Assembly: GCF_000244895.1 (NCBI RefSeq)
Contig: NZ_CM001441.1
Coordinates: forward strand, 2,438,226 to 2,502,225
Direction of reading: 5' to 3'
Length of the DNA stretch: 64,000 nt
From: Desulfosporosinus youngiae DSM 17734
GTDB lineage: Bacteria > Bacillota > Desulfitobacteriia > Desulfitobacteriales > Desulfitobacteriaceae
A program made the position numbers and the translations under genes. The notes beneath the pieces are model-generated. The model ran no database searches and was not told the origin of the DNA. It saw only the letters and a list, made by a program, of their open reading frames with translations. Positions 1 to 64,000 of the stretch are shown one piece after another (within the stretch, counting starts at the first letter, position 1; each line of letters begins with the position of its first letter).

Positions 1-1004
1 TGACCACGGTGAAATACGGAGCCAGAAGCATTAAATTAGGTGAGGCTAAAGTGGTCATGACGGGCGGCTCCACTAGTTTCAGCACCGTGCCCTTTTTACT
101 GCGGGATCTTCGCTGGGAGGGGAAGAAGCACAGCTCCTTTATGGCTGAAGACCCCATCATTCCCTTGGGATACAAAGACTATGCCCCCGTCGCCGTTGAC
201 TCCGGCAACGTGGCCATCGAATATGGAGTATCACGGGAAGAGCAGGATGAATTAGCCTATAAAAGCCACAAGAACTATGGTGCGGCTTGGGAGCGGGGTT
301 TCTTTCAAAAGGAAATGACCCCTCTGGAAATAATCAAAACAGATAAAAAGGGCAAGGTTATTTCTAATTTAATGCTGGATAAAGACGAACAATATCGCTC
401 AGATATTACTCCGGAAGCCCTGGCCAGGTTAAAGCCGATTTTTGGCAATCCCACCTGTACTGCGGGTAACGCCCCGGGAATGAACGACGGTGCTGCCGCC
501 CAAATTTTCACCACCAGAGAATACGCCGAGGAACTGGGGCTGGAAATAATTTATACCTTAGTATCTGTTGCGGCCATTGCTTTGCAGCCAAGAATCATGC
601 CTGTCTCCCCCGCCTTCGCCATTAAGAAATGCTTAGATGAAGCAAAGCTGACAATGGATGATCTGAAATATCTGGAGATTAATGAAGCTTTTGCCTGTGT
701 GCCGCTGGTTTCCTGCAAACTTCTATCCAACGGCAGATTCTTAAGCGGTGATTATAAGGATATGGTTAAAGAGGCATCTGAAAAACCGATTTTGGATAAT
801 GACGCCCGGAAATATCAGGATTTAAAGAATAAGCTAAATGTTAACGGCAGTGCCATTGCTACCGGTCATCCCAACACTGCAACCGGAGCTCGAATCATGA
901 TGACGGCAGCCTACAATTTAAGAGAGAATGGCGGAGGTTTTGCGGCCTGTGCTATCTGCGGCGGTTTAACCCAGGGTGCGGGAGCAATAATCTGGGTTGA
1001 ATAA
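1..1004 (+). CDS. Thiolase (acetyl-CoA acyltransferase), 5' truncated by window edge
   Basis: This is a thiolase of fatty-acid type, which joins or cleaves acyl-CoA and acetyl-CoA. The reading frame is open to base 3 with no stop, and the first GTG lies inside conserved sequence, so the true start is outside the window. About 90 residues are missing, including the nucleophilic Cys of the N-terminal half. The visible part keeps the NEAFA motif (around residue 225 of the visible part), the GHPNTATGAR motif carrying the catalytic His, and a C-terminal Cys in AICGGLTQGAG. The last two motifs differ slightly from the usual GHPLGASG and CIGGG. It sits 44 bp before an acyl-CoA dehydrogenase on the same strand, which suggests a beta-oxidation or acyl-CoA conversion operon. 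The exact substrate cannot be read. Confidence 0.9.
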   Translation, partial: TTVKYGARSIKLGEAKVVMTGGSTSFSTVPFLLRDLRWEGKKHSSFMAEDPIIPLGYKDYAPVAVDSGNVAIEYGVSREEQDELAYKSHKNYGAAWERGFFQKEMTPLEIIKTDKKGKVISNLMLDKDEQYRSDITPEALARLKPIFGNPTCTAGNAPGMNDGAAAQIFTTREYAEELGLEIIYTLVSVAAIALQPRIMPVSPAFAIKKCLDEAKLTMDDLKYLEINEAFACVPLVSCKLLSNGRFLSGDYKDMVKEASEKPILDNDARKYQDLKNKLNVNGSAIATGHPNTATGARIMMTAAYNLRENGGGFAACAICGGLTQGAGAIIWVE

Positions 1005-1048
1005 AGCCCCCCTGAGCAGGATTATGGCTAGTTTTTGGAGGTGTATTT

Positions 1049-2179
1049 ATGATAAGCTTTGAACTTACCGACGAACAAAAAGAGTTGCAGGCTATGGTTC
1101 GAAAATTTACTAAAAATGAGATTATTCCTGTTGCAGCAGAATACGACCAAAAAAATGAAATGCCGTGGCCCATTATTCAAAAAGGGTTTGAGATTGGCTT
1201 GTGGAATTTTAATCTGCCCCAAAAATACAATGGCTTGGAACTGGACCATGTAACTGAAGCCATCCTCATTGAAGAACTGGCTTACGGATGTTTGGGAATC
1301 AGCGGAGCATGGGACGGAAATACCCTGGCCCTTACGCCAATCCTGATTGCAGGGACGGAAGAACAGCAAGACAGGTGGCTGCCGCAATTTGCCGAAAAAC
1401 CCCTTTTGGGGTCCTTTTGTCTCACCGAACCCGGTGCCGGCTCTGATGCAAAATCCATGGTCACCCGGGCGGAAAAAGTTGGTGACGACTACATTATTAA
1501 CGGTACCAAGTGTTTTATTACCCATGGTGGTATAGCAAGTATGTACACAGTTTTTGCCAAGGTTAAAGGGAGCAAAAAGATCAGCGCCTTTCTGGTATCC
1601 GGTGATAATCCCGGTGTTTCCATGGGAAAGGTGGAAGATAAACTGGGGGACAGGGCTTCCCATATAGCAGAAGTGATTTTCGAAGATGTACGGGTTCCGG
1701 CCAAAGATCTGCTGGGGCAAGAAGGGGATGGCTTTAAAATTGCCATGCAGACCCTGGACCGGACCAGGATGAGTATAGGGGCAGCAGCAGTCGGGGTGGC
1801 GCGCAGGGCCCTGGAAGAGTCCATTGAATACGCTAAGGTTAGAACCCAGTTTGGCAAGCCTATTGGCCAGCACCAAGGAATTGGTTTTATGCTGGCGGAT
1901 ATGGCTACCAAAGTAGAAGCGGCTCGAAGTTTGGTGTTCCTGGCTGCCTCAGAGATAGACGCTAAAAGAATAGACCCTAAATTCGGCGCTATGTGCAAGC
2001 TTTATGCAGCGGATATCGCTATGGAAGTAACGGTGGATGCCGTGCAAATTCATGGCGGTTATGGGTACATGAAGGATTACCCCGTGGAAAAGCTGATGAG
2101 GGATGCTAAGATCCTGCAAATCTATGAAGGAACCCAGCAAGTACAAAGGATGGTCATTGCCGGCAGACTCTTGAGTTAA
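1049..2179 (+). CDS. Acyl-CoA dehydrogenase
   Basis: A 376-residue flavoenzyme of the usual family length that oxidises acyl-CoA to enoyl-CoA and passes electrons to an electron-transfer flavoprotein. The N-terminal helical domain begins with LTDEQKELQ, the FAD-contacting segment CLTEPGAGSD is at about residue 130, and the C-terminal domain has RTQFGKPI, QIHGGYGYMKDYPVE and the catalytic-base region IYEGTQQVQR. Glu in YEGT, near residue 359, is the expected base of short and medium-chain enzymes. The ATG has a GGAGG site 8 bp upstream. It follows the thiolase closely and a strong convergent terminator lies downstream. Chain-length preference is not readable; glutaryl- or butyryl-type enzymes look similar. 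Confidence 0.93.
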   Translation: MISFELTDEQKELQAMVRKFTKNEIIPVAAEYDQKNEMPWPIIQKGFEIGLWNFNLPQKYNGLELDHVTEAILIEELAYGCLGISGAWDGNTLALTPILIAGTEEQQDRWLPQFAEKPLLGSFCLTEPGAGSDAKSMVTRAEKVGDDYIINGTKCFITHGGIASMYTVFAKVKGSKKISAFLVSGDNPGVSMGKVEDKLGDRASHIAEVIFEDVRVPAKDLLGQEGDGFKIAMQTLDRTRMSIGAAAVGVARRALEESIEYAKVRTQFGKPIGQHQGIGFMLADMATKVEAARSLVFLAASEIDAKRIDPKFGAMCKLYAADIAMEVTVDAVQIHGGYGYMKDYPVEKLMRDAKILQIYEGTQQVQRMVIAGRLLS

Positions 2180-2235
2180 CTATCAACTTCATTAAACAAG
2201 GCTCTCACTTCACAAGCAACCAGAAGAAAAGGCGA

Positions 2236-2285
2236 AATACCCCTTTTTTCATAACGTTTTAAACGTTTTTGGAAAAAGGGGTATT
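2236..2285. terminator. Bidirectional rho-independent terminator
   Basis: A 13-bp inverted repeat (left arm AATACCCCTTTTT, right arm 2273-2285) encloses a second small repeat of AACGTTTT type. A-rich and T-rich flanks on both sides serve the plus-strand acyl-CoA dehydrogenase and the converging minus-strand membrane-protein operon. Confidence 0.8.
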
Positions 2286-2311
2286 CTCCTTTTAATTCAC
2301 TAACTTGAATC

Positions 2312-3559
2312 TTACTTGAACGTGAAAATTATCGGAAAGACAATGGTAACCATAAGCGTCCAAAGTGAATAAACAGGCAAATATCGCGTAATGGCAGCCT
2401 CAATCCTCTCCACTTTAACGTTACCCAATAGAAACCGGAAATAATTAACCGTAATCCTTACTAAGTGGACGAATACAATAAGGTTCATACCCAAAACTGC
2501 CAACCGGTTTGGAGTTATGCCATAAGACGTTAATCGGAACAAAATAGCTGATAATGCCACGCAGTCAATCAGTATAGCAACTGTTAGCAAGGCGAAGATT
2601 ATTCGATCATTGAAAGCAATTTTTGAGCCGGTTTCTCTTCCTGCGACGGAAAAAATCGTGATGGCTAAGACTAAGATCAGCATTAAGTTGAAAATTAATA
2701 AGAACTCCCGATCGGTATAAGGATTCTTCTGCATAACAATGATTGTAGCTAAATAGACAGCTAAGGTTATTAAAACTAAAGGACTAAAGACCTTGGCTAA
2801 ATAAGGTGCAATATTTTTAGTCAGGCCCCTGGTTTTCGCTAAATAAGTACCGACAAATGGTGAAGCGGCAACTCCATATATCGCAATTTTGTTCATATAG
2901 AAATTGTCTATTTTGACTTGAATTGCCGCAAATAAATTAATGGTCAAAGCTGTTAAAACGACACCGCAAATGAGTAACAGACCAGCGCTAATTAAAAGCT
3001 CACCGTTGTACTTCAGGTATTCCAATACTTTTCCTGGCTGCAGGCGATAGTCTCCCATAAAGGATATTGCAACTAACGACCATAAGAAAAAGGGTAAATG
3101 CAGATTAGCCAAAATAATAGTGTCTGAGTTATTTACAGGCAGAAAGTTCAGGTAAATCAATACCGCCAGGTAGGATAGGCTAATTGACAGAATAAGCTTT
3201 TTCGAAGGGTTGTTTTTTAAAAGGAAATAGAAGGAAAGCAAAGGGAGAACGGAAAAAACAATATTGGCCGGATTAATTAATCCTTTATCAATGGATGGAA
3301 ACAAAAACCTGGCAATGGTTCCGGCCAGCAACGAAATCACAATAATTAACAGAAGGTCTTTCCGCTTAGCATCGGGTTCCATCCTTTCATCCCTTGTCAG
3401 ATCAAAATTTAGTCGTTCATGCCAAACTTTCAGGATGGTTAGATTCTGATTTTCTTTAAATACCTCGGGAAAGGCTCTAATAAATTTCTCAGGCTCCTGA
3501 CGATAAAGTCTTTCTAACTCGGACGGTTGCTCTAGATTTTTAAAAATGAGATTTTCCAT
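2312..3559 (-). CDS. Multi-pass membrane protein, DUF4153-like
   Basis: A protein of 415 residues with a soluble, charged N-terminal stretch of about 65 residues and then roughly ten hydrophobic segments. The segment YGITPNRLAVLGMNL, near residue 345, resembles the region seen in DUF4153 membrane proteins, but that assignment is only tentative. The ATG at 3559 has a GGAGG 5 bp before it; a TTG 12 bases further upstream lies inside that ribosome site and is not used. It is the last gene of a three-gene minus-strand operon after a DUF2975 protein and a small XRE regulator. Function unknown. Confidence 0.75.
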   Translation of the reverse strand: MENLIFKNLEQPSELERLYRQEPEKFIRAFPEVFKENQNLTILKVWHERLNFDLTRDERMEPDAKRKDLLLIIVISLLAGTIARFLFPSIDKGLINPANIVFSVLPLLSFYFLLKNNPSKKLILSISLSYLAVLIYLNFLPVNNSDTIILANLHLPFFLWSLVAISFMGDYRLQPGKVLEYLKYNGELLISAGLLLICGVVLTALTINLFAAIQVKIDNFYMNKIAIYGVAASPFVGTYLAKTRGLTKNIAPYLAKVFSPLVLITLAVYLATIIVMQKNPYTDREFLLIFNLMLILVLAITIFSVAGRETGSKIAFNDRIIFALLTVAILIDCVALSAILFRLTSYGITPNRLAVLGMNLIVFVHLVRITVNYFRFLLGNVKVERIEAAITRYLPVYSLWTLMVTIVFPIIFTFK

Positions 3560-3575
3560 AATAACCTCCAAACCT

Positions 3576-3785
3576 TTAATTATTCTTTCTGTATTCGAGA
3601 ATATCCCCCGGTTGACAGTCTAAAGCTGCACAGATAGCCTCTAAAGTAGATAACCGAATCGCTTTTGCCTTACCGGTTTTTAAGACGGAAAGATTAGCAA
3701 TCGTAATTCCGACTCTCTCCGAAAGTTCTGTGAGGCTCATTTTTCGTTTGGCCAACATCACATCAAGATTGATAATAATTGCCAT
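3576..3785 (-). CDS. Small XRE-family (Cro/CI) HTH regulator
   Basis: A 69-residue protein that is essentially one helix-turn-helix domain: LTELSERVGITIANLSVLKTGKAKA contains the turn and recognition helix in the first half, followed by RLSTLEAICAALDCQPGDIL, which is typical of YozG-type Cro/CI regulators. The start at 3785 has GAGGTG 6 bp upstream. It lies 10 bp downstream of a DUF2975 membrane gene, the standard partner of this regulator type in Firmicutes. A 24-bp perfect palindrome in front of the operon (4323-4346) is a possible target. Confidence 0.88.
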   Translation of the reverse strand: MAIIINLDVMLAKRKMSLTELSERVGITIANLSVLKTGKAKAIRLSTLEAICAALDCQPGDILEYRKNN

Positions 3786-3795
3786 ATTACTCACC

Positions 3796-4269
3796 TCAAA
3801 TCGTCAGATCATTTTCGGATTTAATATCAATAGCATCTTTTAAAAGCTTTTCAAGAACAGCAGCAAAGACGGCAATGACAATTGGAGCAAAAGCAATGAC
3901 CAATCCGAGTAATAAGAGACCCGGGGCATCGTCTGCATCCGCGACGAGATAAAAGAGCGGCATACTTGCCGAAAACAAAACACCGACTGAGATCGCACAG
4001 TATTTTATCGTCTTTAAACTGTTTACCGATAATTCCGAGAAAGCTATGTTTTTGTCAATATAGGTTAAAAGTTTAAAAGCCTGATACAATACAACGTAAA
4101 AAGGTATCGTTGCGCCATACATGCCGATTATAGAGGGATACACCCAATAAGTCGGAAAATGTTCCGCTGCTTCTTTAGCTATCGGGGGCAACCCAAAGAG
4201 ACACAAGGCAAGAACCGGAATTCCCATGAGAAAAACAACGACCTTTAAAAACAGTGTTTCTCGTTTCAT
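3796..4269 (-). CDS. DUF2975 family membrane protein
   Basis: A 157-residue protein with four hydrophobic segments (about residues 9-30, 45-65, 92-112 and 121-142) in the pattern of DUF2975 proteins such as YoaS, with the conserved loop around LTYIDKNIAFSELSVNSLKTIKY between segments two and three. The ATG at 4269 is preceded by GAGGTG; the in-frame GTG nine bases upstream is part of that site. It is the first gene of the operon and is paired with the XRE regulator immediately downstream. No function has been demonstrated for this family that I can use here; the pairing suggests membrane-linked regulation. Confidence 0.85.
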   Translation of the reverse strand: MKRETLFLKVVVFLMGIPVLALCLFGLPPIAKEAAEHFPTYWVYPSIIGMYGATIPFYVVLYQAFKLLTYIDKNIAFSELSVNSLKTIKYCAISVGVLFSASMPLFYLVADADDAPGLLLLGLVIAFAPIVIAVFAAVLEKLLKDAIDIKSENDLTI

Positions 4270-4322
4270 AAAAAGCACCTCACTGATTTTTCTTGAGTTG
4301 ATTGTAATATATTATTTATCGT

Positions 4323-4346
4323 AAATCAATAAATATTTATTGATTT
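4323..4346. promoter_or_regulatory. 24-bp perfect palindrome upstream of the DUF2975/XRE operon
   Basis: Arms AAATCAATAAAT and ATTTATTGATTT meet without a spacer. It lies 53 bp upstream of the DUF2975 start, in the AT-rich promoter region, and is a candidate operator for the operon's own XRE protein. No T-tract follows it, so it is not a terminator. Confidence 0.5.
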
Positions 4347-4354
4347 CAATAGCG

Positions 4355-4383
4355 AAGGGACCAGGTCAAGAACCTGGTCCCTT
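4355..4383 (-). terminator. Hairpin after the MGMT-like gene
   Basis: Twelve-base perfect arms (AAGGGACCAGGT / ACCTGGTCCCTT) with a 5-base loop, 7 bp past the end of the minus-strand MGMT-like gene. The T-tail is weak, so termination efficiency is uncertain. Confidence 0.55.
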
Positions 4384-4390
4384 TCACCGC

Positions 4391-4705
4391 TTATACTATT
4401 CCTGAATTTACCTGCCACAGATACTTTTTCAAATCCACGCACCCGTTTTCCTTGAAGCGGATACCTTCATTGACTAAAAGTTGTTTTTGCCCGGTCCATC
4501 CCGGAACTAAACGACCCTGAACGTTTACGACCCTATGACAAGGGATATTGAGGAAGTCCGGGACATGATGGAGTGCTTGCCCAACCATTCTGGAATGTCT
4601 GGGGTAACCGCATAAAAAGGCAATCATTCCATAAGTGGCGACATTACCGCAAGGAATATCTTTAACGATCTCATAAACTTTATTTGAGAATTCTTTTCTG
4701 TTCAA
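4391..4705 (-). CDS. MGMT/alkyltransferase-like DNA-binding-domain protein
   Basis: A 104-residue protein consisting only of the C-terminal domain of O6-alkylguanine-DNA alkyltransferase. It shows VATYGMIAFLCGYPRHSRMVGQAL, which covers the DNA-binding helix and arginine finger, and then IPCHRVVN with the alkyl-acceptor Cys. It lacks the N-terminal domain of full enzymes such as Ogt or Ada. Small alkyltransferase-like proteins usually have Trp or Ala where this has Cys, so it may be an active minimal transferase or a lesion-recognition protein. The start is TTG with AAGGTG 7 bp upstream. It lies 24 bp downstream of the beta-propeller gene on the same strand, so co-transcription is possible. 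Confidence 0.85.
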   Translation of the reverse strand: MNRKEFSNKVYEIVKDIPCGNVATYGMIAFLCGYPRHSRMVGQALHHVPDFLNIPCHRVVNVQGRLVPGWTGQKQLLVNEGIRFKENGCVDLKKYLWQVNSGIV

Positions 4706-4729
4706 TTCAAATCACCTTAACCTCAAGAC

Positions 4730-6823
4730 CTATTTTAGAATTAAGCTGTTCTTCTCTTGCAGTGACCTAAGATCATTGGCCTTAATCATTTCCGGAGAAA
4801 TGGTATAGAGTGTGTCTTGGATGTAAATGATCCGCTCTATGGCCTTAGAGCTGTTCAGATAAACTTGACCGGATTTCAAAATGTCCTCATCCTTAAGATG
4901 GGTTATTCTTCCTCTTAAGGTGAAGCCCTTGACCAGATCAAAATGATAAACATAAGCACCCTGATAGGTGAATTGCCCATAGTCAGGGAAGCCGTTTCTT
5001 GAGTTGGCGGTGCTTGAATTGGCAACTTCCATAAGGGTAACAGGGAAGGATAAAATCCCTCGTTCTTTATCAAACAGCAAGGCTTTGTGGTTGTGAAGCA
5101 GTTCGGAATCCGTTCCCCGGTCCCCGATCGTTGTCTTAAACATCTCTACAGGATGAGCAACATCCGTTACATCAAAGACGGCAAGCTTAAGACCCTGGTA
5201 AAAGGCCGTCGAGTCCCCGGCTTCAACGGTCAGGCTGCCCGGACCGCTGTTTTGGCTTACTTCGATGGTGTCTTTGCCGAAACCAATGATATGGTTCTCA
5301 TCATAAGGGTGGAGGTAATCACTGTAGCCCGGGATTTTCAAAGCCCCTAAAATTGTCGGAGCCGTGGGATCTTTAAGGTCCAGGACAAAGAAGGGATCGA
5401 CTTTTTTAAAGGTTACCAAGTAGCCGCGATCTCCCATAAAGCGAACGGAATAGATTTTCTCACCGGGCGCAATATCTTCGATCCGGCCTGTCAGTTGGAG
5501 GTTTTCATCCAGGACATAGACATTATTTTTTGAGGTAAACTCATCCGTTCGCCAAATTTGACCGGTCGTTGTCGCAATCCTTAAGCAGCCCTTATCTTCG
5601 TCCAGGGCAAACTGATTAAGAATGGTGCCGGGAACTTCCCCTTTAGCTTTATAGGTGGTTCCCCCTTGAGCCAGTCCGAATTTATAGAGAGCCGTTGTGG
5701 TTGTTAAGGAACCGGGAATTAATTTAGAAGAGCTATTAGAGGCCGGCTGCGCTTCTGCTGCAGATTCAGGTGAAGGCTGAGCAGGGTCGGATTGATGAAC
5801 CTGCTGGTATTGGGTTACCGCCACATAGAGATTGGAGGCAGAAGCATAGACAGCCTGACCGGAACCCAGATAAGCCGCCACCTGCATTTCTTTATCCTTT
5901 TGATCCAGATCAAGAGCAGCTATCAGCAAATAATTGGCTTCAATGGATTGGGGAAAGTAGCGGATGTCTTGGTAGCCTATGGCTGAAAAATCCCCTTGGC
6001 CGGCAGTATCCCGATAACTGGGGAGGGGTGGTTCCTCACCTTGTTCCATAATACGATAAGTGTCCAAATACTTGTTGGCGATTAAATAAAGGTTGGAACC
6101 GATTTTGCGGGAAGACACATAGTCCCCGTCCAGCTCTACTTCCCGCAGCTTCTGCAGATTGCTTTTATCGGCCAGGTCATAGACGATGGCCTTGGTGGTG
6201 AAAGGAGTCCATACGGGGGGATATATTTGTACTTGGGAAGCACCCTTAACTTGAGGCTGAACCTTTGGAGCATAGGAAGGGGAAGTTTCCGGGTAATAAG
6301 TATTGCCGATTAAGACCAGATAATGATCATCCACATAGAGCTCCCGGGGAGTGAATTCTCCCTCTTTAAAGCCTATACGGCTGAGTATGTGCATCTGATT
6401 GGCGGGATAAGCCTGAGTGACAATGAGTTCCTGCTGGTTTACCTGATAGATGTATTGACCATCGTTTTTAATAATATCGGCTTCATCCACACCGGCCACT
6501 TGCAGATTAGTGGTTGAATGACCGGAATTTCCCGTCGTCATATCAAAATTGGCTGAAGAGGGTGCTGCCTCATCGACTGTTTGTGCGGATTTATTGACGG
6601 ATCCCAGCGTTACGTCAACGGCATAGACTCTCCCTTGTCCCAGCAATGTTCTGGAACTTTGCGATTCTTTCAAGAGATTGCGCAAATTTTCGGCGGTTTC
6701 CACTGTGGGCAGACTATGTTCCTGGGTTACCGTTACCTCTTCGTCGGTTGCTTTGCCTAGCTCAGGCAAAGTAAGAAAGACAAACACCATGAGCAAAACT
6801 ACTAAAAACCGAGCCTTTTTCAT
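4730..6823 (-). CDS. Secreted beta-propeller domain protein (PF09826 type)
   Basis: A 697-residue exported protein. The N-terminus is a clear signal peptide: Lys-rich start, hydrophobic core LVVLLMVFVFLTLP and a probable cleavage after GKA. The body matches the family named 'beta propeller domain', with the hallmark HSTTNLQVAGVDEADIIKNDG near residue 110, repeated blade-like strands such as YLVTFKKVDPFFVLDL, and a C-terminal half with LHPYDENHIIGFGKD. The start ATG at 6823 has GGAGGG 8 bp before it; an upstream TTG lies within that site. The family is found in Firmicutes and archaea, and no function is established. A 19-bp gap on the distal side leads to the MGMT-like gene. Confidence 0.88.
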   Translation of the reverse strand: MKKARFLVVLLMVFVFLTLPELGKATDEEVTVTQEHSLPTVETAENLRNLLKESQSSRTLLGQGRVYAVDVTLGSVNKSAQTVDEAAPSSANFDMTTGNSGHSTTNLQVAGVDEADIIKNDGQYIYQVNQQELIVTQAYPANQMHILSRIGFKEGEFTPRELYVDDHYLVLIGNTYYPETSPSYAPKVQPQVKGASQVQIYPPVWTPFTTKAIVYDLADKSNLQKLREVELDGDYVSSRKIGSNLYLIANKYLDTYRIMEQGEEPPLPSYRDTAGQGDFSAIGYQDIRYFPQSIEANYLLIAALDLDQKDKEMQVAAYLGSGQAVYASASNLYVAVTQYQQVHQSDPAQPSPESAAEAQPASNSSSKLIPGSLTTTTALYKFGLAQGGTTYKAKGEVPGTILNQFALDEDKGCLRIATTTGQIWRTDEFTSKNNVYVLDENLQLTGRIEDIAPGEKIYSVRFMGDRGYLVTFKKVDPFFVLDLKDPTAPTILGALKIPGYSDYLHPYDENHIIGFGKDTIEVSQNSGPGSLTVEAGDSTAFYQGLKLAVFDVTDVAHPVEMFKTTIGDRGTDSELLHNHKALLFDKERGILSFPVTLMEVANSSTANSRNGFPDYGQFTYQGAYVYHFDLVKGFTLRGRITHLKDEDILKSGQVYLNSSKAIERIIYIQDTLYTISPEMIKANDLRSLQEKNSLILK

Positions 6824-7037
6824 TTTTAAAACCCTCCTCAATACACCAATAACAACTCCATATTTAATAGACGCGGCCGGGGGAGTAAAACTGACGGCTT
6901 GACCTGGAGATTCTCCTTATTTATGTCAGTATTTGTTAATCTAAATCGACTCCTCCCCAGCATAGTATAACAATGTCATTTCAGATGGAAGGGGGAGTGC
7001 AATTGGGACGGTAAAAGGAGGGACCCTTTTTGGACTA

Positions 7038-8093
7038 ATGCTGTTAATTCTGACAGTCCTCATAGCTGCCGGCGTCAGCAGGGCAGCCGGTGATTCAAAG
7101 CTGAGAATTACTCAAGTAGAGTCGAACTTACCGGACTTGAGGCTATTTCTGCAATTGGATAATGTCAATATGAATAATAGCAAACTTGAAAAGAATTTGA
7201 GCATTAAAATCAATGATACTCCCGTCCAAATAACAGATATTCAGCCGGTCAGGAAAGGAAACAAAGTTATTGAAAATACAGCCTACCTGTTCCTGGTCGA
7301 TACATCGGCATCTGTGCCAAACTATTCCAGTGAAGTCCGGAGTATATTAGAAGGATTATTTGGCTTTGTCAGTGCAAAGGACAAAGTGGCTGTCTTCAGT
7401 GTGAGCAGCAAGCTGCAGCCGGTTAAGGATTTTATGAGCAATGCTTCTTCAGACATGGTAACTAAAACTCTTGGAAATGCCCTATCTTTGGATGCCAGGA
7501 CAGGGATTTATTTATATTCGGGGATCCGCGAAGCTTATGACCAAGGAAGGGCAGCTTCAGATATTCCCTCCCGGCGGGTTATTGTGCTTATTACCGACGG
7601 GGGAGTCGAAGGAGATTGTCTCAGTTGTGATGACCTGAAAAACTATCTTGATGTTGACAGATTGCCCGTTTATACCTTGATTTTAAACCAGCAAGCTTCG
7701 GCGGATGAGGACTTTAAGAACGCAGCTGATCAAATTGCTCAGAAGTCGGGCGGCCAGGCCTTTGCCGGCAGGAGTGGAACTGAACTTTTCGCTCAGTTCA
7801 AGGCCTCCCAGGAAAATGTCTGCGTCCTTAAGCTGAGCTGTGATTACTTTAAACCCCTAAACCTGCAGGCGAACCTGACTGTCTCCTTGCCGGGGGACGA
7901 GGGGGAAATCAAGCAAACAGCTAAATTCACGGCCACTCCAGCCCCGGAAAATACAGCGGGGCTTAATGATCGGCAAAATTTGCGTAAGAGCTATTATGGA
8001 GTTATAGTGATCCTGCTACCCATGATCCTAGGTTTGTTTATTACCCTGGCTATTGGCTGGGTTTTAATGACTAAGGGTGAGCAGTCCCTTTAG
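7038..8093 (+). CDS. Membrane-anchored VWA-domain protein
   Basis: A 351-residue extracellular protein with a hydrophobic N-terminus (signal peptide ending near SRAA), a von Willebrand A domain from about residue 80 to 260, and one C-terminal membrane segment near residues 318-342 followed by a short cytoplasmic tail. The metal-site motif DTSAS is at residue 87 and the later TDGG at about residue 191, so the MIDAS looks intact. A CxxC pair, CLSCDD, follows. The start is uncertain: ATG 7038 is 15 bp after the GGAGGG site and the signal peptide lacks the usual positive charge; the frame is open upstream without a standard start codon. No partner genes adjoin it. Confidence 0.8.
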   Translation: MLLILTVLIAAGVSRAAGDSKLRITQVESNLPDLRLFLQLDNVNMNNSKLEKNLSIKINDTPVQITDIQPVRKGNKVIENTAYLFLVDTSASVPNYSSEVRSILEGLFGFVSAKDKVAVFSVSSKLQPVKDFMSNASSDMVTKTLGNALSLDARTGIYLYSGIREAYDQGRAASDIPSRRVIVLITDGGVEGDCLSCDDLKNYLDVDRLPVYTLILNQQASADEDFKNAADQIAQKSGGQAFAGRSGTELFAQFKASQENVCVLKLSCDYFKPLNLQANLTVSLPGDEGEIKQTAKFTATPAPENTAGLNDRQNLRKSYYGVIVILLPMILGLFITLAIGWVLMTKGEQSL

Positions 8094-8111
8094 GGCAGCA
8101 GGTCGGCCATC

Positions 8112-8137
8112 CAAATTCGTCACCGGTGACGAATTTG
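8112..8137. repeat. 26-bp perfect palindrome downstream of the VWA gene
   Basis: The centre is GTCACCGGTGAC and the flanks extend the symmetry to 26 bases with no loop. It lies 19 bp after the VWA stop. It has no T-tract, so it may be a protein-binding site or a terminator without U-tail. Confidence 0.55.
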
Positions 8138-8321
8138 ACCTGCACCCAGGCGCTCATCCTTTTAGGATCATGGAAGAGGAGCGGGAGTTAATGGAAACAA
8201 TAGGAAGGATTTAAATCAGGTATACAGGATTCATCCGGAAAAGGTGTTGCAATATAATTAACAATGGATTAGAATGACAGTCATAAGGTGTGCACAGCCG
8301 AAACAACCTGGGAGAATTAAA

Positions 8322-8389
8322 TTATGCAAGCAATGGTGCTTTGAGGATACTCGCAAGAGTAGCTCGAAGCACCATTTTGTATTGCATAA
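8322..8389. repeat. Long covarying hairpin, copy 1 (upstream of ehuB)
   Basis: The core 8332-8376 pairs AATGGTGCTT with AAGCACCATT around an inner hairpin TACTC-GCAA-GAGTA with a GNRA loop; outer arms TTATGCAA/TTGCATAA extend it to 8322-8389. A second copy at 13886-13929 has compensating base changes in the same stem. It stands upstream of the ehu operon and could be a terminator, a leader RNA or a repeat element. The rest of the 8094-8601 interval holds a 26-bp palindrome and a putative operator and no gene I can support. Confidence 0.6.
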
Positions 8390-8472
8390 GTTAGCATCTG
8401 TGCTTGTTGAGAAAGTGACTAAAGCAAAAAAGGGGGAGAGAATACAACCATCAAGTTTATTTTTTATCAAGA

Positions 8473-8496
8473 ATTGTCGACAATCGACAATAGTGA
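8473..8496. promoter_or_regulatory. Putative GntR operator before ehuB
   Basis: ATTGTCGACAAT is a 12-bp perfect palindrome of the TTGT-NN-ACAA type favoured by FCD-family GntR proteins. The longer segment 8475-8496 recurs, with one base deleted and four substitutions, at 13958-13978 before doeA. The likely ligand-responsive regulator is the FCD GntR protein encoded at 13166-13843. Confidence 0.6.
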
Positions 8497-8601
8497 GCAG
8501 AATGAAAGAGGTTATCCATTGTTAACCAAGGGTGAGCATCAAAAGAACCTGAGTATTGAGCAATCGAGCAGACAAAAGGCAGAACAAAGGAGGAAGAAAA
8601 A

Positions 8602-9495
8602 ATGAAGAGAAGATCAGTGATTCTGGCCATCCTCAGTGTTTTCATTTTAGGAGCAAGTTTAGTGGGGTGCAGTTCCGGGGCAAAGACTGATAATCCGGCT
8701 CCAAAAGAAGAAACTGTCTTAGAAAAAGCAAAGCGGCAAGGGTATATCACCGTAGGTTTTGCCAATGAAGCACCCTATGCTTATGCTACACCGGAGGGAA
8801 AATTAACCGGCGAAGCCGTGGAAGTCTCCCGGGTCATCCTTCAGAAATTAGGAATTAAGGAGATGAACGGGGTGTTGACCGAGTTTGGCTCCCTGATCCC
8901 CGGTTTAAATGCCAACCGTTTCGATATGATCACCGCCGGCATGTGGATTAACGCGGACCGGGCCAAGCAGGTTGGTTTTGCCAATCCCGATTATCAAATC
9001 GGGGAAGGCATCGCTGTCAAGGCCGGAAATCCCCTGAACCTGCACAGTTATGCAGATATCGGTGCTGATTCTAAGGTTAAAGTGGGGGCTATGTCCGGTT
9101 CGGCAGAAATTAAAGCGCTCATTGGATCAGGGGTTGCGGAAGCGCAGATCGTCTCGGTTCCGGATCAGCCTTCTGCCCTGGCAGCCCTGCAGGCCGGTCG
9201 GGTGGATGTGATCACCATGTCAGGGCCGGCCCTGCAATCCGTCTTAGATACGGCCAAAGATTCCAGCCTTGAGAGGGTCAGGGAATTTACCCAGCCCGTC
9301 ATAGACGGCAAGAGCATTGTGGGTTATGGAGCCGCGGTCTTCAGAAAGACTGACAACGATTTTCGGGACGCCTATAATAAGGAGCTGGCCGATATGGAGA
9401 AGTCCGGTGAACTGCTGGCCATAATAAAGCCCTTTGGTTTTACAGAAGACAACCTGCCTCAAGGAATTACGGTAGAACAAGTGCTGGCAAAGTAA
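8602..9495 (+). CDS. ehuB: Ectoine/hydroxyectoine-type ABC transporter substrate-binding lipoprotein
   Basis: A 297-residue solute-binding lipoprotein with a Lys/Arg-rich start, a hydrophobic core and a lipobox ending LVGC near residue 23. The mature protein is a polar-amino-acid binding domain whose sequence closely resembles EhuB: YITVGFANEAPYAYATPEG, GVLTEFGSLIPGLNANRFD and ITAGMWINADRAKQV are all EhuB-like. The start has AGGAGG 8 bp upstream. It is the first gene of an ehuB-ehuC-ehuD-ehuA order and is followed, two transcription units on, by an ectoine-hydrolase gene, which supports an ectoine-type substrate. A hairpin between it and ehuC (9521-9552) may raise its level relative to the permeases. 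Confidence 0.85.
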   Translation: MKRRSVILAILSVFILGASLVGCSSGAKTDNPAPKEETVLEKAKRQGYITVGFANEAPYAYATPEGKLTGEAVEVSRVILQKLGIKEMNGVLTEFGSLIPGLNANRFDMITAGMWINADRAKQVGFANPDYQIGEGIAVKAGNPLNLHSYADIGADSKVKVGAMSGSAEIKALIGSGVAEAQIVSVPDQPSALAALQAGRVDVITMSGPALQSVLDTAKDSSLERVREFTQPVIDGKSIVGYGAAVFRKTDNDFRDAYNKELADMEKSGELLAIIKPFGFTEDNLPQGITVEQVLAK

Positions 9496-9520
9496 ACTCG
9501 TTCAGGTTTAGGCTTACTTA

Positions 9521-9552
9521 AAAATCATCTCCTCAAGGAAGTGGGGGATTTT
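9521..9552 (+). other. Intercistronic hairpin between ehuB and ehuC
   Basis: AAAATC ... GATTTT arms enclose further imperfect pairing (TCTCC with GGGGG). Such hairpins after binding-protein genes commonly stabilise the upstream message. The 157-bp gap otherwise holds only the ehuC ribosome site. Confidence 0.4.
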
Positions 9553-9652
9553 AGGCGGCAAGAGGTTCGGAGCCAGGAAAACGAACCTCAGCCCCTCACT
9601 CCTTCCAATCTCTGGTTTTTTCCTAAGACATCTGAAACAAGGAGCGTGTGCC

Positions 9653-10300
9653 ATGAGCCAGCCATTTGATATTTTGCCGATCCTTTTACGAGGGGCAGGA
9701 ATAACCATTGAACTTACCTTAGTATCAGCTGTGTTAGCCTTTGGCGTCTCTTTTCTTGTGGGCTTTGGACGTTTGGCCAAATTCAAGCTAATTAGGATTA
9801 TCGCAGGGGTTTATACGGAGTTCTTTCGGGGAACCTCTTTGCTTGTCCAACTATTCTGGGTGTATTTTGTTTTGCCTCTTTTCAACGTGAATCTAACGGC
9901 AATGCAAGCAGGGATCTTGATTCTTGGCTTACACTTCGGTGCCTATGGTTCGGAAGTTGTGCGCAGTTCAATTCTTGCAGTACCCAAAGGACAGACAGAG
10001 ACAGGAATTGTTTTAAATATGAAGCCCAGACAGATTCTCTGGCGAATTATTTTGCCTCAGGCTTTTCTGATCATGATTCCGACCTTTGGCAATTACCTGA
10101 TTGAATTGTTAAAGGCCACGGCTATCGTTTCTCTGATCACCTTGAATGATTTGATGTTCCAGGCCAGTATGCTGCAGAATACGACCCTTCGGACAACAGA
10201 AGTGTTTGGGATGGTGCTGCTCATTTATTTCTGCCTGGCCTATCCCCTTACCCTGGGAGTTCGTTGGGTTGAACGAAAAATTTCTGTGGGGAGGGCTTAA
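9653..10300 (+). CDS. ehuC: Ectoine-type ABC transporter permease EhuC
   Basis: A 215-residue HisM-type amino-acid ABC permease with five hydrophobic segments. The N-terminal ILLRGAGITIELTLVSAV and the EAA loop around GIVLNMKPRQILWRIILPQAF (residues about 118-140) are the ATPase-contact features of this family. The ATG has AAGGAG 10 bp upstream. It is followed after 2 bp by a second permease gene, giving the usual heterodimeric channel. Assignment as EhuC rather than another amino-acid permease rests mainly on gene order after EhuB. Confidence 0.82.
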   Translation: MSQPFDILPILLRGAGITIELTLVSAVLAFGVSFLVGFGRLAKFKLIRIIAGVYTEFFRGTSLLVQLFWVYFVLPLFNVNLTAMQAGILILGLHFGAYGSEVVRSSILAVPKGQTETGIVLNMKPRQILWRIILPQAFLIMIPTFGNYLIELLKATAIVSLITLNDLMFQASMLQNTTLRTTEVFGMVLLIYFCLAYPLTLGVRWVERKISVGRA

Positions 10301-10302
10301 TA

Positions 10303-10965
10303 ATGTGGGAAATGTGGGATTGGAGTTTTTCAGTTTCAATTTTGCCGAAATTACTGAAGGCTTTACAGATAACCCTCGGTGCCACCTTTGTGGCGTTCCT
10401 TTTAAGCTGTGTCTTGGGTTTAATTATAGCGATCCTCAAGAGGTCCAGGATCAAGCCTCTGGTTTGGCTTGTAGGGGGACTGGTTGAATTTGTCAGGAGC
10501 ACCCCTTTGCTGGCCCAAGTATTTTTCGTCTTTTATGTACTGCCTAAGTTCGGCTTTGCCTTATCCCCATTTTTAGCGGGTGTACTTACTTTGGGGATTC
10601 ATTACAGTACTTATCTATCTGAAGTCTACCGAGCAGGGATTGAGTCGATTCCCAGGGGTCAGTGGGAAGCTGCCGGCGTGTTGAATTTTTCCCGGACTTA
10701 TATCTGGCTGAGAATTATTATTCCTCAAGCGATTCCACCGATGATCCCGGTTTTGGGCAACTATTTAATTGCCTTACTCAAGGACACTCCTTTGCTTTCA
10801 GCGATTACCCTGATTGAATTGTTGGGAACTGCCAAAATTATTGGAGCAGACTCCTTTCGCTACTTAGAACCAATTACTATGGCTGGTCTCATATTTTTAG
10901 GGTTGAGTTACCTGTTGTCGCTGCTTGTTCAACAACTGAATGCCCAATTAAACCAGAATTTATAA
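10303..10965 (+). CDS. ehuD: Ectoine-type ABC transporter permease EhuD
   Basis: A 220-residue HisQ/HisM-type permease, second half of the channel pair. The EAA loop lies at residues 123-146 with AAGVLNFSRTYIWLRIIIPQ, and the start of the protein has the LPKLLKALQITLGATFVAF segment usual for these permeases. The start ATG lies 2 bp after the ehuC stop, so translation is probably coupled. A 62-bp gap with an AAGGAGG site separates it from the ATPase gene. In the family it inserts in the cytoplasmic membrane and contacts the ATPase through the EAA loop. Confidence 0.82.
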   Translation: MWEMWDWSFSVSILPKLLKALQITLGATFVAFLLSCVLGLIIAILKRSRIKPLVWLVGGLVEFVRSTPLLAQVFFVFYVLPKFGFALSPFLAGVLTLGIHYSTYLSEVYRAGIESIPRGQWEAAGVLNFSRTYIWLRIIIPQAIPPMIPVLGNYLIALLKDTPLLSAITLIELLGTAKIIGADSFRYLEPITMAGLIFLGLSYLLSLLVQQLNAQLNQNL

Positions 10966-11027
10966 ATCTCTAATTGATCCAAACATCAGCAGTTTAACGT
11001 TCAAACAGAAAAAGGAGGGGCGGATCA

Positions 11028-11816
11028 ATGAAATATGAAGCAGAAGTAAAGTCTGAGCCTATGGTTCGTTACCGGGGAATAGCCAAGTCTTTTGGCAGTC
11101 TCCAAGTATTAAATGAAATCGACTTGGATATTGCCCCCGGCGAAAAGGTTGCCGTGATTGGTCCGAGCGGTTCAGGGAAGACCACTTTAGGGCGTATGCT
11201 GGTGACCCTGGAAAAGCCGACAGCCGGTACCATAGAGGTTAATGGAGAACAACTATGGCATAAAACCGTCAATGGCCAACTGGTCCTTGCCGATGACAAG
11301 CATCTGCACAAAGTACGTGGTCATGTAGGGATGGTTTTTCAGCAGTTTAACCTCTTTCCCCACATGTCAATTCTAAAAAACGTTATGGAAGCTCCTGTTC
11401 ATGTGCTTGGCATCGCTAAGCAAGAAGCTAAAGAGCAGGCTGCAGCTATGTTGGATAAAGTTGGTTTGGGTCAAAAGCTGGATAATTACCCGAGACAGCT
11501 TTCAGGAGGACAGCAACAACGGGTGGCTATTGCCCGGGCCTTGGTGATGCGTCCCAAAGTTATGGTTTTTGATGAAGTGACCTCAGCCCTTGACCCGGAA
11601 ATGGTGGGAGAAGTGCTTGCCGTTCTAAAAGAGATTGCCGAAGAAGGCAACATGACGATGCTCCTGATTACCCATGAAATGGCGTTTGCCAGCGAAGTCG
11701 CTGATCGGGTTATTTTTATGGATGGCAAAATTATTGAACAGGGCCCTCCTGAACAATTGTTTGGAAACCCGCAAAACCCGCGGACAATTACCTTCTTAAG
11801 CCGATTCCGAAGGTGA
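11028..11816 (+). CDS. ehuA: Ectoine-type ABC transporter ATP-binding protein EhuA
   Basis: A 262-residue ABC ATPase of the polar amino-acid family. Walker [10 protein letters not shown] is near residue 45, the Q-loop is in [13 protein letters not shown], the signature LSGGQQQR is near residue 158, Walker [13 protein letters not shown] follows, and the switch His is in LITHEM. All catalytic residues are present. The insertion [21 protein letters not shown] between Walker A and the Q-loop is like that in EhuA. It completes the transporter and is followed after 61 bp by the SHMT-like gene. Confidence 0.87.
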
Positions 11817-11877
11817 TTTTACGGTTTAGTTTAAAAGCCCTTTTATCAGAGGTCCGATAATTAAAGGAGAGAGCAGA

Positions 11878-13104
11878 ATGTTTAATAACATCGAGGAAAT
11901 AGACGATCTGGTTAACAAACATGTTCAATACCGACAGAGTTGTTTAAATTTAATCGCTTCAGAAAACTACTCCAGTCCGACAGTGCGCAATCATTTGACC
12001 TCTGACTTTGGCAACCGCTACGGTTGTTACTCGACGGCAAATCCTGCAGCGAGAGAATACCGGGGCAATAAATACATTCATGAATTTGAAACAAAGACTC
12101 AAAACCTGGTAAAGGACGTATTTGGTGCCGCCTATGCAGATTTAAGACCGATTGGGGGGCATATCGCCGGTGTGGCAGCAGTGCTCGGCCTGCTCTCCCC
12201 CAATGATTTGGTCCTGGAAATAGAGCTTAAAGATTGGGGTCATGGTTTAGTTACTTTGATGCGCGAAGCGTCTCACTTAAATCAAAGCATTAGAACCGAT
12301 TTCATACCTTTCGATGAAGATAGGGCTGTGGATCTTCCCAAACTAAGAAAAATGCTTTGTGAGTTGAAACCAAAGATGCTGATTTTCGGAGGATCGGGTA
12401 TGCTCTGGCCGGAGCCCATTGCTGAGATCAAGGATATAGCTGCTAAGGAAGGAATTATCTTAGTTCATGATTCCTCTCATGTCAATGGACTCATTGCAGG
12501 GGGAGTATTTCCTAACCCTCTGGAAGAGGGCGTTGACGTAATGTTCGGCAGTACTCATAAATCATTTCCCGGACCCCAGGGCGGCTTTATTCTCACCAAT
12601 AAGTTTGAGATGTATGAGAAAATGGGCAATACCTTAGGAGCTTCATTGGTTACCAGTCATCATTTACATCGTCTTCCGGCTTTGGCTGTATCAATGTTAG
12701 AAATGAAGACCTTTGGAAAAGATTATGGTACCCAAGTGATTAAAAATTCTCAAGCCCTGGGTATGTACATGGAGAAAAATGGCTTCAAGGTTATTGGCTC
12801 CGGTAAGGGCTATTCCCAAACCCATCTGATTCTGGCCGATGTCAGCGAATTCGGCAGTGGGCTGGAAATCTCTAAATTATTGGAGAAAGCCCATATCCTA
12901 TGCTCCGATGACTTTGGCCAACTGGACAAGGAAATACGGATAGGGACTGCTGAGGTTACCAGAAATGGAATGCAAGAAGGAGATATGCAGTTTATTGCAG
13001 ATTGTTTCCAGAGAATTATCGTAAAAAAGGAAGACCCCTCCGGAGTAGCCGAGGATATTGGTTGTTTTACTAAGAATTATCGTGATTATCGATATATGCT
13101 GTGA
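11878..13104 (+). CDS. SHMT-like PLP-dependent enzyme
   Basis: A 408-residue fold-type I PLP enzyme related to serine hydroxymethyltransferase but clearly divergent. LNLIASENYSSPTVR near residue 22 matches SHMT, and GSTHKSFPGPQGG places the PLP Lys at about residue 226. The canonical segment YYGGCEYVD and the folate-contact Glu just before it are replaced by AREYRGNKYIHEFE, so tetrahydrofolate use is doubtful. It lies inside the ehu operon, between ehuA and the GntR gene. I infer a role on a hydroxy- or diamino-acid intermediate of ectoine or hydroxyectoine breakdown, such as aldol cleavage or elimination. The true reaction is unknown. Confidence 0.8.
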   Translation: MFNNIEEIDDLVNKHVQYRQSCLNLIASENYSSPTVRNHLTSDFGNRYGCYSTANPAAREYRGNKYIHEFETKTQNLVKDVFGAAYADLRPIGGHIAGVAAVLGLLSPNDLVLEIELKDWGHGLVTLMREASHLNQSIRTDFIPFDEDRAVDLPKLRKMLCELKPKMLIFGGSGMLWPEPIAEIKDIAAKEGIILVHDSSHVNGLIAGGVFPNPLEEGVDVMFGSTHKSFPGPQGGFILTNKFEMYEKMGNTLGASLVTSHHLHRLPALAVSMLEMKTFGKDYGTQVIKNSQALGMYMEKNGFKVIGSGKGYSQTHLILADVSEFGSGLEISKLLEKAHILCSDDFGQLDKEIRIGTAEVTRNGMQEGDMQFIADCFQRIIVKKEDPSGVAEDIGCFTKNYRDYRYML

Positions 13105-13165
13105 AGCTGCAAATTGCGCTGATTAATATTGCCTACTACGCGGGTAAGATCCAGGGGAGGCTGTT

Positions 13166-13843
13166 ATGAGAGAAGAAAAAAGATTGGTGCCTGGGAATCT
13201 AAGCTCTTTGGTTGTAGATTACCTTAAAAATAAGATCCTGTCCGGACATTTTAAAGAGGGGGATCATGTTACTGAGGTCAATATAGCTGCAGAGCTGGGG
13301 ATCAGTCGAGCCCCCGTACGGGAGGGAATCAGGGAGTTGCAAAACCAGGGTCTGATGAAATCAGTACCCCGGAAAGGCAACTTTGTTGTCAGGATGGGTT
13401 TGGAAGATGTAAGGGAAATTTTTGATATAAGGATTCTTTTGGAAAATAGTGTTCTGGAAATTATCGTTAGGGAAAATAAATTGTCTGAGGGGGACTTTTG
13501 TAATTTAACTGAGATCGTCATGGAAATGGAAAGAATTGCAGAAGGTCAGGGTGAAGAGGCTGAAAAAATCGTTAGAGTGAACCAAAAAGATATGGAGTTT
13601 CACAGCTATTTATGGGAAAAATCCGGCAGCAAACGAAGGGAAAAGGTTTTGCACGATCTTTATGTCCAACTCCAAATGGCTATGGTTATAGATACTCAGC
13701 TTACAGGTGATCTTGATGTAACGGCCAAAGATCATTATGAGATTATCAGATATTTGAAGCTGGCTGATTTGGAAAACTGTAAAAAGGCTCTGAAAAACCA
13801 TATTATTACTTATAAGATAGAAGAAGCTGTCAATCAATCATAG
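13166..13843 (+). CDS. GntR-family regulator with FCD ligand domain
   Basis: A 225-residue repressor-type protein. The winged HTH covers residues 10-75 (VNIAAELGISRAPVREGIRELQNQGL), followed by an all-helical FCD domain with the metal-binding pattern DMEFH ... H ... H (residues about 145-215). It is last in the ehu operon. Known ectoine-catabolic regulators are MocR-type (EnuR) with an aminotransferase domain; this is a different architecture. Two matching putative operators, before ehuB and before doeA, are its likely targets. The ATG has GGGGAGG 6 bp upstream. Confidence 0.9.
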   Translation: MREEKRLVPGNLSSLVVDYLKNKILSGHFKEGDHVTEVNIAAELGISRAPVREGIRELQNQGLMKSVPRKGNFVVRMGLEDVREIFDIRILLENSVLEIIVRENKLSEGDFCNLTEIVMEMERIAEGQGEEAEKIVRVNQKDMEFHSYLWEKSGSKRREKVLHDLYVQLQMAMVIDTQLTGDLDVTAKDHYEIIRYLKLADLENCKKALKNHIITYKIEEAVNQS

Positions 13844-13885
13844 ATACACTGACCCAACCAGTTCGGTAAGCTGAATAAGCAAAGC

Positions 13886-13929
13886 AATGGCGCTTAGGGT
13901 TACTTGTAAGAGTAATTCAAAGCGCCATT
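13886..13929. repeat. Long covarying hairpin, copy 2 (after the GntR gene, before doeA)
   Basis: AATGGCGCTT pairs with AAGCGCCATT around an inner TTACTT-GTAA-GAGTAA hairpin. Compared with copy 1, T-A pairs have become C-G pairs and the GNRA loop is kept as GTAA. It lies 42 bp past the GntR stop and is followed by TTTCCTTTTG, so it could terminate the ehu operon. Confidence 0.6.
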
Positions 13930-13957
13930 TCCTTTTGTCCTGGATTAGATTTCCCTA

Positions 13958-13978
13958 TGTCACAATCGGCAATTCTGA
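13958..13978. promoter_or_regulatory. Putative GntR operator before doeA
   Basis: This 21-base segment contains ACAATCGGCAAT and matches 8475-8496 in 17 of its 21 positions, with a single-base gap. It lies 29 bp before the doeA start, where bound protein would block transcription or translation start. Confidence 0.55.
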
Positions 13979-14007
13979 ATTTTTATAGTTAGGAAAGGAT
14001 GAGCGGG

Positions 14008-15177
14008 ATGTTAAATTTCGAAGAGTCTGAGTATCAAACTCGCCTGCAAAAAGTGAAGGAAAGGATGAATGAGCTGGGAATACGGGTCTTGCTGGTGACA
14101 GATCCCGCCAATATGAATTATCTGACGGGTTATGATGGCTGGTCATTTTATGTTCACCAATTAGTTATTGTCCTCATTGATCAAGAACAGCCCATATGGG
14201 TGGGCAGAGGGCAGGATGCTAATGGTGCCAAAGTTACGACCTGGTTAGACTCAGACCATATTCGAGCCTATACCGATGATTATGTTCACTCCACTCTTAA
14301 GCATCCTATGGACTACGTGGCAACTATTTTACAGGAAAACGGTTATGGAGAAGCCTCGATAGGCGTGGAAATGGATTCCTACTACTTTACCGCAAAATGC
14401 TTGGAAAGCTTGAAGCATGATCTGCCTAAGGCGGCTTTCCAAGATGCCAACCTGCTTGTCAATTGGGTAAGATTAGTCAAATCCAATCAGGAAATCGAAT
14501 ATATGAAAAAGGCTACCCAAATTGTCAAAAACGTCATGCAGACAGCTATGAATGCCGTTCAAATTGGAGTTAGAGAATGTGACGTTGCCGCTAAGGTTTA
14601 TCATGCCCAGATGACCGGAACGGAGGATTTCGGAGGAGATTATCCGGCTATTGTGCCCTTGATGCCTTCGGGAGAGAGAACCTCAACTCCCCATTTGACT
14701 TGGACGGATAGACGATATAAACATGGAGACTTAGTCATTCTGGAGCTGGCCGGTTGTTATAAACGTTATCATGCTCCTTTGGCCAGAACCATGATTCTGG
14801 GCGAAGCACCCCAAAAAGTCAAAGATTTGTCCAGGGTGGTCATTGAGGGGATCAGTGCTGCTCTTGATTTTATTAAACCTGGTGTGACCTGCGCGGAGAT
14901 TGAAAGAGTATGGAAAAAGAGCATTGAAAAAAGCGGCTTTATCAAAGATTCCCGGATCGGCTATTCCATGGGTCTGAATTATCCGCCTGACTGGGGTGAA
15001 CATACTGCCAGTATCCGGCCCGGGGACAAGACCGTCCTGCAGCCCAATATGACCTTTCATATGATCCCCGGCATTTGGCAGGAGGATTATGGGGTGGAGA
15101 TCAGTGAGCCTTTTCGGGTTACAGAGCAAGGGTGCGAATTATTCGTTGACTTCTCCCGCCAATTGCTGGTTAAGTGA
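14008..15177 (+). CDS. doeA: Ectoine hydrolase (M24 / creatinase-prolidase family)
   Basis: A 389-residue M24-fold enzyme. In the known pathway DoeA opens the ectoine ring to N-alpha-acetyl-2,4-diaminobutyrate. Long stretches are characteristic of DoeA/EutD: TGYDGWSFYVHQ, IWVGRGQDANGA, HPMDYVATIL, GGDYPAIVPLMPSG, AGCYKRYHAPLARTM and LNYPPDWGEHT. Like other DoeA proteins and creatinase it lacks most of the dinuclear metal ligands of true aminopeptidase P. ATG 14008 has AGGAAAGG at a good spacing; the in-frame ATG at 13999 overlaps that site. It heads a second operon with the M20 and aldehyde dehydrogenase genes. Confidence 0.9.
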   Translation: MLNFEESEYQTRLQKVKERMNELGIRVLLVTDPANMNYLTGYDGWSFYVHQLVIVLIDQEQPIWVGRGQDANGAKVTTWLDSDHIRAYTDDYVHSTLKHPMDYVATILQENGYGEASIGVEMDSYYFTAKCLESLKHDLPKAAFQDANLLVNWVRLVKSNQEIEYMKKATQIVKNVMQTAMNAVQIGVRECDVAAKVYHAQMTGTEDFGGDYPAIVPLMPSGERTSTPHLTWTDRRYKHGDLVILELAGCYKRYHAPLARTMILGEAPQKVKDLSRVVIEGISAALDFIKPGVTCAEIERVWKKSIEKSGFIKDSRIGYSMGLNYPPDWGEHTASIRPGDKTVLQPNMTFHMIPGIWQEDYGVEISEPFRVTEQGCELFVDFSRQLLVK

Positions 15178-15204
15178 AGTTTAGTTAAGGGAGTAAAAGG
15201 AATT

Positions 15205-16386
15205 ATGGATAATATCAAACATGAAATTGCCTTGCTAGAAGAAGAGCTCATTTCCCTGCGACGTGATTTTCATCAATATCCTGAGTTGGGATATCAGGAA
15301 TTCCGCACCTCAGGCATTATAGCAGACTATCTGGCAAACCTTGGCTTAGAAGTAACCAGGGTGGCCGGGACTGGAGTTGTAGGCTTATTAAGGGGCAAAG
15401 GGGGAACGGGTAAGACCTTATTAATCCGGGCTGATATGGATGCGCTCCCTGTAGAAGAAAAAACAGATTTAGCATTCAAGTCCCGGATTTCAGGAGTCAT
15501 GCATGCTTGCGGACATGATGGTCACTGTGCTGTTCAACTTATTGTCGCCAAGGTATTAGCAAACCATAAGGATGAAATTAAGGGATGCGTTAAGTTTATC
15601 TTCCAGCCCAATGAAGAAGTGGCAGGCGCTCTGGACATGATTAAGGCTGGGGTTTTGGAAAATCCTAAAGTTGACGCCGCTTTAGCTATTCATCTTTGGA
15701 GTCCCATTTCCAGTGGCAAAATCGGCTTGAGTGCAGGGCCTGTCTTAGGAACTACCGAAGAATTTGAGTTAAAAATTATTGGTAAATCAGGCCATACATC
15801 TGCGCCCCATACTGCTTTAGACCCAATTTTAGGGGCAGCAAAAGTTATTGATGCCGTTCAATTACTCACTAGCAGGGAATTTGACCCTCTGCTGCCAATC
15901 GTCATCATGTTCGGGAAAATTCAAGGTGGGAAGGTCAGAAATAGTATTCCTGATTGTGTGGAATTAGGCGGTACTATCCGATTTCTTTTCGATGAGGAAA
16001 GGGTGGCTAAGCCTGGGGTCTTGAAGGGTTTTGAGAGAATAGTTAAGGGAACCTGTGATTCTTTGAATTTAGGCTATGAACTAAGCTTTATTCCGAGCAA
16101 CCCGTCCCTGGTTAATGACGGGGACTTGGTGGCTCTGGTTAAGAAGGCGGCTGTGGATACCTATTCTTCCGGCAATAATCTGGAAGTCTTTCGCAGTTTA
16201 GCAGGAGATGATTTTGCCGAATTCAGCCAGCGAGTTCCTTCAGTGATGACCTTTGTGGGGATCAGCAATGCGGAAAAGAAGACGGATTATCCCCATCATA
16301 ATTCCTCCTTTGATATTGATGAAGCGATGTTGAAATACGCTGTGGAATTACAGGTAAGGTCAGCATTTAATTTTTTTAAGGCCTAA
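15205..16386 (+). CDS. M20 family amidohydrolase/deacylase, probable N-acetyl-diaminobutyrate deacetylase
   Basis: A 393-residue zinc-type M20D amidohydrolase of hippurate-hydrolase type. Metal ligands are visible in MHACGHDGH (residue about 100), FQPNEEV (133), HLW (160) and the C-terminal PHHNSSFDIDE (372); the dimerisation lid contains SGHTSAPHTALDP. It lies 27 bp after doeA. The step after ectoine hydrolysis is removal of acetate from N-alpha-acetyl-diaminobutyrate, done in the classical pathway by DoeB of the AstE/AspA family. I infer that this M20 enzyme does that step here. The family also removes acyl groups from other amino acids, so substrate is unproven. Confidence 0.85.
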   Translation: MDNIKHEIALLEEELISLRRDFHQYPELGYQEFRTSGIIADYLANLGLEVTRVAGTGVVGLLRGKGGTGKTLLIRADMDALPVEEKTDLAFKSRISGVMHACGHDGHCAVQLIVAKVLANHKDEIKGCVKFIFQPNEEVAGALDMIKAGVLENPKVDAALAIHLWSPISSGKIGLSAGPVLGTTEEFELKIIGKSGHTSAPHTALDPILGAAKVIDAVQLLTSREFDPLLPIVIMFGKIQGGKVRNSIPDCVELGGTIRFLFDEERVAKPGVLKGFERIVKGTCDSLNLGYELSFIPSNPSLVNDGDLVALVKKAAVDTYSSGNNLEVFRSLAGDDFAEFSQRVPSVMTFVGISNAEKKTDYPHHNSSFDIDEAMLKYAVELQVRSAFNFFKA

Positions 16387-16472
16387 GGATTAAACCGTGT
16401 CTGAATCCGCTTAAACAGCAGGTATTGCTGATCAGAAAGAAATTGATTCTAACGAGAAATGGAGTGTTATAT

Positions 16473-17972
16473 ATGGGATTATTAAGCAAATCTGAGTATA
16501 AAAAAATTGCTCAAACTATTCGATATTGTACGGATGCCCTGATCGATGGGAAAATGGTAAAGTCATTATCCGGCAAAACCTTTATAACAGAAAACCCGGC
16601 TACCGGCGAAAAATTAGCGGAGATTACCGCTTGCAATGGCGAAGATGTTGAGCTGGCCGTTAAGGCCGCCCGCCGAGCTTTCAATGACAAGCGGTGGGCA
16701 GGCTTGGCACCTGCCGAGAGGAAAAGGATTCTCCTGAAAATGAGCAGCCTTATCCTTGAACACAAGGATGAACTGGCTGTCCTGGAATCCTTGGACAGCG
16801 GGAGACCTGTCTATGATATTGCTCAAAGTGATGTGGTTGAGACTGCTGAGTGTATTGCCTGGCATGCAGAGGCTGCGGATAAGCTTGAAGATCAGATCAC
16901 GGCATCCGGTCCGGATATTTTAAGTATGATTGTACGAGAACCTATCGGTGTTGTGGGGGCGGTACTTCCCTGGAATTTCCCCATGCTGATGGCGGCCTGG
17001 AAGCTGGGGCCTATTTTGGCCGCCGGCAACAGCGTGGTTGTAAAACCCTCAAAGCTTACCACTATGACTATGCTGAGGATCGCTGAATTAGCCTTGGAAG
17101 CAGGCATACCCCAAGGAGTCCTGAATGTGGTTACCGGCTCCGGAGCATTGGTGGGAGAAGCCATCGCCTTGCATCCGGATGTCAATCTGATAACCTTCAC
17201 CGGTTCAACGGCGGTTGGCCGTACTTTACTGGAGTACTCAGGCAAATCAAATCTAAAACGTGTTCTCCTGGAGTTAGGCGGTAAGAATCCCTGCGTCGTC
17301 ATGCCCAATATTACCGATCTGGATGCTGCCGCCGAGGGAATTGCTCAGGCTGCCTTTTGGAATATGGGTGAAAATTGCAGCGCCAACTCCCGACTGATTG
17401 TGCATAAAGACATTAAGGATGCCTTATTAAAGGCGGTTATCGAGAAAACCAAGGATTGGACCGTGGGAGATCCCTTAGATCCTCAATTCCGCTTAGGTTC
17501 CATGATCGAGAGACCTCATATGGAAAAAGTTCTGGACTATATTGAAACGGCGAAGGCTGAGGGTGCAGATCTCATCTATGGAGGACGCCAAATCTTGCAG
17601 GAAACGGGGGGCTGCTTTATCGAACCCACAATTTTTGACAACGTTACTGCCGGCATGACCATTGCTAAAGAAGAAATCTTTGGACCGGTTTTAGGAGTGA
17701 TGACCTTCGGAGACGAAGAAGAAGCCATCCGGATGGCCAACGATACAGAATATGGTCTGCATGCCTCAATCTGGTCAAATGATGTCAATGAAGTTCATAG
17801 ACTATCCAAAGCAATTCAAGCAGGCACAATTTCAGTTAACTGCTTTTCTGAAGGAGATATGGGAACTCCCTTCGGCGGATTTAAACAATCAGGATTTATT
17901 GGCAGAGATAAGTCTCTGTGGGCCAGCCGGCAATATACAGAAATGAAGACTGTCTGGATGAAAACTTTATGA
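16473..17972 (+). CDS. NAD(P)-dependent aldehyde dehydrogenase (DoeC-like position)
   Basis: A 499-residue aldehyde dehydrogenase of the PuuC/betaine-aldehyde class. LPWNFPMLMAAWKLGP (residue about 170) and FTGSTAVGR form the nucleotide site, the general base Glu is in LLELGGKNP and the catalytic Cys in NMGENCSANS (about residue 306); the C-terminus has PFGGFKQSGFIGRDKS. The start ATG 16473 has GGAG 9 bp upstream; an upstream in-frame ATG has no such site. As third gene after doeA it fits DoeC, which oxidises aspartate semialdehyde to aspartate, but no DoeD-type aminotransferase is encoded in the window, so another aldehyde such as aminoacetaldehyde is possible. Confidence 0.85.
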   Translation: MGLLSKSEYKKIAQTIRYCTDALIDGKMVKSLSGKTFITENPATGEKLAEITACNGEDVELAVKAARRAFNDKRWAGLAPAERKRILLKMSSLILEHKDELAVLESLDSGRPVYDIAQSDVVETAECIAWHAEAADKLEDQITASGPDILSMIVREPIGVVGAVLPWNFPMLMAAWKLGPILAAGNSVVVKPSKLTTMTMLRIAELALEAGIPQGVLNVVTGSGALVGEAIALHPDVNLITFTGSTAVGRTLLEYSGKSNLKRVLLELGGKNPCVVMPNITDLDAAAEGIAQAAFWNMGENCSANSRLIVHKDIKDALLKAVIEKTKDWTVGDPLDPQFRLGSMIERPHMEKVLDYIETAKAEGADLIYGGRQILQETGGCFIEPTIFDNVTAGMTIAKEEIFGPVLGVMTFGDEEEAIRMANDTEYGLHASIWSNDVNEVHRLSKAIQAGTISVNCFSEGDMGTPFGGFKQSGFIGRDKSLWASRQYTEMKTVWMKTL

Positions 17973-18027
17973 AGCATCAGTGCAATTAGGGCAGACGTCT
18001 GCAATTATGCTCCAAGGGGCTGATTAT

Positions 18028-18750
18028 TTATAAGGCCATATCACTGCCAAGAATATTGATACCACTTTGAAGCAAATATCTGGCTGTACGACGGTTAGTA
18101 ATTCCATTGGCATTTGGTACAAGCCCATTAAACTTTAACAAAGGAAGCAATTGGGGTATTTCAATAAATGCTTGATATGGTGCACAAGCCAAAGTAATGT
18201 TAGCCTCTTTCATCCGTTCAATATTGAAGTCGCCAGGTAAAAGCAGTTTTCCTAAAGGAATAGATGAATTTAGATGTCGGAAATTCTCCAATTGTTCAAA
18301 ATTGAAGGAAATAACCGTTACGTAGTTTTCCATTTCACATTTATAGATTTCATAAAGAATACACTCAAGGTCAGAAGAGGTAACCGTTTTCTTTAACTCA
18401 ATGTACATTTTCCCTTTTTGTCTTACGGTAAGAAGTGCTTCATGAAGTGAAGGGACTTTCTGTCCACGATAGAAATGTGAAAATTTAGCTCCGGCGTCAA
18501 GTTCCCTTAGTTCTTTAAGAGTCATGGAAGTGACTGGGCCATGGCCGTTAGTAGTCCGGTCAACGGTCTCATCATGAATTACGATGGGAACTTTGTCGTA
18601 ACTCATTTGAACATCAAGCTCTATACCATCGGCACCCAAATCCAAAGCTTTACGGAATGCCGCTAATGTGTTTTCTGGGAAAAGAAGTTGATAACCGCGA
18701 TGGGCAATAATTTCGAATCCTTTTACTCTTTTATTGATGAATGAACCCAT
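18028..18750 (-). CDS. Glycerophosphodiester phosphodiesterase
   Basis: A 240-residue cytoplasmic-type GDPD that splits glycerophosphodiesters to glycerol 3-phosphate and an alcohol. Motifs: IAHRGYQLLFPENTLAAF (residues 15-32) with the HRG and PENT catalytic residues, GADGIELDVQMSYDKVPIVIHDETVDRTTNG with the metal-binding Glu-Asp and second catalytic His, and EHY/PNANG-type C-terminal segment. No signal peptide is seen. It converges on the aldehyde dehydrogenase gene with a 55-bp gap and no clear terminator. It is a stand-alone gene. Confidence 0.9.
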   Translation of the reverse strand: MGSFINKRVKGFEIIAHRGYQLLFPENTLAAFRKALDLGADGIELDVQMSYDKVPIVIHDETVDRTTNGHGPVTSMTLKELRELDAGAKFSHFYRGQKVPSLHEALLTVRQKGKMYIELKKTVTSSDLECILYEIYKCEMENYVTVISFNFEQLENFRHLNSSIPLGKLLLPGDFNIERMKEANITLACAPYQAFIEIPQLLPLLKFNGLVPNANGITNRRTARYLLQSGINILGSDMAL

Positions 18751-18920
18751 ATTCCAATTATTCTCCTATTGTGTTCAGCGTTATATTACATAGTATTCTC
18801 TATAGACTAAGAGTCAACTGGTCCAAATTTAATAATTATTGATTGGATCAAGATTGTGGAGGCCGTGAAATCCCTCTGGTCTTCGATCCTTCGCTATGTG
18901 CCATAACAATGATATAACAA

Positions 18921-18945
18921 AAGGAAGGGTTTCTGACCCTTCCTT
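18921..18945. terminator. Hairpin in the intergenic region before rph
   Basis: Arms AAGGAAGGGT and ACCCTTCCTT with a 5-base loop; a TTTTGTT tail follows on the minus strand. No annotated gene ends here. The 18751-19121 gap also holds a TATAAT at 19062-19067, the likely -10 of rph, without a clear -35. Confidence 0.45.
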
Positions 18946-19109
18946 ACATTATTTGAACTATTTCAGCTCGCTAAATAACTGGTTTCATTGAATTCTTCCT
19001 ACTTTAATTATAACATACAAAAAATTGTAAATGTAGACTATTTCTTCCCATTTGTTGCTGCTATAATGCAAGAGCACGCCAAAGAAACCAAAAGAAATGT
19101 AATGGTTAG

Positions 19110-21737
<2,628 letters not shown>

Positions 21738-21769
21738 TCGAATACGTCCAGTAGAAGAATAGATCCATT

Positions 21770-21807
21770 CACCCGGAAGCTCACAGATGTGAACTTCCGG
21801 GTGCTTT
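21770..21807 (+). terminator. rph terminator
   Basis: Stem CACCCGGAAG / CTTCCGGGTG with an inner TCACA/TGTGA extension, followed by CTTTTCATTT. Confidence 0.85.
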
Positions 21808-21846
21808 TCATTTAAAGGCCTTTGAGTTAAATAGATCGTTGACAGA

Positions 21847-21890
21847 TATATCGGACGGTGATATATATAATATATCGGCAAACGATATAT
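21847..21890. promoter_or_regulatory. Two PadR-type operators overlapping the padR promoter
   Basis: Two inverted repeats built from ATATATC/GATATAT half-sites: 21847-21865 (TATATC-N7-GATATA) and 21870-21890 (ATATATCG-N5-CGATATAT). They end just before the PadR gene's ribosome site (21892-21896), which suggests autorepression. Confidence 0.7.
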
Positions 21891-21905
21891 TGGAGGTTGA
21901 TTAAT

Positions 21906-22238
21906 TTGGATAATAGTTCCCCTTTGACCGAAGCCTTATTTTATATATTGTTGGCGGTGCGCACACCAAACCACGGTTATGGCATCATTCAGGATATTAA
22001 TGAAATGACAGGCGGCAGGGTGGTATTAGGCCCTGGCACTTTGTATGGTGCCATTAACTCTATGCTTGGCAAAGGTTGGATCAGTTTATTCAGTGAGGAT
22101 AAAGAGTCCAGAAAGAAAAAGGAATATTTGCTCACTAAAATTGGCAGGGAAATATTTGAGCAGGAAGTTAACAGGCTAAATGAGCTTGTAGAGAATGCCA
22201 AGAAGATGGATGAACGAAGGGAGATGAAGCAATGTTAA
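21906..22238 (+). CDS. PadR-family transcriptional regulator
   Basis: A 110-residue winged-HTH protein of PadR subfamily 2 size. HGYGIIQDINEMTGGRVVLGPGTLYGAINSML contains the helix-turn-helix and the LGPGTLY loop that is the family signature; the C-terminus is a single dimerisation helix. The start is TTG at 21906 with GGAGG 9 bp upstream, because the operators lie immediately before that. It overlaps the DUF2812 gene by 7 bp, a very common pair in Firmicutes in which the membrane protein is co-regulated with its PadR. Confidence 0.9.
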   Translation: MDNSSPLTEALFYILLAVRTPNHGYGIIQDINEMTGGRVVLGPGTLYGAINSMLGKGWISLFSEDKESRKKKEYLLTKIGREIFEQEVNRLNELVENAKKMDERREMKQC

Positions 22239-22762
22239 AGTTCAAACTCTATTATGATAAAGATGCCGAAGAAGTTTGGTTAAGAGAAATGTCGTTACAA
22301 GGCTGGGCTTTCAAACGATTCTTTCTGGGGTTTTACATTTTTAAGCCCTGTGAACCGGGAGATTATAATTATCAGATCGATTTTCTTGATAACTGGAGAG
22401 GGGATAAATCCGATTATGCAGCCTTTATGGAGGACCTGGGAGTAGAAGTTATCGACCAATGGTGGAGATGGGTCTACCTAAGGAAAAAGGCAGCCGATGG
22501 TCCCTTTGAAATGTATACCGATGCCGAGTCCAAAATTAATTTGTATAGGAAAATTATCAACTTCTTTAAGATATTTTTAGTCATTGAAGCCATTTGCTTT
22601 TTTATGGAACTGACAGCGGCAATTCGCACCGGCAATTTCGTGTTGGGGGTGTTTACCGTTATCCTGGGAGCCATCGCCTTAGCCATCTTAAATGTGGTTT
22701 GGCAATGCCAATGGAAAATTGAACAACTAAAGTTCTCCAAAGAGAACATAGGTTCATTTTAG
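22232..22762 (+). CDS. DUF2812 domain membrane protein
   Basis: A 176-residue protein. The N-terminal DUF2812 part (residues 1-95) reads KFKLYYDKDAEEVWLREMSLQGWAF, then WWRWVYLRKKA; two membrane segments follow near residues 110-128 and 135-155. It is translationally coupled to padR by overlap. Its function is unknown; in similar operons these proteins are induced by envelope-acting compounds, but nothing in this sequence proves it. Its stop overlaps the 3' end of the convergent HAD gene by 4 bp. Confidence 0.85.
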   Translation: MLKFKLYYDKDAEEVWLREMSLQGWAFKRFFLGFYIFKPCEPGDYNYQIDFLDNWRGDKSDYAAFMEDLGVEVIDQWWRWVYLRKKAADGPFEMYTDAESKINLYRKIINFFKIFLVIEAICFFMELTAAIRTGNFVLGVFTVILGAIALAILNVVWQCQWKIEQLKFSKENIGSF

Positions 22763-23445
22763 CGGGTGCAAATGTGAGATAATTGTGCTAAATCTGTAAT
22801 CGTGTAAGTGCTTTGAATTTCCGGAGGGCATTCTTGCGATGTTCTATTGAACCAACAGGTATCAATTCCCGACATCAGGCCGCCTTTAATATCCGTGTTT
22901 AAGGAATCCCCGATTATAAGCGCATCCCTTGCATCAAAATCCTTAATATGACTCATCACATAATCAAAGAATGCTTTTGAAGGCTTTTGAAATCCAATGC
23001 TTTGAGAATCAAATATGTCTTCAAAAAAATCATATAAGCCTGCCTGCTTTAATCGTTTTAGCTGAGTTTTGGTTATACCATTTGTGATCGCAAACAGTCT
23101 ATGGGATACAGATAAGCTCTGACACACTTCCAAAGCTCCGTCAATCAGCTGATATCCATTACCCAAAAGTTCCCGATATTGATTTTCCCACTCCATCCCA
23201 TCCACGATTTTGTCCAATTTCAACATGGTTTTTGAAAACCTTGAGTTTAATACCTCGTCTAAGGCAATGGTTCCATTTTCATAATCAGTCCACAGTTGTT
23301 TGTTTACGGAATTATATAGTCGAAAAAGTTCATCTGAAAAAGTATAACCATTTTGTTGAAACAATTTATTTAACGAATCAATTTCGTTAGCACTGAAATC
23401 TAATAATGTATCATCTAAATCAAATAGTAATAGTTTATAACTCAT
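22759..23445 (-). CDS. HAD-superfamily hydrolase, YjjG-like nucleotidase
   Basis: A 228-residue HAD phosphatase. Motif I FDLDDTLLDF (residues 7-16), motif II ITNG (Thr near residue 116), Lys of motif III in QKPSKAFF and motif IV IIGDSLNTDIKGG are all present. The cap domain is helical (C1). Overall sequence resembles the YjjG family that dephosphorylates non-canonical pyrimidine nucleotides as a house-cleaning function. Single gene; ribosome site AAGGAGC upstream of ATG 23445. It converges with the DUF2812 gene. Confidence 0.88.
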   Translation of the reverse strand: MSYKLLLFDLDDTLLDFSANEIDSLNKLFQQNGYTFSDELFRLYNSVNKQLWTDYENGTIALDEVLNSRFSKTMLKLDKIVDGMEWENQYRELLGNGYQLIDGALEVCQSLSVSHRLFAITNGITKTQLKRLKQAGLYDFFEDIFDSQSIGFQKPSKAFFDYVMSHIKDFDARDALIIGDSLNTDIKGGLMSGIDTCWFNRTSQECPPEIQSTYTITDLAQLSHICTR

Positions 23446-23557
23446 TTAAATCGCTCCTTATAAACTATAAATTACCTGCAGCTCATTAACTGGTTATTAT
23501 TATGTTATCACATTTGTTCTGCCCTGTGAAAGTCTGAGACTCTTATAAGTAAAGAGC

Positions 23558-23587
23558 AAGCCGCCGTTCACAATGAAACGGCGGCTT
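23558..23587 (-). terminator. Terminator after the flavodoxin-like gene
   Basis: AAGCCGCCGTT / AACGGCGGCTT stem with an 8-base loop, 14 bp past the stop of the minus-strand gene at 23601. Confidence 0.75.
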
Positions 23588-23600
23588 ATGCTAAAAGGGG

Positions 23601-24248
23601 TTAAGATCTTGCCAGTCTGGCTCCCATATCAAAGGCTTTTTGACAATCCAGTGGGAATTGTTCTGCTTTCACTTGGGATTTGTGTTTTTCATCGAACATG
23701 GATGCTTCATACTTGGAATAGTCATCAAATTGGTAAGTATCGGCGGAAATCATAAATTCAGAGGTTCCGTTGAGTAATTGCAGGCTATTTTTAGTTTGTT
23801 CAAATAGAGCTTCATAATTAACCCGCTGGAGAAACTCCTTAGGAACATTCATGGTATAGATAAAACCGGAGGTCAACTTCCCCGGATAAACCGAGCGATG
23901 CCCCTCATTATAGGAAAGGTTGGAAAAGAGCAGCCGTTCCAGGAAAGAACGCATTAAACCGGTAACGTTGCCAAAATAGATGGGTGAGCCTAAGAAGAGC
24001 ACATCGGATTCCAGAACCTTTTCCAGCACCCCGCTTAAGTCATCCTTCATAGCACAGTGCCCGACATACTTCGAATTCTTCCTCTTACAGGCGAAGCAGC
24101 TGGTGCAGCCTTTATAATTTAAGTCGTACAAATGAACTGCTTCTGTTTGAGCCCCCACGGATTCAGCTCCTTCAAGGGCTTTTTGCAATAAAGTATCCGT
24201 ATTCCAATTTTTGCGCGGACCGCCGTTGACAGAAAGTACTTTGACCAT
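23601..24248 (-). CDS. Flavodoxin-like NAD(P)H-dependent FMN reductase family protein
   Basis: A 215-residue flavodoxin-fold protein. The FMN phosphate loop is SVNGGPRKNWNTDTLL (residues 6-21) and the second flavin loop is LGSPIYFGNVTGLMRSFLERL (residue about 87). It carries CTSCFACKR ... C in the segment after the first strand pair, as in iron-sulfur flavoproteins and related reductases, so a [4Fe-4S] cluster or a redox disulfide is possible. It is 70 bp downstream of the selenoprotein glutaredoxin gene on the same strand and probably in the same operon, hinting at shared redox work. Confidence 0.85.
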   Translation of the reverse strand: MVKVLSVNGGPRKNWNTDTLLQKALEGAESVGAQTEAVHLYDLNYKGCTSCFACKRKNSKYVGHCAMKDDLSGVLEKVLESDVLFLGSPIYFGNVTGLMRSFLERLLFSNLSYNEGHRSVYPGKLTSGFIYTMNVPKEFLQRVNYEALFEQTKNSLQLLNGTSEFMISADTYQFDDYSKYEASMFDEKHKSQVKAEQFPLDCQKAFDMGARLARS

Positions 24249-24318
24249 TAGATATCGTCTCCTATAATTTACTTACTTGTGTTGATCTCCGACACTTAAT
24301 ACTTTCATTATAATAATT

Positions 24319-24660
24319 TTAACCGGGCGTAATATTAAACTTATGTGCACACTTCGGGCAAGTCACCTGGAGTGTGCCTTTATTGATGGGCACTCGCATC
24401 TTGCCTTTGCATTTCTCGCATTCCATGACCCTATGATCGACGAGCTGGAGAATCCGCTGCTGATCAAAACCGACAATTAAGTCGTCCCCGATCAGAAAAG
24501 AAGGTACTCCCTTAACGTTTCTGCGGATTAACTCCGCGCGGGCTTGCTCATCACGGTTGATATCCTTTTCAACAAAATGAATCTTATGCTGCGAAAGAAA
24601 CTTCTTCGCTGTAAAACAATGTGGTCAAGTTTGGGTGGTGAACATGATGACGTTCTTCAT
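24319..24660 (-). CDS. Selenocysteine glutaredoxin-like protein with C-terminal zinc ribbon (UGA-encoded Sec)
   Basis: A 113-residue gene with an in-frame TGA at 24627-24625 exactly where a glutaredoxin has its first active-site Cys: the protein reads MFTTQT-U-PHCFTAKKFL. Downstream sequence is intact: NVKGVPSFLIGDD supplies the cis-Pro loop (VPS) and the C-terminus has two CxxC pairs, CEKC and CPKC, forming a zinc-ribbon-like tail. Start ATG 24660 has AAAGGAG 9 bp upstream. Just after the UGA, bases 24609-24591 can form a 6-bp hairpin with a 7-base loop, a plausible bacterial SECIS. Strong consensus promoter upstream. Ordinary gene callers would miss it or cut it at the TGA. It would act as a thiol/selenol disulfide reductase. 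Confidence 0.88.
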
Positions 24661-24724
24661 AGAAACATACTCCTTTCCCATATGCGTATGCGCGGAATGT
24701 TTCGCCATCTTACCGAGTGAAGAT

Positions 24725-24742
24725 ATACCTATAGGGGGTATA
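24725..24742. promoter_or_regulatory. CsoR/CstR-like dyad downstream of the selenoprotein promoter
   Basis: TATACC-N7-GGTATA with a G-rich centre lies between the -10 box and the ribosome site of the glutaredoxin gene. ATACC/GGTAT half-sites of this form are typical of CsoR-family (copper, persulfide or formaldehyde) regulators. No such regulator gene is in the window. Confidence 0.45.
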
Positions 24743-24747
24743 ATGAA

Positions 24748-24776
24748 ATTATAATTAGAGTTTTTTAGTTTGTCAA
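24748..24776 (-). promoter_or_regulatory. Consensus promoter of the selenoprotein/flavodoxin operon
   Basis: On the minus strand a perfect TTGACA (24776-24771) and a perfect TATAAT (24753-24748) are separated by 17 bp. Confidence 0.85.
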
Positions 24777-24894
24777 TCCGTAAGACAAATTCTTTGAAGC
24801 GATTTTCTTTTAAAGAGGATATTAATGAATGTACAATTCAATTGTGTTATAATATGGTAAATGCATCAGTCTTGGCCAATGAGGGGTGTTTATA

Positions 24895-25476
24895 GTGGGT
24901 TTAACTGAACCTCAAGTCATTACAATCGCTGAATATAATAAACTCAGGGAGAATTCCGAGAGTCGATTAGAATATATTGATGGGATAGTGTATATGACCC
25001 CATCTCCTTCGACTAAGCATCAAAGAATTTCCAGCCGATTGCAGGCAAAGTTATTCAATTTCCTTGAAGGAAAAGAATGTGAAGTTTTCCCTGCACCCTT
25101 TGACATTGAGCTTAGGATGGCCGATGATGACCAAGGAGATCAGACTGAAAAGACCAAGGTGGTCATTCCGGATTTATCGGTTATCTGCGATAAAACGAAA
25201 CTCGGCGAAAATAAATATGTCGGTTCACCTGAACTTATCATTGAAATTCTATCTCCTTCAAATCAAGCTCATGATCTCGTTAAGAAACTTAATTTATATA
25301 TGCAAGCTGGGGTTAAAGAATATTGGATTGTTAATCCTCTTTTAAATACTGTACAGATTTATGGTTTAAATGAGGAAGAACAGTATCAGCAGGTAGAGGT
25401 ATTGAAGGAAACAGGGGTAGCCTATTCGGAGGTTTTGAAAGGATTCTGTATGAACCTTGAAGAGTTATTTAAGTGA
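24895..25476 (+). CDS. Uma2 family (DUF820) putative restriction-endonuclease-fold protein
   Basis: A 193-residue protein of the Uma2/DUF820 family, a PD-(D/E)xK fold. RLEYIDGIVYMTPSPSTKHQRI near residue 22, IPDLSVICD and SPELIIEILSPSNQAHDLVKKLNLYMQAGVKEYWIVNP are the family core with the acidic residues expected of the nuclease site. GTG 24895 has GAGGGGTG 6 bp upstream and a TATAAT at 24848-24853 provides a promoter. It is a stand-alone gene; the biological role of Uma2 proteins is not settled. It is divergent from the selenoprotein operon. Confidence 0.88.
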   Translation: MGLTEPQVITIAEYNKLRENSESRLEYIDGIVYMTPSPSTKHQRISSRLQAKLFNFLEGKECEVFPAPFDIELRMADDDQGDQTEKTKVVIPDLSVICDKTKLGENKYVGSPELIIEILSPSNQAHDLVKKLNLYMQAGVKEYWIVNPLLNTVQIYGLNEEEQYQQVEVLKETGVAYSEVLKGFCMNLEELFK

Positions 25477-25672
25477 GTGCATAAGACAGTGTATTGAGCA
25501 TTCAAGCTATGTCAAAGCAAGGGTTTAAGAACTTTGAGGACAGGCTGGATGCTTTTTTAGGTTTGCTGCTATATTGGGGTGCAATAAAGAATTTAAAATA
25601 TAAGAACAAGAACATATAGGCATTTAATATCAGTTGGGTACTAAGGAATGAAAAAGTGGGGAGGAATCTGAA

Positions 25673-25861
25673 GTGCTTGGATTTATATTTATAAAAATAA
25701 TCGCAAGTGTATTTCTACTTATTACCATAATAAATCCTAGAATTACATGGATGATTTCTGAAGGTTGGAAATTTAAAAATGCCGAGCCGAGTGAACTGTA
25801 TTTAATGATTAACAGAATAATGGCTGTCGTCATCTTCATTGTTATTTGGGTATTAGTCTAA
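25673..25861 (+). CDS. Small membrane protein, DUF6199-like
   Basis: A 62-residue protein with two hydrophobic segments (residues 3-20 and 44-61) separated by a polar turn with WMISEGWKFKNAEPSELYLMINR, the pattern of small Firmicutes membrane proteins grouped as DUF6199. The start is GTG with GGGGAGGA 8 bp upstream. The preceding 196 bp hold no supportable gene. Function unknown. Confidence 0.7.
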   Translation: MLGFIFIKIIASVFLLITIINPRITWMISEGWKFKNAEPSELYLMINRIMAVVIFIVIWVLV

Positions 25862-25980
25862 CTAAAGAGACTAATGAACTTCATTCTTATTTTGCGCATT
25901 AGAGGCATTACGGGTGAATTCAAGGCAGTGCCCGAAATTATGAAGCAAGTTGAAGAGCAGGCAGAATGGGAGTGTGTTTT

Positions 25981-26388
25981 ATGATGAATGGAAAACTTAA
26001 AAAGCTGTCCCCATCAATGGATAAATGGCTCAAAGAAGCAAAAACTGACCCGGCGGCGTTACAGGAAGGGATGTTTTTAGTACATAATGGTGTTGTGCGC
26101 CAAACCCCTAAAGCCAAGGTGCGCCAAGGAATTGATGACGGTTCTCTGGTAACCGGAATGGAATTTGCCTATGATGCAGCAAAGGTTGAGACGGCGATTG
26201 CTGAAACTTATAAGAGGGATGGTATTTTCCAGGTCAGGGTTTGGCTTAATGAAGGCCGGCTTGAACTTGGCGACGACATAATGTATGTGCTGATAGGCGG
26301 CGACATTAGACCTCATGTTGTGGATGCCCTGCAATTTCTGGTTGAAAAGATCAAAAGCGAATGTGTTACCGAAATAGAACAAAAATAG
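25981..26388 (+). CDS. MoaE-like molybdopterin-synthase-related protein
   Basis: A 135-residue protein whose second half resembles the catalytic MoaE subunit of molybdopterin synthase (RVWLNEGRLELGDDIMYVLIGGDIRPHVVDALQFLVEKIKSE), with an unusual N-terminal half containing HNGVVRQTPKAKVRQG. The classical MoaE C-terminal KKE segment is missing and the His-Arg pair is replaced, so catalytic competence is doubtful. Similar proteins occur in sulfate reducers and dehalogenating Clostridia, which have many molybdoenzymes. ATG 25981 has GGGAG 8 bp upstream. It is 18 bp before a membrane protein gene, probably in one operon. Confidence 0.65.
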   Translation: MMNGKLKKLSPSMDKWLKEAKTDPAALQEGMFLVHNGVVRQTPKAKVRQGIDDGSLVTGMEFAYDAAKVETAIAETYKRDGIFQVRVWLNEGRLELGDDIMYVLIGGDIRPHVVDALQFLVEKIKSECVTEIEQK

Positions 26389-26406
26389 TTAAGAGGGAGG
26401 GGTTGG

Positions 26407-27381
26407 ATGAGGAAAATTATTGCCTATTTAGGTTATGTATTGGGTCTGATGCTTTTGGTTTATTATGGTATAAATTATCAGGAAGAACTGCGCATCTTAG
26501 CTGGCAGAACCTTTGATCCGTTTCCATTAATGCAATTCAGTCAGGTTTATCCTCTCATGATTGGCGCATATATAGCCTTGCCGAGGTTTATAAGCAGGTT
26601 GAGAAGGAAAGGCGGGTTATCCGTTGACTGGTTACAGATCTTGATTATCGGAATCCCCACCTTGTTAATCAGCGCTTCGGGTATTCTATCTCATTATTTC
26701 CTTTCATATCCGCTTAATTCACTATTTGGACAAGTATACGTCAAGTATAATATGACGGGTATTACTTTAATTGGAGTAGTTTGCGGATACACGTTATTAA
26801 ATTCAATTGCCAGAAAAGAGATTGAACCGGACGCTGTCCCGGCTGTCAATTCTCGTATTGCCAAAATCTTTGTCCTGCTTATATTGGGGTCAACTCTGCT
26901 TTATAGTTCCTTAAGTGGATTCCTTCGTCCTTTGAAGCTTGTGGATGTTCAGGCAGATGTCGTAAAAAATGATAACCAATCCGGGTATTTAGTAAACGAT
27001 GGCAAGGATACAGTTTACTTTATACAAACAGAGCTCAATTATTGTTTGAAGTTCAAGAATATGCCTCTCCGATTGATTCGCCAATCCGGCGATGATCTGA
27101 AGATAAAGATTGAACCTAAAGAGGAATTGGCCAGTTTATTGGCGGAGGATATCTTTAAGCAACCGGATGGACGCGGGTTTAGTCGCAGTGGTAACGAGAC
27201 AGAGATAACCCTCACTTATATCATTGGTTCCATTGACCCGGAAGGAAATAATGCTAATATTCTCCCGCCTCCTCCAGAGGTTTTGGAAGAGATTAAGGCT
27301 TCTTTATATGATGCTGAATTAATCATAGAAGCTAGTGATACGGATATAAAACGATTTAATTTGTTGGATTATAAAGATTGA
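26407..27381 (+). CDS. Hypothetical membrane protein
   Basis: A 324-residue protein I do not recognise. Residues 1-175 have five or so hydrophobic segments (near 5-22, 45-60, 77-97, 114-134 and 150-167). The remaining 150 residues are polar and probably outside the membrane, beginning LVDVQADVVKNDNQSGYLVNDGKDTVYF, with a proline run ILPPPPEV near residue 287. It starts with ATG 18 bp after the MoaE-like gene and is followed after 33 bp by the GH113-like gene, so these three may be one operon. A link to cell-surface glycan work is only a guess from that neighbour. Confidence 0.65.
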   Translation: MRKIIAYLGYVLGLMLLVYYGINYQEELRILAGRTFDPFPLMQFSQVYPLMIGAYIALPRFISRLRRKGGLSVDWLQILIIGIPTLLISASGILSHYFLSYPLNSLFGQVYVKYNMTGITLIGVVCGYTLLNSIARKEIEPDAVPAVNSRIAKIFVLLILGSTLLYSSLSGFLRPLKLVDVQADVVKNDNQSGYLVNDGKDTVYFIQTELNYCLKFKNMPLRLIRQSGDDLKIKIEPKEELASLLAEDIFKQPDGRGFSRSGNETEITLTYIIGSIDPEGNNANILPPPPEVLEEIKASLYDAELIIEASDTDIKRFNLLDYKD

Positions 27382-27414
27382 ATTAACCATGAAGAACTTC
27401 GGGGGGTTAAATGG

Positions 27415-28533
27415 ATGCTTAGCAAGCTTTGGCTTCATTTGAAGCGATATAAGTTTAAGTACATTACCTTGGCGGTTTTGGTGAGCGCCATAATTTTTGC
27501 AAAAGAAGTTCTGATCGATATCGTTTATATTGAAAAGCAATATGAGAAAAATAGAATTATCACCCCTTGGGGCGAAAAGATAAAATCGGGCAATCTTTCT
27601 GTGGATTACTCCATAGAACAGGCATTGACAGATATTGAGCGTCTCGGCTTAAACACAGTTAACGTACCGGTTCAGATCGATATTCCTTCGTTGACTGCTA
27701 ATGCGGCAGTCATCAATGAAGAAAGCCAAAAGAAGGCAATTGAGCTGATTAAAAAGTTAAGACTGCGTGGAATCAATATTATTTTAGAACCCTATCCCTA
27801 TATAAGAAATGGCGAACTGTACGAAACCCAATTAGATCCCAGTAACAAAAATGAATGGTTCACGAATTGGCAGGAAGGGGTTCTTTCCCCCCTAATCCAT
27901 GATATAGCTAAGCCATATAAAGTTTATGCATTATGTATAGGATCTAATTTTGATAAGTTTGAACAGGAATCGAATTATTGGACGAATATGGTTGATTTCG
28001 TCAGAGCGGTTTATCCTGGACGAATAACGTATAAAACCAACTGGTGGTATACCGCAGAGTGGGATACCCAAAAGAACGGCTTACATAATACCTATACTGC
28101 AAAATTGAATAATCCTGTCCTGGAAAAAGTGGATTTTATTTCAGTTGCGGCGTATTTTGAACTGACGAATCAGGATATCAACACGGTTGAAAATTTGGTG
28201 AGCGCGCTTTATAGTACTCAAATTTTTAATCGACATCAAAATGTCTATGCTGAACTAAAGAGTTTATCCATGAAATGGGATAAGCCGGTGTTTTTCGGGG
28301 AACTGGGCTTTCCAAAGCGAAATAAAGGGACGATTCATCCTTGGGACCCTGAGCCTTCTAATCTAGTCAATGAGCAAGAACAGGCCAATGGTTTTCAGGC
28401 ATACAAAGAAGTATTTGAGAAAGAGAGTTGGATTTTAGGTTTTTCAGTTTTCGCTATCGGGAAAGACGATGAGTTCAAGAATTATTATCCAAGTGATCAA
28501 AGTATTCGCGTCATAAATAGTTGGTACAGATAA
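27415..28533 (+). CDS. Membrane-anchored glycoside-hydrolase-like protein (GH113-like TIM barrel)
   Basis: A 372-residue protein with one N-terminal membrane anchor (residues 15-35) and an extracellular TIM-barrel domain. It resembles GH113 beta-mannanases: NTVNVPVQIDIPS near residue 80, RGINIILEPYPYIR near 122, and KPVFFGELGFPKRNKG near residue 292 with the nucleophile Glu. At the acid/base strand it reads ALCIGSNFDKFE (residue about 173), where active members have Glu after a small residue; here Ser-Asn is found. It may be a catalytically altered or binding-only member. GGGGGG ribosome site 8 bp upstream; follows the membrane gene closely. Confidence 0.65.
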   Translation: MLSKLWLHLKRYKFKYITLAVLVSAIIFAKEVLIDIVYIEKQYEKNRIITPWGEKIKSGNLSVDYSIEQALTDIERLGLNTVNVPVQIDIPSLTANAAVINEESQKKAIELIKKLRLRGINIILEPYPYIRNGELYETQLDPSNKNEWFTNWQEGVLSPLIHDIAKPYKVYALCIGSNFDKFEQESNYWTNMVDFVRAVYPGRITYKTNWWYTAEWDTQKNGLHNTYTAKLNNPVLEKVDFISVAAYFELTNQDINTVENLVSALYSTQIFNRHQNVYAELKSLSMKWDKPVFFGELGFPKRNKGTIHPWDPEPSNLVNEQEQANGFQAYKEVFEKESWILGFSVFAIGKDDEFKNYYPSDQSIRVINSWYR

Positions 28534-28581
28534 GCAGTAATAGAATGTGGAATTTGCTTTTTGCACTTGAAATATAAAGGG

Positions 28582-28633
28582 AAAGGTGTTAGCATGGATG
28601 CAAGTATGTACTTGCATCCATGCTAACACCTTT
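28582..28633. repeat. 52-bp perfect inverted repeat before the TetR gene
   Basis: Two 25-base arms are exact reverse complements around a 2-base centre. The inner part reads TGCAAGTA-TG-TACTTGCA. It ends 14 bp before the TetR start and only 1-2 bases before its ribosome site. It could be a TetR operator, a terminator for the upstream gene, or an RNA switch over the ribosome site. Confidence 0.7.
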
Positions 28634-28647
28634 GGGGAGGTTTTTCG

Positions 28648-29259
28648 GTGGAAAATTTTGAGCTAAAAAATCCTTTAGACAATAACCTAAGCGCGAAAAT
28701 AGTTGAAGCAGCCAGACAATTATTTATGGAGAATGGTTTTAAAGGGACCACTACAAAAATGATTGCTCAAACAGCAGGAGTTAATGAGGTAACTCTATTT
28801 AGGCATTTCAAAAGCAAAGAAGGAATCTTTCTGGAAATATCTAAGGAGATTACGAATTATAGTCACTCAAAACTTAAGAGTATTGTTCGAAGTAATCTTT
28901 CGCCGGAAGAAATGTTCTTTCAATTTGGAATGGAACTCTATCAACGTATTGTGGAAAGTAAAGGTGTATTAATCGTCGCTATCATCGAATCAAAAAAGAG
29001 ATCTGAATTAAGCAAAAATGTAACTAAAACCTTTAAAACAATGATCGAGATTCTAGAGGAAAAACTAACTGATTTATATCACGAGGGAAAACTTAAAGAA
29101 AATGACTTTTTCATTGCCGCACTGATGTATGTGGAATCTCTCATCGGGCTGTTTGTGGTTCAGAGCAGACTTGAAGGAGAGATGATTCCTGTTGATATTG
29201 AGAGATTATGCAGAAGTGCTTCAAAGATTTTTTTAGACGGATTATTATTGGAACGCTAA
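28648..29259 (+). CDS. TetR/AcrR family transcriptional regulator
   Basis: A 203-residue one-component regulator. The N-terminal HTH is typical: KIVEAARQLFMENGFKGTTTKMIAQTAGVNEVTLFRHFKSKEGIF (residues 17-62). The C-terminal ligand domain is helical and unremarkable. The start is GTG with GGGGAGG 7 bp upstream, directly after a 52-bp palindrome that is its probable operator. It precedes the RND efflux genes by 123 bp on the same strand and is the likely repressor of that pump. Confidence 0.9.
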   Translation: MENFELKNPLDNNLSAKIVEAARQLFMENGFKGTTTKMIAQTAGVNEVTLFRHFKSKEGIFLEISKEITNYSHSKLKSIVRSNLSPEEMFFQFGMELYQRIVESKGVLIVAIIESKKRSELSKNVTKTFKTMIEILEEKLTDLYHEGKLKENDFFIAALMYVESLIGLFVVQSRLEGEMIPVDIERLCRSASKIFLDGLLLER

Positions 29260-29382
29260 AGCTACATAACGTTGTTTTAACTGCCCTTTTTTGCTATCTC
29301 CGGGAAACCAGAGTTGTTTTTACCGTCAACTGCTTTGTTCAGTGAGTTGTCTGCAATCTCATCATTAAAAGAGGTGGATTTT

Positions 29383-30621
29383 GTGAAAAAGGTGGTTTGC
29401 TTCAGTGTTTTAATTATTTCCTTACTTGTTATGACTGGAGGATGCGCAGATTTTCAAAATCGCGAATTTGAAACCGATTCAAGTGTGAAGATCGTGAAAA
29501 CTGAATTGGCGAAATTGGTTGAGGTTGAGGATAAGCTTGAGCTTTCTGCTATGCTGCAACCGATAGAAGAGGCGGTTCTGTCCTTTGAAGTGCCGGGAAA
29601 AATTATCGCTTTGGAAAAACAGGAGAGCGACAACCTGGAAAGCGGGGATGTTATTGCCAGATTGGACTCCAGTCAATATGAAATTAACGCGGAAATTGCC
29701 AAAGCTTCCCTTGACCAGGCCAGGGCAAATTTTAACCAGGCTGTAAATGGTTCAAGAGACCAGGAAAAGGAAACTGCCAAAGCAGCCTATGACAAAGCGA
29801 GTGTTGTCTATCAAAAAGCTCTGGATGATTCCAAAAGAGTGGAAGCTTTATTAAAAGCGGGTGCAGTTTCGCAAAGTGATTATGAAAATGCCCAAATGGG
29901 CCTAAGTGTGTCGGAAAGTGACTTGAGGACAGCAAAAGCGGCCTATGAAATGGCCATTGAGGGTGCTCGGGATGAACTAAAGGAAGTGGCACAAGCGGGG
30001 TATAAGCTGGCAGAAGAAAATGGCAACCAAGCAAAGCTCGCTTTAGAAAGAACTGTACTTAAGGCACCCTTTCCGGGTACTGTGTTAAATAAATTAGCTG
30101 CAAATGGTCAACTTGTAGCAGCAGGAACTCCGGTTTTTCGTTTTGGAAATATCGATTTACTTAAGCTTACACTCCCGGTTCCTGACAATAGTATTAGGGA
30201 TTGGAAAAAAGGGGATACAGTTACGGTTAGCCTGTATGGCAAAGAGAAACAAGGCACGGTAACTAATATTTTATCGGCAACCAATGTCATGACAGGAACT
30301 ATCGGGGTTGAAGTTACCATAGAAAATATGGAACATGATTGGCTTCCCGGTCAGGTGGCAGTTTGCAGCCATGTCACTCAGGCTCGCAAATCAATATTCT
30401 TGCCTGTGGAATCCCTGCGAAGCTTAAACGGAAAAAATCCTTATGTATATATTGTTAGAAATGGAAAAAGCATTAAGCAAGAAGTAACGATTGGAGAGAT
30501 GAAAGATAATAAGATTCAGATTCTCTCTCCCCTCGATGAAGGGACAGAAGTGATCGTCAGTGGGGTGGATGACCTTTTTGATGGAGCTCAGGTTAAGGTA
30601 ACCGGGGGTGGGGATCTGTGA
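29383..30621 (+). CDS. RND efflux adaptor protein (membrane fusion protein)
   Basis: A 412-residue HlyD/AcrA-type adaptor. The GTG start has GAGGTGG 5 bp upstream, and the N-terminus is a lipoprotein-like signal ending MTGGC (Cys near residue 24). A lipoyl/barrel-sandwich half (EEAVLSFEVPGKIIALEKQESDNLESGDVIARLDSSQYE), a long alpha-helical hairpin rich in Ala and Lys (residues about 105-210), and the return half (LKAPFPGTVLNKLAANGQLV) follow in the expected order. It overlaps the RND transporter gene by 4 bp. In a single-membrane cell it would link the pump to the wall side; the absence of an outer-membrane channel gene is expected. Confidence 0.9.
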   Translation: MKKVVCFSVLIISLLVMTGGCADFQNREFETDSSVKIVKTELAKLVEVEDKLELSAMLQPIEEAVLSFEVPGKIIALEKQESDNLESGDVIARLDSSQYEINAEIAKASLDQARANFNQAVNGSRDQEKETAKAAYDKASVVYQKALDDSKRVEALLKAGAVSQSDYENAQMGLSVSESDLRTAKAAYEMAIEGARDELKEVAQAGYKLAEENGNQAKLALERTVLKAPFPGTVLNKLAANGQLVAAGTPVFRFGNIDLLKLTLPVPDNSIRDWKKGDTVTVSLYGKEKQGTVTNILSATNVMTGTIGVEVTIENMEHDWLPGQVAVCSHVTQARKSIFLPVESLRSLNGKNPYVYIVRNGKSIKQEVTIGEMKDNKIQILSPLDEGTEVIVSGVDDLFDGAQVKVTGGGDL

Positions 30622-33600
30622 TTGAGTATTTGATCAAGAAACGCAAGATCACCCTGCTGTTCTTTGTAATGCTGGTTGTCTATGGATTGACAACTTTTTT
30701 TCAGCTAGCTCATCAAGAACAACCGGATATTGTCGTTGACACTGCAATGGTTCTTACGGTATATCCGGGCGCATCACCGGAGAAAGTCGAGCAGACGGTT
30801 ACCAAAAAGATTGAAGAGAAAATTAATGAAATACAGGGACTAAAGTCAATAACTTCACAGTCCAATCCTCAATACTCAAAAATCGTTGTTGAACTCCAAG
30901 AAGGGGTGGATCCAAAGGAAAAATGGAACGAGCTGCGCAATAAAGTTAAAGATGTAGAAAGCAGCCTTCCGTCTGACTGTAAGCAACCGGAAATAAACGA
31001 TGATTTAAGCAAAACGTTTATTGAAACCTTTGCAGTGACTGCCGGCTCCTATCCAGATGTCTATGATTTGAGAGATACCCTGAAAATCTGGAAGGATCAA
31101 CTTAGAACTCTTCCCAATGTGGCAGATGTAAGCATAATGGGCCTTCCGGATCAGGAAATTAGAATCGATGTTGATACCCACAAAATTAATCAGCTGGAAA
31201 TTCCTTGGACTCAAGTGGCAGGTGCAGTGAAAAAGGAAATTGAAAGAACTCCGTTAGGAGATATTGAGCAGGAAGACAGGCTTTATCAGCTCAAAGTCAA
31301 AGATAACCACGACCCCGAAGCCCTCTATGATACAGTTGTCGCTATGAATAAGGAGGGTATTCCCGTATACCTCAGGGATGTTGCAACTATTACTTTAGCT
31401 CATGAAAAAGAGGAGTCGTTAGTCAGCTTTAACGGCAAACCGGCAATTTCCATCAGTGTTCAGGGGGAAATTGGCAGTGACGTTCCCAGCATGCGAAAAA
31501 ATGTGGATGAAATGATGAAGAGATTAGAGAAACAACTGCCTCCGGGGGCTCTGCTTAATCATGTCTATTCTCAAAACGAACGGATTGATGATCTCTTCTC
31601 AGATCTTACTATAGAGGTATTGCTTGCTGTAGCAGCTGTCCTGCTGGTTTGCTCTTTAGGATTGAACTTGGTTACTTCCTTCATCATTGCCTTGGCAATT
31701 CCGATCTCCTTATCCATGGGATTGATGTTAACACCAAACCTGAATATTACCTTGAATTTAGTATCCATTGCCGCTTTAATCATCGTCTTGGGGATATTAG
31801 TTGATGATGCAGTTGTCGTTAATGACAATATTGAGAGAAGACTTGTGGAGCTGGGGGAGCCCCCTTTACTGGCCGTTGTCAAAGGAACAAATGAAGTGTT
31901 TATTTCAATCCTTACCGCCACTACTGCAACCATCTTTGCCTTTGGCCCCATTGCCTTTTTGCAGGGCAATGTCGGTCAATTTATCAGGCCCCTTCCGATA
32001 ATTATTAGCCTATCTATGATTTCTTCAATGGCCATGTCTCTGACGATTGTTCCTATCTTTAGGCACTGGAGAGCTGAAAAGCTGACTGAGTTTCCATCCC
32101 GACTCACCCAAAGCAATGGCTTTTTGGGAAATCAGCTTGACAGACTAGCCGTTTGGTATGCAGATAAACTCATGCCTCAAATTTTGAAAAAGCCCATGAA
32201 GGTTGGTTTAATAGCTGTGCTGATCAGTACCCTGGCCTATGGCCTATTTCCCTTGCTTCCAGTACAGCTTTTTCCTAATTCTGTTCGAGGGGAAATGTTG
32301 ATTGATGTAAGAATGCCCAAAGGAGAAAGTCTTAAGGGTACCAATCAAAAAGTTCAGGAAATTGCTGACTGGGTTCAAAAACAGGAAGGCATTATTCTCG
32401 TGAACACTTATGCAGGGGATAGTGCACCGTCAATGTTTAGAGGGGACTTGTCCATAGGCAAAGGCAATAATATTGCTCAGATTGTGGTGAGAATTGATAC
32501 GGAAGAGAAATGCACTGAAGAATTGGTGCAGGAGTGGAATGCCAAGTTCAATGAAATGTATCCGGGAATTCGTATCTTAGCTAAAGAGATAAAGTTTGGA
32601 CCGCCAATTGGCGCTCCCATTGATATCAGAATATACGGAGAGGATCTGCAGGTTCTTCAAACTCTGGAAGATGAAGTAAAAGATTGTCTGCTGAAATATC
32701 CCGGAGCTGTTAATATCAATGGTTCTATCGGCCAAGATACAACAGGAATCGAATTGACCATCAATAAGGCTCAGATGAATCAAAACTTGGTCAAATATGA
32801 TGATCTTACAAAAACTTTAAGATTAGCTACAGAAGGCATTGAGGTCAGTGAATTTGACAATGGCCAGGATTTGATTAGTATTATGATGTATTCAGATAAG
32901 TCGAAGGCAGAGCCGATGCTGGTATTCGACAGATTATACGTTCCGAATGCTAATGGAAAGCTGATCCCTTTAAAGGAAATTGCCCAGATGGAAACGTCCT
33001 TTAGCCTTAACACTGTGCCAAGGAGAAACTTGAGCAGACTGGCAGAGGTGACTTGCGACTTAGATGGGGTTACAGCAACAGCGGCAATGGAGAAAATCAA
33101 ACCGCTGATGGAAGGCATTGAACTTCCGGAGGGATACACGTTGGAGTTCGGCGGGGAAACCTCCGAGCAGACGGACATATTTACGGATATGGGCAGGCTA
33201 ATGATTGTGGCCATTTTCTTAATTCTCATTGTCATCGCCATGCAATTTTACTCACTGAGTCTTCCTATTCTGGTGATGAGTACGGTTTATCTGGCCTTTG
33301 CAGGAAGTATGATTGGACTACTGATTACGAGGACGCCCTTTGGCTTTGGCTCAGTCATGGGCTTAATATGTCTCGTAGGGATTGTTGTAAGGAATGGGAT
33401 TGTGTTAATAGAATTCATCGAGAATGAACGACATGCCGGAGTGACTCTGGAGCAGGCTGTCATTAATGCCGGCAGAGCACGCTTGAAGCCAGTCTTATTA
33501 ACTGCCGGCACTGCTATAGCTGGCTTATTATCCCTGGCAACAGGTAAAGAGCTGATGTTTAGAGCCTTAGCTATAACTATCATTGCAGGACTTTTCTATT

Positions 33601-33707
33601 CTACGATCATGACCTTGGTCATTGTTCCGTCTTTCTATACAGTGCTGGCTAAATGGAAGGAAAAACGCAATATAAACCAAAACCAAAAGATGCTTGAAAG
33701 AGTTTAA
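30618..33707 (+). CDS. RND efflux transporter (AcrB/HAE family)
   Basis: A 1029-residue inner-membrane pump with the standard duplicated design: one N-terminal membrane helix, a large extracytoplasmic loop (residues about 35-330), a six-helix bundle, a second loop and a final helix bundle. The proton-relay Asp pair is visible in VLGILVDDAVVVNDNIERRL near residue 395, and the second half has GLICLVGIVVRNGIVLIEFIE. It starts with GTG overlapping the adaptor stop. The substrate is unknown; drugs or fatty-acid-like compounds are common for this clade. Confidence 0.92.
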   Translation: MIEYLIKKRKITLLFFVMLVVYGLTTFFQLAHQEQPDIVVDTAMVLTVYPGASPEKVEQTVTKKIEEKINEIQGLKSITSQSNPQYSKIVVELQEGVDPKEKWNELRNKVKDVESSLPSDCKQPEINDDLSKTFIETFAVTAGSYPDVYDLRDTLKIWKDQLRTLPNVADVSIMGLPDQEIRIDVDTHKINQLEIPWTQVAGAVKKEIERTPLGDIEQEDRLYQLKVKDNHDPEALYDTVVAMNKEGIPVYLRDVATITLAHEKEESLVSFNGKPAISISVQGEIGSDVPSMRKNVDEMMKRLEKQLPPGALLNHVYSQNERIDDLFSDLTIEVLLAVAAVLLVCSLGLNLVTSFIIALAIPISLSMGLMLTPNLNITLNLVSIAALIIVLGILVDDAVVVNDNIERRLVELGEPPLLAVVKGTNEVFISILTATTATIFAFGPIAFLQGNVGQFIRPLPIIISLSMISSMAMSLTIVPIFRHWRAEKLTEFPSRLTQSNGFLGNQLDRLAVWYADKLMPQILKKPMKVGLIAVLISTLAYGLFPLLPVQLFPNSVRGEMLIDVRMPKGESLKGTNQKVQEIADWVQKQEGIILVNTYAGDSAPSMFRGDLSIGKGNNIAQIVVRIDTEEKCTEELVQEWNAKFNEMYPGIRILAKEIKFGPPIGAPIDIRIYGEDLQVLQTLEDEVKDCLLKYPGAVNINGSIGQDTTGIELTINKAQMNQNLVKYDDLTKTLRLATEGIEVSEFDNGQDLISIMMYSDKSKAEPMLVFDRLYVPNANGKLIPLKEIAQMETSFSLNTVPRRNLSRLAEVTCDLDGVTATAAMEKIKPLMEGIELPEGYTLEFGGETSEQTDIFTDMGRLMIVAIFLILIVIAMQFYSLSLPILVMSTVYLAFAGSMIGLLITRTPFGFGSVMGLICLVGIVVRNGIVLIEFIENERHAGVTLEQAVINAGRARLKPVLLTAGTAIAGLLSLATGKELMFRALAITIIAGLFYSTIMTLVIVPSFYTVLAKWKEKRNINQNQKMLERV

Positions 33708-33777
33708 AGTATTCGGAGGGTTTTACAAACGTTAATTTTTTTATAGCCCAACAGTCATTATCCTGTCAAAAGTTACA

Positions 33778-33807
33778 TTAGCCCGGAGATTAAACTCTCC
33801 GGGCTAA
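33778..33807 (+). terminator. Hairpin after the RND operon (duplicated terminator)
   Basis: Stem TTAGCCCGGAGA / TCTCCGGGCTAA, the same stem as the terminator of the FAD oxidase gene at 57397-57425. It is part of a larger duplicated segment. Confidence 0.7.
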
Positions 33808-33813
33808 TGCTAT

Positions 33814-33957
33814 TCCCCATTCCAATTCGACGAAGGGGCCATATTCCGTCCGGTTCCATGTTCAGCTTTCAGTGAGCCATTGTATTTCTTAACAACCAGT
33901 TCATTAACTTCCTTCATCTGTCCCGAATACTGATTGATTTCTAAAAAGAAGTCGAGC
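33814..33957 (-). pseudogene. Fragment of a duplicated FAD/Fe-S oxidase gene
   Basis: About 130 bp here match 58829-58958 inside the FAD/Fe-S oxidase gene at very high identity, reading in reverse NELVVKKYNGSLKAEHGTG. One base is missing in the ...GRNMAP region relative to the intact gene, giving a frameshift, and the fragment lacks both ends. Directly before it, 33768-33813 matches the 3' terminator flank of the same gene (57378-57432), so 1.4 kb between the two segments was lost. The remaining bases to 34186 hold nothing I can recognise. Confidence 0.85.
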
Positions 33958-34186
33958 AACGGTTCTATGCTTCGACAGAATAAACCACTCTGGCGTGCTA
34001 AGATTATCGTAAATAAGTAAGAACGGGAGAATAGTGATAATTTTTAATTTTAACAAGTATCATGAACAGAACCTAAATTAGTGAAGAGACTTTTAAAGCA
34101 AGTTAGATCGACTAAATTAGGCAAAAGGCTTTGGGTAATTACTCAACTATAGCATTTTATACCGTTATAAAAGATAGGGGAATGAT

Positions 34187-35983
34187 ATGGAACAGCAATT
34201 GAAAAAATTACAAACCGAACTCCTGCAATTAAATGAGCGGGTTGCCTTTCTTGAAAAACAAGTCGGGTTTTCTCAGTCAAGTGATTCAAAACAACAAATC
34301 CCGGCGCGAAGCCCTCGCCCTCCGGAGACAAAACCGATACCCCGGAAAAGACCCTTTTTCCCGGAGGGGATGAGCGAGGAAAAACTGGCCGGAACCTGGT
34401 TTAATCGCTTGGGGATTCTGGCTATCTTATTGGCGGTCGCTTTCTTCCTTAAATGGTCCTTCGATAACCATCTGGTTGGGGAGCTGGGACGCATTGTCAT
34501 TGGCCTCATCTTAGGCTTAGCATTCCTGGGAACCGGCGAATATTTTCAACGCAAAAAATTTCAAGCCTATGGTCAGGGTTTCACTGGTGGCGGGATAGCC
34601 ATCCTATATTTCTCTATTTTTGCGGCTTTTACTTTTTACCATTTGCTTACACAGCCCATTGCCTTTGTACTGATGGTGTTGATCACCCTGGCCGCTTCCT
34701 TACTGGCAATCCGCTATGATTCTCCGGCCGTAGGAATTTTCGGCATTGTAGGCGGGTTTGCCACACCGTTCCTGTTAAGCACGGGTCAGAACAACCAGCT
34801 TATTCTGTTTACCTATATCGCCATCCTCGATGCGGGGGTGCTGCTGGTTGCCTACTTTAAAAAATGGCCGGTATTTAATTACCTTACATTTCTATTTACG
34901 TATTTTACCTTTGGCATTGTACTTGGCCACAGCCCGACTGTGAAGAATATCCGAAGCTTCGACGACGCTGTTTCTTTTTCCTACTTGACCTTGTTTTTCC
35001 TGATCTACCTGGGAATCAGCTTTACAAGGAATCTCCGCCTGAAGGAAACTTTCCTTAGAATGGACATTAGCCTGATTGTGCTTAATGCCGTCATCTATTT
35101 CGCTTTTTCATATGGCCTATTATTGAATTATTTAAAGGATTGGATTGGGTTTTGGCCGGTTTTCCTTGGGCTGATCTATCTTCTGCTGGGCACGTTCATT
35201 TATCAACGTTATACCGGAACCAGAAACCTGAGTCTGACACTCTTGGCGGTCGCTGCCGGCTTTATTACGCTTGCGGTGCCGTTGCAGTTAGATGGATACT
35301 GGGTTTCCATGGTCTGGGCAGTCGAAGCAGTAATCATTTTTTATCTGAATCTTAAAATCAATCCCATAAAAGTCCCACTAGCTAGTTTTCTAATCTTGGG
35401 GTTGTCCATCATATCCCTGTTCAGGCAACCCTTTAGAATCACCGGAAAGGAAATTTGGATTTTCATGAACAAGGCTGCGGTTAGTTATTTTATTGTAATC
35501 TTAGCCCTGGCGATTATTAGCTGGCTCTATCATAAGCAAAGCCGCAATGCCGATGCCAAAGGGAATCACTTCCTAATTTTCGGTCTGCCGCTGGCGCTGA
35601 ATCTGCTGATCATCATTTTCTTTACTAAGGAGATTAATGCTTATTATGAGTATCGCTGGCGTATGCTTGACTATCAAGGGTTAGCACTCTTGCAGCATTC
35701 TCAGGATCTGGTGCTGTCGATTATCTGGGGTTTACATGCCGCAGTTCTGGTTGCGCTGGGATTCTGGCGCCGTCTGGAAGGGATCCGTTGGTTCGGGCTC
35801 AGTTTCTTGGGTATCGTTATCTTCAAGGTATTCGTTTATGATCTTTCTAGTCTCACTCCTCCGTACCGGATCCTTTCGTTCATGGCCTTAGGCATTATCC
35901 TGCTGACAGTGTCTTGGCTCTATCATCGGTACAAAAATCAGCTTAGGGGAGAAGATGATTATGAAGACCCTACAAACCAATAA
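34187..35983 (+). CDS. DUF2339 large membrane protein
   Basis: A 598-residue protein with an N-terminal coiled-coil-like helix (residues 1-25), a proline/arginine-rich linker (about 35-60) and some 14-16 hydrophobic segments from residue 75 to the end. EEKLAGTWFNRLGILAILLAVAFFLKW and GRIVIGLILGLAFLGTGEY are the DUF2339 entry motif. ATG with GGGGAA upstream. It overlaps the DUF3999 gene by 23 bp; the two families regularly occur together. The function is unknown, and a role in cell-envelope biology is only suggested by the topology and partner. Confidence 0.9.
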   Translation: MEQQLKKLQTELLQLNERVAFLEKQVGFSQSSDSKQQIPARSPRPPETKPIPRKRPFFPEGMSEEKLAGTWFNRLGILAILLAVAFFLKWSFDNHLVGELGRIVIGLILGLAFLGTGEYFQRKKFQAYGQGFTGGGIAILYFSIFAAFTFYHLLTQPIAFVLMVLITLAASLLAIRYDSPAVGIFGIVGGFATPFLLSTGQNNQLILFTYIAILDAGVLLVAYFKKWPVFNYLTFLFTYFTFGIVLGHSPTVKNIRSFDDAVSFSYLTLFFLIYLGISFTRNLRLKETFLRMDISLIVLNAVIYFAFSYGLLLNYLKDWIGFWPVFLGLIYLLLGTFIYQRYTGTRNLSLTLLAVAAGFITLAVPLQLDGYWVSMVWAVEAVIIFYLNLKINPIKVPLASFLILGLSIISLFRQPFRITGKEIWIFMNKAAVSYFIVILALAIISWLYHKQSRNADAKGNHFLIFGLPLALNLLIIIFFTKEINAYYEYRWRMLDYQGLALLQHSQDLVLSIIWGLHAAVLVALGFWRRLEGIRWFGLSFLGIVIFKVFVYDLSSLTPPYRILSFMALGIILLTVSWLYHRYKNQLRGEDDYEDPTNQ

Positions 35984-37262
35984 ACCCCAATCAAAACTGT
36001 CTTTAAGCAATTTCCTGATCAGACTTTTTCTAGGTACCTTGATTCTGTCTGTACTTTCCCCGGGCCAGATCCTGGCTGCGGTCAGTGACTTTCGCTATCA
36101 CGCCCCGGTCACAGTCAATGATTCTGTTGCCTTCTATAATCTTTTGGAACTGACAGATGAGGTTCTCGGACAGACCCAGGCTGGTTCTCCTGATTTGCGG
36201 ATTTACAGTGGTGATCAAGAGATTCCCTTTGCTATGGTCACTGAACAGGATTTAACTGCAACCGCTAAAGTCGAAGGGGCAGAAATCCTCAATCAAGGAA
36301 AGGATGCCCACGGAAACTTCCAATTTGAAATACTTATTCCGTCTAGTCAGTGGGTCAAACAATTAACGGTGCTCAGTTCCGACAAAAACTTTATCCGCAG
36401 GGTAAAGGTTGAAGGCAGCCGAAATCAGCAGGATTGGCTGACATTGAACGAAGATAGTACAATATTTGATCTGAGCGATGAACAAAAGGCCCGACACTTG
36501 GAAGTCAATTTGGCACCCACTAATTTATCCTATTTGCGAATAACAATTTATAACGAAGGAAAAGGCGCTTTCAATTTTGACGGTGTCAGCCTTTCTACCC
36601 AAGAACAACTTGAAGTTGCCTCAGGAACAAAAGAACGCCCCTATACCTTGCTTAATCAAAGCAGTAAGGACGGGGTTCAGGAATATACCCTCGATTTACT
36701 TCAGCCCCATCTGCCCTCCAGGGAATTGGGAATTATTACGGATGAGGTAAATTTCAACCGGACCGTTGAGCTCTATGCCAGTGACAACAACAAGGATTGG
36801 AACCTGATCACTCAGGGAGAATTCTTCGTATACCAACTCGATAAAATGACCGCCAAGCAGCTCGTCCTCAAGTTTGATACCCCGTTCCGGTATATTAAAC
36901 TGAAAATTTATAATCAGGACAATCCAACCTTGAACATCAAGTCAATGAACCTTAAAGGTTCCAATCCCCTGTTGGTTTTCCCGGCTGAGCGGGAGAAAGA
37001 GATGATTCTGTACTGGGGCGACAGCCAAAGCAAAGCTCCGGTCTATGATATCCAAAAGTTTAAGAGTAATCTGGACTACGCAAAAACGCCTAAGGCCTTC
37101 CTGGGGCAGGCTGGGGAAAATACCGAGTATCGGTTTAAAGATACCCGGCCATGGAGCGAGAAGAATTCCTGGCTGCTGCAAGGAATTCTGGTTATCGTCG
37201 TTGCCACTCTCCTGGTAATCATCACACGCAGTATCCGGAGAATCTCCTCAGAAAAGCAGTAA
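35961..37262 (+). CDS. DUF3999 family exported protein
   Basis: A 433-residue protein with a signal peptide (positively charged start, core FLGTLILSVLSPG, cleavage near LAA at residue 36), a long beta-rich extracytoplasmic part and one C-terminal membrane helix (about residues 405-425) with a basic tail. DFRYHAPVTVNDSVAFYNLLELTDEV and LRIYSGDQEIPFAM are the conserved DUF3999 opening. Two tandem jelly-roll-like segments contain FNFDGVSLSTQEQ and LNIKSMNLKG. ATG 35961 is 9 bp after AGGGGAG; the ATG at 35955 is too close. Partner of the overlapping DUF2339 protein. Confidence 0.88.
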   Translation: MKTLQTNKPQSKLSLSNFLIRLFLGTLILSVLSPGQILAAVSDFRYHAPVTVNDSVAFYNLLELTDEVLGQTQAGSPDLRIYSGDQEIPFAMVTEQDLTATAKVEGAEILNQGKDAHGNFQFEILIPSSQWVKQLTVLSSDKNFIRRVKVEGSRNQQDWLTLNEDSTIFDLSDEQKARHLEVNLAPTNLSYLRITIYNEGKGAFNFDGVSLSTQEQLEVASGTKERPYTLLNQSSKDGVQEYTLDLLQPHLPSRELGIITDEVNFNRTVELYASDNNKDWNLITQGEFFVYQLDKMTAKQLVLKFDTPFRYIKLKIYNQDNPTLNIKSMNLKGSNPLLVFPAEREKEMILYWGDSQSKAPVYDIQKFKSNLDYAKTPKAFLGQAGENTEYRFKDTRPWSEKNSWLLQGILVIVVATLLVIITRSIRRISSEKQ

Positions 37263-37367
37263 TTGACGGCGAACAGCAGTTAAAGCGATTTTGTCGTCGA
37301 GGACCAGATTCCACCTCGCGATGGCTTTCACTACCTAGTTAATCGCCATGCGTGGCGCACTGAAAGT

Positions 37368-37393
37368 AAAACCCCGGATTAATCCGGGGTTTT
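37368..37393. terminator. Bidirectional terminator after the DUF3999 gene
   Basis: AAAACCCCGGATT and AATCCGGGGTTTT form a perfect 26-bp palindrome with A and T ends, between converging genes. Confidence 0.85.
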
Positions 37394-37481
37394 AGAGGAA
37401 ATAGAAGGAGTGAACCTAAGGAAATCTTAGGCTTCGCTCCTTTTATTGTTCTGGTAGTCCATATTAAACAACTGGTAATTT

Positions 37482-37790
37482 TTATAACAAGAATTCGTAT
37501 TGCCTTCGACCATAAAGTATTCGCCGTATTTGCACTGTGTTGCTGCTTACAGTAAAGAACACTACATAATTCTGTACTACCAGCAAACGATATGCTTTCG
37601 CACGCAGCACAGTATTCTTGGCCAGTGGACAGCGCATTGGCACTTGTTCAAGAGAAGCGATGCTATCGACAATTTCATCATAGATTTTAAGAGCAGCCTG
37701 CGGTGAAAGCTCATTTAGATAATCAGTAATATCCTTTAGATCTTGCTCGGCTGAAGGAAATATCTTCAGTTCATACTTTTCCATGAACAT
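37482..37790 (-). CDS. RelE/ParE-superfamily toxin
   Basis: A 102-residue toxin of the ParE/RelE fold: YELKIFPSAEQDLKDITDYL opens the first strand and helix, KAYRLLVVQNYVVFFTV is the central sheet, and VQIRRILYGRRQYEFLL the C-terminal strand with basic residues. RelE members cut mRNA at the ribosome and ParE members poison gyrase; the Arg-Arg-Tyr end fits an RNase-type toxin but this is not certain. It overlaps the antitoxin gene by 20 bp, the classic order of antitoxin first. The start is 37790 or the ATG at 37784. Confidence 0.88.
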   Translation of the reverse strand: MFMEKYELKIFPSAEQDLKDITDYLNELSPQAALKIYDEIVDSIASLEQVPMRCPLAKNTVLRAKAYRLLVVQNYVVFFTVSSNTVQIRRILYGRRQYEFLL

Positions 37791-38043
37791 AAGTCCTCAA
37801 CTTTTTTGCCACTTCAAAGAAGTCCTTTCCTTCTGCACCGTTTGAGATCTCAGCCTCAGCTTCAGCCAATTTGCTATAGAGTTCAATTAATGTCTGCTGT
37901 CGCTCATAGGTTTCTATACTCATCACTACCATATCGCCTTTGCCGTTCTTAGTTATGAACACAGGCTCACGTTCGTTATGGCAGAATTCAGAAATCTCGT
38001 TAGCATTATTGCGCAAATCAGAGATGGGACGAATATTTGGCAT
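37771..38043 (-). CDS. Phd/YefM-family antitoxin
   Basis: A 90-residue antitoxin. MPNIRPISDLRNNANEISEFCHNEREPVFITKNGKGDMVVMSIETYER is the Phd/YefM DNA-binding fold, and the remaining 40 residues form the toxin-wrapping helix. The ATG at 38043 has AAGGAG 8 bp upstream; the GTG at 38052 is less likely. The pair is expected to repress its own promoter. It sits between a bidirectional terminator and a decayed transporter gene beside the Wadjet locus. Confidence 0.9.
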   Translation of the reverse strand: MPNIRPISDLRNNANEISEFCHNEREPVFITKNGKGDMVVMSIETYERQQTLIELYSKLAEAEAEISNGAEGKDFFEVAKKLRTYVHGKV

Positions 38044-38114
38044 CTTCCTCACTCCTTGCTCTCAATATTTATACATCTATTGTATCGTAATTTTGAGTAG
38101 ATATCAATTTTTGG

Positions 38115-38388
38115 TTAAAGGTACGGCAGTCCCGCCAAGTACCTGCGAGCGCCCTCTACCCATTTCTCAGAAGGGGCTGTTGTATAAACGATATTAGACG
38201 CTTTGGCAGCTTCTACGGGAATACCAATCCATTCGGCAGTGATCGTAGCTGCTTCATCTTTATTGTCGTTACACCAATCAGCAACCTTGTGCGTCATTTC
38301 AACAATAGTTTCAGTTATAGCAGGATTTGTATCGATAATCTCTTGACGGGCTCCTACTACACAGCAGGGAAAATCATGCGTGGACTAA
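38115..38388 (-). pseudogene. 3' remnant of an ABC substrate-binding protein gene (NitT/TauT type)
   Basis: An open frame of about 85 codons reads VVGARQEIIDTNPAITETIV, then VADWCNDNKDEAATITAEWIGI and ends in a normal stop. This resembles the C-terminal end of sulfonate/nitrate-type substrate-binding proteins. An in-frame stop lies at its left edge (about 38389-38391), and no start, signal peptide or earlier domain is present. It is a fragment left by deletion or insertion next to the Wadjet operon. Confidence 0.65.
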
Positions 38389-38635
38389 ACTCGGGTTATT
38401 GAGCAAAAAGCTCTTTTCATAAAAGGCATTTAAAGAATAATGGTTTACAAGGTTAGTTGATAAGGAATAATGGTAATATGGCATGATTGATTATTTGACA
38501 AAGAAAGTTTCGGTCTACTCTGTCACGGAAAGGAAACCCGGCACGGTGAATTTTTTTGTGAATAAAGTAGGGTTTCAGCAAAATTCGGCGAAATTAAGAG
38601 AAGCATTACTTATTTTGATCTATGAGGTAATTTCG

Positions 38636-40147
38636 ATGAACGAACAACTTTTTAAACCGATTCAAGAAGCAACCTACTTGACGGTGCCGAACGCCTGGCG
38701 CTACCGTTCAATTTTACGTTATGTCTATCAACAGCACGAGCGCTTGCGTCACTACATTGTTCTTGAAGAGATTTTCCAGCATTTGCAGCAGGACGCTCAT
38801 TTCCGGGAGCTTACAGAGGAGCAATTTCAGCAGGATCTGGATCAGCTCGTGGCCTGGAAAAACCTGATCCCCCGTCAAGATACCGGCCGCGTCTCCAGTA
38901 TTGCCGAATTTAAGAAACGGAAATTTCGTTATCAGTTGACACCCTACACCATTGAAATTGAACGGATGGTTTTGAGTCTTGAGCAGTTAGGAGAAGGGTT
39001 CGGCGGCTCTTTGGAACGAACTATTTTTGACCGTCTGCTTGGCAACCTCAAGGACCTTACCCAAGCCTGGGAAGCAAATGAAGCTATCTTTCATAAGACC
39101 AATGAGGAAATGTATCTCCTTTGGCAAGATTTATACGAGAATTTTCACAAACTAACGGATAACGCCGCTGATTATTTGGCTCATCTGCACAGTGAAAAAG
39201 TCGAGGAACAAATGATGACTGAGGCTTTTCTGGTGTATAAAGAGGCCTTAACAGAGTACCTGCGCAATTTCATGACCAGTTTGCAGAAAACCTCGTTCCG
39301 GATCGAAGGCTTGCTTATGGAAATCCCGGAGTTGTTTTCCCGCAAACTTACCCAATGCGTTGCGGAGTACGAGCTATCGATTCCACGCTTGGATGTGCGC
39401 CCTCCCCAGGAACAATTGATGGAACGCTTTCAAACTGAATGGGAGAGCTTGAGAACCTGGTTTCTGGGCGATGGAGGGCGGGAAAGTGATCTGATCTATC
39501 TCCAGAATGCCACGAATGAGACGATCCGGCGTCTGACCCGCTTTGCCCAACGTCTGGGGGAAACTCATCACAACCTGCGCAACCGCCGTCTGGATTATTT
39601 ACATATCTCCAAGTGGTTTGCTTCTCTGGAGACCCTTCAAGAGGCTCACGAACTCTCAGCCTGTGTGTTTGGGGTCTTTCACACCCGGCATTTATGGGTT
39701 GACTCTCCTAAGCAGACAGAAAGTTTTGAAGTGGAAGTTTGGGATGAACCCCCCTCCGAACTTCAGATTCGGCCCAAAGTGCGCAGCTATAAGGAAAAAA
39801 GCCGGCCGAATGCCGTGGTGGATCAGTCGGAACGAAGAAAAGCTGCCTTGGAGGCCTACCTCAAAGAAAAGGAGATTGAACAACAACTTCTGGAAAATCT
39901 CATCCAGGATAACCGGATTGTCCTGCGCAGCCTGCCGGAGCTGACGACCTTTATCCGTAAAACCCTGCTTACTTGGATCAGTAAATGTATGGCAAGTCCG
40001 GATCGTCAAGGAAAAACGGAAACCGGACGCTTATTTTCCCTGAAACGTATCAGTGATCGTCCCATCCAACTGAATTGTGAGGATGGGCTGCTGGAAATGC
40101 CGGATTACGTTTTAGTGTTTGAAAAAAAAGCGGAGGCGGCCCGATGA
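38636..40147 (+). CDS. jetA: Wadjet type III protein JetA (DUF2397/TIGR02677, kleisin-like)
   Basis: A 503-residue protein, first gene of a four-gene Wadjet operon. The N-terminal winged-helix region matches DUF2397: VPNAWRYRSILRYVYQQHERLRHY, EEQFQQDLDQLVAWKNLIPRQDTGR and FRYQLTPYTIEIERM. The middle is helical. In Wadjet complexes JetA acts as the kleisin subunit that bridges the SMC-like JetC heads. ATG 38636 has GAGGT 7 bp upstream; the frame is open further upstream but without a ribosome site. It overlaps jetB by 4 bp (ATGA). Confidence 0.9.
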   Translation: MNEQLFKPIQEATYLTVPNAWRYRSILRYVYQQHERLRHYIVLEEIFQHLQQDAHFRELTEEQFQQDLDQLVAWKNLIPRQDTGRVSSIAEFKKRKFRYQLTPYTIEIERMVLSLEQLGEGFGGSLERTIFDRLLGNLKDLTQAWEANEAIFHKTNEEMYLLWQDLYENFHKLTDNAADYLAHLHSEKVEEQMMTEAFLVYKEALTEYLRNFMTSLQKTSFRIEGLLMEIPELFSRKLTQCVAEYELSIPRLDVRPPQEQLMERFQTEWESLRTWFLGDGGRESDLIYLQNATNETIRRLTRFAQRLGETHHNLRNRRLDYLHISKWFASLETLQEAHELSACVFGVFHTRHLWVDSPKQTESFEVEVWDEPPSELQIRPKVRSYKEKSRPNAVVDQSERRKAALEAYLKEKEIEQQLLENLIQDNRIVLRSLPELTTFIRKTLLTWISKCMASPDRQGKTETGRLFSLKRISDRPIQLNCEDGLLEMPDYVLVFEKKAEAAR

Positions 40148-41367
40148 GTGAAAAGAAAGGTTTTGACGAGGTAGCCAGAGAGGGATTGATCGCCCTTTTA
40201 GAGAACTTTTGGATTCTCCGCGAGCAAGACCCGGAGACTTATCAAATCATACGCGATCGGGAAAACGCTCTCAAGGATTATGTCCTGGATAAACTGGGCT
40301 ATCATCTGATCGTTCACCGGCATTTCGCCAAGCTGGAAAAAATCCCGGCCCAGCCCGAAGGGTGGATGGGAATTGAGCTTTTCCAACAACCCAGAGATTA
40401 TGCTCTGCTGTGCTGTGTGCTGGCTTACTTGGAGAGTATCACAGGATATGAGCAGTTTCTGCTCTCGGATCTCTGTACTGAAGTGCAAGCACTCTATCCG
40501 GGAGAACTGGCCCTTGATTGGCGCAGCTATGAGCATCGCAAATCTTTAGTACGAGTTCTCCAGCTGATGATTGAGTTAAGAATCCTGACTGTGGTCGATG
40601 GAGAAACCTCCACCTTTGGTCAGAACGAATCGAACGAGGTTCTCTATGAGGTTTCGGTGGTGGCGCGCTATTTCATGCGTTCCTATCCCAAGGACCTCTT
40701 CCAATTTCAATCCAAAGAAGATATTCTGGCGGCTGAGGTCTTCGAGGGAGAAGACGAACTCCTGGGAGCGCGCCGACGCTATAGGATTTATCGGCAGCTC
40801 TTGCTTTCACCGTCCATGTACCGCAGCACTGCTGAGGATGGGGATTTTCTCTATTTGCGCAACTATCGTGCCCGTCTGCAGGATGACCTGGAAAAACACA
40901 CCGGCTTACAGTTGGAACTCTATCGCAACACGGCTCTGCTGGTTGCCCCGGAACCCAAATCTGCCCTGACTCTCTTCCCCAATCAGAAGGGGATCTCGGA
41001 TATCGCTTTGCAGTTTGGCTCCATCCTGAGGACGCAAGTGCAGGAAGGACTCCACTCCTTGGATTCCTTTGGCCGGGTTGCCTTAACTCTCCTTGAGTTT
41101 GAGCAAACTGTGAAGCTTTGCAAAGAGGGGTTCGGGTTCGGCTGGAGTAAGCAATTCCGTGAAGGTCTGATTCGAAATACGGCTGAAGAACTGTTGGACT
41201 TTCTCCTGGATTGGACCTTTGCCCAGCGCAGTGAGGAAGCCAACGTCATCCTCCTGCAACCGGCTCTGGGCCGCTTAGCAGGAGATTATCCTCCGGAATT
41301 CAGGAACAAACAGCAAGCCAAAGCCGGGAGCTTGGACGAAGAGCACGAAGAAATTAAGGATATTTAA
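40144..41367 (+). CDS. jetB: Wadjet type III protein JetB (DUF2398/TIGR02678, KITE-like)
   Basis: A 407-residue protein of the TIGR02678/DUF2398 family. REGLIALLENFWILREQDPETYQIIRDRENALKDYVLDKLGY and QPRDYALLCCVLAYLES are the family core in the first 120 residues; the central part has LVRVLQLMIELRILTVVDGE. In the complex it is the MukE/KITE-like partner that binds JetA. Start overlaps the jetA stop; 16 bp precede jetC. Length fits the family. Confidence 0.9.
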   Translation: MSEKKGFDEVAREGLIALLENFWILREQDPETYQIIRDRENALKDYVLDKLGYHLIVHRHFAKLEKIPAQPEGWMGIELFQQPRDYALLCCVLAYLESITGYEQFLLSDLCTEVQALYPGELALDWRSYEHRKSLVRVLQLMIELRILTVVDGETSTFGQNESNEVLYEVSVVARYFMRSYPKDLFQFQSKEDILAAEVFEGEDELLGARRRYRIYRQLLLSPSMYRSTAEDGDFLYLRNYRARLQDDLEKHTGLQLELYRNTALLVAPEPKSALTLFPNQKGISDIALQFGSILRTQVQEGLHSLDSFGRVALTLLEFEQTVKLCKEGFGFGWSKQFREGLIRNTAEELLDFLLDWTFAQRSEEANVILLQPALGRLAGDYPPEFRNKQQAKAGSLDEEHEEIKDI

Positions 41368-41383
41368 GGGAGGATCACGATAC

Positions 41384-44300
41384 ATGCGCTGGCAGCTAAA
41401 CCGAGCGGGCTTGTTCAATTTTTGGTATTACGATGAAGAAGAATTTCACTTTGCCGATGGCAAATTGCTTTTGCGCGGGTCCAATGGTTCAGGAAAATCT
41501 GTCACCATGCAAAGTCTGATCCCCGTCTTGCTGGACGGCCGCAAATCTCCCGATCGGCTGGATCCCTTTGGCTCCCGCGCTCGTCGCATGGAAGATTACC
41601 TGTTGGGAGAGAAAGATGTTTCAGATCTCGATGAACGGACGGGATACCTCTACCTGGAATATCATCGACCGGGTACTCAGGAATATCTGACGACGGGAAT
41701 CGGTTTAAAAGCCAAACGCCAAGGCACTCTGGACTTTTGGGGATTTATCCTCTGGGATAATCGCCGGATTGGACGGGATTTCCAACTCTTTAAAACAGAA
41801 CGGGCCTTAAACGGGACTTTAGAAAAAATCCCTTTGACCCGCCGGGAACTGGAGCATCGTTTGGCTGACGGCGGTGAGGTGGTCAAGACTCAGAAAGACT
41901 ACATGGAACGCGTCAACCGTTACCTCTTCGGGTTTAAAGCTGTTGAGGATTATGATGATCTCATTAAGCTGCTGATTCAATTGCGCAGCCCCAAACTCTC
42001 GAAAGATTTTCGACCGACGGTGGTCTATGAGATCTTGAACGCAGCATTGCCCTCCTTATCCGATGATGAGCTACGGCCCCTTTCCGACACCATCGAAACC
42101 ATGGATCAGATCAAAAGCCAGCTGGATCAGCTTCAGAAGGAAGAACAAGCGCTAAAACGCTTGGTTCGCTACTACGATCAATACAATCATAAAGTCCGAG
42201 GGGAAAAGGCGGAAGGCTTCCTGCAAGCTCATCAGCGTCTGCTGGCGGCGGCTCAGACTTTGAAACGTCTGCACCTGGAGCGGGAAGAGACAGAAAGCGC
42301 CCTAAGCAAACGGAAGGAAGACGAGATGTCCCTCAAACGGGAACAACTTGTTTTGGGTCAGGAACGTGAAGCCTTAGAAGAGCATGATGTCTTTAAAGCA
42401 GAAAAAGAGAGGTCAGACCTTCAGCAAAAGCAACGGATCAACCAGGAAAATCTGGTTGCTAAACAGAAACAGCTGGCCGGCAATGTCTCTCAGGAAGGGA
42501 AGCTCAAGGAGCAAATCGGTGGGCTGGAACTTAAGGAGCAGCGGACTTTAGACAGGATCCATGAGGAGCTTGAAGAACTCGAGGGTTTGGCAGAGGAGAG
42601 CGACTTTCTGAACCATGAGGTGGCGGCTCATGAATTCGAGAAGAACTTGGAGCAACTGTTTTCCTTTGCACTTTGGAAGAAAGAGGCTCGGGACTACCAG
42701 AGTTTGTTGGAGAGGGTGAGCAAAGCCCTTCGCCAGGAGGCAGCAGGGCGGGAAAAATATCAAGAAGCGGAGCTGATGCTGGGTGAGAGTAAGAAAGCTT
42801 GGGATGAGGCTCAGCATCAGGAAAAGAAGTGGGCCGATGTCCTCCATGAGGAGCAGTCCAAATGGGTAGAGAATCTATTTGCCTGGCAGCCCTTGAATCA
42901 AGAATTATGGTTAGAGGATATCGAGCTCCAGACCTTGGCCCAGCGTGCCCGATCCTTTCCGGAATCCGTCAGCACGAATAGTTTGCGTGAACCCCTTCAG
43001 AATGCGGCCAATCGGGCTCGGGATAAGATTCGTACGGAGATACTCCAAGCCCGTCACCAGCAGGACCAACTTCAAAGGGACGTGAAGGCGAAAATTCAGG
43101 AGATCGAGAGCTGGCGGCAGCGCAAGGACCCCGAGCCGTCACGGCATGATCTGACGAATCAGGCTCGTCAAAGCCTGCAAGGGGCAGGTATTCCCTTTGT
43201 TCCTTTCTACGCTGCCGTGGAATTCCATGATCAGGTTCCTCAGGAGACTAGAGAACGACTGGAGAGTGCCCTTAAAGAGATGGGCATTCTCGATGCCCTG
43301 ATTCTCCCGGAACTCTTTGCTCCCCAAACGGCTGAACAGAAGCAGGTGCTGCAAAGCACCCCGGTACATGACCGTGTCCTCAAGCCGGACCCTCAGATCC
43401 TTGCCCATACCCTGGCGGATTATCTTTATCCAACCCCTGCAGCGGGCAGTCAGGTGATGGCGGAGGACATCGATAACCTTCTGCGCACGATCCTGGTTGA
43501 AGAAGGCCGGGCAGAGGGGAATGGCAGCACCACTCTAACCACGGCCGGCTCTTACCGGATTGGTGCTCTGCAAGGACATGCTCCTCAGGAGGAATCCGCC
43601 TTATATATAGGAAAGGAAGCTCGCCTGCAGCTGCGCCTGCGGAGAATTAAGCAGCTTGAGGCTGAGCGTGAAGTACTTGATCAACAAGTTCAGGAACTCG
43701 AAGGTCGTCTGCAGACTTTAAAGCAGAGAAGTGAAATCCTGGAAGCAGAATACCGGGGATTTCCCGGGGAAACAGCCATCCAGGAGGCCTGGGATATCAT
43801 CTATACGGTTCGCAAAGAGGCGGCGCTGCTGGAAAAAGATGTGCAGCGCAAAAATGAAACCCTGCTTAAAACCTTAGAGGCCTGGAGAAATCTCAAGGCT
43901 CAAGTGAAAGAACTGAGCAAGACCTTGACTCTGCCCTTGGATGAGCTTGCTTATGAAAAGGCTCTGGAGGCTGTGGGAAGCTACAAAGATGAGCTGAATA
44001 CCCTGGAATCTCGGCATCAGCAGCTGCATTCCCTGCGCAGGGAACGGAGTGCAGTTCTATCTCATCACCAGGATGTTGCCGAGGCTGTGGACGAACTTCG
44101 CGGCGACATTAACGAGCTCGAAGACCAGTCCCTGACCTTGAGAGATTTATTGAGGCGGGTAGAACAGCGCCTGCAGGATCTGGGGGCCGACGAGATTCGT
44201 AGGCGCATTCAAATCGTTATTCGCCGCCTCAGTGATCTTCCCGGCGAAATAGAAACCTGTATCAAACAAATCACGATGCTCACGAAGAATCTGGAGGACT

Positions 44301-45613
44301 TCACTCAGAAGATTCTGGAGCAGGAGCGGGATTGTTCGCTGGCGGAAAATCTGCATCAAGGCTGGGCCAAGGTGTTTCAAGCGGAGGAAACCCTTCAGAC
44401 TTCGTTTTACCATGATTTAGAGGGCGAGTTGAAACCCGATTCCCATGCCAAAGTCCCCGCTCTGAGCAGTGCCCCCCTGCACGAAAGTCACTTAGGGGAT
44501 CTCAGGCAACGTGCCGAAGAATTTCTGCGTTCTCAAGATACCAGGAACTCCAATTCCCCGGATCGGGAAACCTTGCGTGAACGGATTAATGACGCCTTTA
44601 CCAAGGAAATGGGTAATTTGGTGGAATACCGCTTGACCCAGAACACCTTGTTTGAAGCCCTTGATGAGTTAAGTCGGCAAAGGGAAGAAGGTCCCGAGTT
44701 GTGGCTTAAGCTCTGGGAAGAACTTCGTCAGAAGGCCAGACGCCTGCAGCTGATGCTGGAGTACGATGGCAAGCGGGTGAATCCCTATTATTTACAGGCT
44801 CAGTTAGGGAAAAATATGACCTTGCAGCGTCAGCTTCTCAATGAGAAGGACCGGGAACTGTATGAAGAAATTATTATGAATAGTGTTGGCCGGATTATTC
44901 GGGGGCGAATTCAGCGTGCCGAACACTGGGTCGAGGAAATGAACCGGCTCATGGACGAGCGGGATACGTCCAGCGGGCTTCGCTTTCGTATCCGCTGGAA
45001 GCCGCGAACCGCCGAGCAAGAGGATGAGATTGATACTCAGGACCTGGTTGAGCTGCTGAAATCTGATCCGCGACTCCTCAAGGAAACGGATATGTCGCGG
45101 ATCACCAACCATTTCCGGGCCAAAATTGAGCGGGCCAAGCAGCAATTAGAAATAAAAGGCTTCGGAGAAAGCTTCCATCAAATCATTAAGGAGATGCTGG
45201 ATTATCGCCACTGGTTTGAGTTCCGCTTGTTTTACCAGAAAGAAGGGGAGAATTGGCGTGAATTGACGGATCGGGCCTTCTATCAGTTCAGTGGAGGAGA
45301 GAAAGCCATGGCCATGTATATTCCGCTCTTTTCAGCGGCCTACTCTCGCTATTCCGATGCCCGCCCCGATGCGCCGCGCATCATTTCTCTTGATGAAGCC
45401 TTTGCCGGAGTGGATGAAAATAATATCCGGGATATGTTTGATTTGCTGGAGAAGCTGGGCTTTAACTACATTATGAATTCTCAGGCCCTCTGGGGTGACT
45501 ATGATACAGTCTCAAAATTGGCCATAGCAGAACTGGTTCGCCCTAAAAATGCCTCCTTCGTGACCGTGATCCGCTACCGCTGGGATGGGAAAGTCAGGTG
45601 CTTGGACGTTTGA
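41384..45613 (+). CDS. jetC: Wadjet type III SMC-like ATPase JetC (TIGR02680)
   Basis: A 1409-residue SMC/MukB-like ATPase, the motor of the Wadjet complex that extrudes small circular DNA. Walker A RGSNGSGKSV is near residue 32 and the C-terminal lobe has the signature SGGEKAMAMY (about residue 1302) and Walker B ISLDEAFAGVDE (about 1333). Between them are two long coiled-coil arms (roughly 230-500 and 750-1080) separated by a hinge-like globular part that includes GIPFVPFYAAVEFHDQVP. All catalytic motifs look intact. RBS GGGAGG before ATG. Its 3' end overlaps jetD. Confidence 0.93.
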   Translation: MRWQLNRAGLFNFWYYDEEEFHFADGKLLLRGSNGSGKSVTMQSLIPVLLDGRKSPDRLDPFGSRARRMEDYLLGEKDVSDLDERTGYLYLEYHRPGTQEYLTTGIGLKAKRQGTLDFWGFILWDNRRIGRDFQLFKTERALNGTLEKIPLTRRELEHRLADGGEVVKTQKDYMERVNRYLFGFKAVEDYDDLIKLLIQLRSPKLSKDFRPTVVYEILNAALPSLSDDELRPLSDTIETMDQIKSQLDQLQKEEQALKRLVRYYDQYNHKVRGEKAEGFLQAHQRLLAAAQTLKRLHLEREETESALSKRKEDEMSLKREQLVLGQEREALEEHDVFKAEKERSDLQQKQRINQENLVAKQKQLAGNVSQEGKLKEQIGGLELKEQRTLDRIHEELEELEGLAEESDFLNHEVAAHEFEKNLEQLFSFALWKKEARDYQSLLERVSKALRQEAAGREKYQEAELMLGESKKAWDEAQHQEKKWADVLHEEQSKWVENLFAWQPLNQELWLEDIELQTLAQRARSFPESVSTNSLREPLQNAANRARDKIRTEILQARHQQDQLQRDVKAKIQEIESWRQRKDPEPSRHDLTNQARQSLQGAGIPFVPFYAAVEFHDQVPQETRERLESALKEMGILDALILPELFAPQTAEQKQVLQSTPVHDRVLKPDPQILAHTLADYLYPTPAAGSQVMAEDIDNLLRTILVEEGRAEGNGSTTLTTAGSYRIGALQGHAPQEESALYIGKEARLQLRLRRIKQLEAEREVLDQQVQELEGRLQTLKQRSEILEAEYRGFPGETAIQEAWDIIYTVRKEAALLEKDVQRKNETLLKTLEAWRNLKAQVKELSKTLTLPLDELAYEKALEAVGSYKDELNTLESRHQQLHSLRRERSAVLSHHQDVAEAVDELRGDINELEDQSLTLRDLLRRVEQRLQDLGADEIRRRIQIVIRRLSDLPGEIETCIKQITMLTKNLEDFTQKILEQERDCSLAENLHQGWAKVFQAEETLQTSFYHDLEGELKPDSHAKVPALSSAPLHESHLGDLRQRAEEFLRSQDTRNSNSPDRETLRERINDAFTKEMGNLVEYRLTQNTLFEALDELSRQREEGPELWLKLWEELRQKARRLQLMLEYDGKRVNPYYLQAQLGKNMTLQRQLLNEKDRELYEEIIMNSVGRIIRGRIQRAEHWVEEMNRLMDERDTSSGLRFRIRWKPRTAEQEDEIDTQDLVELLKSDPRLLKETDMSRITNHFRAKIERAKQQLEIKGFGESFHQIIKEMLDYRHWFEFRLFYQKEGENWRELTDRAFYQFSGGEKAMAMYIPLFSAAYSRYSDARPDAPRIISLDEAFAGVDENNIRDMFDLLEKLGFNYIMNSQALWGDYDTVSKLAIAELVRPKNASFVTVIRYRWDGKVRCLDV

Positions 45614-47010
45614 GGAAAGGAAGAGATGTTTTGCAGTCCGACGAACTGGAAAAAGCTAAAGCATATTTTACCTCGACCAAGGGATTTGCCAGGCTTTTTA
45701 AGGCTATGGCTCAAAAATATCAGAGCTTGGGGCGCTGGGGTGGATCTGTAACCCTGACATCTCCCAAAGATGAGGAACGAGAGGCTTTTTCTGCATTATT
45801 CCGAGCAGATTTTTCCCGCCAAAAGTCAATTACGATCTCTCTGGAACGCTTTGCTAAGGCCTTAGAATTCACAAAATTCAGCAGTGTCTCCCCTGTCAGC
45901 TTGCTTGAAGAGATTCAAGGAGAATCTTTGATTTCTAATGCCGAACGAACAGCCGGCAAAGAGCGGATGAAGGCAGGATTTTTTGGCGATCTGTTGTCTC
46001 GATACCCACAACCCTACTGTCAGCGCTGGCTTCAAGCAATTATCGCTAAGAAATCGGGAACCCGTCCGGTTCATACGGCCTATGAGACTCACCCGGAGCT
46101 GCTCAGGGTTCAAATGGATCACGTCCTCAAGGCTTTATCGGATATGAACCGGCAGCTCCCTGACAAAATTGAGCGCTTGCCGATTTTTGCCCGGCGAATC
46201 ACCAAAGACCCTCACGGGTTTGACGCCAACAGCGACACCGGCCGGCTTCTGATTCAGGCTATGAAGATTTTGGACAGCGAGGTACGTGGACGTGATCCTC
46301 TGACCTTCCCCTTAACCGGGACCGAGGAATTGACGGAGCTCTATTACTCCTTTGGTCTTTTGCGGGATGACCTGTGGAATTTTGTCACCTGCACAGGGAT
46401 AACGGCTGCTGCAGTGGATCATGAGAACAAGGACCTGAGCTATTTAGCAGAGGCTTACCGGCAGCAGGTCACCTTAAATCTGCCTTTAAGAGAAGTTGTC
46501 CGCATGGGGAATGCTTACGCTGGAGCACGATCTCCCAATGAATCGGCCAAGGTCGTTTTTGTAGTCGAGAATTCGGGTGTCTTTTCGGCTCTTTTGGATC
46601 GTTTCCGCGGATATAGTGAGGATGAAGGGCTTGCGGAAAGCCCAAATCCGCCATTCCTATGTAGTCACGGACAATTTAAACTGGCTAGTTTGCTTTTATT
46701 GGATAAATTAGCCGCTAGTGGGGCAATGATTTATTACTCCGGTGACTTTGATCCGGAAGGACTATTAATGATGGAACGTCTCCTATTGCGTTATCCCAGC
46801 CAGGCAAAGCCCTGGCATTACACCGTTGCTGACTACCAACTTGCCCAATCGGAGCAGGTTATAAGTCCTCAGCGTTTAAAACAGCTTGACCGGGTGGTTT
46901 CCTCGGAGCTGGTGCCCTTGGCAGAGGAAATTCTGAGAGCCGAACGAGCAGGATATCAGGAGGGGATTCTTAGCGAGCTATGGAGAGATATAAAGGCGCA
47001 TGAAAGATAG
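45598..47010 (+). CDS. jetD: Wadjet type III nuclease JetD (DUF3323/DUF2399, Toprim-like)
   Basis: A 470-residue protein matching TIGR02679. The N-terminal part (DUF3323) spans about residues 15-290, and the C-terminal DUF2399 domain has a Toprim-like metal site: VVFVVENSGVFSALLD near residue 322, FLCSHGQFKLASLLLL and IYYSGDFDPEGLLMMERLL near residue 380. In Wadjet this subunit cleaves the extruded plasmid. The listed GTG start overlaps jetC by 16 bp; a TTG at 45631 after GAGGAAAGG is an equally good or better start, giving 459 residues. All four genes look intact, so the system is probably functional. Confidence 0.9.
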   Translation: MLGRLRKGRDVLQSDELEKAKAYFTSTKGFARLFKAMAQKYQSLGRWGGSVTLTSPKDEEREAFSALFRADFSRQKSITISLERFAKALEFTKFSSVSPVSLLEEIQGESLISNAERTAGKERMKAGFFGDLLSRYPQPYCQRWLQAIIAKKSGTRPVHTAYETHPELLRVQMDHVLKALSDMNRQLPDKIERLPIFARRITKDPHGFDANSDTGRLLIQAMKILDSEVRGRDPLTFPLTGTEELTELYYSFGLLRDDLWNFVTCTGITAAAVDHENKDLSYLAEAYRQQVTLNLPLREVVRMGNAYAGARSPNESAKVVFVVENSGVFSALLDRFRGYSEDEGLAESPNPPFLCSHGQFKLASLLLLDKLAASGAMIYYSGDFDPEGLLMMERLLLRYPSQAKPWHYTVADYQLAQSEQVISPQRLKQLDRVVSSELVPLAEEILRAERAGYQEGILSELWRDIKAHER

Positions 47011-47036
47011 CCGACTAAAGTCAAGAAGAAGTATCT

Positions 47037-47302
47037 TCCCCGGATGAGGATTAGAATAGCGGCGGGATATACGTCTTTCTCCCAAACGTCAGCTGGAATT
47101 AATGAAATTTATTGAGGATGCCGCACGGTTTTGGAGCTGTCAATTTATAATATCAACCCATTCGCCGTTTCTGCTAGCCTTGCGAGGAGCAAAAATATAT
47201 GATCTTGATGAGAATCCGGTTGATGTGAAGAAATGGACGAATCTGGAAAACGTGCGTACTTATTATGAATTTTTCAAGAGATATGAGAAACAGTTTTTAT
47301 GA
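47037..47302 (+). pseudogene. 3' remnant of an AAA/ABC-type ATPase gene
   Basis: Residues LSPKRQLELMKFIEDAARFW, then CQFIISTHSPFLLALRGAKI and a C-terminal YYEFFKRYEKQFL match the end of predicted ABC-like ATPases (COG3910 type), where THSP is the switch region. The preceding bases encode only broken traces of the Walker B region (PDED, then a stop, with a shift of frame). No Walker A is present. It is a decayed fragment right after the Wadjet operon. Confidence 0.75.
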
Positions 47303-47377
47303 TAAAGGATATGCAGGGGGACCATGGGACAAGAGTTAACTACCCTCTTTCGATGAGGATAAGATCCAAAAGCGGTA

Positions 47378-47406
47378 TTGACTATCTTGATGTCTTTTGT
47401 TAATAT
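47378..47406 (+). promoter_or_regulatory. Promoter of the guanidine riboswitch/SMR unit
   Basis: TTGACT (47378-47383) and TAATAT (47401-47406) with a 17-bp spacer, about 30 bp before the riboswitch. The 47303-47377 stretch holds nothing recognised. Confidence 0.7.
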
Positions 47407-47435
47407 TGCTAGAGTCGCTAAAATATGTTTTAAGT

Positions 47436-47535
47436 TTTATAGGGTTCCGCAGTTATAATAACTGGTCTGGTCCGAGATAAAACGCACAGTTTTAACTGTG
47501 TTCACGGAAGGATAAAAGCCTGGGAGATTCAAATC
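47436..47535 (+). ncRNA. Guanidine-I (ykkC) riboswitch
   Basis: The conserved core of the ykkC/guanidine-I aptamer is plain: AGGGTTCCG near 47441, CTGGTCTGGTCCGAGA near 47462-47477, AAAACGCA, then ACGGAAGGATAAAAGCC (47504-47520) and TGGGAGA. The 3' end of the aptamer overlaps the left arm of a terminator, so guanidine binding would favour read-through into the exporter gene. Confidence 0.92.
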
Positions 47536-47550
47536 TCTTGGGCTTTTTTT
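47518..47550 (+). terminator. Riboswitch-controlled terminator
   Basis: GCCTGGGAGATT / AATCTCTTGGGC stem (one T/G wobble) followed by seven T. The left arm is shared with the aptamer. Confidence 0.9.
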
Positions 47551-47571
47551 AATTTTATAAGAGGAGTGAAA

Positions 47572-47895
47572 ATGATGAAATGGTTATTGCTACTTGTAGC
47601 GGGACTTTTTGAAGTGGGCTGGGCTGTAGGGTTAAAGTATTCGGAGGGTTTTACAAAGCTTGTACCAAGTATTTTCACCATCTTAGGAATGATAGCAAGT
47701 TTCTATGTTTTATCATTAGCTTTAAGAAATCTTCCCTTAGGTACGGCATATGCAATATGGACAGGAATTGGTACAGTCGGTACTGTAATTTTGGGAATAA
47801 TATTGTTCAAAGAACCGATTGACCCAAGCAGGTTAATTTTTGTTGGATTTATAGTAATAGGAATTATAGGATTGAAAATTATATCCGCTCATTAG
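47572..47895 (+). CDS. SMR-family guanidinium exporter (Gdx/SugE type)
   Basis: A 107-residue four-helix small multidrug-resistance protein. The functional Glu is in [15 protein letters not shown] (about residue 14), and the helix-2/3 features [27 protein letters not shown] are those of the SugE/Gdx branch, which exports guanidinium in exchange for protons. The riboswitch directly upstream independently supports guanidine as substrate. ATG 47572 follows GAGGAG; a GTG two codons earlier lies in the ribosome site. Only one SMR gene is present, so it would work as a dual-topology homodimer. Confidence 0.93.
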
Positions 47896-48012
47896 GAACA
47901 TCGATGTTTTTGCCGTTGAAGATTTCAAATCTTATTCAATTAAAAGGATACTTCTATCTTAAATTAGAAATAATAGGAATGTCCTGATATAAAGCAAAAG
48001 GGAGGGGCATTC

Positions 48013-49059
48013 ATGAACGACAATCAGCCATCCATTCAGCAGCCCATCCATCATAACTTAGCTGATTTGCCGCCGGTGTCATCAGAGGTAGGTTTCTTAT
48101 GGAACAATTATATAGCAGCAAATATGTCGACTTGTTTTCTGACTAAATGGGCTAAGGAAGCAACGGACCCTGACATAAAAGAATGCTTGCAGATGGAATT
48201 AGATGCGGCAGCAACTGCCTGGAAAGACATAAAGATTCTTTTTGAGTCAATTGATTATCCGGCTCCTGCAGGATTTGGAGAACAAGATATAGACATCAAT
48301 GCACCGGCTTTATTTTCGCAAAGCTTTTGTTTGCTTTTTACGAGGATGATGCAGCGTATGTTAATTCAACATCTGGTTCCTGCCGTAACCTCAGCCTATC
48401 GAGGGGATTTCCAGGACTTTTTTCACAACCAGATAAAAACTGCGGCTGACCGTCATCGAAAATATACTGAAATCTTATTGGCGAAAGGGATACTTCAGAG
48501 GCATCCAAGTATTGTCCGGCCGGAACAGGCGGAGATCGTTCACGACAAAGATTTCTTGGGTTCTTACTTTAGTGTGTTTGGGGAGCAAAGACCATTAACC
48601 GCGGTGGAAATTGGGCACATTTATTCGATAATGGAGATCGAACAACTGATCAGAACCTTTTACGTAGGCTATAGTCAGGCGGTTAAATCTGATAATGTCA
48701 GACAATACTTATTAAAAGCCGGGGATACTCTGGAGAAACAATTAGATGCCTTAGGACGCATTCTGACTGAAGAAGATGTACCCTGTCCAGCAATATCTGA
48801 AATACCAATGACCGATTCCACAACACCGGGTATAAGTGATCGTTTGGTACTTAATTTGGCAACAGCGGTTACAGCATTTATTGCCACATCCTACGGAGAG
48901 GCAATTTCTACTGTGGCCCGCAAAGATTTGGGGTTAACTATGATGAGATTTATTACTGAAATTCTTAGCCTTGCTAAAAACGGAGCAGAATTAGCCATTG
49001 AATTAGGCTGGCTGGATAAATCACCCCAAACGGCGGATCGTAAAGAGTTAACCCATTAA
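48013..49059 (+). CDS. DUF3231 family protein
   Basis: A 348-residue protein made of two repeats of about 165 residues, each a four-helix ferritin-like bundle as in DUF3231. Repeat one starts LPPVSSEVGFLWNNYIAANM; repeat two starts RPLTAVEIGHIYSIMEIEQL. Conserved segments include DINAPALFSQSF and DSTTPGISDRL. The family is common in spore-forming Bacilli and Clostridia and has no established function. ATG with GGGAGGGG 6 bp upstream. It is a single gene; the 117-bp gap before it holds only its promoter region. Confidence 0.88.
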   Translation: MNDNQPSIQQPIHHNLADLPPVSSEVGFLWNNYIAANMSTCFLTKWAKEATDPDIKECLQMELDAAATAWKDIKILFESIDYPAPAGFGEQDIDINAPALFSQSFCLLFTRMMQRMLIQHLVPAVTSAYRGDFQDFFHNQIKTAADRHRKYTEILLAKGILQRHPSIVRPEQAEIVHDKDFLGSYFSVFGEQRPLTAVEIGHIYSIMEIEQLIRTFYVGYSQAVKSDNVRQYLLKAGDTLEKQLDALGRILTEEDVPCPAISEIPMTDSTTPGISDRLVLNLATAVTAFIATSYGEAISTVARKDLGLTMMRFITEILSLAKNGAELAIELGWLDKSPQTADRKELTH

Positions 49060-49158
49060 AGACAAAATAAGTTTGCCCGCGTTGATATCAACGATAATTG
49101 ACATTTGCCATAGAAATGTAATAAACTAGGTTATACCCAAAATGAGAGGATGGTTTTT

Positions 49159-49194
49159 TTGTTAAATGTGTCTGTAATGGTGATTTTCAACTAA
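49159..49194 (+). CDS. Leader peptide of the MutS2-like gene
   Basis: An 11-codon ORF with a TTG start and GAGAGGA 8 bp upstream reads MLNVSVMVIFN. It ends 28 bp before the first of several terminator-like hairpins. This arrangement, with a short hydrophobic peptide ahead of alternating hairpins, is typical of ribosome-mediated attenuation in antibiotic-resistance leaders. GTG 49168 and ATG 49177 are possible shorter starts. Confidence 0.6.
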   Translation: MLNVSVMVIFN

Positions 49195-49222
49195 ACAGTT
49201 GAGAGAGGTTGCTTTCTAAAAC

Positions 49223-49244
49223 GCGGGTCTTAACCTGCTTTTTT
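49223..49244 (+). terminator. Attenuator 1 of the MutS2-like leader
   Basis: GCGGGT-CTTA-ACCTGC followed by six T. AGGTT at 49206-49210 can pair with the right arm instead, giving an antiterminator that would be exposed when a ribosome stalls on the leader peptide. Confidence 0.65.
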
Positions 49245-49259
49245 AAGTGTGCCTTTCTG

Positions 49260-49281
49260 AAAGCGCAGGGTTTGCGCTTTT
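49260..49281 (+). terminator. Attenuator 2 of the MutS2-like leader
   Basis: AAAGCGCA-GGGTT-TGCGCTTT plus a further T. Second terminator-like hairpin in series. Confidence 0.6.
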
Positions 49282-49332
49282 GGATAACGCCTTACAGATT
49301 ACTTCCTACAATAACCATTTGAGTTATAGCAG

Positions 49333-49531
49333 TGTCAACCTTTGTCGATAAGCTCAACAAAGCTGACATTGAAACTATGGCGATTATTATCGTATAGTTT
49401 TGTAGAGTGTAACAGGCATGTCCTGTTGCACTCTATTTACGTTTCTCAATAGCGTTATGCCCACAGGAGTATTCTGCGTATTTTTGGGAATTAAATGATC
49501 CTAAAAATAAGGTAATCTCTCTTGTGGGCAT
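49333..49531 (+). promoter_or_regulatory. Distal hairpins of the MutS2-like leader
   Basis: Three more hairpins follow: 49333-49368 (TGTCA..CTTTGT / ACAAAG..TGACA), 49404-49434 (13-base arms with one mismatch) and 49457-49531 (ATGCCCACA / TGTGGGCAT, then TTTC). The last ends 26 bp before the MutS2-like start codon. Together they make a roughly 400-base structured leader. Confidence 0.6.
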
Positions 49532-49557
49532 TTTCATTGTGATAAGGAGGATTTTTA

Positions 49558-51525
49558 ATGAACGCCAATAATACACTGGAATTTAATACTATACTTGAAA
49601 CTTTAGCCCAACACGCACTTTCTCAAAAGGCAACCGAAAAATTGCTCTCACTAAAGCCATTTTTAAGTGAGCGGGAGTGCAAATCCAAAATGCAGGAAAC
49701 GACGGAAGCGCGCAAAATTTTAGAGGGTATAGGCACACCGCCCCTAGCCTCAATGAAAGAGCTTGATAAGATTTTGGATCTGACTGTGAAGGGCTCTATG
49801 CTGACCCCTGAACAGCTCACAAGTATCTGTGGTTTTATTTCTTCCTGCAAAAGAATGAAGAACTATCTTAAAAAGGCTGAAGCCTTCAATGCGGAGATAG
49901 GTTTTTATGGTCATTCGTTTAGTTCGCTTGATAGGCTTTTTGAGGAAATTGAGCGCTGTATCAGAAATGAAGCGGTTGACGATAGTGCTTCTCCTGTCCT
50001 GCGTGATCTGCGCAGAAAAATAGAGAACACTAAATCTGCTGTCAAAATGAAGCTTGATGATATACTGCGCAGTAAGAAGGAATGGTTCACAGATGGATAT
50101 GTCACTATCCGTAATGGCCGGTTTGTATTGCCGGTTAAAAAGGGCTATAAAAATCAGTTAAGCGGAACAGTTATTGATACTTCAAGCACAGGCGGGACCT
50201 GTTTTATGGAGCCTACAGCCGTGAGAAAGCTGCAGGAGGAACTGGAGATTTTACAAATTGCTGAAGATAATGAAATTAGAAAAGTTTTGTATACCCTTAC
50301 CGCACTTGTCGATGAGCATATGAATGAGTTGAGAATAAACAAGGACTGCATGGAAACCTTGGACTTTATATTTGCCAAGGCCAAACTGTCTATAGAGATG
50401 AAAGCAGTTCCTGTGTCCATTACAACGGAACGAAAAATCATCATCAAGCAGGGAAGACACCCTTTATTGAAGCCGGACCTATGCGTTCCGCTTGATTTTG
50501 AAATCAGAGGGGATCTAGGTGACGACGCTATTAATGGTGTTGTGATTACCGGGCCAAATACAGGCGGAAAAACCGTTGCCTTAAAAACCATTGGCTTACT
50601 GTCACTTATGGCCCAAAGCGGGCTTCATGTTCCTGTGTCCCCTGGCAGCGTATTTTGTATGCACAATAGTATTTTCTGCGATATCGGTGATGGGCAAAGT
50701 ATTTCCGAAAATCTATCCACATTTTCATCCCATATCAAAACTATTGTAGCTATTCTAAAACACGTATCAAAGGAAAGTCTTGTTTTGCTGGATGAATTAG
50801 GCTCCGGTACAGATCCTGCCGAGGGAATGGGACTGGCAATTGCCATTTTAGCTGAATTAAATCAGAGGGGCTGTCTTTTTGTTGCCACCACCCATTACCC
50901 GGAAATAAAGGATTTTGCCAAGAACACAAAAGGACTTATGAATGCCCGAATGGAGTTTGACCGCGAAAACTTACAGCCTTTATACAAGCTGCAAATTGGC
51001 GAGGCCGGAGAAAGCTGTGCCTTATATATTGCCCAAAGATTAGGATTTCCGGGGCATATGCTGAAGAGAGCAGAAAAGGAAGCCTATGGCAGCAGATGCG
51101 CTGTGTCTGGAGACAGACCCGCTATGCTGTTTGATGAGGATAACATTAATGAGGAGGTTAACACTAATGCAGACACTGTTTACAACAGCAAAATTCAAAA
51201 AGACGTTCCCAAGAAAAAGTCACCCTCACGGAGCGAAAGCTTTAATATAGGCGACAGTGTAAGGGTTTACCCCCAAAAAACCCTGGGTATTATTTATAAG
51301 AGGACCAATGAAAAAGGCGAGCTGGGAGTGCAGATAAAAGATAAGAAGCAGCTTATCAATCACAAGCGGATTAAGCTTTTTATTCCTGCAAGCGAACTTT
51401 ATCCTGAGGATTATGATTTTTCGATTATTTTTGATACGGTGGCAAACCGCAAGGCAAGACATCAATTAGAAAAAGGGCATGATGTAGTGATAGAATATGA
51501 GGAGGATTTAACCTTTAATGATTAA
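49558..51525 (+). CDS. MutS2-like ATPase lacking the Smr nuclease domain
   Basis: A 655-residue MutS2-family protein. The lever/core part has the MutS2 hallmark VRNGRFVLPVK-like segment (VTIRNGRFVLPVKKGYKNQ) and TSSTGGTCFMEP; Walker A TGPNTGGKT is near residue 330 and Walker B LVLLDELGSGTDP near 408, with ATTHYPEIK following. After a charged linker the C-terminal 100 residues contain a KOW-like segment (NIGDSVRVYPQKTLGIIYKR) but no Smr domain; canonical MutS2 is about 780 residues and ends in Smr. MutS2 of Bacillus splits collided ribosomes. With the attenuator leader, a role in ribosome-targeting-antibiotic tolerance is inferred. GGAGG upstream of ATG. Confidence 0.88.
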   Translation: MNANNTLEFNTILETLAQHALSQKATEKLLSLKPFLSERECKSKMQETTEARKILEGIGTPPLASMKELDKILDLTVKGSMLTPEQLTSICGFISSCKRMKNYLKKAEAFNAEIGFYGHSFSSLDRLFEEIERCIRNEAVDDSASPVLRDLRRKIENTKSAVKMKLDDILRSKKEWFTDGYVTIRNGRFVLPVKKGYKNQLSGTVIDTSSTGGTCFMEPTAVRKLQEELEILQIAEDNEIRKVLYTLTALVDEHMNELRINKDCMETLDFIFAKAKLSIEMKAVPVSITTERKIIIKQGRHPLLKPDLCVPLDFEIRGDLGDDAINGVVITGPNTGGKTVALKTIGLLSLMAQSGLHVPVSPGSVFCMHNSIFCDIGDGQSISENLSTFSSHIKTIVAILKHVSKESLVLLDELGSGTDPAEGMGLAIAILAELNQRGCLFVATTHYPEIKDFAKNTKGLMNARMEFDRENLQPLYKLQIGEAGESCALYIAQRLGFPGHMLKRAEKEAYGSRCAVSGDRPAMLFDEDNINEEVNTNADTVYNSKIQKDVPKKKSPSRSESFNIGDSVRVYPQKTLGIIYKRTNEKGELGVQIKDKKQLINHKRIKLFIPASELYPEDYDFSIIFDTVANRKARHQLEKGHDVVIEYEEDLTFND

Positions 51526-51613
51526 TGAAGGAGCCGTTGCCGGGACCATGGGACTCGAAATTCTTTTTTTCTGAATTGGAATGAGCTTTTAGCCAGAGGT
51601 TGGGGGCGGAAAA

Positions 51614-53647
51614 TTAAAACTGGTACTGTTTAAGATTTCCCTCAAGCTGGTTGGATAATTGAGCTAAAGATTCAATAGAGGAAGCGATTTCCTGCATGCC
51701 GGCCGATTGCTCTTCAGTGGCGGCAGAGATACTCTGACTGCTGGCGGCAGTTTCGCGGGAGATTCCTCGTATTTCTTCCATAGAAACAATCATATGGCTG
51801 CTGGAGGCTGAAAGTCGCTGGACGGTTGCTGAAATTCCTTGAACAGCTTGGTTGACATTGTCTATCTGGCCTTGGATTCTTTTGAACGATTCACCGGCGG
51901 CTAAAACAACCTCCTGTCCGCTGGAAACCTCTTGGGCACTCGTATCCATTTTTTTAATGGCGTAATTTGTTTGGGATTGAACATCTCCGATGATCCGGGC
52001 GATAGTGTTGGTAGATTCTTTAGATTGCTCGGCAAGTTTCCTGACTTCATCCGCTACGACGGAGAAACCACGTCCTTGCTCTCCTGCCCGTGCAGCTTCG
52101 ATGGCGGCATTCAGGGCAAGAAGATTAGTCTGGGAAGCAATGCCGGAAATAGTCTCAATTATCTGGCTGATTTGATCAGAATAAGTGCCAAGGCCTCGAA
52201 TAACCTGAGCAGTATCCTGAACAATGGTGTTGATATTGGTGATGGAATCCACCGCGCTGTGGATGGACTTCCCGCCGTCGGCTGCTACTGCGGCTGATTC
52301 ATTGGCCAGCAAGGCTACCTCGGAAGCCTTGCTGGCGATCTCGTTGATTTCATCGCCGATTTCCTTAACTATTTCCACAGTATTATCGATAGTTTTGGCC
52401 TGAGCCATTGTTCCTGAGGCAACTTCGGCGACCGTTTGAGCTATTTGAGTTGCGCCTTGAGCAGACTGCTCGGCACTAATTTCGAGGACCTCACTTGAGG
52501 AGGCAATATTGGTTGCGGCTTGTCCGATTTGCTGCATGGTCGATTTAAGCATTATTGCCATATTTTTAAAGGCTTTCTGAAGCTGAGCGACCTCATCCTG
52601 CCCCTTCACAATAATATTTTTTTCCTCGGTAAAATCGCCGGAGGCAATAATATTAGCCTGCCTGGCAATGTTTTGGATAGGATCGACAATAAATTTGGCA
52701 GTTGCCATGGCGATGATGGCACTTAGAAATGAAGTTATCAAGATGATAATAAGAGTCGAATTCCGTTCTTTTCTAATAGGTTCCATTGCCTGGTCATAGT
52801 TCAGAGAGCTGACAACCCCAAACGAAGTCCCTGGAACATTTGTATAGGCAGCAATAGTTTTTAGACCATTAAAGCTATAGATTTGGGTGCCTGAGTGGCC
52901 TGAAACGGCCTCTTTAGCCATTGTTTGCTGTTCAGGAGGGATTTTTGATTTGTCTTTTTCATCGGGGTTAATGATTTTTAGTAAGCCTACATAGTCTGTG
53001 ATGGGATGAGCAAACACCAGCCCGTCTTTAGCATCGAAAGCAAAGGAATAATTACTGTCGTTCTTTTTCGTGCCGTCAATAATACTTTGCAGTTTATCGA
53101 CATTGAGAGAGATGCCCAGGTATCTCTCTGGCGCACCAGGAACTTTGATGGGAGTTGCAATCATGATGGATGGCTTATTGGTAGATTGGGAGATCAGGAT
53201 CTCCCGAGAAATGACCGTTTGCTTCATTTTTTTAACCTCTTGCATATATTCTCTGCTGGCAAGGGAGGTAATATCCCCTTTTTCATTAAGCCTGCTCAAA
53301 GATGCGTCGCAAAGAAAAACCGTTGAAAAGATCTGGTTTTGTTCTTTGATTGAAAGAAGTGCGTTCACTATTGTGGCATTGTCGCTAGATATAAAAGCCG
53401 TGTTATTTGCCGCTGTCTCCAGGGCCGATACAGTTCGGACTATTTCAGTTTCTAATTTTGAGGCTGTCAATACAGCAATATTTAAGCGTTCTTCCTGCGC
53501 GGTTGTTTCGATTTCCCGTATTCTGATAGTATAGTCATACACTTTTATTGCTGTAATTGATAAGACGATGAGCAGTACTATCAGCAAAAACATCTTTAAG
53601 CGGATATTGAGAAAGTTTGCACGTTTAATGCTTCTTTTAAGATTCAT
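51614..53647 (-). CDS. Methyl-accepting chemotaxis protein
   Basis: A 677-residue chemoreceptor. It has an N-terminal membrane helix (about residues 18-40), an extracytoplasmic double-Cache sensor (about 45-290) with [15 protein letters not shown] and [10 protein letters not shown], a second membrane helix, a HAMP domain ([21 protein letters not shown]) and a long cytoplasmic signalling hairpin whose tip is the standard [20 protein letters not shown] and [15 protein letters not shown]. Ligand unknown; Cache receptors often sense amino or organic acids. ATG 53647 is chosen because ATG 53659 directly abuts the GGAGG site. It follows the EAL-HDOD gene with a 126-bp gap on the same strand. Confidence 0.93.
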
Positions 53648-53773
53648 AAGTATAGTCATCCTCCTCTGGGTGATATGGCTCCCGGCATTTGCCGGGGCAG
53701 TTGGGACAGGGTCTATAATTTCCTGAGTTCCCGATGTTGCGTGATGACAGATAATTGTTGGGCAGTAAAACCC

Positions 53774-54997
53774 CTAATTCAGCTCAACATTATTTGTCCA
53801 AACAACCGCCTTAAAATAGGCTTCGGCAACATCCTCAACGTTAATGGCATACCTATCCGCATAATCAAAAATCGTATCCCATTTGCCTTTTTCATAGGCT
53901 AAGACTAATTTGTAGCAGGCTGACATTTTTCCTTCAGCATAGTTCCCTGAAAGTACCCGTACCACCTCATCCGATACGGGCAATTCCGGCAGAAGGAGCT
54001 CCATTGGACAGCCGGCTAAAACATCAATCATGGACAAAATACCTAAAGTAAAAAATTCCATTTCTTGCCCAGTCAGGCTTAACTTCCGGCAGAGAAGTTC
54101 CAGAGTTTTGGCACGCTGGGCAGAAAGATTCACAATCGTATCCTGGCCGTTGCCGCCAATTTTGCGGAGCACCGTTATAAAGGCCCATTTTTTTAGTTCA
54201 TCCAGACCAATTCGAATCGCCGCCTGCCTAATTGACGAGATGCTCTGGCCCCGATAATAATAAGCGGTATTGGCAATTCGCAAAATTTCATAAGAAAAAG
54301 AGACATCTTTTTCAATAATTCGCGAGATATCTTCAAATTTAGGATCTTTACTTTCCAGCAAATTAATTAATTTGAGATGGTTTACCTTGGCCGGCGGGAT
54401 TCTTGTCGAAGAGGTTATGACAGGTTTGGAAAAATAATACCCTTGAAAGAGTGTATAGCCAGCTTTAACCGCGCTCTGAAAATCGGCATAACTTTCGACT
54501 TTTTCGGCAAGGAACCGGACCCTCTTATTTTGCAATTGCTTGACAACATAGCTCCGATCATGATCCGTTTTAGTTAACATAAAATCGACTTTAATAATAT
54601 CGGCTAATTCAATCAATGGTTCATACTTTAGATTGAACACAAAATCGTCCAGAGCAATGGTATATCCTTCTGCTTTAAGATGTTGGCAAGCGGCTATGAT
54701 GTCCATACTTGGCTCGACGTTTTCCAGTACCTCTACAACTATTTGTTCCCTGGGAAACAAGGTTGCCACTCCATGCAAAAGCATGGTTTCCGTAAAGTTG
54801 ATAAAGGCCTTTTTCTGATTCGATAGTTCACTGACCCCCATCGACAAGAAGCTGGCTGCCATCACATTGGAAGTAGCGACATCACCATTATCACAGCTAT
54901 AAGCGTTGCCTTTCCCTTCTTCTCGGCATAGAAACTCATACCCAAACAATTGATGATTAAGGTTAAGAATCGGTTGGCGGGCAAACATCAAGGTCAT
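53774..54997 (-). CDS. EAL-HDOD signalling protein
   Basis: A 407-residue protein with an N-terminal EAL-like domain (residues 1-205) and a C-terminal HDOD domain (about 205-390), the YuxH architecture. FARQPILNLNHQLFGYEFLCR shows YEFL in place of the EAL triad, and later motifs are IALDDFVF, IIKVDFML and FLAEKVES, so several c-di-GMP metal ligands are present and others altered; it may be a binding protein rather than an active phosphodiesterase. Start 54997 has AGGGGG 8 bp upstream; a longer frame to 55042 has no ribosome site. It lies upstream of the chemoreceptor gene, suggesting motility control. Confidence 0.88.
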   Translation of the reverse strand: MTLMFARQPILNLNHQLFGYEFLCREEGKGNAYSCDNGDVATSNVMAASFLSMGVSELSNQKKAFINFTETMLLHGVATLFPREQIVVEVLENVEPSMDIIAACQHLKAEGYTIALDDFVFNLKYEPLIELADIIKVDFMLTKTDHDRSYVVKQLQNKRVRFLAEKVESYADFQSAVKAGYTLFQGYYFSKPVITSSTRIPPAKVNHLKLINLLESKDPKFEDISRIIEKDVSFSYEILRIANTAYYYRGQSISSIRQAAIRIGLDELKKWAFITVLRKIGGNGQDTIVNLSAQRAKTLELLCRKLSLTGQEMEFFTLGILSMIDVLAGCPMELLLPELPVSDEVVRVLSGNYAEGKMSACYKLVLAYEKGKWDTIFDYADRYAINVEDVAEAYFKAVVWTNNVELN

Positions 54998-55097
54998 AAA
55001 AATTCCCCCTTCAGCCACAGATTGTTTTTTCCAGTCCTTCATTGCCTAAAACTAGTGAGAGAAATAACTCCAACTGCTATATTCAATTCGTGTACAA

Positions 55098-55132
55098 AAA
55101 TAAAAAACCAACAATTATAAGTTAATTGTTGG
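55098..55132 (-). terminator. Terminator of the receiver/kinase operon
   Basis: CCAACAATTA / TAATTGTTGG stem followed on the minus strand by TTTTTTATTTTT. It lies 280 bp past the kinase stop; the 55133-55412 stretch holds nothing else recognised. Confidence 0.75.
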
Positions 55133-55412
55133 CAGGGGATAATGCTTTAAAACCTCTAAGGCTTGTGGTAAGAAATTTATGATTATAGTTCTTGCAATCT
55201 CAGCATTTGCTATGGAAATATACCATTTTATTTTCCCCTTGCCGAAGCTAATTATATCTCACAGAGATGAAGGGTGAAAATCGAACAAGGGTTATTATCA
55301 AGAATCATCCTGTTGTTCATCTATAACCTGAATCAGTTTATCTGCAGGTTCCATAGATTCTCTGGATCTTTTACGGTTATTCTTTACGTTGGAATTTATA
55401 TCCAATCTAAGT

Positions 55413-56564
55413 TCATTGTTTGCGGATGGGTACCCCAAAAACAAAGGTCGTTCCTTGATTTGAAGAGAAATAAACATAGCCTTGCAAATATTTTTCCCCG
55501 AGAAGTTTCATGCTGTAGGTTCCGATTCCACGCCCGCTACCTTTGTTGGAATAGGAGCGTTTGAAAATTTGCAGTTGAACCTCTCGCGGTATGGCTTGGG
55601 GATTAGTCACGCTGAATTCAACATAGTCGTCCTTTTTTTCAACTGCTATGGTTACCGTATCGGTATCCTCATCGGAAGCTTCAATGGCGTTTTTTAACAT
55701 ATTGTTAACAATACGTCTTACCAAAATAATATCACTTTCCAGGATGACATCTTCAGAGCAGGCGATCTCTATGGGACAAAGCGCTGTGTCATAGTTTTGA
55801 TAAAACTCAACCAGCTTGGCAACCAAACCTTTTGCCGAAAAACTTGACAGATTCAGTTTGAGTTCTCCATTTTCAGCGGCTATCAGATCTCTTTGACTAT
55901 TGATTTCATCAATGAGAATATCAACGGCTTCAGTGGCGTGAGTCGATAATTCCTGAACTTCGTTCAAGTTTGGTGATTCTTTCATTATCTGAACAAACCC
56001 TTTGACAGCCCCCGACGTATTCAGCAGGTCGTGAAAGAATACCTGTTCGAACACCTGTCGTCTTTTCTCTTCGCTGATATCTCTGACGATGAGGAGTGTA
56101 TACTCGCCATTGATAACTCCGGCAGGAGCAGCATAAACCGACAGTTCAAAGCTTTTTGTATCGCCGGCGCTTCCTGCAGAAAGAAGGCATTCTTTGGCGA
56201 CAGGGGCTTTCGTCTGCTGTGATTCCAGGATTGCCAGGACAGCTCCACAAACACTGCAGCATTCCGTGGTTCCACAGCCCCCTGGGGTCTCGTGAGAATG
56301 AACACAGTTTAAGATCTCTCCGGGGCGCAGACCTATTAGATTCTCTTGTGATGTAATTCCCAAGGTCTCAAATAAAACATGGTTTGAATAGATGATTTGT
56401 CGTTCTTTGTTCAAAACAAGGATAATATAAGGAAGGATATTAAAGAGGTCAGGAATCAAAGCTTGTTGTTTTATTTGTTCTGCTTGTCCCAAGATTAGGT
56501 CATCAGCTAAACGGGCAGCAGGTGCAAATTGGGTTTCAGGGTTGTCATTTATTAAATAAGTCAT
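55413..56564 (-). CDS. Sensor histidine kinase with PAS domain
   Basis: A 383-residue cytoplasmic kinase without membrane segments. A PAS domain spans about residues 40-165 (ILVLNKERQIIYSNHVLFETLGI) and contains five Cys residues (in NCVHSHETPGGCGTTECCSVC) that could hold a metal or heme group or act as a redox sensor. The dimerisation helix has the phospho-acceptor His in FFHDLLNTSGAVKGFVQIM, and the ATPase domain has NMLKNAIEAS (N box), then GSGRGIGTYSMKLLGEKYLQG (G boxes). It starts 2 bp after the receiver-TPR gene and forms a two-component pair with it. Confidence 0.9.
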   Translation of the reverse strand: MTYLINDNPETQFAPAARLADDLILGQAEQIKQQALIPDLFNILPYIILVLNKERQIIYSNHVLFETLGITSQENLIGLRPGEILNCVHSHETPGGCGTTECCSVCGAVLAILESQQTKAPVAKECLLSAGSAGDTKSFELSVYAAPAGVINGEYTLLIVRDISEEKRRQVFEQVFFHDLLNTSGAVKGFVQIMKESPNLNEVQELSTHATEAVDILIDEINSQRDLIAAENGELKLNLSSFSAKGLVAKLVEFYQNYDTALCPIEIACSEDVILESDIILVRRIVNNMLKNAIEASDEDTDTVTIAVEKKDDYVEFSVTNPQAIPREVQLQIFKRSYSNKGSGRGIGTYSMKLLGEKYLQGYVYFSSNQGTTFVFGVPIRKQ

Positions 56565-56566
56565 TT

Positions 56567-57187
56567 TTAGATCAAATCCCTTACCTTAAAAACTTCAGAG
56601 GCTTGCATAAATTTTTCCGCGTAGTCTTTATTTCCGATTGAATAATAGGCCTCGCTTAATAATCGATATATTTCCGGGTTCGCAGGATCCTCAGAAAGTG
56701 CTTGTTTCAGATATATTAAAGCTGCCGCTGGATTATCGCATTCCAAATCTCTTTTGACGACTTGAAAATCCTCTTGATTTTCAATAACAGGGTCAGGAAT
56801 AAAGTTTGTTTTCACCGTGCTGCCGGATATTTTTTGCTCGATTTCAAGCACTAGTTCCCTAAACCTAGCTAAGGTGAAGGGCTTCTGAAGATAAGCGACG
56901 GCACCCATTTGAGTACATTCCACTGCATTTTTTACAGTGGCATATGCTGTAGTTATGACAACGGGGGCCTTAATACCCTGTTGCGTTAGCCATTTAAAGA
57001 CTTCTGTCCCACTCATATAAGGCATTTTTATATCTAAAAATATGATATGATAGTTCTCAGCTTTCAGTAGGTCCATGGCCTGTTTGCCGTTTCCGGCGCT
57101 TTTGACCAGATAGCCTTCAGATTCCAAGCATTTAGATAAAAATAGCCTATTTGATTTGGTATCGTCAACCACTAGGGCTTTCTTCAA
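56567..57187 (-). CDS. Response-regulator receiver protein with TPR-like C-terminus
   Basis: A 206-residue protein. The receiver domain (1-120) has VVDDTKSNR, the phospho-acceptor Asp in IIFLDIKMPYMSG (residue about 52), Thr in VITTAYA and Lys in YLQKPF. The C-terminal 65 residues form a tetratricopeptide-like helical pair: CDNPAAALIYLKQALSEDPANPEIYRLLSEAYYSIGNKDYAEKFM. No DNA-binding or enzymatic output domain is seen, so output is probably by protein contact. It is the first gene of the pair with the PAS kinase; ribosome site GGAGGGGGAAAC upstream. Confidence 0.9.
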   Translation of the reverse strand: MKKALVVDDTKSNRLFLSKCLESEGYLVKSAGNGKQAMDLLKAENYHIIFLDIKMPYMSGTEVFKWLTQQGIKAPVVITTAYATVKNAVECTQMGAVAYLQKPFTLARFRELVLEIEQKISGSTVKTNFIPDPVIENQEDFQVVKRDLECDNPAAALIYLKQALSEDPANPEIYRLLSEAYYSIGNKDYAEKFMQASEVFKVRDLI

Positions 57188-57396
57188 TGTTTCCCCCTCC
57201 TGAAGAAATTTAGCTTCAAATTATTGGCTAATCATTGTGTTTTCTTCATTATTTGGAAACTATTATATAGAGAGAAGCATGAAATATCAACTCCAAAGAA
57301 TACATCTTGGCAAGCATTAATGACAGTCATAGAGCCCTTTTTGTGGCCGTGCAACGCTTGGAGCAACACGGCGCTGTTTATCCTGTCAAAAGTACA

Positions 57397-57425
57397 TTAG
57401 CCCGGAGATTTTGTCTCCGGGCTAA
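57397..57425 (-). terminator. Terminator of the FAD/Fe-S oxidase gene
   Basis: TTAGCCCGGAGA / TCTCCGGGCTAA stem, 9 bp beyond the minus-strand stop. A copy lies at 33778-33807 as part of a duplicated segment. Confidence 0.8.
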
Positions 57426-57433
57426 TGCTATTA

Positions 57434-60397
57434 CTAAAGCGGCAGCGCCGATGAAGCACGATCCACCAGATACATCAGCGACTGATAGCTGATTCCGCTG
57501 TGGAGGGAAAGTCCGATCTCACAGGTTCTGCTGTTGGAATAACCTGAAGTGCACTCCTTGGGGAGGGAGGGTTTGAGTCCGGCCAAGGCGGAATGATTTA
57601 GCTCAGGGAAGGAAAAGCCCCGATCCCCGGCAAAGCCGCAGCAGTGGACATCATCAGGCATAATCACCTTTTCCGCACAGGATTCGGCCAGAGCTTTAAA
57701 CTTATCGCTGATCTGCATCTTAACGGAACTGCAGGTCACGTGCACAGCCACCGTTTCCGGAACCTGTCTGAACTTTAAACGTTCCATCAAGAAATCGTGG
57801 GTGAACTCCACGGGTTCATAAAGCTTAACTCCGGACTTAAAGGCCCGCCTCATGCGATAGAGACAAGGGCTGGTATCGCAGAGGATAGGATATTTGCCAT
57901 AGTCGCTGGCCTTGAGGAGCACCTTTTCCAGTTCGTCACTTTTCTCATCGGCTATCTGAAAGAAGCCTTTACTTTCCCAGGGCATACCGCAACATAAGTT
58001 AGACATGTTCGGCGGGACGATGACTTCATAGCCGGCTTTGGCTAAGATGGACAGCATCACTTCATGGAGAGGCCTTTGATCCTTGTCCTGACGAGCAGGT
58101 CCCATAGAGCGGCTGATACAACTGGGGAAATAGACCACCTTCAAGGGTTCTGTCCCTGGGGAAGGGGCTTTCTCCGAAGCCAAAGGTCCCGCTGCGGAAC
58201 CGGATCTCGCCCGGGGAGCAGACCCCCGGCCAGGCATCCAGGGGTTCCAGAGGGGAATCTGGTTCTTCGTTACCCGGTGGGCCTTAGAAGCAAGTTTATC
58301 CATCACCCGGGTACCCAGGACTGAATGAGCAGCATTCACTGCCCCCAGTCCAAAGCGCATAAAGGTCGTTACCCCATTCATATTTTTGGCCAGACGTTGG
58401 GCAAGGAAGTTAGTGGTGGGAGTAATGGCCCGGGAACGCAGATATTTGGAATTGTCGCCGGTATTAATGGAGAGGGGACAGGCTTTGGCACAGAGTCCAT
58501 CCGTAGCACAGGTGGCATTTCCTGCATAGTCATAATCTTTTAGCAAGCGCATTAACCGCTGCAGATCTTTGCCCGTTCTTTTTAGGTAGGAAATTTCCCG
58601 CTGCAGAATAATCCGCATCCGTGGGGTTGTGGTCAGATTTTTGGAAGGACAAATATCCTGGCAGAAGCCGCAGTTGGTACACCGGTCGATAGTTTCATGA
58701 GACTGGGGCATCATTTTTAAGTCTTCAAGATAAACATTTTTGTTGTCATTGATAATAACCCCGGGATTTAACAGACCATGGGGATCAAAGGCGGATTTAA
58801 TCCGTCTCATCAGCTGATAGGCTTTACTTCCCCATTCCAGTTCGACGAAGGGAGCCATATTCCGTCCGGTTCCATGTTCAGCTTTCAGTGAACCATTGTA
58901 TTTCTTAACAACCAGTTCATTAACTTCCTTCATCAGTCCCGAATACTGATTGATTTCTTCCTCGGTCTCAAACTTCTGGGTAAAGATAAAGTGCCAGTTT
59001 CCATCTAAAGCATGTCCATAGATAATAGCATCGTGGTAACCGAATTTATTAAGGATGGAGCGCAGATCGATGGTGGCCTCTGCTAATCGTTCCAAGGGAA
59101 AGGCCACATCTTCGATAATCACGGCAGTCCCTTGTTCCCGGATTCCGCCCACGGCCGGAAAAATTCCTTTGCGAATTTTCCAGTAAGTTTCATACTCGGA
59201 TTTTACGGAGGTAAAATCGATGGGTAAAACCGTCGGTACGCTCTCCAGCTGTAATTTAACATCTTGAATCCGTTGTTCCAGAAGCTCCCGGTTTTCGGCC
59301 CTGACCTCCACCAGGAGTGCTGTTGCTGTTTCTGAGAGAGTTTTTAGATAAGCGGGCATCCCGGGCTCGTCTTCCATGGTCTTAAGGGAAACCCGGTCCA
59401 TCATTTCCGCAGCGGATACTAAATCCCGGTTAAGCTTCATAACGGCGCGGCAGGCATGGTCCATATCAGGATAAATGATTAAGGCCGAGGCTTTATGGTC
59501 GTGTTCAATGACCGTTTTATAGGTGATCCGCGAGATAAACCCTAAAGTCCCTTCCGAACCGATCAGGACATGCTTGATAATTTCAAGGGGATCCTCAAAG
59601 TCCACAAAGGCATTGATACTATAGCCTGTCGTATTCTTGATTTTATACTTCTTTTTGATCAGTGCGGTAAGCTCCGGATCGGCCTTAAGCTCGTCCCGAA
59701 TCAGCTCGACTTGGCGGATAAGATCCGGCTTGCTTTGCAAAAAATCACGGCAAGAGGCAGGATTTGCTGTGTCAAGCAGGGTTCCGTCATCGAAAATAAT
59801 TTGCATATCTTGCACAGTTTTATAGCTGTTATCGGCAGTACCGCAGCACATACCACTGGCATTGTTGGCTGCGATCCCCCCAATCATGCAGTGATCAATG
59901 GAGGCCGGGTCCGGTCCGATTTTGCGGCGGTAAGATCTTAAGTAGCGGTTGGCCTCGACGCCCAGGATACCTGGTTCCAGGGAGATGGCCTTGCCGTCTT
60001 CATGAACCTCATAGTGCCGCCATGCTCCCTGGACCACCAGCAGGACAGAATCCGTCAAAGCCTGCCCCGATAAACTGGTCCCGGCACAGCGGAAGGTAAC
60101 CGGTGTATGTAGAGTTTGCGCAATTTTTAAAATCGCCGACATTTCTTCATTATTGACGACTTTAACCACGACCTTCGGGATTAAGCGATAAAAGCTGGCA
60201 TCAATGCCATAGCCTAAGGTGAAAAAGGGGTCGATAAAGACCCGTTGGAGAGGAAGGAAACGGGTTACTTCCCTGTAGAAATCTTGATAAACTTTAGGCA
60301 GTGAGGGCAAATCTTTAGTTTTTTGGGCCAGATTACGCGGGTCTTTGGGATTCAAAGGATAAAAGAGTGGTTGTGTACCGCTACGCCAATGAGTCAA
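57434..60397 (-). CDS. FAD-linked oxidase/Fe-S fusion protein (D-lactate/2-hydroxyacid dehydrogenase-like)
   Basis: A 987-residue fusion of a GlcD/Dld-type FAD domain and a GlcF-type Fe-S domain. The FAD domain has TFRCAGTSLSGQALTD (about residue 100), GGIAANNASGMCCG and GSEGTLGFISR; the substrate/cap region carries HALDGNWHF and KAEHGTGRNMAPF. The Fe-S part has CTNCGFCQDICP (about 572) and CATDGLCAKACP (about 627), then two CCG domains (CCGMPW, CCGFAG) typical of heterodisulfide-reductase-like redox subunits. It probably oxidises D-lactate or a related 2-hydroxyacid. The start TTG 60397 is set by AAAGGA and by a -10 box that lies inside the longer open frame. A Pro/Gly/Arg-rich, GC-rich linker near 58165-58240 joins domains. 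Confidence 0.88.
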   Translation of the reverse strand: MTHWRSGTQPLFYPLNPKDPRNLAQKTKDLPSLPKVYQDFYREVTRFLPLQRVFIDPFFTLGYGIDASFYRLIPKVVVKVVNNEEMSAILKIAQTLHTPVTFRCAGTSLSGQALTDSVLLVVQGAWRHYEVHEDGKAISLEPGILGVEANRYLRSYRRKIGPDPASIDHCMIGGIAANNASGMCCGTADNSYKTVQDMQIIFDDGTLLDTANPASCRDFLQSKPDLIRQVELIRDELKADPELTALIKKKYKIKNTTGYSINAFVDFEDPLEIIKHVLIGSEGTLGFISRITYKTVIEHDHKASALIIYPDMDHACRAVMKLNRDLVSAAEMMDRVSLKTMEDEPGMPAYLKTLSETATALLVEVRAENRELLEQRIQDVKLQLESVPTVLPIDFTSVKSEYETYWKIRKGIFPAVGGIREQGTAVIIEDVAFPLERLAEATIDLRSILNKFGYHDAIIYGHALDGNWHFIFTQKFETEEEINQYSGLMKEVNELVVKKYNGSLKAEHGTGRNMAPFVELEWGSKAYQLMRRIKSAFDPHGLLNPGVIINDNKNVYLEDLKMMPQSHETIDRCTNCGFCQDICPSKNLTTTPRMRIILQREISYLKRTGKDLQRLMRLLKDYDYAGNATCATDGLCAKACPLSINTGDNSKYLRSRAITPTTNFLAQRLAKNMNGVTTFMRFGLGAVNAAHSVLGTRVMDKLASKAHRVTKNQIPLWNPWMPGRGSAPRARSGSAAGPLASEKAPSPGTEPLKVVYFPSCISRSMGPARQDKDQRPLHEVMLSILAKAGYEVIVPPNMSNLCCGMPWESKGFFQIADEKSDELEKVLLKASDYGKYPILCDTSPCLYRMRRAFKSGVKLYEPVEFTHDFLMERLKFRQVPETVAVHVTCSSVKMQISDKFKALAESCAEKVIMPDDVHCCGFAGDRGFSFPELNHSALAGLKPSLPKECTSGYSNSRTCEIGLSLHSGISYQSLMYLVDRASSALPL

Positions 60398-60445
60398 ATT
60401 GATCACGTCCTTTCTTGTACTGTCAGAAAGTATAAAACTTACGTT

Positions 60446-60490
60446 ATTATACTGCAAGAAGGTTTAACCCGTGCGAAGACAGTGTCTTCG
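60446..60490 (-). promoter_or_regulatory. Promoter and 17-bp palindrome before the FAD/Fe-S oxidase gene
   Basis: A perfect TATAAT lies at 60451-60446 on the minus strand with no good -35. At 60474-60490 is CGAAGACA-G-TGTCTTCG, a palindrome that covers the -35 position and so is a candidate regulator site. Confidence 0.55.
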
Positions 60491-60630
60491 TCCAAGCATA
60501 AGTGCAACTAAGGCTGCCGCCGCGCCTGCGGCTTAGCGCCAGCCAAGTTTTCTTTAAAGGGTTATGCTTTAGTCTTTGCGGAGTTAAGATGTATGATTCC
60601 CGATTATAATTGTTATTGTGGTAATATTCA

Positions 60631-60671
60631 ATCGTATATTAGTTTGGAGAGATTATAAACTAATATACGAT
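60631..60671. repeat. Inverted repeat with 15-base perfect arms upstream of the blaI-type gene
   Basis: ATCGTATATTAGTTT and its exact reverse complement are separated by 11 bases containing GGAGAG. It lies in the region between the divergent oxidase and BlaI-type genes. No coding feature explains it. Confidence 0.6.
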
Positions 60672-60714
60672 TTGCTTTTGTTATTTAAGATCCTTTTTCA
60701 GAGCTGGTTTTTGT

Positions 60715-60758
60715 TTGACAAATACTATTACATCTGTAATAATAATTACAAACGTAAT
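60715..60758 (+). promoter_or_regulatory. BlaI-type promoter with two operators
   Basis: TTGACA (60715-60720), 17 bp, AATAAT (60738-60743). Two dyads, ATTACATCTGTAAT (60727-60740) and ATTACAAACGTAAT (60745-60758), have the TACA/TGTA half-sites of BlaI/MecI boxes; one fills the spacer and the other follows the -10. This fits tight autorepression by the adjacent regulator. Confidence 0.8.
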
Positions 60759-60782
60759 CATATTTACATAAAGGAGAACAAT

Positions 60783-61160
60783 ATGTCTGAAATACCGAAG
60801 ATATCTGAGGCGGAGTGGGAAGTAATGAAGATAGTCTGGCTAAAGTCTTCCCCCTGTACAGCAAACGAGATTGTGGATGCTTTAACCGGCGTAGCAGATT
60901 GGAAGCCAAATACGATTAAAACCTTAATCAATAGGCTGGTCAAGAAAAAGGCTTTGGGATATAAGGAAGAAGGCCGGCAATATCGTTACTATCCCTTGGT
61001 CGATCAGGCTGAGTGCATTAAGTCAGAGACCAATTCCTTTGTGAAACGGATGTTTGGCGGAACCCTTCAACCTATGTTGGTGGCTTTTCTTAAGGAGGAA
61101 AAACTTTCTCAAGACGAAATTGAAGAACTAAAACGGATCATTGAGGAAAGGAAGGGGTAA
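60783..61160 (+). CDS. BlaI/MecI-family repressor
   Basis: A 125-residue penicillinase-repressor-family protein, the normal length. EIPKISEAEWEVMKIVWLKSSPCTANEIVDAL and WKPNTIKTLINRLVKKKAL form the winged helix; GTLQPMLVAFLKEEKLSQDEIEELKRII is the dimerisation part that is normally cleaved on induction. ATG 60783 has AAAGGAG upstream; the frame extends to 60618 but through the promoter and operators, so the longer start is rejected. It is 2 bp upstream of the sensor-protease gene. Confidence 0.93.
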   Translation: MSEIPKISEAEWEVMKIVWLKSSPCTANEIVDALTGVADWKPNTIKTLINRLVKKKALGYKEEGRQYRYYPLVDQAECIKSETNSFVKRMFGGTLQPMLVAFLKEEKLSQDEIEELKRIIEERKG

Positions 61161-61162
61161 CC

Positions 61163-63451
61163 TTGCCCTCAGGACACATCGATTATCTGCGTCTTTTTGA
61201 TTGGGTCTGGCAGACTTCGGCAAAGGCAAGCCTATTAATTGTCCTCTTGTTATTAGTGAAATTTGTGCTTAAGCATAAAATCAGCGGGCGGGTACATTAT
61301 TTATTATGGTCGATTGTGTTGGTCAGTCTTCTGTTGCCTTGGGCACCTCAAAGTTCATTTAGTCTCTACAACCTTTCTAATTTAGAGATGCCGCGAACCA
61401 GTTCTTTGCCTAAAAATACAGAAGTGTTTTCACATCCTGGCGCAAAGAATGACGGATTATTTTCTGAAGAAACGGACTACCGGTCAGATCAGACTGCCGG
61501 ATTTCAGAACGCGGATACAACGAATACATTAGCTAATAAGAATAAATCACCTGATATAATTGCCGCCCCCATGTTTATCCATAAACTGTTTTGCTTTGTA
61601 TGGCTTATAGGGATTATGGTTTTTATTGCGGCGACTGGATTGGTCAACAGACGATTTAAGCATAGTATACAAGATCGGGCTGTGCTTGATGAAAAGCTGC
61701 TGGGGGCCTTTGCAGAGGTTAAAACCAAACTGCATATTAAGGCTAAGGTCTCTTTGGTTCAAACCGGGGCAATAACCAGTCCATTACTTTATGGACTGTT
61801 CTGTCCGAAGGTGTTGATACCAACAGGTTTTTCGGAAGAGTTTAACCAGGAGCAAATTAAGTATGTTTTTGTGCACGAATTATTACATTTAAAGCGAAAA
61901 GATATAGCAGTGAATTGGTTGGCCCAGGGATTGCTTATTATCCATTGGTTTAATCCAATACTTTGGTACGCATTTTATAAACTGCGGGAAGACCAGGAAA
62001 TCGCATGTGATGCGATAACCCTTGAACATATTGGGGGCGCTTCAGTTAAGGAGTACGCCTACACACTCATTAAGCTGGCAGAGAAGAACATGAAACTCCC
62101 GGGAATTGTTAGCTTAGCAAATTTGTCGGGTACAAGCTCACAAATAAGGAGGAGAATCCGGATGATAAAAGACTATGGAAAAATACCTTTAAGGTGGGCG
62201 GTCTTAGCTGTTGGAGTTGTCGTTGCTTTGTCAATTGCAACAATGACCAACGCCAAAGCAACGACGGCTGATGTCTCTGAGGTTGACCAGAGTTACAGCC
62301 CGGTTGTTTCAGCTAACTCTTTGGAACCGATCCAGCTTAATCAGGACCTAGTGGAATATGCCAGAACGAACTATCAAGGCGGATATGACTATTCTACAGA
62401 GAAAGATATTGCCAGCAGTACCTATGGCTGGATGCTTGGCGGCCTTGACCGGGCACCTGATAAAGATGGAGTGGCTGAAAAGAAGCAACAAGCGGAAGGA
62501 TACCTGCCCGTCAAACCGATCTTTGTTAAATCCTATGACGGAGCCTTTTTAGACGATTATTATATTGTTCCCTATCTCCAGGGAGAAAGGTTTGTCGGAG
62601 CCAGTGTTGTATGTCCTGTTGTCAATGAACGTGTTGAAATGATTAATGGAGTTACCTTTTCGCCGCGTGAAAAGCTATTGGAGATTGATGCTGATGAGGC
62701 AATGAAAATTCTTAAACAAGAAAAAGGAATTGAAAAACCTCCGTCGCCCAGGCTTATTTTTCATAGTGTACTGAATGAATCCAGTCCATTCCCATCAGAT
62801 TATAGTCTATTGCCGTCCTATAACGAACCAAGTATGCTGACACCTTATTCTATCCTCCAACCCTCCTGGGAATTTGTTTTAACCGATAAGACCAGATTAT
62901 ATGTTAATCAAGCGGGCCAGGTATTTAATGACACCAACGTAGTTCCCTGGTATGAGACCTATGTTCCTCCTGAATATAATCCACAGGCGGTGCGAATTGA
63001 ACCTGACAAATTGATACGGGATGATGGCTGGACTTTAACTGTCAGCGAAGTGTGGCCCTTAAGCACTTCTAACGGAGGGTGGGGGTATAATCCCTATGAT
63101 GAAACTAAACCTGACAAATACTACGCGGTTTCCCTTACCTTAGAGAATATTCAGGGAAACGATCAAGTGTTTATTCCTAAAGGCAGAGTCGTAGGGACAG
63201 TTGGCAGCAGCGGCAAGGTATATAGTGCCCAACAGCTTTCGTTTGATAGTTGGTATATTCAAAACCTGCGCGGCCTGCAGCTGATGGCCAAAAAGGATGG
63301 CAGAACTATTGAACCCGGTATCTTTAAAGCCAGCCTTGCGCCTATGCAGGTTGATCCAAGCGAACAGAAATTGACGAAGATTATTTATCAAGATGAGCAC
63401 GGAAACAAATTTGAGATACCTATTCAGATTCCTGAATCTAAGCCGAAATAA
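61163..63451 (+). CDS. BlaR1/MecR1-type membrane metalloprotease (M56)
   Basis: A 762-residue M56 protease. Four membrane helices are expected in residues 20-360, with the zinc motif HELLHLKRKD (His near residue 238) and a downstream DQEIACD that supplies the third ligand. After the last helix (near 345-365, ending ATMTNAKA) the roughly 400-residue extracellular part has no SxxK or other penicillin-binding motif; it contains repeats of YDGAFLDDYYIVPYL type and an Ig-like end (YYAVSLTLENIQGNDQ). So it is unlikely to sense beta-lactams by acylation. TTG start after GGAAGGGG. It would cleave or trigger cleavage of the neighbouring repressor. Confidence 0.88.
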   Translation: MPSGHIDYLRLFDWVWQTSAKASLLIVLLLLVKFVLKHKISGRVHYLLWSIVLVSLLLPWAPQSSFSLYNLSNLEMPRTSSLPKNTEVFSHPGAKNDGLFSEETDYRSDQTAGFQNADTTNTLANKNKSPDIIAAPMFIHKLFCFVWLIGIMVFIAATGLVNRRFKHSIQDRAVLDEKLLGAFAEVKTKLHIKAKVSLVQTGAITSPLLYGLFCPKVLIPTGFSEEFNQEQIKYVFVHELLHLKRKDIAVNWLAQGLLIIHWFNPILWYAFYKLREDQEIACDAITLEHIGGASVKEYAYTLIKLAEKNMKLPGIVSLANLSGTSSQIRRRIRMIKDYGKIPLRWAVLAVGVVVALSIATMTNAKATTADVSEVDQSYSPVVSANSLEPIQLNQDLVEYARTNYQGGYDYSTEKDIASSTYGWMLGGLDRAPDKDGVAEKKQQAEGYLPVKPIFVKSYDGAFLDDYYIVPYLQGERFVGASVVCPVVNERVEMINGVTFSPREKLLEIDADEAMKILKQEKGIEKPPSPRLIFHSVLNESSPFPSDYSLLPSYNEPSMLTPYSILQPSWEFVLTDKTRLYVNQAGQVFNDTNVVPWYETYVPPEYNPQAVRIEPDKLIRDDGWTLTVSEVWPLSTSNGGWGYNPYDETKPDKYYAVSLTLENIQGNDQVFIPKGRVVGTVGSSGKVYSAQQLSFDSWYIQNLRGLQLMAKKDGRTIEPGIFKASLAPMQVDPSEQKLTKIIYQDEHGNKFEIPIQIPESKPK

Positions 63452-63555
63452 ACCTGATGCGGAGAAAGTAAACCAATGACATGCAGAAGTTATAGAGTAA
63501 TGGTGGAGATGAGTGTATCTGAGGAAAAAGGCAGATATGGACCCTTTGTAATAAG

Positions 63556-63579
63556 TGACGCCCCGATGCAGGGGCGTCA
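63556..63579. terminator. Terminator-like hairpin between converging genes
   Basis: TGACGCCCC / GGGGCGTCA with a 6-base loop, 105 bp past the BlaR1-type stop and 26 bp past the DoxX stop on the other strand. The tails are weak in T. Confidence 0.55.
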
Positions 63580-63604
63580 AATTGTCCGATCTCTTGTTTG
63601 GGAA

Positions 63605-64000
63605 CTAGTTCCTCCCGTCGGGAATAGAAGAGGGTACAAGACAGTGAGAAGGATTTTGTTTATATTTCAGGAAGCCGCCTACTCCCAGAAGCTCAGCATA
63701 TTGAGCGAATTTCAAAAATGCCAGGTTAGTCCAAATATAGCCAAAATTATTAAATGATCCACTGGCCAGGAACTGCACATTCATAAACATTGCCAGAAGA
63801 GCAAACCAGACTATCCGGAACCCCAGCAGCATTGATAGGCCCACTAATAGTTCAATAATGACGACTAAGGTATCTGTCAATCCTGGAGTGCCCAGAAAAA
63901 TAGTTTGTGCAACCCAAGAAAATCCTTTGTTAATGTAAAGAGGATCAAAATTAGATACATTTGGACCTGCTATATTAGTAATGAGACTTTCAATTCTCCC
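63605..64000 (-). CDS. DoxX-family membrane protein, 5' end beyond the window
   Basis: The minus-strand frame is open from 64000 to the stop at 63605 (131 codons visible) with no stop, so the gene begins outside the window. Visible sequence has ITNIAGPNVSNFDPLYINKG, then a helix TDTLVVIIELLVGLSMLLGF and IVWFALLAMFMNVQFLASGSFNNFG, which fits helices 2-4 of DoxX/thiosulfate:quinone-oxidoreductase-type proteins. The TTG at 63880 is internal and not the start. Substrate unknown. Confidence 0.8.
   Translation of the reverse strand, partial: GRIESLITNIAGPNVSNFDPLYINKGFSWVAQTIFLGTPGLTDTLVVIIELLVGLSMLLGFRIVWFALLAMFMNVQFLASGSFNNFGYIWTNLAFLKFAQYAELLGVGGFLKYKQNPSHCLVPSSIPDGRN

Follow-up and report, generated by a model that had tools for sequence, protein, structure and literature searches.

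A probable selenoprotein gene and its neighbors

We have analyzed a stretch of 64,000 nucleotides (the window) from Desulfosporosinus youngiae DSM 17734, whose genome is a single contig of 5,660,978 bases. The features of the locus are collected in Table 1. The initial annotation described a single minus-strand frame of 113 codons, with a lone TGA at the first active-site cysteine position. This is what is seen on translation, giving 113 residues followed by TAA, with the sole internal TGA as codon 12 in the sequence T-U-P-H-C (active site U12-P-H-C15). The flanking protein had been described as intact, and both the V52-P53 motif of the cis-proline loop and the four ribbon cysteines (81, 84, 101 and 104) were found. 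As anticipated, a caller that terminates at TGA misses the gene, returning no ORF of 50 amino acids or more on the glutaredoxin frame. The ribosome site and perfect promoter were also located, with GGAAAGGAG before the ATG and a promoter matching the consensus at 12 of 12 positions; the simple scan used covered 1501 bases and gave 7 promoter-like sites where 3.8 were expected.

Table 1. Features of the glutaredoxin locus, in window positions
Feature	Position	Strand	Basis
113-aa selenocysteine glutaredoxin carrying a zinc ribbon at its C-terminus	24319..24660 (stop included)	-	translation, relatives
UGA codon 12, probable selenocysteine	24625..24627	-	TGA in 31/36 and Cys codon in 5/36 copies; selA/selB/selC/selD in genome
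Predicted zinc ribbon, residues 77-113, Cys 81/84/101/104	24322..24432	-	Cys conservation; strands in model
SECIS-like hairpin GCGAAGAAGTTTCTTTCGC, conserved apical G	24591..24609	-	pairing null, offset control, covariation
Ribosome-binding site GGAAAGGAG, 5' of ATG	24670..24678	-	sequence
Putative CsoR-family-like operator, palindrome ATACCCCCTATAGGTAT	24725..24741	-	upstream comparison, pattern searches
Consensus promoter TTGACA-17-TATAAT, 12/12	24748..24776	-	simple scan; same layout in G011 and strain I2
Flavodoxin-like FMN reductase (FMN_red), 70 bases downstream of glutaredoxin gene	23601..24248	-	profile match
Terminator-like hairpin after FMN reductase gene	23557..23588	-	sequence scan

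The FMN reductase gene is probably cotranscribed with the glutaredoxin gene, in this genome only. The initial annotation had remarked on the link with this flavodoxin-like gene, and we considered it as a conserved partner. It was rejected as such, since a gene of this kind lies near just 3 of 35 loci, downstream in the window and upstream in the other two. This survey covered flanks of 1.5-5 kb at 35 of the 36 long (ribbon-fused) forms, L102 being left out, and within those flanks no neighbor family recurred at more than five of these loci. A Uma2-type gene (PF05685; 24886-25476) lies upstream of the glutaredoxin gene and is divergent from it.

Conservation of the UGA codon and of the frame beyond it

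Searches of related genomes gave 36 full-length fused copies, drawn from several genera, taking one per genome or locus and removing duplicates of the same contig. Codon 12 is TGA in 31 of these and TGT or TGC in five (L037, L038, L020, L082 and L070), so that Cys replaces U in some homologues, as the initial annotation had led us to expect. A further Cys copy containing N bases (G020; L033/L087) was excluded. Selenocysteine has thus been retained at one catalytic codon across many anaerobes, while some copies have switched to cysteine.

Within the genus a glutaredoxin match of some kind was found in 28 of 29 genomes, and 12 genomes hold 14 full-length fused copies, 11 with one TGA and three without. 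The search of the order (73 genomes) gave 23 full-length fused copies, 20 of them with TGA, and extension to the class added no further matching genome (35 of 82, compared with 35 of 73). An even draw of 398 genomes from the phylum, in which scoring was limited to 11 first-look candidates per genome, contained at least 13 full-length fused copies, and those 13 all have TGA. A scan of named genomes contributed records from Desulfotomaculaceae, Desulfoscipio and Syntrophomonas. In viral contigs there were 12 relatives, all confined to residues 1-80, and none spans the ribbon cysteine pairs in full.

The frame 3' of the UGA is conserved in the homologues, where the initial annotation had allowed that it might not be. 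The ratio dN/dS in this region was 0.037-0.161 in 15 of 18 pairs, showing purifying selection; two of the remaining three pairs were saturated, and one near-identical pair (four changes) gave 0.258. Neither active-site position varies among the 24 aligned members when Sec is counted as Cys. The standard reading ends at codon 12 and leaves the ORF uncalled, as it would if the UGA were a genuine stop, whether in a pseudogene or as a TGA created by sequencing error. This is scarcely credible, however, given the TGA at the identical codon in 31 of 36 copies, the purifying selection 3' of it, and the constrained hairpin described below.

A form of 75 residues that lacks the ribbon also has a UGA, both in this genome and in many others of the genus. 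In a tree of 64 glutaredoxin domains over 75 columns, 33 of 60 inner branches are left open; its topology weakly suggests that the short form of the genus sits among the long forms, and hints that the change from Sec to Cys may have happened at least twice.

Selenocysteine machinery of the genome

A genome without the machinery for selenocysteine insertion would have told against the proposal, and all four sel genes were found above their cut-offs: selA (556.8 bits, cut-off 267.9), selB (360.9 bits, cut-off 242.25), selC (65.1 bits, cut-off 47) and two copies of selD (cut-off 125). ARAGORN identified tRNA-SeC with anticodon tca. One selD (406.4 bits; G000:C1:4833712-4834641, L121) adjoins selA and itself carries one internal TGA, in the context KAG-U-GCK, with hairpins coming after the TGA; the second, at 230736, has none (370.2 bits).

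Loss of SelB was considered as the cause of the Cys copies, since G019 and G020 do not reach the cut-off for selB and their sole long forms are Cys. This reading was dropped because the two genomes are 85% and 79% complete, respectively, and each has another UGA glutaredoxin. Two further genomes (G003 and G008) have selB together with one UGA and one Cys copy of the fused form each.

A constrained hairpin follows the UGA

The hairpin GCGAAGAAGTTTCTTTCGC begins 15 bases past the UGA. It had been put forward as a possible SECIS; its position is right, and a pairing null, an offset control and covariation all back this suggestion. Pairs were scored between positions 19-25 and 31-37, counted from the T of TGA. 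Pairing is present in 189 of 217 cells in the 31 UGA copies, and in 87 of 105 cells once the hairpins are reduced to the 15 distinct ones. A null in which synonymous codons were redrawn from the remainder of the gene gave a mean of 55.0 (s.d. 3.1, maximum 66 in 5000 draws) compared with the observed 87, with a spread that is too small because the draws treat the sequences as independent. The offset control retains the relatedness among the sequences, and here the UGA offset was the best of 95 codon offsets, the next scoring 69. When the partners were slid, pairing fell from 87.2% to 31-70%.

Among 29 distinct rows, changes on both sides of a pair were observed in 10 cells, distributed over four of the seven pairs. 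A shuffled control gave a mean of 2.3 cells; none of 500 shuffles reached 10, and four pairs were reached in 21 of the 500. Synonymous differences per site were 0.50 for codons 18-24, compared with 0.86 for codons 25-76 and 0.88 for codons 77-110. An Rfam scan of 24200-24900 returned three matches, all far under the cut-off.

Pairing alone cannot separate Sec from Cys copies, because the latter keep five of the seven pairs each. A conserved G in the apical loop is a feature of the bacterial SECIS according to PMC1794560, and this G is present in all 31 UGA copies and gone in four of the five Cys copies. In the fifth (L070), the 19-base hairpin is identical to that of a UGA relative (L071; both 4034-4078), and the genome retains selB. 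This hairpin would be like a fossil SECIS, left after a recent change from Sec to Cys.

The insertion of selenocysteine is deduced from sequence, and the UGA might in principle be decoded by a near-cognate tRNA carrying a different amino acid. We consider this highly improbable: tRNA-Sec, selA, selB and selD are all in the genome, the hairpin is constrained, and Cys is the sole alternative residue seen at codon 12. Moreover, UGA serves as a normal stop as well, the short glutaredoxin form of the same genome itself terminating in TGA. The conclusion that emerges is that the gene almost certainly encodes a functional selenoprotein.

Fold and C-terminal ribbon

The protein matches PF00462 (Glutaredoxin) at 52.7 bits, compared with a gathering cut-off of 22.9, and 24 of 24 aligned members match this family at E ≤ 0.01. 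The structure model (pLDDT 84.2, but pTM only 0.62) has a glutaredoxin fold followed by four short strands. The best Foldseek match was 7c10_A ('Dithiol cGrx1'), with TM 0.93 normalized to the length of the target and 0.63 to that of the query, aligned over 73 columns with rmsd 0.9 and 45% identity. The cGrx1 protein (PDB 7c10/7c12/7c13) shares the TPHC site; it is an 84-residue chain lacking a ribbon and its solved forms have Cys or Ser, whereas the window protein has a ribbon that lies outside the alignment, and for which Foldseek gave no structural match. In Clostridium oremlandii, cGrx1 natively contains Sec. Very probably the window protein functions as a thiol redoxin.

The C-terminal zinc ribbon of the initial annotation stands in part. 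Cysteines 81, 84, 101 and 104 are conserved in every one of the 24 aligned members, and in the model the two CxxC pairs belong to a small ribbon of beta strands (76-80, 87-91, 97-100 and 107-110), as is general for zinc ribbons, the zinc itself being predicted. However, the window protein lies below the cut-off of every Pfam ribbon; it scores 17.3 against PF13717 (Zn_ribbon_4; cut-off 30.3), a family matched by 21 of 24 members at E ≤ 0.01.

The selection analysis shows equally strict conservation of the ribbon and of the glutaredoxin part. Zinc ribbons frequently bind nucleic acids or protein partners. Together these two points might suggest a redox switch directed at nucleic acid or the ribosome, as opposed to a general reductase. 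We think this quite unlikely, given that the ribbonless 75-residue form has the UGA too, and that an unrelated membrane-like protein terminates in a similar ribbon (L125; G025:C511:6504-6623), so that the ribbon may be a generic module.

Ribbon sequences 75-78% identical to that of the window were also seen without a glutaredoxin part (L123, G015:C38:20056-20175; L124, G008:C61:11384-11503). These remnants are probably gene fragments.

An operator-like palindrome shared with thioredoxin reductase genes

The palindrome ATACCCCCTATAGGTAT comes directly after the -10 box. In a loose form it occurs within 200 bases upstream of three of the 35 long forms (this gene, G011 and strain I2) and of none of 12 short forms. 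Extending the comparison to 1200 bases at eight loci revealed an operator-like site at four. In D. lacus and D. nitroreducens the upstream distance is 294-295 bases, and the site comes after a TTGACA/TATAAT promoter resembling the one in the window. At two Cys copies it lies 756 and 771 bases upstream, before a DUF1638 gene, where TTGACT and TATRAT boxes flank it and it takes up their spacer. The site is thus found at five of the six genes of the window's clade, and is absent at the other long forms examined save the two Cys copies.

In the window's own genome the first pattern, with one mismatch allowed, gave two sites, and a reversed-pattern control also gave two; the case therefore rests on position and on the search of the genus. 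The exact sites in this genome are just two, before this gene and before trxB (TIGR01292, 388.5 bits, cut-off 343.45).

For the genus we used a refined pattern, ATACCCCNNANRGGTAT, which was set after seeing three glutaredoxin sites and one trxB site. It gave 50 rows, corresponding to 47 distinct places spread over 24 of the 29 genomes, compared with one for the reversed control. Thirty-seven of the 47 lie before a gene for thioredoxin reductase, ferredoxin, rhodanese, DUF1638, an SQR-like protein or the selenoglutaredoxin, as assigned by profiling one representative per kind and extending this to the remainder by shared sequence. Nineteen are thioredoxin reductase genes (18 trxB and one thioredoxin-thioredoxin reductase fusion); the trxB sites are orthologues and not independent events, and they sit in the region separating trxB from a divergently oriented gene for a membrane protein, closer to trxB. 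Seven places precede a small ferredoxin gene, four a gene for a rhodanese-domain protein, four a selenoglutaredoxin gene, one the DUF1638-glutaredoxin (Cys) pair of G019, and one a DUF1638 gene with no glutaredoxin. The glutaredoxin sites of G011 and G015 were placed through the upstream comparison. One lies 242 bases from an SQR-like gene, whose product scores 134.4 bits against NF049943, under the cut-off of 525. The other ten places are of other kinds or intragenic, including one in a CRISPR array and one in the frame of bshC. The bshC gene was rejected as a target, as the site (L163) lies within its frame. On the strength of these sites, regulation shared with trxB in this genome seems rather more probable than not.

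The ferredoxin-like protein encoded behind the operator at L159, L162, L172, L181, L182, L187 and L188 has about 60 residues (RCPQNHxCP...). A DUF1638 gene precedes the long-form gene at L079, L081/L190 and L048, and follows an operator at L079, L081/L190 and L183.

A candidate repressor

According to PMC10318464, most CsoR-family proteins sense metals, and the family recognizes pseudopalindromes that contain G or C runs; rhodaneses and sulfide:quinone oxidoreductases are frequent targets of repression by CstR homologues. The CsoR/CstR (DUF156) regulons described there resemble the present sites: a pseudopalindrome rich in C, with TAC/GTA arms, lies over the promoters, and the known targets include rhodanese, SQR or thioredoxin. 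They differ in that thioredoxin reductase is the commonest target of the putative operator here, and that one target is a selenoprotein.

The genome has five DUF156 genes (PF02583). One of these (L173, at 892154) is preceded by TTGACA-17-TATAAT and then CTACCCCCTTAGGGTAT, a site spotted by eye that is two letters off the refined pattern, and the DUF156 gene is followed by a thioredoxin gene. The near-match and the adjoining thioredoxin suggest a small regulon that would comprise the repressor and its thioredoxin, thioredoxin reductase and the selenoprotein, with the repressor regulating itself.

The main rival to a thiol-centered function is that this is a real selenoprotein used in handling metals or metalloids. 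In that case the operator would respond to a metal, copper or some other, which the thiols of the Sec/Cys site and of the ribbon would bind or reduce. Besides the predominance of metal sensors in the family, the candidate repressor has a C/H/C set, which we take to be of the copper type, and its best NCBIfam match is RicR, though far below cut-off (78.9, cut-off 175). The sites, however, precede genes for thioredoxin reductase, ferredoxin, rhodanese and an SQR-like protein, no copper gene was seen at any of the 47 places, and the DUF156 paralogue that lies beside a copper-type ATPase (so labeled by eye) is L174 and not L173. We consider metal handling improbable.

Proposed function and relation to known systems

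We consider it likely that the locus encodes a selenocysteine glutaredoxin fused to a zinc ribbon, with insertion directed by the hairpin, linked to thioredoxin reductase, and controlled by a CsoR-family protein. In the cell, SelB, tRNA-Sec and the hairpin would insert Sec. Electrons from NADPH would pass via thioredoxin reductase to the selenoglutaredoxin, directly or through thioredoxin; the chances that thioredoxin reductase is the donor are about even. The selenolate may then reduce disulfides or persulfides, with the zinc ribbon acting as a docking part or as a redox-sensitive zinc site, and a CsoR-family repressor would hold the promoter. More tentatively, and with rather less confidence than in the donor, these genes could form a Desulfosporosinus regulon for reactive sulfur or disulfide stress under one CsoR-family repressor. 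Thioredoxin reductase and the ribbon-bearing Sec glutaredoxin might there constitute a dedicated relay for persulfides or zinc-thiol targets, and the fusion a distinct type of selenoprotein across anaerobic Bacillota. Sulfate reducers live amid much sulfide, and the proposed link in regulation between one of their selenoproteins and the thioredoxin system is testable.

That Sec-containing glutaredoxins are known, as the initial annotation stated, is borne out by the tables in the available parts of PMC13188914 and PMC1794560. Those proteins (PF00462, UxxC) share with the window protein the glutaredoxin fold, Sec in place of the first Cys, and occurrence in anaerobic bacteria; the parts in question name no ribbon fusion, while the window protein has the four-Cys C-terminal ribbon. 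The best NCBIfam match is the YruB-type glutaredoxin-like TIGR02196 (64.7 bits), under its cut-off of 88.55. The match to the glutaredoxin-like (seleno)proteins Uxx-star (NF041212) is also below cut-off (39.5 bits, cut-off 66), and differs in that the window protein keeps the second Cys.

We found neither a ribbon-fused Sec glutaredoxin nor a tie of such a fusion to a trxB-type operator described in the literature searched, whose scope excluded most subscription journals; the Sec glutaredoxin part is of a known kind. The available part of PMC2679010, on glutaredoxin domain combinations, has zinc solely for DUF296-Grx, and neither ribbons nor selenium. Term counts for PMC11451228, on Desulfosporosinus under oxygen, gave no glutaredoxin or selenium in its text. 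The fusion adds to the bacterial selenoproteome a domain architecture that is dropped by callers stopping at UGA.

A third type of glutaredoxin with an in-frame UGA (VPLUPHC or VPLUPNC) was seen in G019 (L193), G020 (L194), G022 (L034) and G035 (L048), and a Cys version (LPLCPYC) is present in the window's own genome (L127, G000:C1:612244).
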